Of a DNA stretch of 64,000 nt, positions 1 through 64,000 are shown in pieces. The DNA is taken from assembly GCA_022575985.1 (NCBI GenBank), contig JAKSXM010000263.1, forward strand, positions 5,622,001 to 5,686,000, read 5' to 3'. Within the stretch, counting starts at the first letter, position 1; each line of letters begins with the position of its first letter. The notes beneath the pieces are model-generated. The model was not told where the DNA came from. It saw only the letters and a list, made by a program, of their open reading frames with translations, and made no database searches. The translations under genes were made by a program, and so were the position numbers. This stretch comes from Anagrus nilaparvatae. Lineage: Eukaryota > Arthropoda > Insecta > Hymenoptera > Mymaridae.

Positions 1-700
1 AATTCCCAGAAATTTGCTTGCAAATATAACAGAGTGCTTTATAATAATTCAGAGTGATAAAGATCTTTTAATAAAATATTTTTTCTGAGATTTTCTACGA
101 GTTTTAGAAATTTTAATACACTTAAATTAATTAATAATTTAATACAATTCTATATTTGAACGACTCTCCAAAAACAAAAATGCATTTCAGATTGATTCAG
201 AGTGATTCAGATCATTAAAAATATTTGTTTGAGAAGTTGTTCAGATAATTTTTTATGCAAAATTAACGATTTTCTAAAAAAAATTTAAAAAAAACTATAA
301 TTTAGAGTGATTCAGACTGATTCAGAGTGAATTTAGATTTTTTTAAATATTTGTCTTAAAGTATTCAACGATCTTAAGGGATTTTTAGAAATTTTAATAC
401 TATTTTAACGACTCCCCACAAACAAAAATGCATTTCAGATTGATTCAGAGTGATTCAGATCTTTAAAAATATTCGTCCGAGAAGTTATTCAGAGAAATTT
501 TTATGCAAAATTTACGATGTTCTAGTAAAAATTAAAAAAAACTAAGATTCAGAGTGATCCAGACTGATTCAGACCGATTCAGACTGATTCAGACCTTCTT
601 ATAAACTTTTCTTAGCGTTTCCAGCCATTTTGAACAATTTAAGAAAAAATTTTTTTTTTTTGGTTTCAGAATTATTCAGAACTATTCAGAGCTATTCAGA
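1..700. repeat. ~248 bp tandem repeat rich in GATTCAGA
   Basis: Two and a half diverged units. The same block (a GACTC...ACAAAAATGCATTTCAG stretch, then GATTGATTCAGAGTGATTCAG) recurs near 160 and 408, about 248 bp apart. Inside each unit the short motif GATTCAGA is itself repeated, and it becomes denser at 540-600 and 660-710. The array runs off the left edge, so its copy number is unknown. It looks like a satellite or the subterminal repeat of a transposon. No coding potential is visible. Confidence 0.7.
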
Positions 701-899
701 ACGATTCAGACTGAAATAAGTACATTTCAACCCATTTCCAACAGTTTCCCACAAAAAAAATTTTTTGAATAGTTTTTCTGCTATTCTGAATAGCTGAATT
801 TCGTCGTCAGCCCCCTGTCTTTATTGGAATAAGGTCTTGACTATGATCTAGGAACGCCATGAAATCGTTTTTAAAATCGTACAGCATTCTATAAACTTT

Positions 900-1720
900 T
901 TTTAGAAGAGCTTAAAACAGTTCAAAAGTGACTAATTTTTAAATATGTTTAAATTGCTTCCAAAATTCCAATTTTTCATGAAAATGGATTTTATGGGCCT
1001 GAAAAATTTTATACGAGCTTCACGTTTCCAAAAACTTAATACTCGTCTATTTTTATTAAATAGTTTCTGCGTTAGATATCGGTTGTCATAGATATTGATT
1101 AAAATTGACTTTTTTAAAAACCCTAAAATTAGGACTTTAACTTAACTTTAAATGATCATATCTGTTTAGAGTTCCACGATATTTCGATATAATATCGATA
1201 TCGTATCGATATCGTCTCGATTTTCAAGACAATACCAAGACAATACTGATGTCCTATTTTTGATACGATATCGATACCAAAGAGGTCGATATATTGGTGG
1301 TATTGATATCGGTATTGGTTTTAAAAAAAATAATTTTTTAAATGTCTTTATTTAGAAAATATTAATTATTAAATAATTATATTTCACATAAAATTTCACA
1401 CAATTTAGATCTGGACCAAGAATTTATGCACATGAGTTCTTTTAGAGATTTGTCTTTTAATCTTGATCTCTTAGCCGACATCGTTAAGGAGCCAATCGAA
1501 GAAAATCTTAATTACAAATTCTGTTATAATATCTGTTATTATTATTACTATTATTACAATATCTGTTAGACAAACACTTATAATGAGACAAATAAAAAAT
1601 TTTTGGAAACTTGAAACTTATATAAAAATTTTGAGGCTTATAAGACCCATTTTCATGAATAATTAGACTTTTGTTAGCAATTTAAACATATTTAAAAATC
1701 GGTTATTTTGGAACTTTTTT
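900..1720. repeat. Diverged foldback element with ATCGAT-rich centre
   Basis: The stretch at about 945-1045 (TTTCCAAAAACT at its inner end) recurs as a diverged reverse complement at about 1600-1690 (TTTTTGGAAACTTGAA at its start). The centre at 1185-1320 is dense in ATCGAT/GATATC palindromes. Related arms appear at 17930-18060 and as a smaller foldback at 18778-19095, so this is a family. No protein is encoded. Confidence 0.55.
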
Positions 1721-3120
1721 ATGCTCTCCTAAAAAAAAGTTTATTAGAGGCATTATTTTTTTGAACTATTTAACTTGGACAAAAAACTTAAAAAAAAAAT
1801 TTGAAGGGAAATCGATATGACCCGTTTTTTCAGGTAGTTTGAACCTTCAGAAAACCGAAAAAAATCGTGAACAAGAAATCGGCGACAGGTGCCAAAAAGA
1901 TTTTTCCACTTTTATCTCAAAAACTGCCTTTTTTCCCGAAACTCCCGATTTTCGAAAATTTTTATTTTTGGAGTTTTTCACAAATATTTTTCGGGATTTT
2001 TGTTTAAAACAAGTTCAAAACTAATAGAAAAAAGGATTTAGCATCGGTTTTTAGCAAAATTTTGACATTTATAAGCTAGAAAACCTGTTTTTATTTTTTG
2101 CTTTTATTCATAAATGTGGTTTTATTACTTTTTCTTGCATCTTAGACTGTTTTTAATCTATGTAAGAGTTAAAATGGTAAATATTGATAATTTTTAGTCC
2201 AAGCTGATTATTACATACCATTAAGATGCCCGAAAATAATTATATTAATGCGCTACAATGATAGAACCCCTAGAGTCCCAATTTTTTAAGTTTTGTTAAA
2301 ATAAAGTAATTACACTTTTTTATATTAAATATTTTGTCTATTTTATTTTTATTTCATAAAATATATTTATTCAAGTAAATAAAACTCCATTAATGATTAA
2401 AATATGCCCAAATATTTTTCATTTTTATACGTTTATCCTTTTTTAAAAAGGACATGTTGATCGAAACAGTAACTATGTACATTGTTATAGCTAAAGAGTC
2501 ATTCTGATTGGCTCATATAAATTTAATTGTTAATAGGTTAAGGTATTATGCAGCTTGATTAAAATGATGACAGAGCTTAATGAAATAGGAAAATTATTAA
2601 AATTTAAACATTTTAAAACTTAAATAAACTTTATTTTACCCCTCTTATAGCATTAACTTTTTTGTAATTAAGAAAATAAAATCGGAGCTTTAACATTGAT
2701 CTTATGGGAGCAATACTTTGGAGCTTTGAAAAAATATGAAAATGATGACACAGGAGATTAAAGTTAGCACGAAATGATAAATAAATGATCAAAAGTTAAA
2801 TTTTCAATTTATTTTCTCCACCTTATAGACTTTAATTTTAAATAAATAAATAAAAACTATGTAAATAACCTGAAATTATACTAATACATATATGATGTCA
2901 CATATGCATGTAGCGTCGATAATTTAGAATGCGATAAAAAAAATTATATTTGTTTGTCCAAGCTGCATAAGACCTTAAAATTAATTGATTTATTGTTTAT
3001 ATTATGTTTTTATTATTTTTGAGGTTAGTTATAATACGTCGAGTAGTTGATATGAATAAAAAAATTAATGTAAGAATAAATTTTGGTATTTAAGAAAGTA
3101 ATTAAGGTTGATAGTTTTAA
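1721..3120. other. AT-rich DNA without genes
   Basis: Only short chance open frames are present, such as a 61-codon one at 1839-2024. The stretch around 2455-2520 (containing AACTATGTACATTGTTAT) recurs with changes near 15690-15760, so it belongs to a dispersed repeat. I see no other structure. Confidence 0.5.
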
Positions 3121-3128
3121 ATCATTTT

Positions 3129-3153
3129 GCGCGCGACGCGCGCTTAATACTAG
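3129..3153 (+). mobile_element. Candidate Helitron 3' end (hairpin plus CTAG)
   Basis: A GC-rich palindrome, GCGCGCGACGCGCGC, sits in AT-rich DNA. It is followed six bases later by CTAG and then T. Helitron 3' ends are known for a short GC hairpin about 10 bp before CTRR, inserted 5' of a T. The matching TC start upstream was not located, so the extent of the element is unknown. Confidence 0.45.
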
Positions 3154-3159
3154 TTTGTT

Positions 3160-3592
3160 AAAAATTACCAATTTTTTCAATTTTATACAATACGTAATTT
3201 TTGACTTATCAAACATATTTTCAAGCTGTAGAATTAAATTAAGTAAATAATAAAGAATGAAAAGTAAAAACTATGATAAAATTAGTTATTATGTTAATAT
3301 TTTTCTGAATTACAATAAAGTTTAGAAAAGCCGTTTATGGCATAATGGTGTTTAAGTTGGTAACTTTGTTTACAATGCTTTTCTTATGGAAGTAAGTGAT
3401 GTTAACCCATTTATACCATTATTCATCTCACTTGCTAGGAAATTGATTTTCGGGTGTTTTTAGAGTTTTCAGGTCCGCAATATTGGAAAAATAAATACCC
3501 CCTTTTTCGGTAAATTTTTAATTAATAATACCATTCTGAACATTATCTAGACCCCTTGGGAACTTTATTTGGATTTGCTGTCCATATTTATT
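3160..3592. other. AT-rich spacer
   Basis: I see no gene or clear repeat here. Confidence 0.4.
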
Positions 3593-4929
3593 CACTGGTG
3601 GAAAAAAAAGAGTACGAAAAAGTACAAAAAAATTCAAAAGTATTCATAATGTATTAAAAACTATTCTAAAGTAACGCAAAAAAATTCTTAAGAATTTATA
3701 ATAATTCAAAACTGTGCACAAAAAAAGTTCAAAAGTGTAACAATTTGCCGTCCTCAAAAATACTTTTATACTTTTTTGAATTGTTTTGAATACTTTGAAA
3801 TACTTTAAAATAGTTTTGAAGAATTTAAAAATTTTTTAAATTTTATTAAATTCATAATATTTATTTGTTTTATTTTTGCATTTTTCAATAGGGTTGTATC
3901 ATGAAAAAAATTTTGAAATTCTATTTGGTTGGTTTTGTAGTATGTAAAAAAATATTGAATACGTATTTTTTTATTTTTTATTTAAACAAAATTTAACCGG
4001 TTAAATAAAGAGTTTAATAAATTACCTGTGACGTCACAAGTCAGATTCCCTATACTTTTAACATTGCGTTTTTGAGTTGTGACGTCACGGTCCCCCCCAC
4101 TACCAGTATTTTCGCTACTTTAATTATCAATTACTCAGTCATTTTTAATTTTTATGAAAAATAAAAAAATACGTATCGAATATTTTTTCATATATTTTCA
4201 GAATATCAAAAAACCTCAATAGCGTTGCACAACCCTATTGAAAAAATTAATATTCTAATTTAATATTGAATAATCCGTGTTTATCCACGAGAGCAAAAAA
4301 TTAGTTGCGAAAAAGTGAATTACTTTATCACGATAGTGTCAAGATAAATTTGCTCTTATAAGCAGTTGAAAATACATTTTGTTAACGAGATACAAAAAAA
4401 TAGAAGGTGCCATCTAGAAGAAAAAAAAAAATTTAATTTTTAATATTTTTTTTAAACGTAGATGGCCTCTCACCTTTTTTTGTATTCGTTAATAAAATGT
4501 ATTTTCAACTGCTTATAAGAGTGAATTTCTCTTGACACTATCGTGATAAAGTAATTCACTTTTTCGCAACTAATTTTTTGCTCTCGGGAATAAACACGGA
4601 TTATTCAATATTAAATTAGAATATTAAATTTTTCAATTGAAAAATGCAAAAATAAAAATAAATATTATGAATTTGATAAAAGTTTTTAAATTTTCAAATT
4701 ATTCAAAACTATTTTAAAGTATTTCAAAGTATTCAAAACAATTCAAAAAAGTATAAAAGTATTTTCGAGGACAGCAAATTGTTACACTTTTGAACTTTTT
4801 TTGTGCACAGTTTTGAATTATTATAAATTCTTAAGAATTTTTTTGCATTACTTTAGAATAGTTTTTAATACATTATGAATACTTTTGAATTTTTTTGTAC
4901 TTTTTCGTACTCTTTTTTTTCCACCAGTG
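3593..4929. mobile_element. Foldback (long inverted repeat) element
   Basis: The element begins CACTGGTGGAAAAAAAAGAG and ends with its complement. The two arms match over about 480 bp each and meet near 4430. The arms carry AATTCAAAA-type subrepeats. The left arm is longer because another element is inserted in it at 3900-4236. A target duplication is not clear. It has no coding capacity, so it is a non-autonomous foldback transposon. Confidence 0.8.
3900..4236. mobile_element. MITE nested in the foldback left arm
   Basis: The ends are AGGGTTGT and ACAACCCT, inside imperfect inverted repeats of roughly 90 bp. The opposite foldback arm at about 4625-4650 lacks this block and reads TTTTTCAATTGAAAAA, which is the empty site. 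Comparison gives a 2 bp AT duplication. The loop holds two copies of the palindrome GTGACGTCAC (4028-4037 and 4079-4088), which matches the CREB/ATF consensus core TGACGTCA. Whether any factor binds there is unknown. Confidence 0.75.
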
Positions 4930-5149
4930 TTAAAATTAGGATTTTTATATTTTGTGCACAAGCTTATGTACAAACTTGTGTTCACGCTTGTGCACAACGC
5001 CTGCACAGGATTTTTCGAATAAAGAATGCTGTTTCCTTCATCGAGAGAGCGCCGCCAACCCCTACTACTGTCAGTGTACATCTTTTATGAAAACTATGCT
5101 GGAAATTATGTCTGTTAGACAGTTTTTGGTATAGCTGGCGTAGTTATAG

Positions 5150-5830
5150 TGATTTCCTAAAATTAGTACTTCCATATCAAAAAATTAGGTGCTACGTCCG
5201 TAAAGAATAAAAAATTTATTGTTTCTTGTATTTTTTAGTGGCAAAAGTTTGAGAGAAAAAGTTTTCAAAAAATTTATTATCTAATTAATATATCAAATGA
5301 AAACGATGTTTCTAAATTAATAATTTCATAGAAAAAAATGATGTACTATATTTGAAAAGAAACAAAAAATTAGTGTTTTTTGTATTTTTGAAAGGGAAAC
5401 ATATATTTTTGAGACAAAAATTTTCAAAAAATTAAGTATCAGATTGGAGATATCGAGTAATAACCATATTATTTTCAGATATTGGTACTTTCGTAGAAAT
5501 AAATTAGGTACTATACATTCAAAAAAAAAAAAATGATGTTTTTTTTTGTGTGAAAAATTATAAAAAAAAATTTTTTTTTTAAATTAATTATTAGATTCGA
5601 GATATGGAGTAAAACCATACTTTCAGATGGATGCTTTCTGGCCGCAGACCAGTAAAATTTATTACAGGCTTTTCAGGCTCTTTGAGTTTGGTATTCAAGT
5701 TTAAATAAAGTGTTTTTTTTATTTTGTTTATGCAAAAAATATTAAGAAAAAAATTTTTAAAAACTTTAGTATCAGATTCAGGATTTAGAGTAAAAACCAT
5801 ATTTTCAGATATTAAGATTGTTGTTCGGTA
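5150..5830. repeat. Degenerate repeat family related to 29350-29700
   Basis: Blocks such as ATTAGGTACTA followed by an A-rich run, then a CAGATATTGGTACTTTC-like stretch, recur two to three times here. They recur again at 29350-29700, and in the opposite orientation at 31545-31870. Units are about 150-190 bp and strongly diverged. No gene is seen. Confidence 0.55.
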
Positions 5831-5889
5831 CATGCGTCTACGTTAGAATTGAATATAATTTTAACAAGAGATTAATAACATTAAAATTC

Positions 5890-6848
5890 CAGTAGGCCTG
5901 TGAAAAGGCAGGCCGGGTGACAAAGTCCCTCTCGTGGCTGATGACGAACATTGGCGGTTTGAGATCAGGGAAGAAGAAAGCTGTTGATGACAACAGTCAA
6001 CTCCATCTTGCTCTGCGGTGCAGAGGTGAGGGCGGACAATGTCCGCATAAAAAAGTACTGCAAGAAACTAAAGGCAGTATAGAGGCAGGGGGCACTTCGA
6101 ATCGCTTGCTCGTACAAGACTGTATCAGAGCCAGCGATCCAGGTAGTGGCTTGGGTAATTCCCATCGATCTGCTTGCCTTGGAAAGGTAGGCAATCTATA
6201 AGCGTGAGAAAGAAGAGCGCGACGTAGCTTTCATTTGCGCTCGCTCCCGCACAATGGAATGTTGGTAGTATAGGTGGAATGGTGACCCGAGGGGACGTTG
6301 GACGGTGCATCCTATCACCGAATTGTAAAGCCGGATGAACCTTGATCATGGTGAGGTAGACTTCTACCTCATACAGTTCCTAACTGGTCATGGTTATTTC
6401 CGCGATATGCTTTGCAAGTGGTGCAAGGTGGCATCTCCAGAATGCTTGCATTGCCCGAGCGAGCCGGATACCGCTGAGCACACCTTTTTTGGGTGCCTCA
6501 CTACGCTGAGGGGTGACCGTCCTTCGATGAATGGAGGCCGGAAGGAGTCGTCCCAGAAATGCTGCGCGGTACCGTGAACTGGTACAGTGTGGCAGAGTAA
6601 AAACGGGTGACACTGATTAAAAAAAAGAGGAAGCTTTCCTCTCGTAGGAAACTCTCCTCCCTTATTGACAGGGTATGGCGAAAAAATGCATAGGCGGCAT
6701 TTTTTCCGGACCGCAGTAATACCTAAACAGGGAGTCCCGGTCCGGATTCTATGATATTATTATAAATGCAGGAGGGTCGGGCGTTTAATGGGTATTAGCC
6801 CGAATTTTAAGTTGAGCCCCACATAACCGTACAGTAGGCGGTGTATGG
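5890..6848 (+). pseudogene. 3' end of an R1-like LINE (dead ORF2 C-terminus plus 3'UTR)
   Basis: This island is clearly richer in G+C than its surroundings. A frame running about 6118-6577 reads as the C-terminal part of an R1-clade reverse transcriptase protein, broken by three stop codons. Its last section keeps the LTGHG motif and a zinc-knuckle-like CKWC...CLHC...H...C arrangement (about 6390-6510) typical of R1/TRAS proteins. An upstream piece (about 5917-6050, motif LSWLMTNIGG) is in another frame. The tail after 6600 resembles R1 3'UTR sequence with the AACAGGGAGTCCCGG block. The copy is 5'-truncated and inactive. A solo LTR abuts its 3' end. Confidence 0.75.
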
Positions 6849-7294
6849 TGTAATGCGCCCAACGCCCAATTTTTCGTAATTAATTTTAAATGTATGTTCT
6901 AAGTTATTTTGTGAGATTTCAAAATTTTATTTTATTATTTAAGCAGTTTTGTTAATTATGTAAAATACCTCAGTTACTTTCATCAGCAAATATTTTTATG
7001 TATAAATGAGAAATACCAAAATTTCGCAAGCATATTTGTTAATATTTTAAATAAATTGTCCTCATTAAACTGAATATAAATGGATGTAAAAATTATAAAA
7101 GTCTGCCAGTTTATTCTTTAAAATTCTCCTGTTAAATAAGTATTGTTAATAAAAGTTATTTGTTTAAATCTAAATCTAAGAGTGGATTATTTTCAACTAT
7201 CATTAACACCTATTAAAACGAGTAAGTAAATAAAGTTTCCATATCACATAAAAATAACTAACAAAATATAAATTATTAATATTAGACCATAACA
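6849..7294 (+). mobile_element. Putative solo LTR, copy 1
   Basis: The block runs from TGTAATGCGCCCAACG to ACCATAACA, starting TG and ending CA as LTRs do. It contains an AATAAA signal in its last third. A second copy of nearly the same sequence lies at 27632-28792, split by an insertion. No internal retrotransposon sequence adjoins either copy, which suggests LTR-LTR recombination. No clean target duplication could be read, so the LTR call is an inference. Confidence 0.55.
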
Positions 7295-7395
7295 ATTGGT
7301 TTCGATACCGGTTTTCTTTTATTTAATCTTAGAAAATCAGAATTGAACTTTGTATTTTTTTTTTTTTTAAAGCCAGAGATATTATAATTATAAAT

Positions 7396-7578
7396 TGTAA
7401 TATAGTGACATTTCCTAGTAACTTAGTTACAACTAGATTATCAGAGTAGGTTAGATTTTATAAAAATATATAGGGTAGTTTAGTTTAGCTCTAGCGCTTA
7501 TCGCATTCAGTTCGTAATAAAATAAATACTTTTCATAGATAAAATAAATTGTTCATTTATTTAATCCACGACATTAAA
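7396..7578 (+). repeat. 5' LTR of gypsy element
   Basis: The LTR starts TGTAATATAG. It ends ATTAAA where the 3' LTR has ATTACA, so the terminal CA is mutated in this copy. It contains an AATAAA signal. It is followed directly by the primer binding site. Confidence 0.9.
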
Positions 7579-7579
7579 T

Positions 7580-7589
7580 TGGCGACGAG
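7580..7589 (+). other. Primer binding site, tRNA-Ser type
   Basis: TGGCGACGAG lies two bases after the LTR. It is complementary to a tRNA 3' end of the form CTCGTCG plus CCA, as in insect serine tRNAs that begin GACGAG. The identification rests on remembered tRNA ends, not on a search. Confidence 0.6.
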
Positions 7590-7698
7590 GAGAAAACGTA
7601 GTTTAAAAAAAAATATATAAAAGGCTTATATATTTATTGCAGCAATAGCAAGGTGCTAAAATATTACTTTTAAAAGTATAACCGGCTTAACCTAAAAA

Positions 7699-8600
7699 AT
7701 GGCGACGGCACAAGAAATGCAGGAAGAAATTAACAGATTAAAGGCGGCAGGAAACATCCTCGAGGTACAATTGAACACTTTTTAAAGCTTTGCAAGCCCC
7801 AAATGTTAGTTTTGTATCTGCAATTGGCTCAATAGCTGAATTTAAGGTAAATCAGAATTGGGCATTTTATCAAAAGTGGCTAGAGCAGTATTTTGTTACT
7901 AATAATATAAGCGAAGAAAGAAAAGTAGCCACTCTTATAACTTTAATTGGGGAGGAGGCATATCAAATTTTGACAGACTTGTGTGATCCGGAAGATCCGG
8001 AAAATCAAACATATCAACAGTTATGCGAAATAATGACGCAACAGTTCGCCCCAAAAGTGTCTGTTTTCAAGGAAAGGCGGGAATTTTATACGATGACTCA
8101 AGGAGAGCAAGAAAGTGTAAATTTATTTTATGCGCGCCTAAAGAAGAAAGCAGTGCTCTGTAAATTCGAAAATAGATTGGATGACGCAATCAAAGATAAA
8201 TTTGTGACAGGATTGTCACCTGGGTTAATTCTGGACAGGGTGTGCGAGGAGAACCATACACCATCATTAGAAGCCATATTGGAATTAGCAAGGAAGAAGG
8301 AGGCGGCGCTTACGATGAAGCAAAGTGTCGCAGCAGTACACAAAGTCAACGCTTATGTAAAAGGATGCGCTTCAAGAGGAAAGAGTCAAGAAGTAAAGGT
8401 GCTGACACGAAAACGAATGCAAAGAGCGCGAATACAGATAAAAAAACTTGCAGACATTGCGGTGGATCTGGACATAATTTTGCTAAATGCAAATATTAGG
8501 ATTACGTAAGCAAGGCATGCAAAGTAAAGGGACATTTAATTAAGGTTTGTCAGAATAAGAATAATAATAATTACAAAGCTAAAGAGAAACGCATTATGTA
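7699..8600 (+). pseudogene. gypsy gag, two frameshifts
   Basis: An ATG at 7699 opens a short frame that stops at 7785. The capsid-like part continues one base shifted (7790-8509). The nucleocapsid part lies back in the first frame (about 8242-8499) and shows a zinc knuckle, CRHCGGSGHNFAKC. A second degraded knuckle (CKVKGHLIKVC) follows a stop. The central part resembles the gag/capsid region of gypsy elements. The shifts mean that no intact Gag can be made from this copy. Confidence 0.8.
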
Positions 8601-8731
8601 AAAAATGAAGAAGAAGATGATTTTGAGCAGAAATATACAAATTTTATGGACATAAATAGCGTATCAAGCAATGACAGCGAAGGGGATAAACCATGGATGG
8701 TAGAAATCAAGGTCAATAAAAAATTCTAGAA

Positions 8732-9028
8732 GTGGAAATAGATTCTGGCGCAGCAAGGTCAATAATGCCAAGGGAGGTATTCGATAAATTTTTTGAAAAG
8801 GATTACAAGCTTAAGGCAAGTTCAGTAAGGTTAAAATTATATGATAATACAATACTCAAACCAGATGACCAGTTCGAGGTAAAGGTAACCTACAAATCGA
8901 AAACAGTTTATGGTATTTTTGTTGTAGTAAAAAATGGAGCCAGGGTATTGCTAGGTCGAGATTTAATGAACAGTCTAGGCTTTGGTATAGAAAATATAAA
9001 TTTCATAGACATAGGAGATGCTGATTGA
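8732..9028 (+). pseudogene. gypsy aspartic protease domain
   Basis: About 98 residues with the retroviral-type active-site motif DSGA near the start and a GRDLM stretch near the end. The frame ends at a TGA (9026-9028) where the related downstream frame continues in phase. The stop therefore looks like a single nonsense change inside a longer pol frame. Confidence 0.75.
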
Positions 9029-9034
9029 AGCAAT

Positions 9035-10507
9035 TTGGTAAATGAATTTAAAATATTATTTGATGGATCACTATGCTTCGAGCGGGAGCAGGTAGTTTTG
9101 AAACTTAGACCAGAAGCAAAGCCAGTGTTCTATAAGTCAAGACCTATTCCATTTTCACTAAAAGAAAAAGTCAGTAAGCAGATTGCAGCTTTAGTTAAAA
9201 AAGGTATCTTAGAGAAAGTAGATTATAGCAGCTGGGGCACGCCTTTGGTCCCAATTATCAAACCAAATGGGGATATAAGAATCTGCGGTGACTATAAAAT
9301 AACCATAAATAGATTTCATAATATTAAAAAACGACCTTTCCGAGCATTTTTAATATTATGAAATTTATTACTCTCCTTATTATCGAGCGATATTGGATTT
9401 TCTTAAAATTCATTATAAAACCATAAATAGAGTATTCGAAGATATACAAGAACCGCTTCCTAGAATAGAAGAAATTTTTGTAGAATTGAGTAAAGGCGAG
9501 CACTTTACTAAATTAGATTTATCTTGGGCTTATAATCAACTGCCAGTTACACCAGAGACAGCTAAGATGTTAGCTTTGAGTACACATGAAGGCACATATA
9601 TTGTAAAAAGGTTAACGTTTGGTCCAAAAACAGCGGTAGCAGAATTTCAGAAGAGAATTAAGTCAGTTTTGCAAGGAGCAAAAGGTACAGCATATTTTCT
9701 AGATGACATTATTGGCACAGAAAAAAGTAAGGAACAACACTTAGAAAATTTAAAAGAAGTTTTTAGAAGGCTAGAAGCAGCAGGTTTAAGGTTAAATTTA
9801 GAAAAGTGTAGTTTCTTTCAAGAAGAAGTCAATTATTTGGGCCATAAAATAAACAAAGATGGACTATCCAAGGATATCAATAAAGTAAATGCTATAGTGG
9901 AACTGCCACAACCACAAAATTTTACTGAAGTTAAAGCATTTGCTGGGATGGTAATTTTTATCTTAAATTTATACCACGTCTGGCAGAATTATTATCACCT
10001 TTATATAAGATTTTGCAACAACCGGAATTTGTGTGGACTCCAGAATGTGAAGAAAATTTTAAGAAAATTAAGCAAGAAATAGCCAAAGATGAAAATTTGG
10101 TTCACTATAACCAAAACTTACCTGTTAAGCTTATTACAGATGCATCAAACGTGGGTATTGGAGCTGTATTACTACACGTGATGCCTGATAAATCAGAAAG
10201 ACCAATGGCTTGGTCTTCAAGGACGCTAAGGGCTGCAGAGAAAAATTTTGCGGTAATTCATAAGGAAGCATTAGCTATATATCGGGGCGTTGGTAAATTT
10301 TATCAATTTACCATATGCTCAGATCATAAACCTCTATCGGCGTTGTTTGGTGAAAAGAGAGGAATTCCAGTTATGGCAGCTGGCAGGCTCCAGCGATGGG
10401 CTTTATTCTTAAGTGGCTTTAATTACAAATTAGAATACATCAAAGGCAAAAATAATATAGCAGATGGCGTATCAAGATTACGGTTAAATGTAAAACAAGC
10501 AGAATAA
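9035..10507 (+). pseudogene. gypsy reverse transcriptase and RNase H
   Basis: The frame 9035-9361 holds the reverse transcriptase start (LRPEAKPVF...WGTPLVPI). The palm domain continues in another frame at 9393-10082 with the catalytic YFLDD box (a YxDD-type motif, from about 9694). RNase H is at 10013-10507 in a third frame, with the TDAS motif. A 118 bp insertion and a later shift split the domains. The 10013-10082 overlap reflects the frame change. The parts are clearly recognisable but not expressible as one protein. Confidence 0.9.
9302..9431 (+). repeat. 118 bp insertion with direct repeats inside the RT
   Basis: ACCATAAATAGA occurs at 9302-9313 and again at 9420-9431, where the coding sequence resumes. 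The inserted sequence carries an 18 bp inverted repeat (about 9313-9330 with 9346-9364). It may be a tiny foldback insertion or a slippage duplication. It shifts the frame. Confidence 0.65.
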
Positions 10508-10708
10508 CAGAAAGATGAAGATTATTTATATTTTATATGTGAAGATAAAATTCCTATAGATTTAGAAAAAATAAAAAAAGTTACAAGAACTGATGCAAAA
10601 CTTAGTAAAGTCTATTTATATACAAGAGAAGGTTGGCCAAGAAATATAGAAGAAAATTTAAAACCTTTTATCCAGTGAAAGGATGATTTCAGCATCGACA
10701 AAAATATA

Positions 10709-11837
10709 TTGATGTGGGGTTATCGAGTAATCATTCCAAAGCAGTTCAGAGTTACATTGTTAGAAGATATCCATGGAGCTCACTTTCGTATGGCAAAAAT
10801 GAAGGCAATTGAAAGACAATATTTTTGGTGGCCTAACCTAGACAAGGATATAGAAAATTTTGTAAGTAGCTGTGATTTATGTGGTAAGTTTGCAAAAAGT
10901 CCAAAGAAATCAGTATTAAAAAAATATCCAGAACCAAAGAGGCCTTTTGAACGAGTTCATATAGATTTCTTAGGTCCGAATGAATAAAGTATATTTTGTA
11001 CTAATAGATGCATACTACAGATGGCGTGTAGTATATGAAATGTCAAGTATTAGGTCACAAGCTACTATAGAAAAATTAAGAGAAATTTTTAGCAGGTTTG
11101 GTTTGCCTAAAGTAATCATTTCAGATAATGGACTTCTTTTATCAGAAGAGTTCAATACATTTTGTGCAAATAATGGGATAGAACATAAAAAATCAGCACC
11201 GTATCATCCTGAAACAAATGGACTAGCAGAGAATATGGTAGCAAGTTTTAAAAATAGTTTAATGAAGATTTTAGCTGATCCAAGAAACAAAGGTATAAAA
11301 ATCTGTAATTTGATAAATAGATTTTTAGCTTCATATAGAAATGCACCGCATTCAACAACAGGAGAAGCTCCAGTAAAAAGATTGTTGGGAAGAGAAGTAA
11401 GAACAAGACTATCTCTCTTATTACAAGATAAAGTGGATAAAATAAGAGAAAACCAAGTTAAGTATTTTAAAGGTACCCGTACTGTAGATTTTGAAGAAGG
11501 AGAGAGAGTACGGATGAGAGATTACAAAAATCCAGCAAAACCAGGATGGAAAACAGTAGTAGTTACAAGTAAATTAGGTGGATTAACATATATGTGTAAA
11601 GGTGACCAAGATAATACAGAAATTAAAAGACATGCGGATCAACTGGTAAAAAAAGGTGAATTCTACACGCAAGAGGCGGAGGAGTTAGTAGTACATAGAG
11701 ATGAAGAAAAAGAAATAAATCAAGGTAAAAAGAATGAAATGGCACCAGTATTCATCGATGAAGAAAAAGGTACATCTAATGATCAAGAGATAGTAGTATA
11801 TATAGAAAAAGAAGCTCGACAGAAGTTGAACCGATAA
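10709..11837 (+). pseudogene. gypsy integrase
   Basis: The N-terminal zinc domain (HGAHF...CDLC, H-H-C-C spacing) is in 10709-10987. The catalytic core follows in 10980-11837, one base shifted, with D in LIDAYYRW, D in ISDNG and E in NGLAEN, the D,D-35-E pattern. A basic-acidic C-terminal tail follows. One frameshift at about 10980 separates the two parts. All three catalytic acids are kept. Confidence 0.88.
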
Positions 11838-12225
11838 CTTCTGTGCAGATTTTTAAAGTCAGAGTCAAGAAAGTTGTAGAAAAAGATCCAGAATTAAACA
11901 TAAATTCAAAACCAATTAGAGTTAAGAACCCAGTAAATGGATTAAATCTGTAAGAATAAGAAATAAGTTTTTGTAGTGAAAGTGCATTAAGTTTATTAAG
12001 TGTATTTTATATTTAAGTTCAAGAAAATGAAAGTTTATTAATGGACATTTAAGTAATAATAAAAATATGGTAATTTCATTGTTTCAGTTCATATATATCA
12101 TATTTATAACAAATATTATAATTCACTTGATTAATGTAAGTTAAAATAATTTCATGTAATTTTATCATTTTTTATAAAACACATTTTTTGTTTGTATACA
12201 AATGTCATGATATATACACTGTGTT

Positions 12226-12238
12226 AAGAAGGGAGAGA
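12226..12238 (+). other. Polypurine tract
   Basis: AAGAAGGGAGAGA lies immediately upstream of the 3' LTR, the expected position of the plus-strand primer. Confidence 0.8.
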
Positions 12239-12421
12239 TATAATATAGTGACATTTCCTAGTAACTTAGTTACAACTAGATTATCAGAATAGGTTAGATT
12301 TTATAAAAATATATAGGGTAGTTTAGTTTAGCTCTAGCGCTTGTCGCATTCAGTTGGTAATAAAATAAATACTTTTCATAGATAAAATAAATTGTTCATT
12401 TATTTATTCCACGACATTACA
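12239..12421 (+). repeat. 3' LTR of gypsy element
   Basis: It starts TATAATATAG (the second base is mutated from TG) and ends ATTACA. It is the same length as the 5' LTR. Confidence 0.9.
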
Positions 12422-12426
12422 TAAAT

Positions 12427-12699
12427 TTTTTTTTTTTATTCTATCATTAACCTCCAAACCCAATTTTATTTTTAATTTTTGGAAACACATATTTTATTAA
12501 TATGGAAAAAAATAAAAATATAATAAATAAATGAACATCACGCAACCGTCCGAAAGTACCATCCAAAATTTTTAACGTAATACGTAAGGAAAAAAGAAGT
12601 ATATCTTTACAAAAGTTAATAAATAATAAAAATTAAAGTAACGAATCTAACAAAAATTAAGGTAACAAGAAATAAATAATTAAAAAGAATATATATTTG
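12427..12699. other. AT-rich spacer
   Basis: I see no gene or repeat here beyond simple AT runs. Confidence 0.4.
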
Positions 12700-13262
12700 G
12701 CCAATAAATGTTATAAACAATTGACTTGCTAATTAACAAATAGAAATTTTGGTCATAGCCGATAAATTTTTCAAAAATTCTTTTTTTATCTGATAGGTAC
12801 AATAAATAATAACATTTTTGCACCATGCTCAAAGTTTTAGAATTAACCGGCTAATTGTTATAAATAATTAACTTAATTAACAAATAGAAATTTTGGTCAT
12901 AGCCGTTAAATTTTTCAAAAATTCTTTTTTTATCTGATAGGTACAATAAATAATAATATTTTTGCACCATGCTCAAAGTTTTAGAATTAACCGGCTAATT
13001 TTTATAAACAATTAGCTCAATTAACAAATAGAAATTTTGGTCATAGCCGTTAAATTTTTCAAAAATTCTTTTTTTATCTTATAGGGACAATAAATGTTAA
13101 CCTTTTGGCACCATGCTCAAAGTTCCAGAATGGACCGGCTAATTGTTGTAAACAATTAACTTACTTAATAAATAGAAATTCGGGTCACCGTCGTTAAATT
13201 TTTCAAAAATTCTTTTTTTATTTTATTATTATATTTTATAGTATTATTTTGGCACCATTTTC
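12700..13262 (+). repeat. ~145 bp tandem array, four copies
   Basis: The phrase AAATAGAAATT(T/C)(T/G)GGTCA followed by AAATTTTTCAAAAATTC recurs four times with starts near 12708, 12857, 13001 and 13145. Each unit ends with CACCATGCTCAAAGT and ACCGGCTAATT. The last copy is the most diverged. It is a minisatellite-scale array. Confidence 0.85.
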
Positions 13263-13361
13263 AAAGTGCTAAATTCTTTTTTACAGGTTATACATATGTA
13301 TCTCATTCAAACCACGTGTGAATCATAAACTTTTTCATAGAAACCGAAAATATTCTTCAAG

Positions 13362-13750
13362 AAATAATAATGCATCAAATGTGTAACCTGAAAAACGTAA
13401 AGTAAAATAATTATTATTAATTTATAAACTTATATTTTAAACTTTAAATTATTTTACTATTGTTATGTTCATGGATTTTAACAAAAAATACAGCAAACAT
13501 CTCGATATGCATTAAACTATCTCTTTATGCTATAGCAGTATAGTGCTATAGTATAAAGTTATATATACTATAGTAAAATATACATTTTTCAGAGATGCAT
13601 ATCATCCGGGTATTTGCAGTAATTTTTGTTAAAATCCATGAACATAACAATAGTAAAATAATTTAAAGTTTAAAATATAAGTTTATAAATTAATAATAAT
13701 TATTTTACTTTACGTTTTTCAGGTTACACATTTGATGCATTATTATTATT
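13362..13750. mobile_element. Near-perfect palindrome (foldback element)
   Basis: Left arm 13362-13500 (AATAATGCATCAAATGTGTAACC near its start) is repeated as reverse complement at 13615-13750, with very few mismatches over about 130 bp. The ~110 bp centre is AT-rich and contains CTATAG repeats. The high arm identity suggests recent formation or arm-to-arm gene conversion. Confidence 0.8.
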
Positions 13751-13763
13751 TAAAGACAAATTT

Positions 13764-14176
13764 TTTGTAGACTTGTTTAAAAAATTAAAAGATGCTCAAA
13801 TTGAGCCATAAGTTCTGGCAGATATAATAACAGCAAATTCTGAAGAAGTTAGTTCGAGTTCAGTATACACAGATTTCAGGGTAAATGAAATCTTTAGAAA
13901 TTTTCCTAGAGTAGATTCAAGTAAAATGTGTACCACGACTTTTGACTATATTAGATATATTTATGAGAAAATGCAGTCGTTCGGTGGTAACTCAATTCCA
14001 AACGTATTGAAAAAAATTATTTAATAAGTTAAAGTATGCGGTGGAAAATAAAGAGTTTTCGGAAAAAACTATGCAAAATCCTGAAGTTTATCTAGTTTTA
14101 AATGAATTAAACCAAAAAGGGTACAGGATTCAATTACAGGAATTTAAATTTTTGAGTAAATTTTTTCGCCTTTGAA
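13764..14176 (+). pseudogene. Unrecognised degraded coding sequence
   Basis: Two adjoining open stretches read like protein. The frame from about 13764 to 14024 has one internal stop after the residues DAQIEP and contains CTTTFDYIRYIYEKMQSFGG. A shifted frame from about 14027 to 14176 contains EKTMQNPEVYLVLNELNQKG. Codon use is protein-like rather than random AT runs. I do not recognise the family. It may be transposon-derived, since it sits between a palindrome and gag debris. Confidence 0.4.
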
Positions 14177-14344
14177 AAACCTTTTTGCTTGATCGATGTA
14201 CATTATAGTGACAGCAAACTCTGTATCGACGTCAAAATCTACGTGTATTTTATTTACTGAAAGAGAGATAGAAAATTTTTCCCGCTGATTTATATATCTC
14301 CTAAACTTGAGATGTGGCAACGCTGTCGTAATTCTCGTGCAACT

Positions 14345-15080
14345 CTAACATTTAAATAGAATTATTTTGATGATTGTTACCTGATTTAAAACTAACTTTC
14401 TGTATGTGTCTTTTTACGCTACATGCCTTGCAGACGATATGTCTATATAACGTACATTCTGTTGCCACGTGATTCTTCTTACCACAGCGGAAGCAATGAA
14501 TTTCACCTCTCTCTCTCTTTCTTACTGGCCTCTTGGTAACTCCGCCCCTCGCAGAATTTCTATTTTTGTATGACGATTGAAAACGACTTTTTTCACCAAA
14601 TTTTGAATTTGTATATCTTTTCTTTTCACTAACTTCATTTATTAAATTTTCTATATTTTCATACATTCCGGAATTTTCTTTTCTGCATTATTCCATGGAC
14701 ATGGCCGTATTGATGCTGTATTCAATTTTAAATCTTTCATTTGTAAAAGCCGTTGAAGTATCATTGTATTTTCAAGCCATACACGAATAGATTTCGGAGC
14801 GCCATGTCAAAAAAATCGCCAAAACCACACGACTGAGCTAACTTTTTAATTTCCGTTAAAAAGTCCTGTACTGATTCATTTTTTTGTTGTTTCCTACTTT
14901 GAAATTTAAAACATTCTGCGATTTCTATTACTTTTGGCTCGTACAATTCTTTTAATTTTTAACTAACACGGCGTATTCTTTTGTATAAACATCCTCATCG
15001 TCCATATAATCACATAATTTTGCGAACACTTTTTGACCCAGGAAATGTAATAATAACGGAACTTTTTTTATCCTCAGTTT
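14345..15080 (-). pseudogene. Reverse-strand gypsy gag remnant
   Basis: On the minus strand the frame at 14761-14946 (motifs FKFQSRKQQ, ESVQDFL and ALRNLFVYGL) matches the capsid region of K02A2.6/Mag-type gypsy Gags. An upstream piece at about 14960-15070 (DYMDDEDVYTKEYAVLV) continues it in a shifted frame. The frame at 14352-14666 gives the nucleocapsid with one zinc knuckle, CFRCGKKNHVATEC, and a second degraded one. No LTRs or pol were seen, so this is a fragment unrelated in orientation to the element at 7396. Confidence 0.7.
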
Positions 15081-16000
15081 TATTCATAATTTGAAATGCA
15101 CCTTCACATTGTTGATGCTACCTTTTCCATAACATCGTATCCGGATCATAAGTTTCTTCTAATAATTTTATCTATACTTTTTTGAATTTTTCTCATTTTG
15201 GTCATAAAAAATTCCCAGTTCCAAGGATTTTGCTTTCGCCTTGCAAAAAACACGTGCCTGTAACCAGCTCAATTTTCCCATTTAAATAACATGGGAATTT
15301 TGAGTTTTTAGCAATACAAATTTTCACAAAGGCTAAAAAGCGTTTTAAAATGCTAGTTTTTACTGGAAAACATACTTTTATATGTTGTAAAGACATGCAA
15401 ACAGCCCTGCGTTCATTAGAAAGGGAATTTTGGGGCTAGAAACGCAAATTTACATATTGGCTCAATCTTATAAAACAGGGTTTTTCGGTAATTTTCGATA
15501 AAAAGCTACAACCTCAAAAATTAACCAAAACACATCTAGTGGGTCTACTTTTTTTGGTTTAAGTATCAGATTTCAAATGACGTAAGCCGTATTTTGTTAT
15601 CACTATTTTTATTAGCGCTATAGTCAATTAACCTACTGGTAATTTTTGACCCGAAACAACCAATTTTTAAATCCTATCCTAAAAATGAGTTAGTCATCGA
15701 TACGGTAACTATGTACATTGTTATCGCTAAAAGAATCATTCTGATTGGTTCTCGCAATAATGTAAACAATACATACATAACATACATGCAAACTTTAAAA
15801 ACAATAACATTAATACAACTCAAAAAGTTAGGTTATTTTATTTTAGGTATCTTACAATTGTAAGTATATACCTTAAGGTATATAATAAACCAGTAGCTAA
15901 TTATTTAACTTATAAATGGTTATTGATAATTAAAATTATTTATTTAATTCATTTAAAAAATTAAAGAAAGCATAGATTAATTTAAAATTTAAATTATTGG
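15081..16000. other. Non-coding, with dispersed repeat copies
   Basis: About 15400-15545 is a reverse-complement copy of a repeat also at 18185-18325 and 42985-43115 (shared core ATTGAGCC, GCGTTTCTAG-CCC). About 15690-15760 matches 2455-2520. A 64-codon frame at 15202-15396 (minus) has no recognisable features. Confidence 0.45.
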
Positions 16001-16400
16001 TTAATATATCATTTTTTTGCATATATTTCAAACCTCAAATCTTTGTTGTGTAAATTATGTTTTTAAATTTTTCAATATTTTTTTAAATGCAGAAGAGAAG
16101 TACTTGATGATTATGATTGTAATAATAATAATAATAGTAAACAATAATATATTACGAACCATGGACAGAAAAATAAAGCCCCAAATCGCAGTTTACCACC
16201 CTCGGCTTCGCCTCGGAAGGTAATGTACGTACGATTTGAGCCATTCGTTTTTAATGGCCAAGGGTCGTATACGATTTTTCTGCGGCAGTGGCGAGAAAAC
16301 AAGTCTTCGCAGTGGCCGGGAAGTACGTGCTTTCTGGTCATTGTCCAATTTAGTCGTCTTTAAAAAAAAATTATATTCCAATAAATAAATTCTTTACTCT
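16001..16400. other. Locally GC-richer non-coding patch
   Basis: The patch contains CTCGGCTTCGCCTCGG and a stretch with TGCGGCAGTGGCGAG. Part of it (CCATGG-AAAAATAAAG and flanks, about 16150-16190) resembles the reverse complement near 63580-63630. No protein match was seen in any frame. It is probably a repeat fragment. Confidence 0.4.
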
Positions 16401-17929
16401 GTTTAACTTATAAAAAAGAAATTAACAAATAATTTTTTGAATAAATTAAAATTTACATGGTTGTTAATCCAAAGTCAGATTTTTATTTTGTTGTACAACT
16501 TAGTAAAAATTTACAGAATCGTGAAAAAACTGATTATCCAAAAAATGCAAGAAAAAATTAGGCTTGAATATTGCTTGAATATTAACATGGAACATGTTTA
16601 TAGGGGGGGGGGGTAACTCAGTAGCTCCAATAGTTAAGAGTGTCCGGGATGTGAAATGGGACTTTCTAAACTTTGATTTGGAGACTTAGAATAATTTCAG
16701 TTTCGGGACTTAAAATGATTTTAATTTAAGAAACTTAAAATAATTCTAATTAAAGGACTTGATTTAGAAACTTTAATTTATTATTTCTTATTTTAATTTA
16801 GGAATTAAAATAATTTCGTTTTAGGGCTTTCGAATAATCCAGGGCTACGGATAGAAAATAATTTAAAATTTGGGATTGAGAATACTTTCGACGAATCTGC
16901 ATAATTTTTAGTAAAGGTTAATTGAATCTACATTTGGGTTTCAAAATTTTAGTTCCTTATAAAATTTACATGCCATACGTGGGCTCATATGTTTAATTTA
17001 CCTTGGATTGGTTAGAAAATACTTAATTTTAGTATTAGTAAATGAATTATCTAATGTAAATCAAAAGATTAAAAAATGAAATTTTATATCGGCATATAAA
17101 ATTTGTTATGCCTGATCCATTAATTATTCAATATAGGTAAAAATTCATCTACGATGCAGTAAAGTTAGTTTAGGAAGTAGTAAGAAAAATTTATAATACT
17201 CGGCATATGAAATTTTACCTCACCGGATTAATTTATGAACCCGATATAACATGAAAAAATAAAATATTTATGTCTACGAAAAAATACATACGTTTTTGCG
17301 GGGGAAAAAAGAGAACATTATTAATCTAAACTGGCCAAAAATGGAAATAGCTGCCTAAAGTCTAGAATGGGATCTAGGAAGATAAAATTTGAAGAAATAA
17401 TGATTTTTTATAAAGGTAAAATCTAGAGAATAAGACAAAACGATTTGCCGAGAAAAAAGGTGTTAAAAGTTATTCATTTTTGTGATATTTCTTTCGGTAA
17501 ATATATTTTGATACTTATTTGAAATGAAATGTACTACAATAACTAGATGGATTCTATAACGAGTTTAGATCCAAAAAAGCAATTGGATATAGGGTGTATA
17601 CATGAATTATTAACATTAAAACCCATAAAATGCTAAGGAAAATTATACAGCGTCCTAGGAATGACTTAGATTCTTCAACAATGGCACTTTTTATTTTCAA
17701 AAATGTTTGGATTACAAAAAACATGAGAAATATTATCAAAATAATAATAATTTACTTTGAAAATCTATTCCTACCAGATAAAATATTACTGTCACCGTAA
17801 ATCAGAATAAAATGGTTTTAATACCTTATATTTTAATTTTTATTTTGTTCTAGAAGAATTTGAGTCATCTCAAGGCTGCTGTATAATTTTCCCTCGGTAT
17901 TATAAGGGTTTCATGCACTGTAAATAGTA
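16401..17929. other. AT-rich DNA without genes
   Basis: Loose repeats of a GGACTTAGAATAATTT-like phrase occur at 16670-16860. I see nothing else. Confidence 0.4.
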
Positions 17930-18345
17930 ACTTTCTTAGATTTTTGAAAAATTTTTGGAAACTTAAAGCTTGTACAAATTTTTTCAGACCTATAAAACTC
18001 TTTTCCGTCAGAAATTAAAAATTTTGCAGCAATTTAAAAATAGGTCATTTTTAGCCAAAAATGACCGTTTGGTTAATTGGCTATAGTGATGAGAGAATTA
18101 GTGATAATAAATTGCGGTTTACGGCGTATAAAAGGTGATACTTAAAACAAAAAAACGAAACCAATCAGAAGAGTTTTGGTTAACTTGCGAGGTTTTTGCG
18201 TTTCATTGAAAATTACCAAAAAACTCTATTTTATAACATTGAGCCCTGCGTTTCTAGGCCCAGAAGGCCCATTGAAATGAACGGTGGGTATTCGGCATGT
18301 TTTTTCAACATAACAAACTCATCCATATCCATTTGGTGTAATTTG
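17930..18345. repeat. Foldback-family arm and ATTGAGCC repeat
   Basis: 17930-18060 matches one arm of the 900-1720 foldback family (TTTTTGGAAACTTAAAGCTTG). 18185-18325 is a forward copy of the repeat that includes ATTGAGCCCTGCGTTTCTAG, seen also at 42985-43115 and reversed at 15400-15545. Confidence 0.55.
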
Positions 18346-18747
18346 GTGTCCCAAATGTATTAAACTTCCCTTGTAAATAAAGAGTTGCTTTTTTTAAGAA
18401 TCTGAAGTCAAATTTTTGATTTAGTCTTTTGGTAAGTTAGTAATCCAGATCAGTTGGCCAGAATGATAAAAAAACTTTTTGTGAAAACTCTGAATTTTTA
18501 TTATTGACCCTGTTGCTGCGCTGAAACGACTTCCTAAAAGGCTAAATAAAAAATCTGACTTTAGATTCTTATATAGCAACCAGGAGACTATTATTTTATT
18601 TTTTTCTCGCATATAAAATACTTTTTTGTTGCGGTTTACCAAATCAATAAGGTCTTCTTACTTAGAGGTTTTTCATCTTTAATGAATGATACAATTCAAT
18701 TCGAATTGTTATAGAAGAATTAATACATAATTTAAATAAGTTATTCT

Positions 18748-18772
18748 CTGCGCGAAGCGCAGTTGGGTCTAG
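18748..18772 (+). mobile_element. Candidate Helitron 3' end
   Basis: The hairpin CTGCGCGAAGCGCAG is followed by TTGGGT, then CTAG and T. This is the same arrangement as at 3129, 26382 and 42052. The 5' end was not identified. Confidence 0.45.
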
Positions 18773-18777
18773 TTTAT

Positions 18778-19095
18778 TTAAATTGCTGCCAAAATTGTAA
18801 TTTTTGACGAAAGTGAGTTTGAAAGGCCTTAAAAATGTTTGACAAGCTTCAAGTTTCCAAAAATATTTTATTCACCGCTTTTCAATAATTTATTAACCAG
18901 AGATGATAATTTAAAGTCGGAGTCCCAATTTCAGGGTTTTAAAAAAAAGTCAATTTTTATCATTATCTTTGAAAAGCAATATCTTAAAAACTAATTAAAG
19001 AAAAGAGACGAGTAAAAAATTTTTGGAAACTTGAAGCTTGTAAAAAATTTTTAAGGCCTTTAAAACTCAATTTCGTCAAAAATTACAATTTTATG
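18778..19095. mobile_element. Short foldback element
   Basis: The left arm (TTGCTGCCAAAATTGTAA to about 18870) and the right arm (about 19010-19095) are reverse complements around TTTTTGGAAACTTGAAGCTTG. It is related to the elements at 900-1720 and 17930. Confidence 0.6.
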
Positions 19096-19642
19096 AATTA
19101 TAAAATATTAATAACCATTTCTTATGTTCCAGGTGATAGAAATTACAAAAAAGAATCATAAATTACATAATAATCATTAAAGCTTTTTATTCTTTCAATT
19201 TAGAACCATTATCAATTTAATTCAAAATTCATTGTTAAATCATAATAATCATTAAAGCTTTATATTCTTTCAATTTAGAACCATTATCAATTTAATTTCA
19301 AATATAGGTTTCAAACAACTTTATTCAAGACAATTATACTTAATATTGATTGAAATACTAATTTTTTTTACATAGTTAAATAATATTTTGATTAAAATAA
19401 AATAAATACAGAAAATACTTAAATGAAAAAAAAAACTGAAAAACAATCTATTTCAAACAATAAATTTGAATTTACATTAGTTTTAGATATTGTTTAAGAA
19501 TATATATGGGATTCTTATTTTATAAGCATACGTTTATTGTTTATACTTTTATTTTATTAATGCAATGAAGATTCACATTCTAAAGAAACAAATTCAAATA
19601 TAATGAAATTATTTACACATTTAACAAACAGATAACTTGTTA
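19096..19642. other. AT-rich spacer
   Basis: A ~60 bp phrase (CATTAAAGCTTT(T/A)TATTCTTTC with flanks) is repeated at about 19170 and 19245. I see no gene. Confidence 0.4.
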
Positions 19643-19766
19643 ATGGAAATCTTCATAAATGAAAATTAAAAATATAAAATGTTGGTATACGTGATTAGAG
19701 AGAGACGCAGCATTTAAAAACTCGAGGCATTCGGATCATATGTTTACCCATGGGTCCCTACCTTAT
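19643..19766 (+). repeat. Left terminal inverted repeat of PIF element
   Basis: It matches the reverse complement of 24399-24523 with few mismatches and includes GAGAGAGACGCAGC and CATATGTTTACC. Confidence 0.88.
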
Positions 19767-19844
19767 CCACATTATTTACGGCTGCCGTTTTATGCTGGCC
19801 GGAGTTATGTTTGTGTTAGCAAAAAAGTTTGTTTTTTAGAAAAT

Positions 19845-21204
19845 ATGGCAAATATTCTGCAAATTGACAATTATTTGTCAAGTTCTTCCAGTGATGAAGG
19901 TACCGATGAAGAAGAACGAGCATTATATGTTTTTGTGAATGTTATTCTAAATAATAATAATCGTGTTGGGAGAGGTTTAAGGAGGATTCCACGCATAGTA
20001 ACCTATGTGGAAACGGTTATTGTTGATTATAATTTGGAGGAATTCCGAAAGACTTTTAGGTGAGGAATTATTTTTATTATTCTAACATTAAGCAAAGAGA
20101 ATAATACCGAAAAATGTAATTTTAGGTTAAGACGACCAACATTTGATTACTTACTATTTTTAATTGGACCTGATTTGCAGCGAGTGGAGAATATTGGAAA
20201 TGCAATTGTGTGTCCAAAAAAACAATTGTATATTTTTTTAATGTATCTAGGTACCAAAATGAGTTACAAGTAAATCTTATTAAATCTTATTTTTATAATT
20301 CCAGCGAAATAAGGTACTTATAATATATTATTATACTTTCAGATCAATTGCTAATCTTTTTGGTGTTGGTGAGTCTACAGCATGGGAAATTGTTTTTCGG
20401 TGTGTTGCAGCGATATATCGTTACAGAGATCATTTTATAAGATGGCCTACCCGAGATGAAATACGTATAATAGCTGCAAATTTTCGTCGAAGGACAGGTT
20501 TTCCAAATGTTGGGGGCTTAGTAGATGGGACTGAAATAGAAATACCAAAACCGACAGAAAACTCAGCATTCTATTTTAACAGAAAAAAATTATGTTCACT
20601 AAAATTACAGGTATAAAATTTTTATTTACAAATAAAATTTAATTAAACAAAGTAATTAATAATTTATTTTTAGGTTGTTTGTAATCATCGGTTAGAATTC
20701 ACCAATTGTTTTGCTAGTTTCCCAGGTGGTGCTCATGATGCTAGAGCTTTTAAATATTCTGGCTTACAAGAGATGTCCACTGAAGAATTTTTTAATGGGG
20801 ATTTTCATCTTCTTGTAGATTCGGCTTATACTTTACAAAACCATGTATTGACACCTTATAAGGATAATGGACATTTGTCTCCAGAGAAAACAAATTTTAA
20901 TAAAAAACTCTGCAGTACCAGAATTTATGTTGAGTGTTCGATTGGTTTACTAAAGATGCGATGGCGAAGAATATTAGATTTTTGTCACATTAATAAAACA
21001 GAAATTATTCCATTCTATATTACTGCCTGTTGTATCTTACACAATATTTGCCTAAAACGAGATGAGGAATTTGAATATCCAATTTTCATTAGAGACAATG
21101 GCTTGGTAAATGTAGGTCCTTCACTACCATCTCGTAGAACCAGAATCCTAGGTTCTCAAAAAAGGAATATGCTACGAGAATATTTTGCCATGATGCAAAT
21201 ATAA
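19845..21204 (+). CDS. PIF/Harbinger transposase (DDE_Tnp_4 type), 4 exons
   Basis: Exons are 19845-20059, 20126-20269, 20343-20610 and 20674-21204, joined by GT-AG introns of 66, 73 and 63 bp. They give an uninterrupted 385-residue protein. The N-terminal part is acidic and serine-rich (SSSSSDEGTDEEE), followed by a helix-turn-helix-like region (KKQLYIFLMYLGT...SIANLFGVGESTAW) used for DNA binding in this family. The nuclease core has D181 (GLVDGTEI), D258 (LLVDSAYT) and E296 (YVECSIGL), a plausible D-D-E triad, so the enzyme may be active. I chose the ATG at 19845 because the in-frame codon at 19740 lies within the inverted repeat. It faces its Myb-like partner gene tail to tail. Confidence 0.9.
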
Positions 21205-22720
21205 ATATTAATATAAGTTAAAAAAAATTAAATAGCTTTATTTTTGTATGAAAAAAATAAAATTTTTATTTATTTTTAAAAATTAAAGTTTTTAATTTGT
21301 CATTTTACATTCCCTTCCATATACTAATTTTGTATTAAACATTAAAATTTAATTTAATTTAATTTTTAGGTTAAATAGATTGTTTGAATATTAACTGTAA
21401 CAGCACCTATTACTCCAGTCAAAATGCGGGTGGGGTTTAAAACAACCCCTAAATTTATATACATAAAAGAAAGTAAAAAAAATAAAATTTTATCATGGTT
21501 TTTAGATATTTATTAAATTAAGGGTTGTTTTAACCCCCCCCCGGGGGGTTAATACATTTTTTAATACATTTTCTAATGGTTAAAATAGCATAAAATATTG
21601 TTAAATACTTGACTCCATAAAAAAAAGTAATAAAATAAACTATTTTCATTTTTTTATATTTTTTTTAATTTTGGGGATAGTTTTCACCCTATATAATTAG
21701 CTCTAATTTTGTTCAATAAAAAAATCGCAATATCTTCTTAATCCATTATCAAAAAATAAAATATATATGACCATATTATCTTTATTTTCCAAATATAGCA
21801 TAAAAAATCCAAAAAAGGGGTAGTTTTTGCTGATTTAAGGGTGTTCCCCTATTTTCCAACTCTATTGGACAGCTAATTCTGATATAGTATTTTGCCTGGA
21901 ATATATTGAATCCAATTGGTAATCATAGGAATTGAAGTAGGGACTTTAATAGTTAGTTTGGTTGTTTAGTAAGCAGGAAAAAGAACAAATAATTTTTTTC
22001 AATTAAACAAATTGTATTTATCTTTTTATATTTAAATGAATCTTAAAACGACATAAAACATTTAAGCTAAAAAAATAAAGATTAAATAACTGACTTGATA
22101 CGTCACTTGACAGACATACTTAGAACACAGAATGCCATTGAAAATAAAAAACTATCTTTAAATTTAAAAACTAATTAGTTTAGCTTTAATACTGATTCAA
22201 TCAGTCTTTGATTTGTAATTTTTTAAAATTAAACTTAAATATAATGATAAGGCACTCTCATTGGAAGAACCATTGAAGAGTGAATTTATAATATTTGCTC
22301 TATATTTTTGTTAATAAGTAAGCTATATCTGTTTTCAACTTAAAAATATATGCAAATAAAAATAATTAAACACATTTATCTTGCTTATAGGAACTTTGCA
22401 CTTAATATAAAAAAAAAAATGAAACTTAAAATTACTGTGCAAATATAAGATATGATAATTATAAAATTATACATTTACCATAGTACATGTTTAAAATCAC
22501 ATTAAGATTTTTATGCTAAAGAAGAAATAATAACATTTTTATGATAAGTAAGTATTCATTTTACAGATAAGAAAGCATGAAAGTAAAGAAAAAGGACATT
22601 TTGTTACATAATTTTACATATTAAATTAAATATTTAAATATTATAAATAAATATTTTGTATATTAATATTTCTTATAAATTTAAATAACAAATTTTTTAA
22701 TTTATAAATTGTCAATAAAT
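21205..22720. other. Intergenic part of PIF element
   Basis: AT-rich DNA between the two 3' ends. A short inverted repeat (TTTAAAACAACCCCTAAATTT near 21440 and its counterpart near 21515-21540) brackets a C9G6 run at 21532-21547. It holds the polyadenylation regions of both genes. No further gene was seen. Confidence 0.6.
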
Positions 22721-24248
22721 TTATTTTTCGAAATGCCTTTCAAAAAGTTTTAGCTTCTTCTCTTGATAATTTTTTTTATCTTCTGCAGATTGCTTATATA
22801 TATCAAGTCTCTGCTTACTTATTTCGTTGTAGGTATTAATGAAATCAGATACAGCATCTTTTTTTTCTAAAAAAAATTAAAATTATTAACTTTTATTAAA
22901 GTTTTTTAAAATTAAATTTTAATAATATAATTATAATATGATGTAATACTTATTGCATATTTCTCTGAGATTAAAAAAAAAACTTACTTCAAAATATGTA
23001 CATGTCATTGGCGCATTACCAGAGCCATTGTTGTTGTCAACACACTTTTTATAAACATCGTTTAACTGTTTACATAATTTTTGGCAATCACTTACAGTTC
23101 TATTATAAGTTTTCTTTGCTGGACCAGAAGAGAGTTTTTTCCAGAACTGATCTCGATGTTTGCTAAAAAGCTGCAAATTTTTTTTATACAAATATATAAC
23201 TAATCTTATCTCTTTATCCGTCCATTCATATTCTTCTATAATAGGTGTAGGAATGACCATGGAATCGACTGAAATAAAAAATTTAGCTAATTAATTTAAT
23301 AATTTATTGATATAAGCATTTATAATTTATATTTATATGTTACTGTTAGGCTTTTTTGTTTTTTTGTTAAAAGTCAAATCTTCTTCGACTTCAATGTCAC
23401 TATCAGTATTAGACAAGTCAGCAAGTGCATCTTCATCTCTAGAATTATGTCCTTTTTTATAAAATTTTTTTAATAAACCTTTAGCGAAATCTGTATCTTC
23501 AGGTGTAATAGCTTCAAAATCAATTTGATTAATGTCATAAAATTTATCGCAGGGTTTGTTTATTGTTGGTTTAATAGCTTTCTTAGCAGCAGATTTTTTT
23601 TTTGACTTATTTGCTAAGGAATTTTGAGCTGGTTTTGAATGAAGGACTTCCTGGTGACTATTATTTGTAATATCTAAAAGACTAGTACTCCCTTTCTGAG
23701 TCAAATTTGTCATCGGAATAGCAGAAGCTGCATCGCTTTTATTGGTTTTATGTAATTTTAACAGATTTTTAACAAAGTCATCATCTACAAGATAAATAAA
23801 AAAAAAAATAAATAAAAAAAACAATTCATAATTTATTTTGTAATATACTTTAAACTTATTTTAAAAATATGCATACCAGTTTTTCCTAAAATAAATAAAT
23901 CTGCATCTACTTTTATAGTATATTTTAATCCAGCTTTATCAAATAAATCCAGGTCAAATGATTCTTCGCAGTCTTCTTTTCTCAAGGTTCCAGTTTGTTT
24001 TTTAACACTCTGTAGAATTGCCTTTGTAAATAAAGGATCTGCACAAAAATTGAATATCAAAATAACTTTTTTAATTTTCATTTTTCATTTTGTAACACTG
24101 ACAATAAATAAGTGATTAAATTTTCAGCTTAAAAACAAAGCAATAACATACCTAAAGTGGCTTTGGTAGCAAAACTTTGAGACAACATAACCTCTACAGA
24201 ATTTTCAGTTTTCTCGTCAAACAAAAAAACATTGACTAGTTCACCCAT
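22721..24248 (-). CDS. Myb/SANT-like protein of PIF/Harbinger, 5 exons
   Basis: Minus-strand exons with GT-AG borders: 24248-24152, 24038-23877, 23784-23344, 23268-22988 and 22866-22721. The first four join in frame to 327 codons starting MGELVNVFLFDEKTEN. The fourth exon carries the Myb/SANT-like DNA-binding region (EWTDKEIRLVIYLY...FWKKL). In this family the partner binds the ends and helps bring the transposase into the nucleus. The last exon reads well as DAVSDFINTYNEISKQRLD to a stop, but only in a frame one base off the exon 4 phase, just after an 8-A run. Either that run lost or gained a base or another splice site is used. The middle exon is lysine-rich and then acidic. Confidence 0.78.
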
Positions 24249-24398
24249 TTTTAAATATAATTATATTAAAATTTGTATCATTTAATTAAAAAGCTTGCAC
24301 TAGCACATGATTAATAATTAATATTATGCTGCCAAGATTCGCGGGAACAATGCTATATGACTCGACACAGCAAATGTTAAAGTGCATTCAGACGTATA

Positions 24399-24523
24399 GA
24401 TAAGGTAGACACCCAATGGTAAACATATGATCAGAATGCCTCGAGTTTTTAAATGCTGCGTCTCTCTCTAATCACGTATTTCAACATTTTATATTTTTAA
24501 TTTTAATTTATGAAGATTTCCAA
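24399..24523 (-). repeat. Right terminal inverted repeat of PIF element
   Basis: Reverse complement of 19643-19766. It is followed by TAA. Confidence 0.88.
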
Positions 24524-25475
24524 TAATAACTACTAGAAAATATTTTAGTAATTTAATTTACAAAATTAGAAAAATCTTAAATTAGTAATAGGTTAGTGAA
24601 ATGTTGTAAAAAATATAAAACTACAATTTCAGAAACATAAATTTTACATTTAAAATTATCAATGATAAATAAGTATATAATTTTTTTTTTAATCGATATT
24701 TTTCATTCTGCATCATAAAACTCAGAAATTTTGCAAGAAAAACAACATAAAAACATAGTTCTAGTCAAAAATACAAAAATCTGCAAATTGAAAATCAAGA
24801 TAAGTCAGTTGGGAAAGAATACCTCAAAAGTCTAATTTCAGTCAAAACTGATCAGAGTGCACCTGAAAGTTACTAGTCAAAGAAGTTAACATTTGGGATT
24901 CATTCAAATACCTTGATTTATCGAAAAATGTAAATAAATTTATAAAAATAAAAAAAATAATAATAATAAAAAAATACTTAAATTGGTATGTAAAACATAA
25001 TGTAAATATGTAACAAGTGGATTTATATTAAAAAAGACAACAAAAACAAAAAAACAAGACTTAAAACTCAGTTAGATATTCTGTGATAAAAATAGTTACT
25101 GTGATAAATATAGTTATATATTCTGTGTTAAAAACAGTTACATATTCTATGATGAAAACTTTACGTATCTTCTATCAACACTATGTAATTCAAAATCACA
25201 ATTACTCAAAAATTTAAAAAAAAAACAATTAAAAACAAAAACTATTTTTTTTTCTTCATCAATTGTTTTAATCATATAATTAAAACTCAAATAGTTTGAA
25301 TCCTAAAATTCAACATATTCAAAACTCAATCAATAATTTATGTGAAAATTTCTATTAAAAAAAATCCTAAAAACAAAACATAAATATCCTTAAAGTTAAA
25401 TACTCCAAAAAAACCTCAACCTATAATCCTTCAAAATCATATTACAATAAATTAAATATACCGAAATTCCATTAA
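24524..25475. other. Very AT-rich DNA without genes
   Basis: Short local repeats of a TAGTTA-TATTCTGTG phrase occur at 25065-25150. Nothing else can be supported. Confidence 0.4.
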
Positions 25476-25524
25476 TCTCTCTATATTATAAAATTCTAAA
25501 CGCTGCCGCCGCCGCCGCCGACAT

Positions 25525-25612
25525 GGGTCATTTGGTCACCCCCATTTGGACACCCCCATTTGGACACCCCCATTTGGGCACCCCCATTTGGACACCCCCA
25601 TTTGGGCACCCA
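25525..25612 (+). repeat. 14 bp GC-rich minisatellite
   Basis: About six copies of ACACCCCCATTTGG or a one-base variant, directly after a (GCC)n run at 25504-25519. It is a striking GC island in AT-rich DNA and lies near the Helitron 5' end. Confidence 0.9.
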
Positions 25613-25921
25613 TGTTTGATTTTTTTATTCAAATTGCAATTTTTTTTATTTTTATTTTATTATTTTTTTTTTTTTTATTTTATTAATTAAAAAGAGTATC
25701 AGCAGTAGAACCAAACCATAGATTCAACAAAGGAAATTTAAATTACGAAATATCAATTAAAGATATATAATCACAATTAAATATCTAGGTAAACAAAATA
25801 ATGTTGAAAAGGAAATACAAACATATACGAACTTCAAAAAATTATTAAATGTTGATATAAATACAGAAATAAGTAATTATATTTATTATTCAAAATTTTA
25901 AATAATTTCAGTTAAATATGA

Positions 25922-26345
25922 ATTATATTTTTAGAAATAAAAGGATATTTAATTAACAAATTTGTCCCAATTAATGAAAATAAAAATTTATTATACACTT
26001 CAATAATAACTGACAAAAGATATAAAATAGATGTATACACTTATAATGCATCAGATATAAATTATGATGAAGGTACACATTTAGAAATAATAGGCGAATT
26101 AAGAAAAACAGGTAAAAATAAAATTATTAAAAAGCATAAAAAATTATTAACTTAATAAAATTAATAGATAAATACAAAACGTACAATATATTTAACTTTG
26201 ATAACAAATTAATACGAATTATATCTGACGAAATACTAAGTTTAGAAGAATTAATGGAAGGCCAAGAACTATTAAGAGATGCATTATTCTTTCTAAATAA
26301 TTGTCTTTTAATTTCTAATTGTAAACATGGGCCTTTTCACCACAC
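25922..26345 (+). pseudogene. Unrecognised coding remnant inside the Helitron
   Basis: Two successive open stretches without an ATG: 25922-26155 (77 codons, contains KGYLINKFVPINENKNLLY, then KRYKIDVYTYNASD and EGTHLEIIGELRKTG) and a shifted one from 26156 (contains LIRIISDEILSLEELMEGQ). The first has alternating beta-like segments, reminiscent of a small OB-fold, but that is a guess. A splice-acceptor-like TTTCAG lies just upstream. It could be a captured host exon or a leftover Helitron protein. I do not recognise the family. Confidence 0.35.
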
Positions 26346-26399
26346 TCGACGCTTTGTGGGGGTTGGCGCGCGGAGCGCGCAGGGGGCGGAGCCCCCTAG

Positions 26400-27631
26400 T
26401 ATATAATAAAATATTATAATTTCAAATACCATTTTACTAAGTTATTATTAATTCTAAATTCAGAAGTCATGAAATAATATTTGAATCTTGACATTTTTTT
26501 TTAATAATACACAATTTTGCATACTTCAAAAGAAACTAAAACTGCTGAATCACTCATTGTTATTCATAACACTTTATATTTTTATATTAACTAACAATAA
26601 AACAGTAAAATTTTCTTTGTTATACAAATAATTATGTACAATTAAACATAACAAAATCTTTAAAGATAAATTTTAATTTCTGATTTTTCGAAATCAAATA
26701 TTTGTTCATTACGTTTTTATAAAAAAAAAACTCCACTCACAAACTTGGTGAGGAGGAAGTAAGATGGGTAATTTTACTTAATCTTTGTATCAAAATTTAA
26801 AAAAATTTCGTTATGTTTAATTATAGTTTAATTTTTAAATTGTTTGAATTTTATGTAATTTTAACTTTTGAAAAGTTATTCTAGAGCAAAATTTTACAAA
26901 CAAATCTTTGAATTTCCTAAATCAATATTTGCTCATTCAAGAACTATTTAATTTTTTCACTCATAAACTAGGTGAGGTAGCTTATAAGTAAAGAAAACTT
27001 CTTATTTTGGAAAAAACATGTCTAAAGATAAATTGCTTTTCGAATTCATCCAATTTTTTTTCTCCTTATTGCTTGGTTTTCCTAAACTAATATTTTTGCT
27101 CGTTTCAAATAAATTTTACACTCCCAAAACTTGGGACGGAGGAATGACCTGACTGGAGACGTCCAGGAAGAAAATTTCAATAACCTTCAACCATTCGATT
27201 AAAAAGCAAGACAAAATATAAAATAAAAAAAAATCTTTAAATTAATAAAGCAAAAAATTGTAAAACTATATAAAAAATAAATTTATAAAATGTTCAAAAG
27301 TTAAAAAAAAAACTTTTTCATAAAAAAATATATATAAAAAAAATATAATAATAAATAACCTACTAATATACAACATAAGTAAATATCATTCTTATCAAAT
27401 CACTTAATATAACCTGTTGTGTAAGAAATTCTTTATAAGTCACCAAACTATATACTAATACTAAACAAAAAATAACAAAATCTGATTTAGTAAGCAAAAT
27501 ATGAAATTATTAAAAACAAAATTTTTTAATACAAAATTAACTATGTAATTCTTATTGCTAATAATAGAAAATAAGTTTGATTTCCTAATCAAACCACAAA
27601 AACATCCTGTTTTTGAAACTAAGGGCGGAGG
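26400..27631. repeat. Degenerate ~200 bp tandem units in AT-rich DNA
   Basis: A phrase with ATATTTG(C)TCATT, then CACTC-CAAACTTGGTGAGGAGG or variants, recurs near 26700-26765, 26925-26985 and 27095-27150. The remainder to 27631 is plain AT-rich sequence with no supportable gene. Confidence 0.5.
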
Positions 27632-28792
27632 TGTTATGCGCCCAACGCCCAATATTTCGTAATTAATTTTAAATGTATGTTCTAAATTATTTAGTAAGAT
27701 TTCAAAATTTGTAATTTTATTATTTAAGCAGTTTTGTTAATTATGTCAAATACCTCAGTTACTTTTATCAGCAAATATTTTTATGTATTAAGGGGGTAGA
27801 CCTAATTGGAGATAGAAAAAAGGTGTGGTTTTCTGGATAGGTTTTCGGGTAGAAATAATTGAGATAATTTTTTCAAAGTTGGCACTTTATTAGATTATAA
27901 GTTGCTAAACATTTTTTTTTATTTTTTTTTTTAATTTTTTCGAAATGGCGCCGAGTACAGGTCCTCAAAGTTGGGTCTCACTTTTCAATGTGTGCAGGAT
28001 TCCGGTCTCCAAATTGTTCAGAAACACACGAAACCAAATTAATTATGTTTGGGAAACATTTTTCTTCTGGATTGATGGATTCAAATTTCGGAAAATGGAA
28101 AATTGGGAAAATTATTTAATTTTTTTCAAAAATTGCAATTTTTTTCACATGTTTTTTTGAAAGAAAAAAAAATTGGGACATTTTTTGGAAAAATCCTTCC
28201 ATCAATCCAGAAGATAATTGTATTTTAAAAATGTAGCCAAAAAATTAGGAAGATATCTTAATTATTTTTTGAGTTATCGTGCACACAAATCGAAAAACGT
28301 TGTTTCGAGAAAAACGCGTTTAAAGTTTTGAATACTGTATCTTACGCCTTTCGCGGTGTCTCGCTTCATCGTCTATAACTTTCTTATTATTCAAGATATC
28401 ATTATAAAAATTTTTTTCCATATTTTTAAGATGTTTTCGAACCCAAAAAAAATAAAAACAGAAAATCGATTACGAAAAAGTTCCAATTAGGTCTACCCCC
28501 TTAATAAGAACTACCAAAATTTCGCAAGCATATTTGTTAATATTTAAAATAAATTGTCCTCATTAAACTGAATATAAAGGGATGTAAAAATTATAAAAGT
28601 CTGCCAGTTTATTCTTTAAAATTCTCCTGTTAAATAAGTTTTGTTAATAAAAGTTATTTGTTTAAATCTAAATCTAAGAGTGGATTATTTTCAGCTATCA
28701 TTAACACCTATTAAAACGAGTAAGTAAATAAAGTTTCCATATCCCATAAAAATAACTAACAAAATATAAATTATTAATATTATACCATATCA
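27632..28792 (+). mobile_element. Putative solo LTR, copy 2, split by an insertion
   Basis: 27632-27791 and 28501-28792 together match 6849-7294 with few differences: same TG start, same AATAAA region, end ACCATATCA. A 709 bp element interrupts it. No target duplication was found, as for copy 1. Confidence 0.6.
27792..28500. mobile_element. 709 bp terminal-inverted-repeat element
   Basis: Perfect 19 bp ends, GGGGGTAGACCTAATTGGA and its complement, are flanked by TTAA on both sides (27788-27791, 28501-28504). TTAA suggests piggyBac-type insertion. The same sequence can also be read as a TA duplication with ends AGGGGG, as in Tc1/mariner. The unsplit LTR copy at about 6998 gives a slightly mutated empty site. 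The inside has no transposase; a 71-codon frame at 27945 is not convincing. Confidence 0.8.
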
Positions 28793-29345
28793 ATGGTATG
28801 CGTCAACAGCATTCTCTTCGTCCTACGAAAAAGGCCCCCCCCCCAAAAGAAATACATTAGAATACATCTACTGTGAAAAAGTTAAGATAATTCACCATTT
28901 AGTTTACGAGTTATTAAACTCCAAAGTTCAATTCTTATACATTTTTAGGATAGGAAGACGCGTGAAAATGCATTGAAATCTAGCGTCTTTTTGTAAATGC
29001 TTCTAAACGAAACGACAGATGTAAACGAAAATTAATTTCAACGTTAATGAATAGTATTAGAATATCATTTTAAAATTTAAAAGGAATTGGCCATTTTTTA
29101 TCAAAAATATTAAACTCCAAAGTTGAAAAAAAAAATTTTTTTTTGTAAATTTATAATATTTTAAGTTTTTATTAATTTTTATTAATTTTTGTAAAATAAA
29201 GTATTTATCAATAAAAATAATCATAATTATTTTTCTGAAATCCGTAATAAACATTATTTTTATTTTTTTTTACTTCTGAGGATTTTTTTGAACTTCACGA
29301 AATAATCCGTTTAGAACCGTTAGTTATCTTGAACAACAACCTTAA
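28793..29345. other. AT-rich spacer
   Basis: A C-run (10 C) at about 28836 is the only notable feature. I see no gene. Confidence 0.4.
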
Positions 29346-29700
29346 TACTATTATACAAATTAATTAGGTACTACGTTCAAAAAGAGAAAAGTATTGCTAA
29401 TATTTTTATTTTTTTATGTAAAAAAAATTCTATTTAAATTAACTTTCAGATCCAAAAAATTGATTATAAAGGATATTTCTATAACTAGTACTCCCACATA
29501 AAAAATGAGGTAACACTTTCCAAAAAGAAAAACTATTACTCTTTTTTTTTATGCAAAAAGGTTTGAGGAAAAAAGGTCAAAAACTTAAGTGTCAGATTGG
29601 AAATATCAAGTAATAACCATACTTTCAGATATTGGTACTTTCATAGGAAAAGATTTGGTACAACTTCTAAGAAAAAATATAAACTACTTACTATAGAAAT
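29346..29700. repeat. Degenerate repeat, same family as 5150-5830
   Basis: It contains ATTAGGTACTACGTTCAAAAAG, then further units with CAGATATTGGTACTTTCATAG. An opposite-orientation copy is at 31545-31870. These copies flank the copia fragment, one on each side and inverted. Confidence 0.55.
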
Positions 29701-29831
29701 TTCACAGTTTTAAAATCAAAAATAGAATAAATGATAAAACTTAATTCACCTATAAGTAAACTAAGAAAAATTTTGACTTTGCTTAAAATAAATTGGAAAA
29801 CTAATATTTTCAATAAAATAGGCAAATAATA

Positions 29832-30112
29832 TGTGAGAATTATACAATATATACATATATATATATACACATAACACTATATATACTGTAAGCTTTTCAT
29901 ACGCTAATGTTTGTTTTATATAATCGTATATGTTTCTACACTAATTATATGAATCATTAATTATGCTATCTTTACTTTCTTCCACGCAATCCCGTTCCAG
30001 TTCCTTCTAAGCCTCCGACAATCCTTTTGTACCAATACAATAAATATTACATAATACAAAGTATCTCTGTCTCACTTTATTTAGTTAACCAATTATTATT
30101 AACATTCTGACA
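29832..30112 (+). repeat. Probable copia-type 5' LTR
   Basis: It ends TTCTGACA directly before the primer binding site. The start is placed at TGTGAGAATTATAC, but TGTAAGC at 29887 is an alternative. AATAAA-type signals occur about 60-75 bp before the end. No matching 3' LTR exists in the window. Confidence 0.55.
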
Positions 30113-30126
30113 GGTTATGGGCCCAG
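30113..30126 (+). other. copia-type primer binding site
   Basis: GGTTATGGGCCCAG follows the LTR. I recall the same sequence as the priming site of copia-like elements, which use an initiator methionine tRNA fragment. Confidence 0.75.
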
Positions 30127-30289
30127 ATTCACGCATTGTTTATAATAATTTAACAAAATTTTTAAATTTATTTAAAAATTTTTTTTACAAAAAAAAAATA
30201 ATTGGTGATAAAGTTTTAAAGTGTAGTTTAAGTGAAGTCAAAATTTAAAAATTCAAAAAAAAAAAGAAGCCAAAATTGAATCTACTTCA

Positions 30290-31085
30290 CTATTAACCGT
30301 ACCCGTGCTAACAGGTGTAAAATACTTAGCGTGGTTATTTAGAATAGAATTGTATTTAGAAAAGTTGGGATCGATCGAAGCAATCAATAAACCTCAATCG
30401 GAAATCGATACGTTAACGGGCGAAGCCCTAATGGCCTTCAAGGCAAAAGACGCCAGTACCAGATGCGTCATCGTACAATGTGTGACAGATAAGCATTGAC
30501 TATCTAAGGGAATCAAGAACGGCAAAGGAAATGATGCAGGCACTAAAGTCAGTATCTGAAAGAAAGAGCGCACTTTCGAAAATTTACGTAATGAGAAAGC
30601 TCTTAAAAATGAAATTTAAAGATGGCGAAAGTTTACAAGAGCATTTTGTAAAAGTAGAAGTGCTTCTAAGGGAACTAGAGTCCCTAAAAAAGTCAAAACT
30701 AGGGGACTCTGAAAAGGTATTTTTTCTCTTACTATCGATGCCTGAGTCATATGACGGTATAATAACGGCAATTGAAACGTTAAGCGACGACAAGCTAACG
30801 TTCAGTTTCGTAAAGGAGCGTCTGCTAGATGCCGAACTAAACCAGCTGGAAAATAGCAAAGAGCAAAAATTAGAAAATGCAAAAGAAAGCTCTGTTTCAG
30901 CAACAAGAGAAAATAAATGTTATGACCAATAAATGTTAGACCCTCGCCATTACAAGTACTACTGTCCCAGGTTACAAGGGAGAAATGAAAGAAGTGAAAG
31001 AAGTGAAACAACATTTCGAGGAAGAGGGAGAGACAGATATCAGCGTGGTGGAAGACACGTCAGAGGGAGAAGTGTACTTTTCTCC
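30290..31085 (+). pseudogene. copia-type gag, broken
   Basis: The frame at 30305-30499 holds the N-terminal gag part (YLAWLFRIELYLEK). After a small deletion it continues at 30531-30932 with the conserved stretch YDGIITAIETLS found in copia-type Gag. A degraded zinc knuckle (HYKYYC) and an Arg/Gly-rich tail run to about 31085 past a stop. There is no protease, integrase or reverse transcriptase, so the element was cut off after gag. Confidence 0.82.
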
Positions 31086-31160
31086 TTTCGACATTTTTGA
31101 ATCGACATTTTTGAAATCGACATTTTCGAAATCGACATTTTTCAATCGACATTTTTGAAA
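31084..31160 (+). repeat. ~16 bp minisatellite at the end of the copia fragment
   Basis: Five copies of ATCGACATTTTTGAA or close variants sit exactly where the gag sequence ends, so they mark the truncation point. Confidence 0.8.
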
Positions 31161-31544
31161 TAATGTGAAAAAATAAACCTTGATGATTGTGCAATCATAA
31201 TATGGCCGAATTTACATAATTTACGCTAGTTTTTGATATGTACTATAATGCAAAGTACATACTTACACATAATTTGGCTGGTGTGGGTATATTATACAGT
31301 GTGAAGCAGATAATGTAAAAATATCATTCTATAATTATATTTGTTAATGTCAGTGCTTTTTATTAGATTATAAATTAACGTAGTAGGAAGTGTCGTCTAC
31401 AAGGTAATAAAATTTTAATAATAATTACTTTGGTTTTATAAAACTCGCTATCAAGTCCTTGTATGTGATTGAGTATCATAAACGAGGATTCTTAAAGTTT
31501 CATTATTACGGATTTCACATGAAAATGAAAATCGTATTTTATGA
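31161..31544. other. AT-rich spacer
   Basis: No gene or repeat is recognised. Confidence 0.4.
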
Positions 31545-31870
31545 AAAAAGTGCATGCATTTTTTTCTCAAAACTTTTTGCATAAAAAAATAAAAAAACAG
31601 CAATATTTTTTTCCTTTTTGAAAAAAGTACCTGATATTTTCAATGGGAGTACTAGTTTTAGAAATATTTTTTATAGTCAATTTTTTGGATCTCAAATTTA
31701 ATTTTTTGAAATTTATTTTTTTCGAAATGTTTTACATAAAAAAATAAAAATAATAGCAATATTTTTTTTCTTTTGGGACGTAGTACTATTATTACTTAGA
31801 CGTACACTACTATTTTTGTCTATGAAAATACAAAGTACTAATATCTAGAATTATCGTTTTTACTAGGTAA
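31545..31870. repeat. Inverted copy of the 29350-29700 repeat
   Basis: It contains the reverse complements of the ATTTTTGGATC and GTACTACGTC-type phrases, in two units. Confidence 0.5.
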
Positions 31871-32123
31871 AATAGACCATTAAGAATATTTTGTTATTGT
31901 TAATGAGGAACCATAGTGCCAATTACTTGGCAGCGTTTTTATTAATTAACTATTGTTATATTTTCAATATTTCCTTAATTTTTGGCCACATCGTCACGAA
32001 AAATTTAACATATAAATAGCTTATTAATTAAAGTGTTAATTTTTGTCTTGTCTATATTTAAACTTTCGGCCTTTACAGAGTACGTCCAACTACAATTATA
32101 TTGATATATTATTTGATTAACCG
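31871..32123. other. AT-rich spacer
   Basis: Nothing supportable. Confidence 0.4.
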
Positions 32124-33140
32124 ATTACCACCGGTGCGGCCAAAACGTGCCACTTTATTATAATTCTGAAATTTCTTTGTATTATTTTCTCTAAATATAT
32201 ATCTGGGAGTTTTTGATGTTGTTGATTCCTAATATGAACTCAAAAACATCATAAAATCTCATCTAGGATAATAAGGAGCGTAAAATCCATTTTTATAAAA
32301 GTCTTTCTTCTTACTGGAAATACTATATCAGGGAGTTTTTCAGGTTTCTGATTTCAAATATGACTATAAAAAAAATCATAAAACTTAATCTAGGGGTGAA
32401 AAATTAGGTAGTAAAGGGGTGAAAAATCAATTTTCATAAAAGGCTTTATTTTTACTTGATAAACTCTATCGGGGGTTTTTTGAGTTTGCTGATTTCAAAT
32501 ATGACTAACTACAATCTTTCACCCATTACAATCCTTATATTTTACAATTTTATACCCCTAGATTAAATTTTATGAATTTTTTATGGTCATATTTGAAATT
32601 AACAGCGTCGAAAAACCCCCCGCTACAGAATTTCACGAAAAATAATGCCTTTTATAAAAATTGATTTTTCACTCCTTTTCACCATAATTTTCTACCTCTA
32701 CATGAAGATTTATGATTTTCTTATGGTCATATTTTAAATCAGCAACGTCAAAAAACCCCTGGTACAGTTTTCTAAGTAAAAATAAATCCTTTTATGAAAA
32801 TGGATTTTTCATCCCTTTTTCCCTAACTTTCCACCCCCAGATAAAGTTTTTATGATTTTTTATGGTCATATTTGAAATCAGCAACCTCGAAAACTCCTCA
32901 TATAGGTTTTCCAGTAAGAATAAAGACTTTTATAGAAACGAATAAAGGATTTTTATAAAAATTTATTTTTACCCCTATCCACTCCTATTTTCTACCCCTA
33001 GATGAAATTTTATTATTTTTTGGAGTTCATACTTGAAATCAGCAGCCTTGAAACCTCCCAGATATAAATTTAGAGCTAATAATACTAAGAAGTTTCAGAA
33101 TTATAATAATGTGGCACGTTTTGGTCGCACCGACGGTAAT
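32124..33140. mobile_element. Foldback element built from ~130 bp subrepeats
   Basis: The ends ATTACCACCGGTGCGGCC and GGTCGCACCGACGGTAAT are inverted copies. Each ~500 bp arm contains three to four subunits with GATTTCAAATATGACTATAAA, CATAAAACTTAATCTAGGGG and GTGAAAAATCAATTTTCATAAAA. The arms switch orientation at about 32540. It has no coding capacity. Confidence 0.82.
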
Positions 33141-33614
33141 TAGTTAATTTATAATTCATTTTTTAAATTTCTAAAAAATTGGGTTGCATATAGGAAGACT
33201 CGAATTTTATTTTAGATTTCAATCCTCTTATATAAAATAACGATTTTCTAAAATTTTATATAATAACAAGTCTTCATCATTTTTGTAATTATTTTTTTGA
33301 TGTATTCTTATAATTTTTTTACAATGGGACATTACAAATTAAATACTAAAAAAGTAATGTTCTATACATATAAACATCTTTGCCTATTTAAAAAGCAACA
33401 TACTGTCTTAATCTTCTCTAAGGTAACATAAAATATTCTAAACTAAAAAATTAGAGTTATTCTATAACAATATAGATATACATTTATGTGAAAAATTAGG
33501 ACTGATAAAGAGTATTTAATTATTCAAAAAATATATTATATTATTGATAAAAAAATAATTAAATCAGGAATTCAATTTTAGAGAAAAAAAATGAGAATTA
33601 AAAAATTTATTTTT
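33141..33614. other. AT-rich spacer
   Basis: No gene was seen. It probably contains the 3' end of the minus-strand gene that stops at 33615. Confidence 0.4.
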
Positions 33615-34306
33615 TTAAATATAATTTCTTTTAATCTTTTTTTGTAAAGGTTCCTTAATTTTCTGTAAATCATGCTCAGAGTCACTATCTTCATCTTCAT
33701 TATCTTCACTTTCTTCATGTTCGTCACTATCTTCATCTTCTTCACTTTCTTCACCTTCCTCACTCTCTTCATCTTCTTCAGTTTCTTCATCTTCTTCACT
33801 ATCCTCATCTTCTTTAGTCTCATCTACACTTTTTTCGTTTTCTTTGTCATTATCACTTTCATCATCTGTGTCATATGTCTGCTAAAAATAAAGATAAATT
33901 TAGTGAGCTTTTTAAAAATTATGCGCGTACTGCATTTAACAAATGAAAACTCACATCTTTATTTTTTTTGCTCTCTTCAATCTTTTTATCTATTTTTTCG
34001 TCTATAAAATATAAAAGCAATTAACATATAGAAAAATATGCACTAAATTTTTCCTGACAAATACATTACCTTCTTTCCTATCCTTCACATCAAAAATGGA
34101 TTCCCTCTGCTCAAACCAAGATATTCTTGTTAAAAACGTGTCTACATTTTCAGGACTTGGGTCTTTTTTCAATTCTACCCAATTATCCCATATTTCTTTA
34201 TCTCTATCTGAATCTTTTTTACTAACGGTTTTTGAAAGTATTACTCTCGTATCTTTTATTTTGTCCAGAGTCGATTTTGCTTGAAAGATTAAGTTGCATA
34301 ATAAAG
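33615..34306 (-). CDS. 3' exons of an unrecognised protein with acidic tail
   Basis: Three minus-strand exons join in frame across consensus GT-AG borders: 34306-34070, 34001-33955 and 33881-33615. They encode about 182 residues ending in TAA. The first exon reads LLCNLIFQAKSTLDKIKD... and ends FEQRESIFDVKDRK. The last begins QTYDTDDESDN, continues as a long Glu/Asp/Ser run and closes with a basic patch (KIKEPLQKKIKRNYI). No ATG is present, so upstream exons are missing; a LINE lies in the next intron. The motif WDNWVEL...FLTRISWF weakly recalls the C-terminal region of MULE transposases, and a MULE remnant lies on the same strand at 43633-43905, so this may be its split 3' end. Otherwise it is a host gene of unknown function. 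Confidence 0.6.
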
Positions 34307-34370
34307 CTAAAAAATTGACAATATTAATTATAGATTCATATACTTTTTAAAAACTTAGATATTTTCAGGG

Positions 34371-36910
34371 ATGAGCATATCACGATAGTTTACGTGATTA
34401 CCTCAGCACTCATAACTCTTATCATGTTTTTGGTATAGCAGAAACAAGATTTGGTCCTGAAATCGATGATAACATCATTAATGTACCGGGATATAGTGTA
34501 ATAAGAAAAGATAGGAACACTCAAGGTGGTGGTATCCTATTATATATTCGTGATAATTTAAAAGCGAAAATTCTCTGTTCCTCAAATACCACGCAACTTG
34601 GTAAGCCACTTAAGATTGAGTACCTTTTCTGTTCGGTATGGGAAGGCAATTCTACTCCTACTCTAATTGCCCTTGTTTATCGTCCTCCTGATGTCTCCAT
34701 CAGGCGTGATGATAACCTAGAGAAACTTTTACATTCTCACCGCTCTGATTTCAGCCATAAGATAGTAATGGGTGACTGGAACGCCAACTTACTCGCTCCT
34801 CATAAATCTGACACTCGTTACTTAAATGATCTTATGAGTGATTTGTCATTAAAACTAGTAAACACAGGTCCAACTCATCATAACTCTGACAGTGATACAT
34901 GAATAGACTCCATTTTTGTTGACAACTGTGATAGTATTCAATGTTCTTCTCGTCTCTTACCAACATTCCCGAGTAGGCATGAAATAATATCTGTCACTAT
35001 TGACTTATTTTACCCTAATCCTTTTGACAGCTCTTACTCCTATAAGCCTCTTAATACCATAACTTCTCATGACATAAATTCAAACTTAGGTAAATTAGAC
35101 TGGTCACCCTATTCAACAAATGAAGATGCTTTTAGTATTGAACATGGTCTTAGTACCCTGACAAATAACTTACAGGATGTCATTAATACACTTGCTCCTA
35201 GTAAAACACTAAATATCCGTAAATCCAATTATCCGTGGATTGATACTGATCTTCGTTTATTACGTTCAAAACGAGACGCCACAAGAAGACGTTATGCCAG
35301 GACAGGTTCTCGGGGGCTTCTTAATGAATTCTTAACTTTGGCTAATAAATTTGAGGAGAAATCTGAGGCAGCTCGTCATGCTTATATGCACAATCGTATA
35401 TGCAGTGCTCTTGATTTAAAGAAAAATTTTTGGAAGGAGATGAGAATGTTGGGGTTGACTCCTAAGGTAAATGATGCTCTTCATGGCTTTTTACCTGAAG
35501 AGCTCAATGTATATTTCAGTTACATCTCAATATCCCCCACAGAAGATCTTTCTATTGCTTCTAATATAGTAGATAACGCTCCTCTAGACGGATTTGTTTT
35601 TAAGAAAGTATCAGTAAACGATGTGATACTAGCAGTCTCACATTTCAAGTCACAAGCTAAGGGTGATGATGGCCTCCCTCAAAGCATTATAGCCAAAGCT
35701 TTACCAACTATAGCTCCTCACTTAACGCTACTCTTCAATGCATCATTATTACAGGGAATATTTCCCCCAGCCTGGAAAAAATCATGTAAAACGGCAATAA
35801 AAAAAGTTCAAGTGCCTTCATCAACATCTGATTTTCGTCCTGTGGCATTACTATGTTTATTGTCGAAGGTCCTTGAGAAGCTTGCTCATGATCAGATGGT
35901 CCTCTTTTTAAATAAATCTAAAATATTAGATCAGTTTCAGACGGGATTTCGCAAGTTTCATAGTACCCAAACCGCGTTGTTAAAACTAACGGATGACATC
36001 AGAAAATAAGTTGGCTACTCTGCTGTTGCAATTTGACTTCTCAAAGGCCTTCGACAACGTTTCTCCCTCAAAGTTGCTAAAAAAGCTAAAGGACATTGGT
36101 TTTTCGAAGCAATTCCTTCAGTGGATATTGACATACATCACCGGTCGTTCCATGTGCGTAACATCTAAGGCAACTACATCCTCTTCTCGTGAAGTCAATA
36201 TTGGAGTACCTCAAGGGTCGGTGCTCGGTCCCCTTCTTTTTTGTATTTACATGAATGACCTAAAGGATCACCTGGGTGATGATGGCACTTTTAGGTTGCT
36301 GTATGCTGACGACCTTCAAATATATGTCCAGGTCCCTGTCAATGAGATTGATAATGGTATTTCTCGCTTGTCCGAATCTGCTAAAAAAGTTTCAGAGTGG
36401 GCACAGCATAACTGCTTGTCCCTTAACACCAAAAAGACGCAGGCAATTGTCTTTGGTTCTTCTAACACCATAAAGAAATTCAATGCCCTAAATATTTCCA
36501 ACATTCAGGTTAACAGTGTTGGTGACAAGGTTCCGTTTGTTGATGTTATAATTAGTCTAGGGGTAAAACTTGATAGTACTCTTTCATGGAGGCCTCAAGT
36601 ACTTCAAGTAACCAAAAACGTCAATAAAGTAATTTATTTTCTTAGAAATATCCGGCCTTGAACTTCAATCACTCTACGCAAGCGACTGGTCGAATCCCTT
36701 GTGCTCCCTCACCTTGACTATTGCAAAGTAGTATACTCTGATGTCTCCAATGAGTTGGGTATTCTACTGCAGAGACTAGCAAACTCTGGAATTAGATACA
36801 CCCATGGCATTGGGTGCAATGAGCATATCACTGCTTTCCGTAGAAAACTGCATTGGATGAGTAATTCAACTCGTACTGACTATTTCGCCTCTCTTATAAT
36901 GTATAGGATA
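34371..36910 (+). pseudogene. LINE ORF2: endonuclease plus reverse transcriptase
   Basis: One frame from 34371 to 36009 holds the APE-type endonuclease (GIAETR, GGGILLYIR, VYRPP, MGDWNAN) and the start of the reverse transcriptase (KGDDGLP, FRPVALL, FQTGFR). A stop at 34900-34902 interrupts it. A frameshift near 36000 moves to the frame of 35993-36661, which carries QFDFSKAFD, VPQGSVLGPLLF and the catalytic YADD (from about 36303). A TGA at 36659 and an in-phase continuation follow, to LIMYRI at 36910. The copy is inactive but young enough to align by eye. Confidence 0.88.
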
Positions 36911-37061
36911 TGTATGGTTGTATTGTAAGGTTCTTGTATTATTTTAGATTTTTTTGTATTAAAATTTTGAGCTTTTACTTTAAACTTTTCAATATTACAA
37001 TCGTAAATATTAATATTGTTTAAATCGTTTTGCCCAATTCCACCCAGAATTGGGCCCGAAT

Positions 37062-38822
37062 TTAGTTTAAATTATTCTTGTCATTTTGTAAATGTTGATC
37101 ATTTGTGCCATCAGAAAATCTTTGATTATTTCTATTATTATTAAAGTTACGATTTTCAAACGAGTTATTTTCGTATCGATTCTGATTTTGATAATTTCTG
37201 TTTGGTGAATAATTTCTTTGGTTATTATAATTTGAATTATTAAAATTGCGTTGTTCATATCTCATAGGTCTAAAATTATTATTATTACGTCCATTATTAT
37301 TACGATTAAAATTATTTCTATTGAAATCATTATTACGTACAATATTAGCATTAAATCGGGGTGTCTCGTTTATATTTTCATATTGTCGAGAAAAATCTCT
37401 GTTTGCATTAAAATTCCTAAAATTATTGTATCTAAAAGTATTAAAGTTCCTATTATTTGGAAAACCAGGCACGTAATATTTTGCTCTATAATATGGATTA
37501 GATAAATTCATATTCATATTTCGCGTATAATTATCATTCCATCCGGGATTGCCTTGTAAATTATTTTGTTCGTTGTTTATGATTTGTAAAGCTTCGAGAA
37601 GTTGCGGCAAACGTAAACATTTGTTTGTCTCATGCTGTGTTGAATTACAAAGCGAACATGGTGCTATATTTATTACTTTAGTAGGACAATTTTTAGAATC
37701 ATGTAATAATGATTTACAAATACTGCAATTTACTTTTGCTGCCATAGCCGCTCTTACCATATATTCTTTTAGTTCCTCTTCATCTTCATCAGAGTCATAA
37801 TTATTATTTTTCTTGTAAACATAAGATTTTTTTAGTCTATCGTAAGCCATTCCATCTTGGCCCTTAACAGCTTGATCTCGTCCTTCTAATTTTATAGCAA
37901 AATTAACTGCTTCTGCTAACGTTTTTGGATTTCTAGCCAAAATTCTATGTTCTGGTGGATCTCGAAGACCATACAAGAAACAATCCAATGCTTCCTTCTT
38001 AATTTTTTCTTTACATCTTTGTTTTTCGTGGTTGTCTAAATCAGTAGAAGCTTCATAAATAATCATCAGTTTTTGCTCTAGCATTTGTACTCTAATTGCA
38101 TAATCTTCTACTGGTTCATTTTTATATTGAAATATGCTTCTTAGTTTAGATTTTACCGTATCCCCATCTTGCATAGCCCCAAATTGTAATTTAAGAGCTT
38201 TTATAAAATCTGCGAGAGAGTCATAGCTAAGGACTGAACCTCCAAAGATTCGACCTGCCTTACCTTTTAATTTTCTTGAAAGAATTTGTAGAATGTGTTG
38301 TTCACTCTCAGGACCATATGATAATAATAAGTTTTCCAAGGATTTACAAAACGCGTAAAGATTATGATGCTGACCCTCATAGTCAGAAATAAAATTAATC
38401 GCATCTTTAAAGGATAATAAATTACTTCTCATTCTTAGATTTTTCCTAACTGGGGTTCTTAAATCAAGATCATTTAAATCAAATGCTGCCAGATAATCCT
38501 CCCAACTTTTCTTTAATCCTGCAACCCCACATTCATCCTTTTTTGTATGCTCTTCAATATTATTATGTAAAATATCATCATCAAACTGCCAATTTTTCTT
38601 ATCTAAATTTAATTTTGGCTTACGTAAAATATTATTTTTTTGCCTTGTCCCGTTAGTGGCATTTTGAGTTATTTGTTGAAATGTATTATCAGATATAACA
38701 ATATGGTCAGCATTTGTATAATCGGGATTAAGTAGATTCTTTGCGGTTGTTAAAACCGTATCAGGGCTAGTATCATCACCAAATATTTCTGGTTGTTCCC
38801 TCCAATCCTTACTATTTGCCAT
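37062..38822 (-). CDS. Intact gypsy-type Gag, 586 aa
   Basis: A single open frame with an ATG. Residues about 130-330 form the capsid-like region (LLSFKDAINFISDYEGQ, FQYKNEPVEDYAIRVQMLEQ, LYGLRDPPEH). Two CCHC-type knuckles follow, CSICKSLLHDSKNC and CSLCNSTQHETNKC. The last 130 residues are extremely Asn/Arg/Phe-rich. Gag would package element RNA into particles. The frame has no stops or shifts although all of pol is absent, so it may be kept by use in trans or may simply be young. It ends about 150 bp before the element's 3' edge. Confidence 0.82.
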   Translation of the reverse strand: MANSKDWREQPEIFGDDTSPDTVLTTAKNLLNPDYTNADHIVISDNTFQQITQNATNGTRQKNNILRKPKLNLDKKNWQFDDDILHNNIEEHTKKDECGVAGLKKSWEDYLAAFDLNDLDLRTPVRKNLRMRSNLLSFKDAINFISDYEGQHHNLYAFCKSLENLLLSYGPESEQHILQILSRKLKGKAGRIFGGSVLSYDSLADFIKALKLQFGAMQDGDTVKSKLRSIFQYKNEPVEDYAIRVQMLEQKLMIIYEASTDLDNHEKQRCKEKIKKEALDCFLYGLRDPPEHRILARNPKTLAEAVNFAIKLEGRDQAVKGQDGMAYDRLKKSYVYKKNNNYDSDEDEEELKEYMVRAAMAAKVNCSICKSLLHDSKNCPTKVINIAPCSLCNSTQHETNKCLRLPQLLEALQIINNEQNNLQGNPGWNDNYTRNMNMNLSNPYYRAKYYVPGFPNNRNFNTFRYNNFRNFNANRDFSRQYENINETPRFNANIVRNNDFNRNNFNRNNNGRNNNNFRPMRYEQRNFNNSNYNNQRNYSPNRNYQNQNRYENNSFENRNFNNNRNNQRFSDGTNDQHLQNDKNNLN

Positions 38823-39193
38823 GATTTATTTATTGAATTATGATTCAAATTTATTATGTAAAATTTTATAAATATATTTTTGATAAATAATTTTCGTAAT
38901 CTTTGTATAGAAATATTTTGTATGCTTCCCTTCAAGTAACTATTATTTATATATTTTTTTATTCAAATATTAATATTTTAGTTGATTTATATAATTTTAA
39001 TCCCTGGTAAAAATTTTTTTTTTATAAATGATATTTTCTATATTATCTCAAAAGTACTTTCAATATATACTTCTATTAGTAATGTGTAATAACATGTAAT
39101 AGTAAATCAGTGTAGAGAAATAAAAATATAAAATAATTTTATACTTATCTCTTACACAGTGATTACTACGAAGCTCCGGATATCCATTAAAGC

Positions 39194-39454
39194 TTAGATG
39201 TGCCGTTCTATAGAGGGCTCCTTTTGCTTAGGTTTGCTGAAATCGACAAAGTCCTTCACTGGAGTAGTTCTCTTGAACAACTTGAGTCCACAATCCTTGC
39301 TTTTGACGTAATAAGCTTTTTCCTCTGCTTTAAATACCTTCAAATCCAACCGAGTCCCGAAGTACCGGAACCACTTGTTACGAATCTTAGTAAGGGACCA
39401 AAATATCGAAATTTGTGGTATATCGTTGATTTCTTGATGTTGTTCGGCTTTCAC
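39194..39454 (-). CDS. Short unrecognised frame upstream of gag
   Basis: About 86 codons without an ATG (first codon GTG), containing ISIFWSLTKIRNKWFRYFG and KLFKRTTPVKDFVDF. It lies just after the LTR-like leader and before gag, on the same strand. It might be an upstream exon, a small accessory frame or a chance frame. I do not recognise it. Confidence 0.3.
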   Translation of the reverse strand: MKAEQHQEINDIPQISIFWSLTKIRNKWFRYFGTRLDLKVFKAEEKAYYVKSKDCGLKLFKRTTPVKDFVDFSKPKQKEPSIERHI

Positions 39455-39469
39455 TTTTGTTGGCGATTA

Positions 39470-40282
39470 TAAGGTACTCTCGGACCTTTATTGGTATTTT
39501 TCGGATATGAAAGGTAGGCAGCGAAATAAATTAACAAGTATTATTGATATTATACTTTAATCACGATAAATAGATATCGAGGAAGACTATTACACACTAC
39601 TGGGATAAAGAGAAAATACTATGTAAGAGCTCGATAGCAAGAGCCAAACTTAAGTGTTAAACGTAAGCACCCAACGTAAGAGAGCCCAGTCATCCTGAAA
39701 CACGCTTTATATACCCTTTCTGGTAGGAGTGACAATATTTTCCTAAGGCTGGGTTTTAAGTCTCCGCCTAGTTTTTGATTGGTTGCTAAGTGGGATTTCG
39801 AAAGCTTATAGGTCAGTTGCTAGATTCCATTTTGGATGAGATATTGATTTTTATGTATTTTAAGGATGGTGAGCTTTTTAATTAACTTAGTTTTATGACT
39901 ATTAAGGGTGTGTTTTAAGGGTGCGTTTTAAGGGTGCGTTTTATTGTTGTTGCGTGTCTGTATTTAGGGTGTATTTATATTAATCTTGCATGACTGTCTA
40001 GAGAGTCTGATCTTTTGACTGTCTGCAAAGGGAGTGCTACTTTGCATGTCTACTGAGGGTGCGTTACTTTTGCATGTCTACGGAGGGTGAGTAATATACT
40101 ATATGTTTTATGATATCATTAGGGTTGGGTCCGTTATTATAGAGGAGCTTTTTATGTCTGATCAGTCTAAAAATAGTTATCGATTTAGTATAAATATAGT
40201 AGGGTGGTTTGAAATTAATTTTTGGTATATGGGTGTGTTTAGATGGGTGTATTATATGGGTAAATCCCCTATTTCCTTCACA
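39470..40282 (-). repeat. LTR-like leader of the gag-only element
   Basis: On the minus strand it begins TGTGAAGGAAATAGGG and includes GC-containing tandem phrases (AAAACGCACCCTT three times, and CATGCAAAGTA/CCCT blocks). A TATA box follows, then a transcribed-looking region with AATAAA. The 3' border is uncertain because no second LTR is available for comparison. Confidence 0.5.
39705..39713 (-). promoter_or_regulatory. TATA box in the LTR-like leader
   Basis: The minus strand reads TATATAAAG, about 880 bp upstream of the gag ATG. It would start the element transcript near 39680. Confidence 0.55.
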
Positions 40283-40528
40283 ATAGTTCGTTTAAAAGAA
40301 CCTCCTATTTTGCTACCATTATTCAAGCCTTATAAGCCTGATAGGCCAGTTCGTGGTCCCCGTAAAGACTTAGATCCTACCACAGTTACAACTGATTGGA
40401 GCATAAATTCATTTCAGGTAAAGTACTCAAACTTTTGGAACAAAATTCCTTCCTGCATTCGTGACCTGCACTCATTTGATTTATTTAAAAAAGCAATAAG
40501 GCAGTATCTTTATAAATTAGATGCCTAA
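40283..40528 (+). pseudogene. LINE ORF2 C-terminus, after the insertion
   Basis: The frame resumes with VRLKEPPILLPLFKPY and DRPVRGPRKDL, then FWNKIPSCIRDL, and ends KLDA plus stop. This is the characteristic C-terminal end of this LINE group's ORF2 and continues directly from LIMYRI at 36910. Confidence 0.88.
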
Positions 40529-40748
40529 CACTGTTTAACAACAGCTTGACTAAATTAATATTAATTAATTTTGTTATTTAATTATTTATTTACAAATTTT
40601 AACCTATTTATTTATTTGTTGACTAGTTAATAAAATTCTATTGACAAATTTTAATACATACTAATTGACTATTGACTGATTGTTGCTATGGTTAACTTAT
40701 TTATTTTATTTAGTTTTTGAAACAGTATTCATATCAAATTATATCATA

Positions 40749-42085
40749 TCTTACTACTATATATATTTGAAAATTTATTTGTGTGTCTGTGTGTGTGTGT
40801 GTGTGTATTATCATCAGGGCCAAACCAGTGAACGAAATTATATAAAACCGGTGTCAAATTAAAGAAAAAATGTCCGCGAGTGACATAGGCCATAGTTTTG
40901 CGATTCAGCTATCTTACTTTTGGAGATATTCAATTTTTAGTGTTTTTGAACTTGATAAAATTTTTAAAAATTTTTAACAAAAAATAAAATATCTTGAGAC
41001 AATCGAAAAATTTTACTGTAACACTTTGTAGTATTCGATTTGGTACCAATTCTTGCGTATTCTCCTAAATTTTTATTCAAAACGGAGGTATCTTTAAAAT
41101 TTTATAAAATATTTTTGAAGCTAGTCCGAAAATTTTTAAAAATTTTTTTACTTTTTGTGGTATTTATAATCATCTATTTGTGAGTCTGTGTGTGTATGTG
41201 TTTCATCATCAGGGTCGAATCAATGTCAAAATGAAGTATCAAAATATAGAAAAAAAGTCAGCGGGTGACATAGGCCATAGTTTTGAAACTCAGTTACCGT
41301 ACTTTTGGAGATATTCAATTTTTACTATTTTTGGAAAAAATAAAATTTTTTGAAAATTTGCTTAAAAAGTGAAATAACTTCTAAATATGATAAAATTTTT
41401 GGTATTACTCGATTCGGCACTAATTTATATGTATTCAGATAAATTTGCATAAAAAACGGACGCTTCTTTAAAAATGTGTAAAATTTCTTTGATTTTTCAA
41501 AAAAAATTTTCGATAATTTGCAGTAAAATAAAAAAAAAAGAGAAAAATTCAAGAAATTTTATAGATTCTTTACTGTATTATTTGCAATTTATATTTGTTT
41601 ACGCTACAAACTGTTAGGACTATAAAGAGGCCCCTCTGGAAATTATTTGATAAATTTTTATTATGAGACCTTAAATTCTCTAGATCAAAAAATATCGAAA
41701 AAATTGCATATCCAGTTAATAACACGAAGTTTAAATTATGAAATCACTAGCCGGCTAACATGATTCATAATAGGTCTTGAAGTCTCTAAGTCTATAGAAT
41801 ACCAAAATAATACACGAGATACTAATACTAAAATGCTAGATTCTGTTGGATTCCATAAGAAATAAATTATCTTCGGGATTAGAAATAGCCTCTCCAATAC
41901 CTTTTCAAATATTTTTCCTTAATTAATAATTTTAACTTTACTGGGGATAGAACTAGGCTCTTCTGAAAACTCTTAATGTGTTTGCATAATTATAAATGTG
42001 CAGTGAAACATGATTTTCTTAAGCAACAGAAACAAAAGTAAATGCAATACAGGGGGGGCGGAGCCCCCCCTCCAACTTTTGCTAG
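40749..42085 (+). mobile_element. Helitron-like element, non-autonomous
   Basis: The start TCTTACTACTATATATATTT follows an A. The end has the hairpin GGGGGGGCGGAGCCCCCCC (42052-42070), 11 bases, then CTAG and T. The total is 1337 bp. The start resembles the TC(C/T)TACTAATATTATAAA starts familiar from insect Helitrons. No helicase is encoded. It sits in the 3'UTR of the LINE. Confidence 0.75.
40780..41560 (+). repeat. Tandem duplication of ~390 bp inside the Helitron
   Basis: The block (GT)n, then ATCATCAGGG, GACATAGGCCATAGTTTTG and TTTTGGAGATATTCAATTTTTA, occurs from about 40780 and again from about 41172. A third, diverged copy lies outside at 50080-50330, sharing AAAACGGAGGTATCTTTGAA. Confidence 0.8.
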
Positions 42086-42259
42086 TTACTTATATTTTTA
42101 TTAACTAATTTTACCTCAATTTTATTTATATATAAATTATTTATTTAAATTAAACAATTTATGTTAATTAGAGCTATAATAATAATAACTATGTAAGAGT
42201 GTAACTAGTTTTGTACAATACAAATAAAGGAAATAATAATAATAATAATAATAATAATA

Positions 42260-42670
42260 CAGTGGAACCTCCCATAACCGGATCATTTAAAATCACTAGT
42301 AGTCCGGATATTAGAATTATCCGGATACGGGAGCAACTGCAATTTTTTAATAAATGATTGAGGATAAAAAGATTTATTTTAACAAAATTTTTTTTTTCTT
42401 TAAAATTTTTCTCATTATTTATCTAAGCAAACTGTAAATATTTTAATGTTTTTTTTACAATCAAAAATATAAAAAACATAATTTATTTATCCATATTTAT
42501 TTATATTCTCCTTGGTGTTGTCATCTTAAAGTTTCAAATTGAAATAAACTATTTTAAAATGTACAAATTTTCATAAATTTAAAATTAAAAAAAAAAAAAA
42601 ATATCCTGAACACCGATCCGGATATGGGAGGGTCCGGTTACGGGAGATCCGGTTATGGGAGGTTCCACTG
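42260..42670. mobile_element. pogo/Tigger-like MITE
   Basis: The ends CAGTGGAACCTCCCATAA and its complement are flanked by TA on each side (42258-42259, 42671-42672). The CAGT...GAACCTC end and TA target are typical of pogo-group Tc1/mariner elements. At 411 bp it has no transposase. It lies in the (AAT)n tail of the LINE. GC-bearing inner repeats (CCGGAT) run about 80 bp at each end. Confidence 0.85.
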
Positions 42671-42672
42671 TA

Positions 42673-43632
42673 GTTTCATTATCCGATACGTAAAAGATAT
42701 CGAAATTTTTTTTATTTCCTATCGCTATTTTAGGACAATAGTGATTATATTAGTTACGATACTTTTTTATCGACAAATTTTTTATCGCTAAATTTTTGTT
42801 ACAACTTAAAAATCATTCCAAAATTATCTTTCAATCTTCCCAAAAATAAAAACAAGTTGGTCAATAATGTGATTTAAACTAAAAATGCGTATGGTGAAAA
42901 AAATTTTTGTGATGCGTTTTAACCCAGAATGGCGGCCAATTTTATGATTATCATAGACAGATCAGACGAGGGGCCAATGAGGTTAAAAGTTAGTGTTTCT
43001 TTGAAAATTACAAAAAAACCCTGTTTTATAATATTGAGCCCTGCGTCTCTACGCCCAGAAGGCTCATTTGAATTCACGGAGAGAAGCCAACATGTTTTTT
43101 CAACATAATTAACTCTGATAATGTTGATAAATAATTACCACTTATTTTCATCTAAACTCGCAAAAATTTAAAAAGAAAAAATAAATCATGTATAACTTAA
43201 TAATGCATTTTTAACGTAGGTTAGAGTAACATAATCTATTTTGTATGTGAGAAATTTGTCCGAAAGAGCAAAATGAATGACGACAAATGGTGTTCAAAAT
43301 ATTTATCTATTCTCAAAGGGAAATTTACTCAAAGGCCCTCTCTTATATTTTATGATAATCATTTCTACTATACATTTTTTTTATAGCCGGTGTAATTATG
43401 TCTTTAAGATACAATTACCCCAGCTACACCAACAAATGTCTAGCAGACATGATTATCATAAAAGAAGATTATGTGCTGGTGTAGAGAGGGCCAAAGCCGA
43501 GCTTATACGAAATTCTTTATCATATATATCTAGAGTCTAAAAAGTTGATGTTCGGTATTATTGTCGTACATACATAAAAAAATATTACGAATAAAGTTTG
43601 TACGTACAGACATATTTTTTGAAGAAGTTTCT
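42673..43632. other. Non-coding, with repeats
   Basis: 42985-43115 is a forward copy of the ATTGAGCC repeat (see 18185). About 43335-43495 is an imperfect palindrome (GGCCCTCTC...ATGATAATCAT and its complement) centred near 43413. The 87-codon frame at 43277-43540 lies across this palindrome and is probably not a gene. Confidence 0.45.
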
Positions 43633-43905
43633 TCATTTAAACTTTGAATTAATTTTTTTATGGTAGGATTCTTGGTAATTGTTTGTGCGATCTTTCCACA
43701 TCCACACAGAGAAGATATCCGGCTTTACTCTTTTTAACCATTCGTTGTTAAAATATGTAAAAAATTTCTCCCATCTATCTCGTTGGATTTTTGTAGTCCC
43801 TGTTTGTGGGTGCTTTTTTCTAACATCTGCACACAATTTTTTGAAGGCAGCTTTTATGTTCTTTTGAGGAAGCAGCGCCAAGTTAATAAATTTTTTTAAA
43901 AACGA
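43633..43905 (-). pseudogene. MULE transposase C-terminal fragment
   Basis: The minus-strand frame reads LALLPQKNIKAAFKKL, then FFTYFNNEWLKRV and RTNNYQESYHKKIN. The W-x-R-V...RTNN-x-x-E-x-x-H pattern is the conserved C-terminal block of MULE-type transposases. The catalytic acids further upstream are absent and no terminal repeats were found. It may be one exon of a longer gene whose 3' exons could be those at 33615-34306, beyond the LINE nest. The splice phase between the two could not be matched. Confidence 0.65.
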
Positions 43906-44310
43906 ATGACCAACTGGATCTTTTTTTTTTATTATCTTTTTTTTTCGCTACTTTTAATGAGCGAGCCTTTCTGTAAATCGCCTCGAAAATTTATAGTGTA
44001 TAGATGATTTAAAGAAACATTCAAGCATGCAAGCAAAATACATATATGCAGTTACTTTTATGTCAGATCAGCAGTGGCAGGGTAAGAAGTTTTTAACCTA
44101 TTTCACTCTAAATTTAAAGCTCTTCGATTAATTTTCTAGGTCGCAGTAAAATTGTCTAGGTCGCATTAACTTGTAATGGTTGTACTCGTTTAATTGTAAA
44201 ATAATTTTTTCCCAAAATATGTTTAGGGATTTTCGAATCGAATCTCCTGCCGGTGTATTGTCATAAATAGTTTACTCCCTCGTCATTTTTCAAATATACC
44301 CACCTGAAGA
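43906..44310. other. AT-rich spacer
   Basis: No gene is recognised. Confidence 0.4.
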
Positions 44311-44456
44311 TAAAGACGTCTTTTTTCACATCCTGAATCACGTCATTTTTCACATCCTAAAAGACGTCCTTTTTCACATCCTAAAACACGTCCGATTATG
44401 AGAATTTCGGACGTGAAAAAAGACGTGATTTAGGATGTGAAAAAAGACGTCTTTAT
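44311..44456. repeat. Hairpin made of ~28 bp GACGT repeats
   Basis: Three tandem copies of GACGTCTTTTTTCACATCCT-like units are followed by inverted units. The outer 34 bp (44311-44344) pair with the last 34 with one mismatch. The centre is near 44390. This makes a strong stem with repeated ACGTC/GACGT cores. Confidence 0.85.
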
Positions 44457-45606
44457 GAATTTTAAAAAATTTAAAAAAAAAATTGATTTTTTTATTTAAT
44501 TGGCTTTATTTTTGTATTTAATCATTATTATTGATTAAAAATCATTAATTTGATTATTTTTTCACTTTTGGTTAAAATCAAACCACAGACATTAATTTTA
44601 ATTTTTTTTCACGTACATACATGAAAAAAAGTAAACATACAATTTAAATTTTTTTTGGACTTGTAATTTTTTTTACTTTTATTTTTTTTAATTGTAAAAG
44701 TTTTTTTAAAACTTTTGTATACTTTAAAATTTGGTTATTAATTTTAAAGTTTTTTAAAAATATTGTAAAATAATTACTTTTAAGATTATAAAAAACTTTG
44801 GATATCAAGGAATCGGGTCAAATAAGGTGTACAATTTAATTAATGAAAAATAAACCATTTTTATTAAAAACAAAAAAATTTAATACAATTTTTTAAATAT
44901 AAATATTATTATAATTATAAATTTTATAAAAATAAATAACTAAACTAAAAATAGATACCGTATTCAAGTTCAGTGACTCAAAATACATAAAGAACGTAAC
45001 AGATAAAAAATTTTAAACACCCGCAAAGAATATTCTCAAAATTCCTATTGCGGGGAACGAGACCATTCTGGGTAAAAAAGGATTTCATACTCGTATTAAT
45101 CCGTCCTAAAAACGCAAATACTCAAAAAAAAATGTTATGGACCTATCATCAGAAAAATATGACTACGAAAAATTCAGGCCAACGCTACATTTTTAACCGA
45201 GGTCGTAAAAATAAAGAATTTCCCATGCCCCACATTAATTGTCATCTGGGGATTCCTTTTTGTATGTCCATGGATAATACATCATTTTTTTCCAATAGTG
45301 GGTCGACAATACATTTTTTATACCGAAGCGCGATCGAAAAAAACGCATTTTCTCCCCGCTGACAAAGATATGGTACATTTTTAACCATGGAAGCAAAAAA
45401 AAAAGAAAGGCCCTATTTTTTTAAATTTTACTTCACTAAGATAAAATATTCCGAGACTTCTATGAATTCGGGGATCAGTTTTAATATGGCTGAACATCAT
45501 TTTCTATCTGTTAGCTAGTGTTTAAAAAAATTTTGAAGCGCGTTATTATATTAAAAATATCCTAATTTAATTTTATTTATTCGGTTATATCAGTTTTGTA
45601 CGAGTT
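44457..45606. other. AT-rich DNA without supportable genes
   Basis: The 104-codon frame at 45048-45362 has no family resemblance. It overlaps a loosely repeated TACATTTTTAACC(G/A)(A/T)GG phrase, so I do not call it a gene. Confidence 0.4.
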
Positions 45607-46320
45607 CCTACTGTTGGAACTTATTATTAGTAGGTGGCAAAAACTCCTTCATACTTAAATTTTGCAATAGATGATTTAGATCGATCACCAGATGGTAAAG
45701 TTTTAGCAATCCATGAGCCATAACTTCTCATTTCTGGATGCCGAAGGTGCATGAAGGGAGTAGGATTAAAATAAATGATACTTTGCGCTAAGATAATTTC
45801 ACTGTAAGAATATACTATATTAAAAATATTTGTAAGGTTTATTAAAGAAAGTTCATGCTAAATTTATATTTTATTTGCAGGGAAATATAATTGTTTCGTG
45901 AATGTAGTATAGTGCTCACTGGTATTATTAAAGCGTTGCTTAAAAAACCCTTTGCTATACAAATGGAATACGCTTTAATAATACCAGTAAGCGCTATACT
46001 ACATTCACCAAACAATTATGTTTTCCTGCAAATAAAATATAAATTTAGCATGAACTTTCTCTAATAAACGATACACATATTTTTAATAAAGTAAACTTTT
46101 TAATTTTAATAAAGTATTCTTACAGTGAAATTATCTTAGCGCAATGTATCAAATCTTTTTATCCTACTCCATCTCCATGCACCTTTGGAATCTAGAAATG
46201 AGAAGTTATGGACCATGGATTGCTAAAACTTTACCATCTATCGATCAATCTAAATCATCTCTTGCAAAATTTATGTATGAAAGAGTTTTTGCTATCCACT
46301 AATAATAAGTTCTTACAGGT
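45607..46320. mobile_element. Foldback element, 0.7 kb
   Basis: The left arm 45607-45935 and right arm 45966-46320 are inverted copies (outer AACTTATTATTAGT, inner ATTCAC-AAACAATTAT and ATACCAGT). A short centre lies at about 45936-45965. The arms show roughly 90% identity by eye. It has no coding frame. Confidence 0.82.
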
Positions 46321-46560
46321 ACTGATACTATACTATATGACTTTGAGATTTTCCTAACACCGTCAAAACCAGAATATGAGTTCTTTAAATAGACTTAATA
46401 TTATAAAAATACAAGATTTTTAAAAATACTTCAGAAAACAATCAGCAGGAGCATTAAGATCTTAAAATTAAAATTATTACCTTATTTTTATTATAACGTA
46501 TTGTGTTTTATTGCTGCTGTGTAGCTTTTTTTTAAGAGACTCGCTATATTCAAGTTCGCA

Positions 46561-46762
46561 TTAGAAAATAATCCTCTGAACACTTTGGACCTCATTCAAA
46601 CACTGCTGTATCTGTTGCAATAAATAAATACATAATAAATATTATTAAAATGTTATTAATTATTCATTAACAAAGTTTAGCTACCTTTTTTTTACTTGTA
46701 TTCACTTGTAAAACAGAGGAAGGATTCATAATTGCTACTGCTAAGGCTAACATGAAAAACAT
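46561..46762 (-). CDS. Possible secreted mini-peptide, two exons
   Basis: Minus-strand exon 46762-46685 starts at ATG and encodes MFFMLALAVAIMNPSSVLQV, then NTSKKK. A 73 bp GT-AG intron leads to exon 46611-46561, encoding IQQCLNEVQSVQRIIF and a stop. The phase is exact. The first 20 residues look like a signal peptide and the predicted mature peptide has about 22 residues with one Cys. AATAAAA lies about 30 bp after the stop. The exons are short enough to arise by chance in AT-rich DNA, so this is only a candidate. No family is recognised. Confidence 0.3.
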
Positions 46763-49470
46763 TGTGTGAAATCTAAAAAATAAAATCTTATAATTATAAA
46801 GTTGATTAAGTAATTACTATAATTACTTTAGTATAATTTGTAAATTTCAAATGATGTTCGATTTTGCCATAAGGGTAATAATCAGATATTATTATTAAAC
46901 AATATTGTTTAACATTTATATAAAAAATTTAAATGAATGAAATTAATGGTTATGTCAAGAAAGCCTAAAAAAGAAGTTAGAATTTAAATTTTTATTGATA
47001 TAAAATTAAAAGGAAAATTAAATATCGGCACATACATATTTTAAAAAAAATTTTTTTCTGTGACCTTGGTAGACGAATCATGACTTTTTGGAGAGAAAAG
47101 GGCTTAAATATATATATCCTAATAAAGGAGGAAGGGTGCATTAATTTAGAAGAGTTTGGATTCAGAGACTTAAAAAAACGATCAGCCCTAGGGTCAAATT
47201 TGGGTTAGGTACTTAATAAAAGAATATTAATTTAGGGAATAATTTTTAAACCCTGTTTAAACTATAATTTTCCATGCTTAATAATCTGAAATAACGATCA
47301 CTATTGTCGATTGGATAGCCTTGAAAATATGATTTATTTGCCCTAGATATTTAAAATAATTTTAGAAGTTTAAGAGTTTACTCAGTTCAAGCTTAATCAA
47401 ACAAGATTATTTAATCATCACCTACTGCTGATCTGACGTACACTCTGAATTTAATTCGTGCATTTTGCTCATGATTAATAAATAGATTGATTTGAAATAT
47501 AATTGGTGTATGAAATTCTATGCTTTTACATGCATCTAGAAGTATACATACATTTATGTTAACATGCATGAAACTACTTTTTCTCCAAATTAATAATTAG
47601 TTGAAATTCAGGTATAATAGTTTATCTGATACAAAAATAATTTTGATATTATGTAAATATAATATTATAAAATGAAGGTAAATAGTGTTACTTCTGAAAA
47701 GAGTAAACATTTTTTTTATATATTTTTTTTTTAACAACTTTTGAACTCGTTTTGAACTAAAGATAAAAATATTTTTTCATTCTTTCAAAATTATACCTTT
47801 TTCATATATAAAAAAATCAAGCCGGTATCCACGAGCATAACAAATTTTCAAACCTTTCTACTTTTATTTTAGTAGTTATAATATAGTTTATTATTATATT
47901 TATTATTATATTGATACTCTCTAATACAACAAAATACGCTTTAATTTTTTTTTTCAGTTTGAAAAAAAACGTAAAAAAAAAATTCCCCCGTTCAGCATAA
48001 TGCAATTATTAAACTTCGCTTAACGTGAAATTTGGGGCATTTTTTATTTTTCTGCCTTGGTCACAATGTATGTTACTTCCGTCTTTAATTTAATTTAATT
48101 TTTAGCAACATGACAAATTTGAATAAATAAGAAATTTTTAAAAAAACTAATTTTTTATCGCAAGCGTCAAGGTTTAATTGCATGTAAAAAAATAAATTTA
48201 AAATAATACTTAGAAAAAATAAAATTAAAAAAAAAAAAACTTACGAAGTTTTTCGGATGTTATCTCCCCTGTCTTGAATTTAAGATCAAAAACCTGCATA
48301 TCTAAATTTTTATGAAAAATGAGATTTTTATATGGGCTTAATTCATCGCGAAATTATCTATCAGATGGTGCAAATAATTTTTTCTTATTACTTGTAATTT
48401 GCGAAATCGCATGGCTCATCTACATGGCTATATTGATAAAAATGGTACATGTATTTAAAAAAAAAATACAGGAAGAAATGGCTCATCTAAAGATTTTTGT
48501 TGTGAGTTGTTTCTAAATCCGTCGCAAACAAATTTGACTTTAAAATAAATCCGCTTGCCGTAACTGTCATTAAGGAAATAAAATTCCGAATTCACATATG
48601 AATTTATAAATTTTCGCCTTATTTATCTTAACAAATTTGAAAAATTATTTAAACAGTTCTCCCTTTTATAAACTGTAGCGATGATAGTCAAATGTTAGTT
48701 GACCTTGAAAAAGCCGGTTGCTTGCTCACGATTTTCGGCGAATAAAGTAAGTTATAAATACTTTTTAAAATAAAATTATTTTAATTAATTTAATTAATCT
48801 ATTAATTTAAGCAATTAATTTTTTTTAAATAAATAATAAATAATACTCAAATTTTTAAAAAAAATATCTAATTTTTGAAAGTTACATTAGAGTAGAATAA
48901 AATTATAATTTGTAAGTTATTGTAAATTAATGCAAGTATAAATTGTGGCCGATAAACAATTTATATTAATAATAACAATAATTGGAATTCGAGTTAATAT
49001 AATTTGAACAAAAAATGAAGCTGGTATAATTAATTGTTAAAAGCGCAAAAATTATTTTATTTAAGCATAGGTAAGTATAATTCAGTTATTTACTTACGAC
49101 TCTGTAAGATCTTGTCCTTCTTTTTTGGCATGATAATTATGTGGTTCAAACCAGAGACACTCTTACAATTTTTTCCATTTCAAATTATTTATAAAAAAAG
49201 ATTTGGAACAATATTAGCATAAGACACAGAATGAAAATCACCAGAATCTTTATTCACTTTATTAATCTTTTTTGATATTCACGTTATTTTATAAAACTAT
49301 TATTTTAATCAAATTTTAATGTTTACACAAATCAAACAAAATTTTTTTTTTTTTCAATTAATAAAAAAAGTATTAATTGAGATGCTATGCGTCCTGGTTA
49401 TGCGTTGACTCATCACTGACCTAGCACAAGTTATAAGCACACCAATGATGTAATAATTTTTTAGATTGTG
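46763..49470. other. Long AT-rich stretch without supportable genes
   Basis: Scattered 60-65 codon frames (47817, 48319, 49034) have no recognisable motifs. No large repeat was detected by eye. Confidence 0.4.
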
Positions 49471-49478
49471 TGCGTGCG

Positions 49479-49506
49479 TATATATAAGGGCTGACTGCAT
49501 TTCAGT
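49479..49506 (+). promoter_or_regulatory. Core-promoter-like TATA plus initiator
   Basis: TATATATAAG starts at 49479, and TTCAGT, the arthropod initiator form (TCAGT), lies at 49501-49506. The spacing is about 25 bp, as expected. It lies 380 bp upstream of the cyclin T-like exon. A short open frame starting MTLKKCGTAM begins near 49580. Confidence 0.4.
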
Positions 49507-49859
49507 AGATACTGTAAGTAGATATAGTCGATTTTGATCAGACTTATCTTTCTTTTTAGGTGCGGGACGGTCTCAAAAAATGACTCTCAAAAAATGTGGA
49601 ACCGCCATGACCTATCTTAAAACACTCGTCGCTTCTAGTTGTGCTCGTATATGAGATAGATAAAGGTCGCTTATCTTTATTGTGTTCAATTGTTGTTTTT
49701 TAAAATATCGTTAATAATTTTCATTTTATTTTAAAAAAGTTTGATTTTAGCAAGCCTGAATTTTAGTCTTGTACAAAGTGTAAATTTTTATTGTTCTTAT
49801 TAGTGAGTGAAAGTGTTAAATAATATTTAGAACATTAAATTGAAGGTGAACTTTTAATT

Positions 49860-49958
49860 ATGGAAAATCAAGCCGACCAAAATATAATTTAATAGTGAAA
49901 ACAAGAAACATGATGATAGGTGGTATTTTTCGAAGTTAGACGAACTATCGATTAAAAG
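49860..49958 (+). pseudogene. Exon resembling the start of cyclin T
   Basis: ATG at 49860 opens MENQADQNII and then stops. One extra base in the T-run near 49889 would account for the shift into a frame reading SENKKHDDRWYFSKLDEL, which ends at a GT donor (49959). Cyclin T proteins, partners of CDK9 in P-TEFb, start with a D/N-x-x-W-Y-F-x-x-x-x-L segment before the cyclin box. The following PSRR-G motif is poorly kept and no cyclin-box exon was found downstream. It could be a duplicated first exon, a decayed gene, or the real first exon with an assembly error. Confidence 0.33.
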
Positions 49959-50079
49959 GTGAATATTTTTTTAATATAATAAAATTCTAATTCATAGTTT
50001 TAGTTTCATTTTATTAATAATTATTAATGTAAAAAAAAAAATTGGCTAAATTTCTTTAAAACAAGGCATCAATTTTACC

Positions 50080-50330
50080 CTAATGATTCAAGTACCACCA
50101 AACTAATTGGCATAAAACCAGTATCAAAATGACATAAGCTATAAATTTTCTGCTCAACTATCGTAATTCTTGAGATATTTAATTTTTAGTGTTTTTGAAC
50201 TTGATAAAATTTCTTAAAATTAAAAAAAAAATTGAAATATCTCGAGAGTATTCTTACATATTCCCTTAAATTTTTATTCAAAACGGAGGTATCTTTGAAA
50301 TTTTATAAAATATTTTTGAAGCTGGTAAAA
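50080..50330 (+). repeat. Diverged copy of the Helitron internal repeat
   Basis: It matches 40860-41110 and 41230-41500 (GACATAAGC, TTTTTAGTGTTTTTGAACTTG, AAAACGGAGGTATCTTTGAA). Confidence 0.65.
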
Positions 50331-50409
50331 AAATTTTTTTTAATTTTTTTATTTTTTAATAAAAAATTTTTTAACAATTTTATACCAAATAAATGGGAAA
50401 CTAATATTT

Positions 50410-50970
50410 GGTTTTAAATTTAAATTAGCTTTTATATGGTCCTTGTTATATTTTTCTAAAATTTTCTTCATAAAAATACGATATCTGCCAGATTTCATGA
50501 AATCTCTTTTATATATCGCAATATAATACTTATTTTTCGCTACGAATAATATAGTATAAAAATAATGAAAATACTGATGTTATCAACATTTCATCGCATT
50601 TCCGAGGAAAAAATATGTAAATAACTCTTATGAATACTATCCAGAATTTTTTTTTTTGAAAACTGCGAAACATTAAACACTGGTTCCCTGAAAATTTGGA
50701 CCCTAAAAAATGAAATAATTGGATTTTTCTCCGATAAAGCGTCGTCAAATGTTAAAACAATTACTTAATTCAGATTGTTCGGGAAAATTTATAGAGAATT
50801 CGTTTTTTAATTCAGTTCATAAGATCATTTGAATCTATTAGAAAAATACCAAGTCTATGAATTTAAAAAAAAACCCAATATTTAATACTTGAGCTGCTCT
50901 AAGATGTTGAAAATTGAAAATTTGTATTTGTTGATCTTAAATATACACACCAAAACATAAAGATTGTTTT
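50410..50970. repeat. Partial copy of the giant palindrome family
   Basis: The stretch around 50680-50705 (GGTTCCCTGAAAATTTGGACC) and its flanks match, in reverse, the centre of the palindrome at 55700-56460. It lacks the MITE found at 55972-56209, so it shows that family's empty site. Confidence 0.65.
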
Positions 50971-51250
50971 TAATACTACTTTCTATTAAATTTTAAATTT
51001 AATATTTTAAAAATATTAAATTTAAAAATAAATCTTATCAAACTATTTAATTTCATTTTTAATCTTTTTGTTTTTGTTTTTCCAGGCAAAAGATTTTTTT
51101 CCGAAAAAAATATTTTGAATTGATTTAACATTCATTTTAATTACAAATTATTAAGGTTATGAGTGTGTATATTTGTTTATTTTTTCGAGTTTTGCAATCG
51201 CGGAAATAAAAAAGCTTATAAATATTAACTGAACATAAATATTAACTATA

Positions 51251-51680
51251 ACTAAAAAAGCTTATAAATAAATTTATAATGCAATGACTTATTACAGATC
51301 CATACTATGTATTCAAATCAAGATATGCATAGATTTAAATGTAATTTTGCCTTAATAAAAAACGATTTTATTTATGATTTTAAGATTTTTAGCAGTTTTT
51401 GGCCAAAAAACGGTTTTTAACTCAAGCTACTGTGCTATTATGCACCAAAAATGTTGAAAATATTTAAAATATGATAAAAATATAAAATAAATTAAATTTT
51501 CCAGGCGTATAAAACATACAAATCCAAAAAAAAATTTTTTTAATTTTTTCGAAAAAAATGGTTCTTGTTTGCAGGCAAAATTACATTTAAACATGTGCAT
51601 ATTTTGATTTGAATACATAGTATGGATCTCTAAGAAGTCATTGCATCATAAATTTGCCCTAATTTATAAGCTTTTTTAGT
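51251..51680. mobile_element. Foldback element, 0.43 kb
   Basis: ACTAAAAAAGCTTATAAA at the left and its complement at the right end define the element. The arms include CATACTATGTATTCAAATCA, and the centre is near 51450. No gene is present. Confidence 0.8.
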
Positions 51681-51731
51681 TGAAAACATCAAAAAATGCA
51701 CACTAAAAAAAATTCACGTTCTTAGGGTTGC

Positions 51732-52968
51732 AGCGTCTACTATCGGTTTAAAAACGATAGAGACCTCCCGTAAATTGCTAATATCTCGGTCAAAAATAGT
51801 CGTAATTAATTCGGGTAAAAAACAAATTGAGTGAAATTTATCCATCTACTCCTATACAGAAGAATATGATTGTAAGTTTTTTTAAAAAAGAGTTACGGCA
51901 AGAAATAGGTGAAAAAACTGTGATTCCTATGATTTTTTTTCATGGTCATTTTCAACGGTCGATTTTTTATACTAAAAATTAATATTTTTTGATGAAAATT
52001 TAACTGTGGTTTCTTTGACTCTTTTACTTCTTGGGGCCGTTGGAATTTTTAGAAAATATTGATAAAATATAGATTTATAACCCTTCAAACTTTTTTTATC
52101 AAAATTAGTTCAAATTATCGTATCGATAAGTTTTTTTTTAATTGATAGGTATTGATCACTAGATTGTAATTCTGAATTTCCTGCACGTAGGTTTGCTAGT
52201 TTGATAACAGCATCAAAAAAATAAACGAATTTTGATGAAAAGAATTTTAATTATTAGTCTCAGCATTGTTTTAATTGAAAGAAAGAAAAAAAAATGTAAA
52301 TATGAGCTACCCGCTGTGATGCGCTGCACGAAATTCTACCTGACCTTTAGAAAACTTTTGTCTAAAAGAATAGATATATTTTTTTTACAATTATTGAAAC
52401 CATAATTTATGAAAACAATGCTGAGACTAATAATTAAAATTCTTTTCATCAAAATTCGTTTATTTTTTTTATGCTGTTATCAAACTAGCAAATCCACGTG
52501 CAAGAAATTCAGAATTTACAATCTAGTGATCAATACCTATCGATTAAAAAAAAAAACTCATCGATACGATAATTTTAACCGATTTTGATAAAAATAGTTT
52601 GAAGGGCTATAAATCTATATTTTATGAATATTTTTTAAAAATTCCAACGGCCCCAGGAAGCGAAAGAGTCAAAGAACCCACAGTTAAATTTTCATCAAAA
52701 ATTATTAATTTTTAGTATAAAAAATCTACCCTTGAAAATGGCCATTAAAAAAAAACTTGATAATCACAGTTTTTTCACCTATTTATTGCTGTAACTATTT
52801 TTTTAAAATATTTACAATCTTAGGCTTCTGTATGGCCTATGGGAGTACATGAATAAATTTCACTCAATTTTTTTTTTACCCGAATCTATTACGACTATTA
52901 TTGACCGAGATATTAGCAATTAACGGAAGGTCTCTATCGTTTTAAAAACCGATAGTATGTGCGGGGGC
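51732..52968. mobile_element. Foldback element, 1.24 kb
   Basis: The arms 51732-52275 and 52400-52968 are inverted copies (ACTATCGGTTT outer, TTTTGATGAAAAGAATTTTA inner) with moderate divergence. The unpaired centre is about 120 bp and contains GCTACCCGCTGTGATGCGC. No coding frame is present. Confidence 0.85.
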
Positions 52969-54140
52969 GTAGAAACACATACATACAAAATTTTACATCC
53001 AAATACATACTATCATTTGTAAAAAATCTGATAAACTCATTAAAAACGTGTTTTTTTTTTTTTGTGAAATATCGATTTTTGAAAATTTGGTAAAAAAGGT
53101 CTAAACTTTAGCCGCTTATAACTCGGTCCCAGTGCGTCTAACTGCAAATTTACTAATTGATCATTTTTGTAGGAAATTGTCTTAGCTAAAACTTTTTTTT
53201 ATTTTTGTTTATTTTTTTAATTATTTGCGAAAAACCGTTTTGCCCCAACTGGGTTAGAGTGTCCGAATTTGTTTCCCCTTTCAAATTAACCCAAAACCAG
53301 CACATTCCATAACTTTTTTTTTCTAGAGGATTTTTGTCTATGTCGAGACCTTTATTCAATGGACTAATAAAATATATTTAATATGTTTTTTTCACTAATA
53401 ACTTTCCATAACATCTTTTTAAAAAGTAAAATTTTGTATTTAAAAAAAATAAATAAAGTCTTTGAATCTTTCGTTTATTTTTCTTTACGGGAATGCAATT
53501 AAAAATAACATCTTTATAAAGTATTTAAAAAACACGTTTTCAAAATATAAAAATATTATAAAATATAAAAATATAAAAACATTATAATTTATTCTTTTGT
53601 CTCCGGAGTAAGTCAGTCGCGTGCCGTCGAATAATTTATAATTATGATGAGATAGAATTTATGCGCCACTCTATTGTTCGATTCAACGTGTTTTTGGTAA
53701 TTTTTGGTGTTGTACATTTAAATTATTAATATGTAGTAATTTTTGATGTTGCTAAGATAATCAAAAAATATTTAATTTTCTGCTATATTACTGCGCCATT
53801 TATGGTGCCGTATGAATATAGCAGAATTAATGTAATCAAGACCAAAAATAAAATTTCTTTTTACGAGAATAAAAATATCTTGGTTATACGTTTTTCAACC
53901 CACTAAACACGAATCTGGACTCCATTTTGCAAATTTTGCTAGCAATTTTCGGTTATTAACAAATTAATGCAAAATTGGACAGAAATCAAGCTGTTAAATT
54001 AACTGTAGGTAACGAATTATAAATTCCCAAAACGAAAATCGTATTTTTTTTATTTTAGGCTATTAAACCTGAATTCAGTAAATTCAACCCATTGTTTAAA
54101 CAATTAATTAAATTGTATACAAATTGTTTAAACGCAAAAA
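52969..54140. other. AT-rich DNA without genes
   Basis: Nothing beyond simple runs. A GC-containing patch at 53600-53635 is isolated. Confidence 0.4.
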
Positions 54141-54630
54141 TTAGAATATTTAAATAGACGAAATTTAACTTTATTTAACTGCATTAAAATATTAATAAAA
54201 TATTCAAATGATTTTTTCACCATATTTACAAAATATTTATAAATTTATATTAATTTTTTAAAAATAAAAATAAATAGTAATTATTTACTAGCCACCTGGA
54301 CCACACGCAGTGCTGACCTTTAGATTTCAATAGAATTTATTAGATCCTGCAGTAGCCGGAATCTTCAAAATTTAAAAAAAAAATATATTATAATAATATA
54401 TTTTTATGTCTTCAATTTTTAGGATTGTTTTTTAAGATAAATCTAATTGTCAGCACTGCGAAGGGTCCAGGTGGCTATAGTAAATAATTTCTATTTATTT
54501 GTATTTTTTAAAAATTAATATTAATTTATAAACATTTTGTAAATATTGTGAAAAAATCATTTGCATATTTTATTAATATTTTAATGACTTAAACAAACAG
54601 TTGAATTTCGTCGAATTTAAATATTCTAAT
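54141..54630. mobile_element. Foldback element with AGCCACCTGGACC inner repeats
   Basis: TTAGAATATTTAAAT at the left is mirrored at 54616-54630. The inner inverted pair (AGCCACCTGGACC...CAGTGCTGAC and complement) is GC-richer. The centre is near 54385. Confidence 0.8.
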
Positions 54631-55971
54631 GAAAAAATAAAGAAATAAAGAATACAGTTTTTAATTTTTATATAAATTTTTTATTAACAAATTTTATGTA
54701 CAATTTTTGTTAATAGGCTGGGTACTGTAGAAGACGCGACTTTTGAGGTTATGTTTGTTTCACTTCTTAAGTTGGTACGAAAAAAGCGCGAAAAGACTAC
54801 TGCGGAATAAGGTATGGTTTCCGGCCCCAGCATATTTTTCGCATTTTTTTGGCTCAATTTGATGATATATGATAAAAAATAAGATTGCGAAGGTCGGCAC
54901 CCCCCCACCCCCCCTGCGTTACCCCTGGGGGGTTGAAACGTGTTTTTCACTAAAAATTAATATCTCCGGGCCGAATCATCCGATTGGGACGTGGTTGGTA
55001 TCAAAATTTTTGTTTTGAAAAAATACACCAAAAAAAAATTTTTTTTTTTTATTTTTGAACTCATTTTGAGGTTCAAAACTTCGAAAAACCTCATTTTTGG
55101 CTTTTTTGACGGTCTAAAAATTGAGATATCTCAGGATAGAGGAAAAACTCCTTTTTTTCGCGCTCAGGGGAACTTTGTCTAAGACTACTTTTCAAAATTC
55201 CGTCGGAAAAATGGCAACTTTTACGGTGCGTTAATCGCAATTGACGATTATGTAAAAAAATCGTGTTTTATTTTTTGCTTGTTTTATCATACCATCTAAT
55301 ATTTTATTTTAAATCTAAAATTAGCTTTTTTATGGTCTTTTTTATGTTTTTCTCATAATTTTTTCATAAAAAAACGATATTTCACCTATACTCTACCAAA
55401 GAACTTCATTTATTTCATGAAATCTCTTTTAATTTTCGCAATAATCAATAGGATGATCATCTTTTTGAAAAAAAAAAAAATTGAAGGCACACCTTACTGA
55501 TACCTTTCTTTGTGTATCTTAGACCATATAAAGTGATAAATAACCTAGGTATAGAAAAATTTTTGTTCGCCGCATAGTTTTTTTTGAGTTGACAGCCTCA
55601 GAATCACGTTTTTTCAATATGTATTTAAAAAAACCAATTTTGGAATTTTTTTGTTATAAATTAAAATTATTTTTTAAATGATGGATTTATGTTTTTTCAC
55701 TTTTCTTACATTGACAATTCACTAAAAAGAGTATATTTAAGACCAAAGAATACAAATTTTCAATTTTCAACGTCTTGGAGCAGTTTAAATGTTAGATATT
55801 GGGTTTTTTAATAATTCATCAACTGGGGATTTTTCTAACAGATTAAAATGATGTTAAAAACTGGACTAAAAACATACTTCGTTTTAATTTTTCCTGTACA
55901 ATCTAAATTCACTATTCATTTTAACATTTAACGACGCTTTATAAGAGAAAAATTCATTTTTTTAGTTTTTA

Positions 55972-56209
55972 CACGGAGAAAAATAACTGTTAAAAATAAC
56001 CAAAATTGCTGGTTATGTTTACATTATAAAGTTTTGTTATTTTATGTTCAAATATTTTGTAAATATAACCATGTTTATAGTTAGAATTACAATATTCTGA
56101 CTTCAAATTTGTAAAATTTACAAATTTTTTTTGTAATTAAAACTAACCCCGTTTTACTAAAATTAACCTTGTAAAATATACAAAATATTTTTCTCCGAGT
56201 AGGGCCCCA
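55972..56209. mobile_element. Tc1/mariner-type MITE at the palindrome centre
   Basis: The ends CACGGAGAAAAATA and TATTTTTCTCCGAG are flanked by TA on each side (55970-55971, 56210-56211). The related sequence at about 50700-50730 lacks it and reads straight through one TA. It is 238 bp and non-coding. Confidence 0.88.
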
Positions 56210-57405
56210 ATTTTCAGGGAGCCAATGTTTAAAGTTTCGCATTTTTTAAGAAAAAATTTTCTGAATAATATTTGCAATTTTTACTTATATTTTTTTTCCT
56301 CAGGAATTCGATGAAACCTTGATAAAATCATTTGAATCTGCTAGGAAAATCCCAAGAGTATGAATTTAAAAAACCCCAATATTTACCTTTTGAGCTGCTT
56401 CAAGAAGTTGAAAACTGAAAATTTGTGATTTTTGGTCATGTATATAAAGAAAAGGGAGTATACTCTTTTTAGTAAATTGTGAATGCAAAATAAGTGAAAA
56501 AACATAAATCCATCATTTAGAATAATTTTAATTTATAAAAATATAATTCAGAAATCGGTTTTTTTTAAACATCGAAAAAACGTGATTTTGAGTCTTCCAA
56601 CTAAAGAAAAAAAATATAGGGCAAGCAAAATATTTACTGTTTCTCACTTCTTCGTCACTTTCTATGGTCTAAGGAACCCAAAGAAATGTAACAGGAAGGT
56701 GTGCGTTTAATTTTGTTCTTTAAAAAGTTGATCATCCTAAGCGCAATCTTTCTGCGGATTTTCCATATAATAGTTAAAAATGAGGTTTTATGTTCAAATA
56801 ATTATATATTTCAATTTGTTAATTAATTAAATTTATCGTTATTTATGAACTAATTTAATACATATTTTAAGAATAAATAACTTTCTTCAAAATAATTATT
56901 TATAATAAAAGTGTTAGTATTTTAATTATTATTAATAAGGAAAATAGATATTATTTGCCAAAATTAAAAGAGATTTCATGAAATAAATGAAGTCCTTTGG
57001 TAGAGTATAGGTGAAATATCGTTTTTTTATGAAAAAATTATGAGAAAAACATAAAAAAGACCATAAAAAAGCTAATTTTAGATTTAAAATAAAATATTAG
57101 ATGGTATGATAAAACAAGCAAAAAATAAAACACGATTTTTTTACATAATCGTCAATTGCGAGTGACGCACCGTAAAAGTTGCCATTTTTCCGACGGAATT
57201 TTGAAAAGTAGTCTTAGACAAAGTTCCCCTGAGCGCGAAAAAAAGGAGTTTTTCCTCTATCCTGAGATTTCTCAATTTTTAGACCGTCAAAAAAGCCAAA
57301 AATGAGGTTTTTCAAAGTTTTGAACCTCAAAATGAGTTCAAAAATAAAAAAAAAAATTTTTTTTTGGTGTATTTTTTCAAAACAAAAATTTTGATACCAA
57401 CCACG

Positions 57406-57441
57406 CACAGTGGTACGAGAGTATAGCAATATGGGACATGG
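57406..57441 (+). repeat. Left Transib terminal inverted repeat (RSS-like)
   Basis: The heptamer CACAGTG, the same as the V(D)J signal heptamer consensus, is followed by 23 bases and then ACATGGAAA, which sits where a 23-spacer signal has its A-rich nonamer. Confidence 0.85.
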
Positions 57442-57479
57442 AAAAAAAATTTTTAGTTAGGGAAATTAAATTATGTTTA

Positions 57480-58215
57480 TATATGTTTTTGATATCGCTA
57501 ATCACGAATCTGAAGTCAGATTTAATAATTTTTTTGAATAATTGCCAAATTTTTGCTAATTAATTTTTCTTTATACCGAAAATTGGGAAATCCAAAAAAA
57601 AATTTATTTAAATGATTAATATTTGGTGTTTATATATTTTTGAGGTCGCTAATCACGAATCTGATGTCAGATTTAAATATTTTTTTGAAAAATCGCAATA
57701 TTTTCGATCATTAAATTTTTTTATAATAAAAAATGAAAAATTACAAAAAATTTTAGCTAGATGAATTTTATTTGTTATTAATATATTTTTCAGATCGTTA
57801 ATCACAAATCTAAAGTCAGATTCCTTTAAAGTATTGCAAAAATTTCGCTGATTAAATTTTTTTTTATACTGAAAAATGAAAACAAGCGAAGCAAAAAATT
57901 TTTTATTTAGATGAATTTTACTTCGTGTTTATAAGTTTTTGATGTCGCTAATCACGAATCTGAAGTCAGATTTAATTATTTCTTTTAAGAATTGCAACAT
58001 TTTTTCTGATTAAACTTCCTTTATACCGAAAAATGGAAAGCTAGGAGAATTTTATTCGTTTTTAATGTTTTTGAGTTTGCTAATCATTAACTTTAAATAA
58101 GATTTAAACATTTCTTTGAAGAATTGTAAAGTTTTAGCAAATTAAATTTTATTTATATCAAAAAATGGCAAATGTCAGAAAAATTTTTAGTTATTTGAAT
58201 TTTATTTGGTATTAA
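57480..58215 (+). repeat. 150 bp subterminal tandem repeats of Transib
   Basis: TCGCTAATCACGAATCTGA or variants recur at about 57494, 57645, 57794, 57944 and 58076, so there are five units of about 150 bp, the last one shorter and more diverged. They lie between the left end and the transposase stop and might act as subterminal binding sites; that is an inference. Confidence 0.88.
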
Positions 58216-58461
58216 TATTACCATCGACATAGAAGATTATCTGTAATATATTGAAAATATCGTGATTTTTGCAGTATTTTCTATACTATTGGGTATTAAA
58301 TAGGAAACCAAAACAATATTCTAGTAAAAAATATGTATATTAATTTTTTTTATAAATTTTTTTTAGTGCAATTTAATAAGTACATATAGATTGTATTATA
58401 CAATTTTTCTATTAAAATTTTTTTTGAATTTATTAAATATAAGTTTTTTAGGTCCATATTA

Positions 58462-61400
58462 TTAAAAATCTTCATTTTCATAATCATGTATAATATCACT
58501 TTCTGGTTCTGATTCAAGCATTTCTATTTCATCCATAACTTCCTCTACTTCTTCCATGACTTCCTCCATTTCAGGAATTTCTGGAGCTTTTAGCATTGCT
58601 CTTGCCTCAGAACTAAAAGGTCTTAAAGGTTTTTTGTATTTATACCGCATACTGGCAATGAATGGATCAGAATTAGCAAGAAGCCGACAAAATAAGTCAT
58701 TCATTGTCTTTTTACGATCACATTTTCGGGTGTAAAGTAGACGAAATTGTCTAACATATTTATTTGTTGATTCTGCTGCCTCTTCAGATAACTGTCCAAT
58801 TGGTAAATGTGCGTGTTTAATGATTTCAGCTCCATGTAGCAGCACTTTATGAACTGTAGGTGGAATATTATACCATGGATACTTTTCTCTAAATAATTGA
58901 GCAGTTTCTATACCATACTGTTTATATTTCTCATGGTCAATAATGTGTCCACTTGACAAAGTCTCCAAAATCACGTGAAACCTTTTTATTAGATCTAGGT
59001 TCACACCAGTTATTTCTGCAGAAATTTCTTTATTGTTGAAAAACATTCGCGCTGTGTTACCGTCATTTGTATTCCCAGCTATTTGCTTGGGTTGATCAAC
59101 CCTTAAGTTTAATTTATCTTTAAACAAAGATTGTATATACAATTTTTGTTGTTTAACGATATCTTGTGTACCATCATTTTTGCGTGCTTGAGGCTGGCAT
59201 ATAGATAATTTAGTAGATAAACTAATCAAACATTCAAAACAACGTATCCAGGCATGTAGTGACGAGATACCGTACCTGAGGTTATCATTACTTATCGGCG
59301 TTATCAATGTTTTGTCAACGTCACTCAAGTCCTTATCCCTTAAACTACATATGTAACATTCTTTGGTGTAAATTGTATTTGTAATTGCATTAATTGATTT
59401 AACATCATACATAGTAGGCATTAATTGATAGCATACTTTTATATTTTTAAGTAAAATATTAAAAGTATGAGATTCTAAATTGGAAATTTGGTTTTCTAAG
59501 TTTACCTTCTCTTCTATTATATATTCAGTAGTTTCTTTGGCGAAACTAATACTAATAGGTCGGCAATACATCGGCGATGATGGTTTGTCGTTTGTCCATA
59601 AAATTTTACCGAGCTTACCATTTTGGTTGATTGTTACTAGTTGTAAAGGTACCATTGATGAAACATACACACTTGAATCATCAACTGAGTGTCCTTTTTC
59701 ATTAATAAACTTCTGTTTATAGTTACTTTGGCTTGAACTACCATCAGATCCATATTTGAAATGCAGCATAAGATTAATGCATTCATCGCAATTTAATTGA
59801 TCAATCACTTTATCCAAATATTTGCAGAGTCTCTCTGCAGTATGATTACATATAGACTGAAGTGGAACTTGGGCTCTATAACCTTCGACGGAAACATTTT
59901 CGGGGTAACAAGCTTTTTTAGCTTCTAAAACTTTATTATATGGTGGATATCCTTCATTGTACATATTTACAAATGTATTTCGAGCTTGTTGGTACGTATT
60001 TCTAGATAATTTACAGTCTAAAATATGCGCAATAGCTTTTTCTGGAGACATAGATCCAGTGCAGGCGTGTTTTAAATAACTTTCGCGGTATGCTTTCGCA
60101 ATATTTAGTGGACTACAAGCGATATCCTTCAATAATAAGTAAGCATCCTTATTCCCTTGCTGCTTAAACTTATAAGCAGCAGAATATGCATCCATCTCAG
60201 GACTAGAATCAGATTCTCTCAGCTCCTTGGTAAGGCGATTTTGACTTCTGCTACTGAGTTCGCAAAAATTGCTTTGCTTCTGGTATTTTGTATCGTTCTT
60301 TATTTTTTTTGAAGGTGGAGTCTCTAAACGCATATCATCATAGTTGAAACAATCCGAAGGATTTGGAAAAGTAATTGTATTTTGTTCTAGCCACTTTTTA
60401 TTTTTTTTCAAAAATTTATCACGATTCCTACAACTGCTTTTCCAGCGTTGATTCAGAGCATTTAATAATGTTCTAACAGTTGTTTTTTTAAAATTTTCTG
60501 GAATCGTATAATCTTTGCATAAAAGAGTTGTAAACTTTTTCTCCAAAACTTCACAAACTTTCACATATCCATCATACAGGTGTTTTTTCAATAACCAAAA
60601 TATATCTAAATATCGAAATGTCAAAGGATGTACAGAATCACTTAAAAAGATGTTTTCTAAAACAAATATATATTCATTAAAAATTGAAGGAAAAAAAATA
60701 TTTATAAATAATTACTAAAAAATTTAAATTAAATTAATTTACATTAAATTTGAGAAATTTATTATTATTTAAACTACTTTTGTTTAAAATATTTATTATG
60801 TAAACAATTTATAAATAAAAATATTGTGCTTCAACAATGAAATACAGTAATATATAAATAAATAATTTGAATTGAGCAGTTAAAAAAACACATAAATAAC
60901 TAACAATAAGTCAAATTTATTTTAAAACATTTAATTGTTACAAAGTATATAAACAATTAAAAATTTGTTAACAATTAATTTTTTTAAATTTTAAATCAGA
61001 AACTTGAATGCAAGAGGTTGAAATTCATATAAACAGTATTTTTACGTTAAATTTTAAAAATTTAACTTTAAGCAACTAATTGTTTAAAAAATTTATAAAC
61101 AATTAAAAATTTGTTAAAAAATAATTTTTTTAAATTTTAAAGCAGAAATTTGAATTCAGGAGGTTGAAACTCAAATAAATAGTATTTTTATTTTAAATTT
61201 GACAAATTTATTATTTAAACAACTTTTGTTTAAACAATTTATTATTTAAACAATTTATAAATAAAAATATTATGCTTTAACAATGAAGTATAGTAATTCA
61301 TAAATAAATAATTTGAATTCAGCAGTTATAAAAACACATATAAAATAATTGAGTTAAATTTAACTTTAAGCAACTAATTGTTCAAAAAATTTATAAACAA

Positions 61401-62248
61401 TAAAAAAATTGTTAATAATTAATTTTTTTAAATTTTAAAGCAGAAATTTGAATTCAGGAGGTTGAAATTCAAATAAATAGTACTTTTATGTTAAATTTGA
61501 CAAATTTATTATTTAAACAACTTTTGTTTAAACAATTTATTATTTAAACAATTTATAAATAAAAATACTATGCTTTAACAATAAAATACATTATTTCATA
61601 AATAAATAATTTGAATTCAGCAGTCAAAAAAATACATATAAAAGAATTGAGTTAAATTTAACTTCAAGCAACTAATTGTTTAAAAATTGTTTAAACAATT
61701 AAAATTTGTTAAAAATTAATTTTTTTAAATTTTAAATCAAAAATTTGCTTTTAGGTGGTTAAAATTCATATAAATAGTATTTTTCGTAAAATTTGAAGAA
61801 TGTATTATTTAAACAATTTTTTGTTTAAACAATCCATTATCTAAACAATTTATTGTTTAAAAGATTTATTTTTTAACAGTTTATTAGTTTATAAGTAAAA
61901 TATTCAGATTGAGCAGGTAAAAAAATTACCAATTTTTCAATTCTTAGAGAATGCACTATTTTGAACTCGATTTTATTAGTTTATTTAGCCATAAAATCTA
62001 AAGGCGCAAATGGTCGCAAAAAAAATTTATTTCTCTGAGTAGCTAAATACCTTGACTTTCATTTGAACGATAAAATTTTAGATAGCCGCAAATAGCAATA
62101 AATGTTTTTGTTAATATAAAAAATTTTTTTTTTAAATTTGAAAGTATTAACACTTATATTGTTACAATAATTAATAAACTAATTTAAAATATTATACATT
62201 TTTGATTAAAATTTTTTAAAATTACTTACCTTGTTCGAAAATATCCAT
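58462..62248 (-). CDS. Transib transposase, RAG1-core relative, 737 aa, 2 exons
   Basis: Exon 1 (62248-62230) encodes MDIFEQ and the first base of the next codon, and ends at a GTAAGT donor. After a 1.57 kb intron, exon 2 (60656-58462) continues in phase (ENIFLSDSVHPLTFRYL) to the stop. The predicted protein cuts and joins DNA at its CACAGTG ends. The catalytic triad matches the RAG1/Transib pattern: D311 (YGSDGSS), D424 (TMYDVKS) and E635 (LSEEAAESTNK). The zinc set is also kept: C440 and C443 (CYIC), H609 and H614 (HKVLLH, same five-residue spacing as RAG1 H937/H942). A long acidic tail (EEVMEEVEEVMDEIEM) closes it. There are no stops or shifts over 2.2 kb, so the enzyme may be functional. 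Without exon 1 the protein has no ATG near its start. Confidence 0.93.
60740..61900. repeat. ~300 bp tandem repeats in the Transib intron
   Basis: The unit contains AGCAGAAATTTGAATTCAGG, AGGTTGAAA and TTATTATTTAAACAA(C/T)TT. Strong copies start near 61140 and 61440, with diverged ones before and after. It is extremely AT-rich and is probably what enlarged the intron. Confidence 0.8.
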
Positions 62249-62483
62249 ATTTCAATATTTTAATCACTTTAATAAAAAAAAACTAATGATTTGTTAAAAA
62301 AAAGATTTAAAAATCTCATACTTACCGGAGATAATAATTTGTTATCTATGCCCCACTTTTACCTTAATAGATAAGCCCAACGGGTTATTTTAGACTTATC
62401 TAATTCAAATTCCTTTATCTCAATGTTTATTCTATCGAATGGTGCATCATTCAATTGATAAAAAAAATTTTTATTTTTTCCAC

Positions 62484-62519
62484 CATGTCCCATTTTTCCT
62501 GTACTCTCGTACCACTGTG
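62484..62519 (-). repeat. Right Transib terminal inverted repeat (RSS-like)
   Basis: The minus strand reads CACAGTG, then 24 bases, then ACATGGTGG. The first 18 bases are identical to the left end. Confidence 0.85.
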
Positions 62520-62725
62520 CCACGTCCCAATCGGATGATTCGGCCCGGAGATATTAATTTTTAGTGAAAAACACGTTTCAACCCCCCAGGGGTAACGCAG
62601 GGGGGGTGGGGGGGTGCCGACCCTCGGAATCTTATTTTTTATCATATATCATCAAATTGAGCCAAAAAAATGCGAAAAATATGCTGGGGCCGGAAACCAT
62701 ACCTTATTCCGCAGTAGTCTTTCAA

Positions 62726-63102
62726 ACTTTCGGAATCATAAAAGCGGGAATTTTAAACCTACGTATATGATTAATTAAGTTTTTTATCAAAAAAATGATA
62801 AAATATAAAAAATAAATAATGTAAATTATTTAATATTTAATTAAATGTAAATTATTTAATATTTAATTAAATGTAAATTATTTTAAATTTCATAAGTAAA
62901 TTAATGTAGTACCAAAAAATTACTTGGTGGAACTCTTCACCAAGTAATTTTAAAATGTATATATTTTACATAAACAATGATTTTTTATTATTTAGCTACA
63001 ATTACTACACATGCAGTTAAATCAAATAGTATATTATACATCTAGGGCCTGAATCCTTGGAATCACTTGCTAGTATCTAAATGTTTACGCCCGTGGTATA
63101 TA
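62726..63102. other. AT-rich, with short tandem repeat and hairpin
   Basis: TAAATTATTTAATATTTAAT is repeated at 62822-62880. A perfect 14 bp stem (AAAATTACTTGGTG, 62916-62929, with 62938-62951) encloses an 8-base loop. No gene is present. Confidence 0.6.
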
Positions 63103-63429
63103 TGTTACGCCCGAAACGAGGTAACGGCCGCTTCCGCGGAACCGGACAGTAAACCGGCCGGTTCCACGGAATAGGACATCAAATTGACCGGTTACGCGGA
63201 ACGGGGCATTAAATTAAATAAATTAATACGTTGAAAATAAGAAAATTTTCTAAGAAAAAAAATTTTTGTTTTGTTTCTTTTACATTTAAAATACATTTTT
63301 TAATGATACTGATTAATTATAAGATAAAAAATTTGTTTGACTTATCAAATTTTATTCATAATTTCATTAAACCGGCTGATGAATGCCCCATTCCGCGGAA
63401 CCGGCCGTTACCTCGTTTCGGGCGTAACA
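63103..63429. mobile_element. MITE with GC-rich ends
   Basis: TGTTACGCCCGAAACGAGG at the left and its complement at the right are flanked by TATA on both sides (63099-63102, 63430-63433). Next to the left end lie three ~31 bp tandem units built on CCGGTTCCGCGGAA. The middle is AT-rich and non-coding. A similar GTTTACGCCCGTGG phrase just upstream may be a decayed end of a sister copy. Confidence 0.8.
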
Positions 63430-64000
63430 TATACAATATTTTTTGCCTTTTTGGACGTACAGTGCATGCCTACTTTTTTTCATTTATTTAAAAAATAGCT
63501 ATAGTCCTCGGGCTTGCAAAAAATTTTATATAGTATGAGATGCTTGGCAATAAAAAAAGAATACCCAGAATCGCAATTTACGTATAATCTAGACCATTCT
63601 TTATTTTTTCGCCATGGATCGTAATACTATTTATTTAGATTTTGAAATATTAAAACTTTTAGCAAGACATGCTTGTTAATTTAGATTAGAGAATATTTAA
63701 AGAATATTTAATTAGCTAAATTAATGAAATTCTTTAATTATGAAAATACATATATTATATATACGTTTAGCAATTTTTTTAGCTAAAAATTAGTATTTAT
63801 ACATTCAATTTTGAATATGAAAAATACTTTGATTTCACAAAAATGTTTGTATTCGATGGCATTTTCATACAATGACCCATCTTCAAATGTTTTTTAAAAA
63901 ACAAATTTTAATAAAATAGAATAGAAGAAATATAAAAAAATAATCTAAAACATGCATTAAAATACGAATAAAAAAAATGAATATGCAAAATTTTTTTTAA
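63430..64000. other. AT-rich DNA to the window edge
   Basis: About 63580-63630 resembles the reverse complement of part of 16140-16200. No gene was seen. Confidence 0.4.

Follow-up and report, generated by a model that had tools for sequence, protein, structure and literature searches.

A full-length, autonomous-looking Transib transposon, very probably recently mobile in the genome of Anagrus nilaparvatae

Transib is a family of transposons akin to the RAG1 core. A first-pass annotation of the window (the whole 64,000-nucleotide stretch of Anagrus nilaparvatae DNA analysed here) placed a complete Transib at 57406-62519, and the question raised by this locus is whether the element is complete and has moved recently. 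We consider it very probable (about 0.92) that it is a full-length, autonomous-looking Transib DNA transposon, recently mobile in this genome. Its ends, target site duplication and splice structure, together with two further full-length copies, confirmed the full-length structure.

Structure of the element and its transposase gene

The element (57406..62519) contains one gene, on the minus strand, and is flanked by CCACG target site duplications at 57401..57405 and 62520..62524. The 18 bp common to its two ends (CACAGTGGTACGAGAGTA) are identical in the left terminal inverted repeat (57406-57423, plus strand, on the 3′ side of the gene) and the right one (62502-62519, minus strand, on the 5′ side), and both start with the RSS-like heptamer CACAGTG, which has the CAC start of the Transib superfamily. 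These ends and the exact duplication had been annotated with coordinates that proved correct to the base. An inner end block (TGGGACATGG) lies 19 bp past the left heptamer (57432..57441, plus strand) and 20 bp past the right heptamer (62483..62492, minus strand). Subterminal tandem repeats with units of about 130-150 bp adjoin the left end (57474..58168) and have 65-73% matches in other Transib families. In the 488.7 Mb genome, the 18-bp end occurred 7 times with at most one mismatch, as three pairs and one single end, the latter belonging to a decayed relative on contig C79; the reversed-sequence control had 0 occurrences, and thus the end is not a chance sequence. No short non-autonomous derivative bearing the 18-bp ends of the window element was found in this genome-wide search.

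A stop-to-stop frame of 749 amino acids occupies 58462-60711 of the minus strand. When 62248-62230 is joined to 60656-58462 (stop codon included), an unbroken frame of 737 residues results, which reproduces the two-exon, stop-free frame of the annotation. Coding exon 1 (62230..62248, minus strand) has only 19 nt, encoding MDIFEQ plus one base and ending in the donor AAG/GTAAGT (the slash marks the exon boundary); exon 2 (58462..60656, minus strand) encodes the remainder of the transposase, including the catalytic and zinc residues. The intervening 1573 bp (60657..62229, minus strand, GT...TTTTAG) would be removed as an intron, which houses tandem repeats of 146/298-bp units (60912..61853). We examined the same arrangement in the window element, L020, L024, L025, L026 and L031, which represent four families with an unbroken second exon. 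A 19-nt first exon starting with ATGGA and ending with AAG/GT was present at element position 271-273 in all six, and its joining to the homologous acceptor gave 720-737 residues with no stop in every case. The same exon 1 also occurs in the broken elements L027 and L029, where it lies at position 272, and in L023 at the corresponding position. The recurrence of this 19-base first exon in four families of one genome lends support to the splice model, with its predicted 62230/60656 junction. Upstream of exon 1, a donor-like block (TTATCTCCGGTAAGT; 62320..62334, minus strand), reading TTATCT(C/T)(A/C)GGTAAGT or nearly so, is kept in nine aligned elements; this block and its homologues in L020-L031 perhaps represent a non-coding or alternative first exon.

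Aligned to Transib and RAG1 proteins, the transposase falls in Transib and has the D/D/E columns. The residues D311, D424 and E635 occupy the RAG1-type catalytic positions, and C440, C443, H609 and H614 those of the C2/H2 zinc residues, all as the annotation had assigned them. Among PDB sequences, only HzTransib (E 1.9e-93) and BbRAG1L (E 3.8e-05) matched, and in sequence and fold HzTransib was closest and RAG1 second; the Pfam RAG1 profile scored 24.5, just below its cut-off of 25. Judged by sequence, the protein belongs to the Transib superfamily and is nearer to Transib than to RAG1 or RAG1L.

Hztransib of Helicoverpa zea (6PQN, 6PQR, 6PQX, 6PQY) likewise has a single RAG1-like DDE transposase. 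Its core is about 36-38% identical to the window protein, with the D/D/E (D126/D225/E436 in HzTransib, as given in PMC6941560) and zinc residues aligned and the core fold fully matched. It also makes a 5-bp duplication, but PMC1852546 gives it a length of 3518 bp and a deduced product of 489 aa, against 737 residues here; the window protein has about 200 extra N-terminal residues absent from the solved HzTransib chain, and the window gene, unlike that of Hztransib, appears to have an intron. By description only, the Hztransib ends are like those of the window element, resembling the RSS heptamer and not the nonamer (PMC8289069). Transib1 of Drosophila, likened by description and not by sequence, is also recently mobile and, at 3,030 bp, is shorter than the window element (PMC12230796). 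PMC9435367 describes a Transib Subgroup II that has lost the alpha11-alpha12 region and has a CTT2-type tail. In contrast to ProtoRAG and the RAGL transposons, which have RAG2L as a second gene and whose protein is much farther than Transib from the window transposase, the window element has no long second frame; an open-frame scan for a RAG2-like gene found no additional frame longer than 91 aa inside it.

Sister insertions and empty target sites

The annotation had proposed counting near-identical copies and searching for polymorphic empty sites as checks. In the genome (488.7 Mb, 393 contigs), we found two further full-length copies, both on contig C175: L002 (C175:1708180-1713362) and L003. 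The three copies are 99.7-99.8% identical over aligned bases (pairwise mismatches of 8, 13 and 14), the window copy lacking 69 bp (68+1) of intron that both sisters have, and the sisters retain the same unbroken frame and intact ends. Besides these three full copies, the family has a single decayed relative with the same end and no other members. The 5-bp duplications of the three copies all differ (CCACG, CGACG and CTAGG).

Paralogous uninterrupted sites were found for all three copies in the same genome. Joined with one 5-bp target, the window flanks ran on uninterrupted at 99% in all 40 places scored out of 667 candidates, and three of these empty sites, read letter by letter, each have a single CCACG. 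The joined L002 flanks were uninterrupted in 40/40 scored places at 100% (880 candidates); for L003, three of 16 matches extended over the full length at 98%, a further two were the L003 flanks themselves, and the remainder were weaker. Together, the nearly identical sister copies, their distinct duplications and the empty target sites argue for recent movement. Two of the copies share contig C175, as would be expected if a single insertion had been multiplied by segmental duplication or assembly error. However, the duplications differ, the 1-kb flanks of different copies have just one match between them, of 37 bp, and every joined flank pair occurs uninterrupted elsewhere, and we regard such multiplication as very improbable.

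The window insertion lies in the right arm of an older repeat (54801..62713, edges approximate) whose inverted arms measure at least 445 bp and are 98% alike. This repeat is widespread, being present in 40/40 scored places at 99% (667 candidates). L002 landed in a different repeat, to which its flanks belong; over 300 bp this repeat was 100% identical at 40/40 scored places, and it often occurs in inverted pairs about 1.6 kb apart.

The element is likely to be expressed and still able to move today. It could instead have moved recently and now be immobile, through host silencing or a missense change invisible in the alignment. The three amino-acid differences among the copies (K54N, D177Y and Q269K) and the small number of full copies, only three, speak for this alternative, whereas all three copies have intact ends, no stop and no lost catalytic or zinc residue; we hold it to be a tentative but realistic possibility. 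The coding differences among the copies total seven, four silent and three amino-acid-changing, and are too few to reveal current selection.

Related Transib families in the same genome

A protein search of the genome with query P0009 gave at least 81 matches, a lower bound as 68 of 262 candidates were scored. In at least nine of the matches, an uninterrupted frame of 723-751 residues covers most of the query: the three window-family copies, C342:4635800, C213:6765801, C342:21684878, C196:16997553, C215:325195 and C180:34365. A tenth frame, at C196:15956737, has 624 residues. The last three of the nine belong together as one family with 97.4-98.9% identity; their duplications are AACCG, CGCAC and CACCG. 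Fragments related to the window element are also present on the 74-Mb contig C62. Several related Transib families thus coexist in the Anagrus nilaparvatae genome; according to PMC4411706, autonomous Transibs are typically low in number, with a single copy or a few at most. A stretch at C196:21570162-21571455 has two inverted Transib-type ends 1.29 kb apart and is possibly a short non-autonomous derivative. In viral contigs, 24 stretches fitted a pattern and none was confirmed as a relative.

Between families, dN/dS was about 0.12-0.22, with synonymous sites near saturation. Within the family of C196:16997553, C215:325195 and C180:34365 (L024-L026), amino-acid-changing differences exceeded silent ones (6:3, 5:0 and 7:3), so that constraint is demonstrated between families only. 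A long unbroken frame constrained between families would suit a domesticated RAG1-like host gene, but a host gene would not account for the inverted ends, the duplications and the three positions. The three independent insertions contradict it, and we give it next to no credence.

By analogy with the family, the 737-residue transposase of the window transposon would bind both element ends and nick 5′ of CACAGTG, hairpins would form on the flanking DNA, and the freed element would insert into a GC-rich 5-bp target, which would become duplicated. Of the 40 bases in the exact duplications of eight elements, 30 are G or C, as compared with 27.7% in the window; L020, L023 and L031, in which both ends were found with unequal flanks, were excluded from this count.

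Geometry of the ends and the N-terminal region

In all three window-family copies, heptamer and inner block are 19 bp apart at one end and 20 bp apart at the other. The pattern CACAGTGGNACRN{12,16}TGRGACA had 44 matches in the genome and 0 in the backwards control. Only two of the five allowed lengths occurred, 33 bp in 34 matches and 34 bp in 10; as the matches share descent and the pattern was built from ends already seen, they represent conservation and not 44 independent events. The outer block recurs exactly as the inner TGGGACA, 21-22 bp inward (about two helical turns), in the L024, L020 and L029 end types, three of the seven seen. The window, L031, L027 and L028 types have no exact repeat, the two blocks differing at 2/7 bases in the window family, and a 7-mer repeat across so short a stretch can be due to chance.

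Vertebrate RAG1 recognizes RSSs with 12/23 spacers, whereas the window ends instead have the TGGGACAT block 19/20 bp past the heptamer. A nonamer search near the window ends gave no close match to ACAAAAACC, the best having 3/9 mismatches. Across nine elements, within 60 bp of the ends, the best ACAAAAACC matches had 2 to 4 mismatches in 9 and lay in A-rich DNA, and a canonical RSS nonamer was rejected.

The N-terminal region matched the RAG1 NBD with 3.3 bits (i-E 210), which is not significant alone. Folding of the first 205 residues by themselves (pLDDT 83) gave a model with no PDB match at E <= 0.001, which is no proof of a new fold. In the NBD-like region, 44 of the 62 rows of alignment A1 have a GRP motif. 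The other 18 comprise five of the window clade (the window and P0001-P0004), 11 others, and two with no letters there; we rejected the absence of GRP as a peculiarity of the window clade, since 11 other rows also lack it.

It is conceivable, but in our judgement improbable, that the Transib families here have bipartite ends of fixed geometry, with 19 or 20 bp between the heptamer and TGRGACA, and that the inner block would be read by the NBD-like region without GRP, as an independent heptamer-spacer-second-motif system. If true, an insect transposon that has moved recently would offer a test case for the origin of V(D)J signals. PMC9435367 reports an NBD-equivalent in Transibs and two conserved elements in the ends of RAGL transposons, and its Figure 1g is described as showing Transib ends in a spaced alignment, with conserved elements; bipartite Transib ends may therefore already be published.

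Biochemistry of an active Transib has been reported for Hztransib (PMC6941560), as has the spread of Transib1 through D. melanogaster in 2013-2016 (PMC12230796). As active Transibs, RSS-like ends and an NBD-like region are already published, the present element is of a known kind, a good fresh example that is not new in principle; a narrow test for literature pairing Transib with Chalcidoidea found none. Both its transposase and its end sequences are reminiscent of the apparatus by which human antibody genes are rearranged. For biochemistry, intact-looking recent movers whose two ends both have a consensus V(D)J heptamer make convenient material, the window-family copies suit tests of the inner end block as a second recognition site, and several long unbroken families in one genome are useful for end-specificity studies.

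The window contains other mobile-element pieces (7775-11837, 20674-21204, 30486-30932 and 34375-36661), among which are LTR retrotransposon gag, RT, RNase H and integrase, a DDE_Tnp_4 transposase piece and a copia-type gag; a further piece is a reverse transcriptase, upstream of which lies a weak endonuclease match. An open frame of 587 aa with an N-rich tail (37062-38825, minus strand) has a weak PNMA match (E 0.003, under the curated cut-off). Elsewhere in the assembly, the mitochondrial COI on contig C18 was nearest, among at least 120 rows listed, to hymenopteran and mostly chalcidoid entries (82% at best), and contig C62 gave a similar reading, so that the host is probably a chalcidoid wasp. 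In addition to this wasp-like sequence, contigs C146, C244 and C264 have COI-like sequences, whole in the invertebrate code in C146 and fragmented in C244 and C264, as though introns interrupted them; these likely derive from contaminants or associated organisms.
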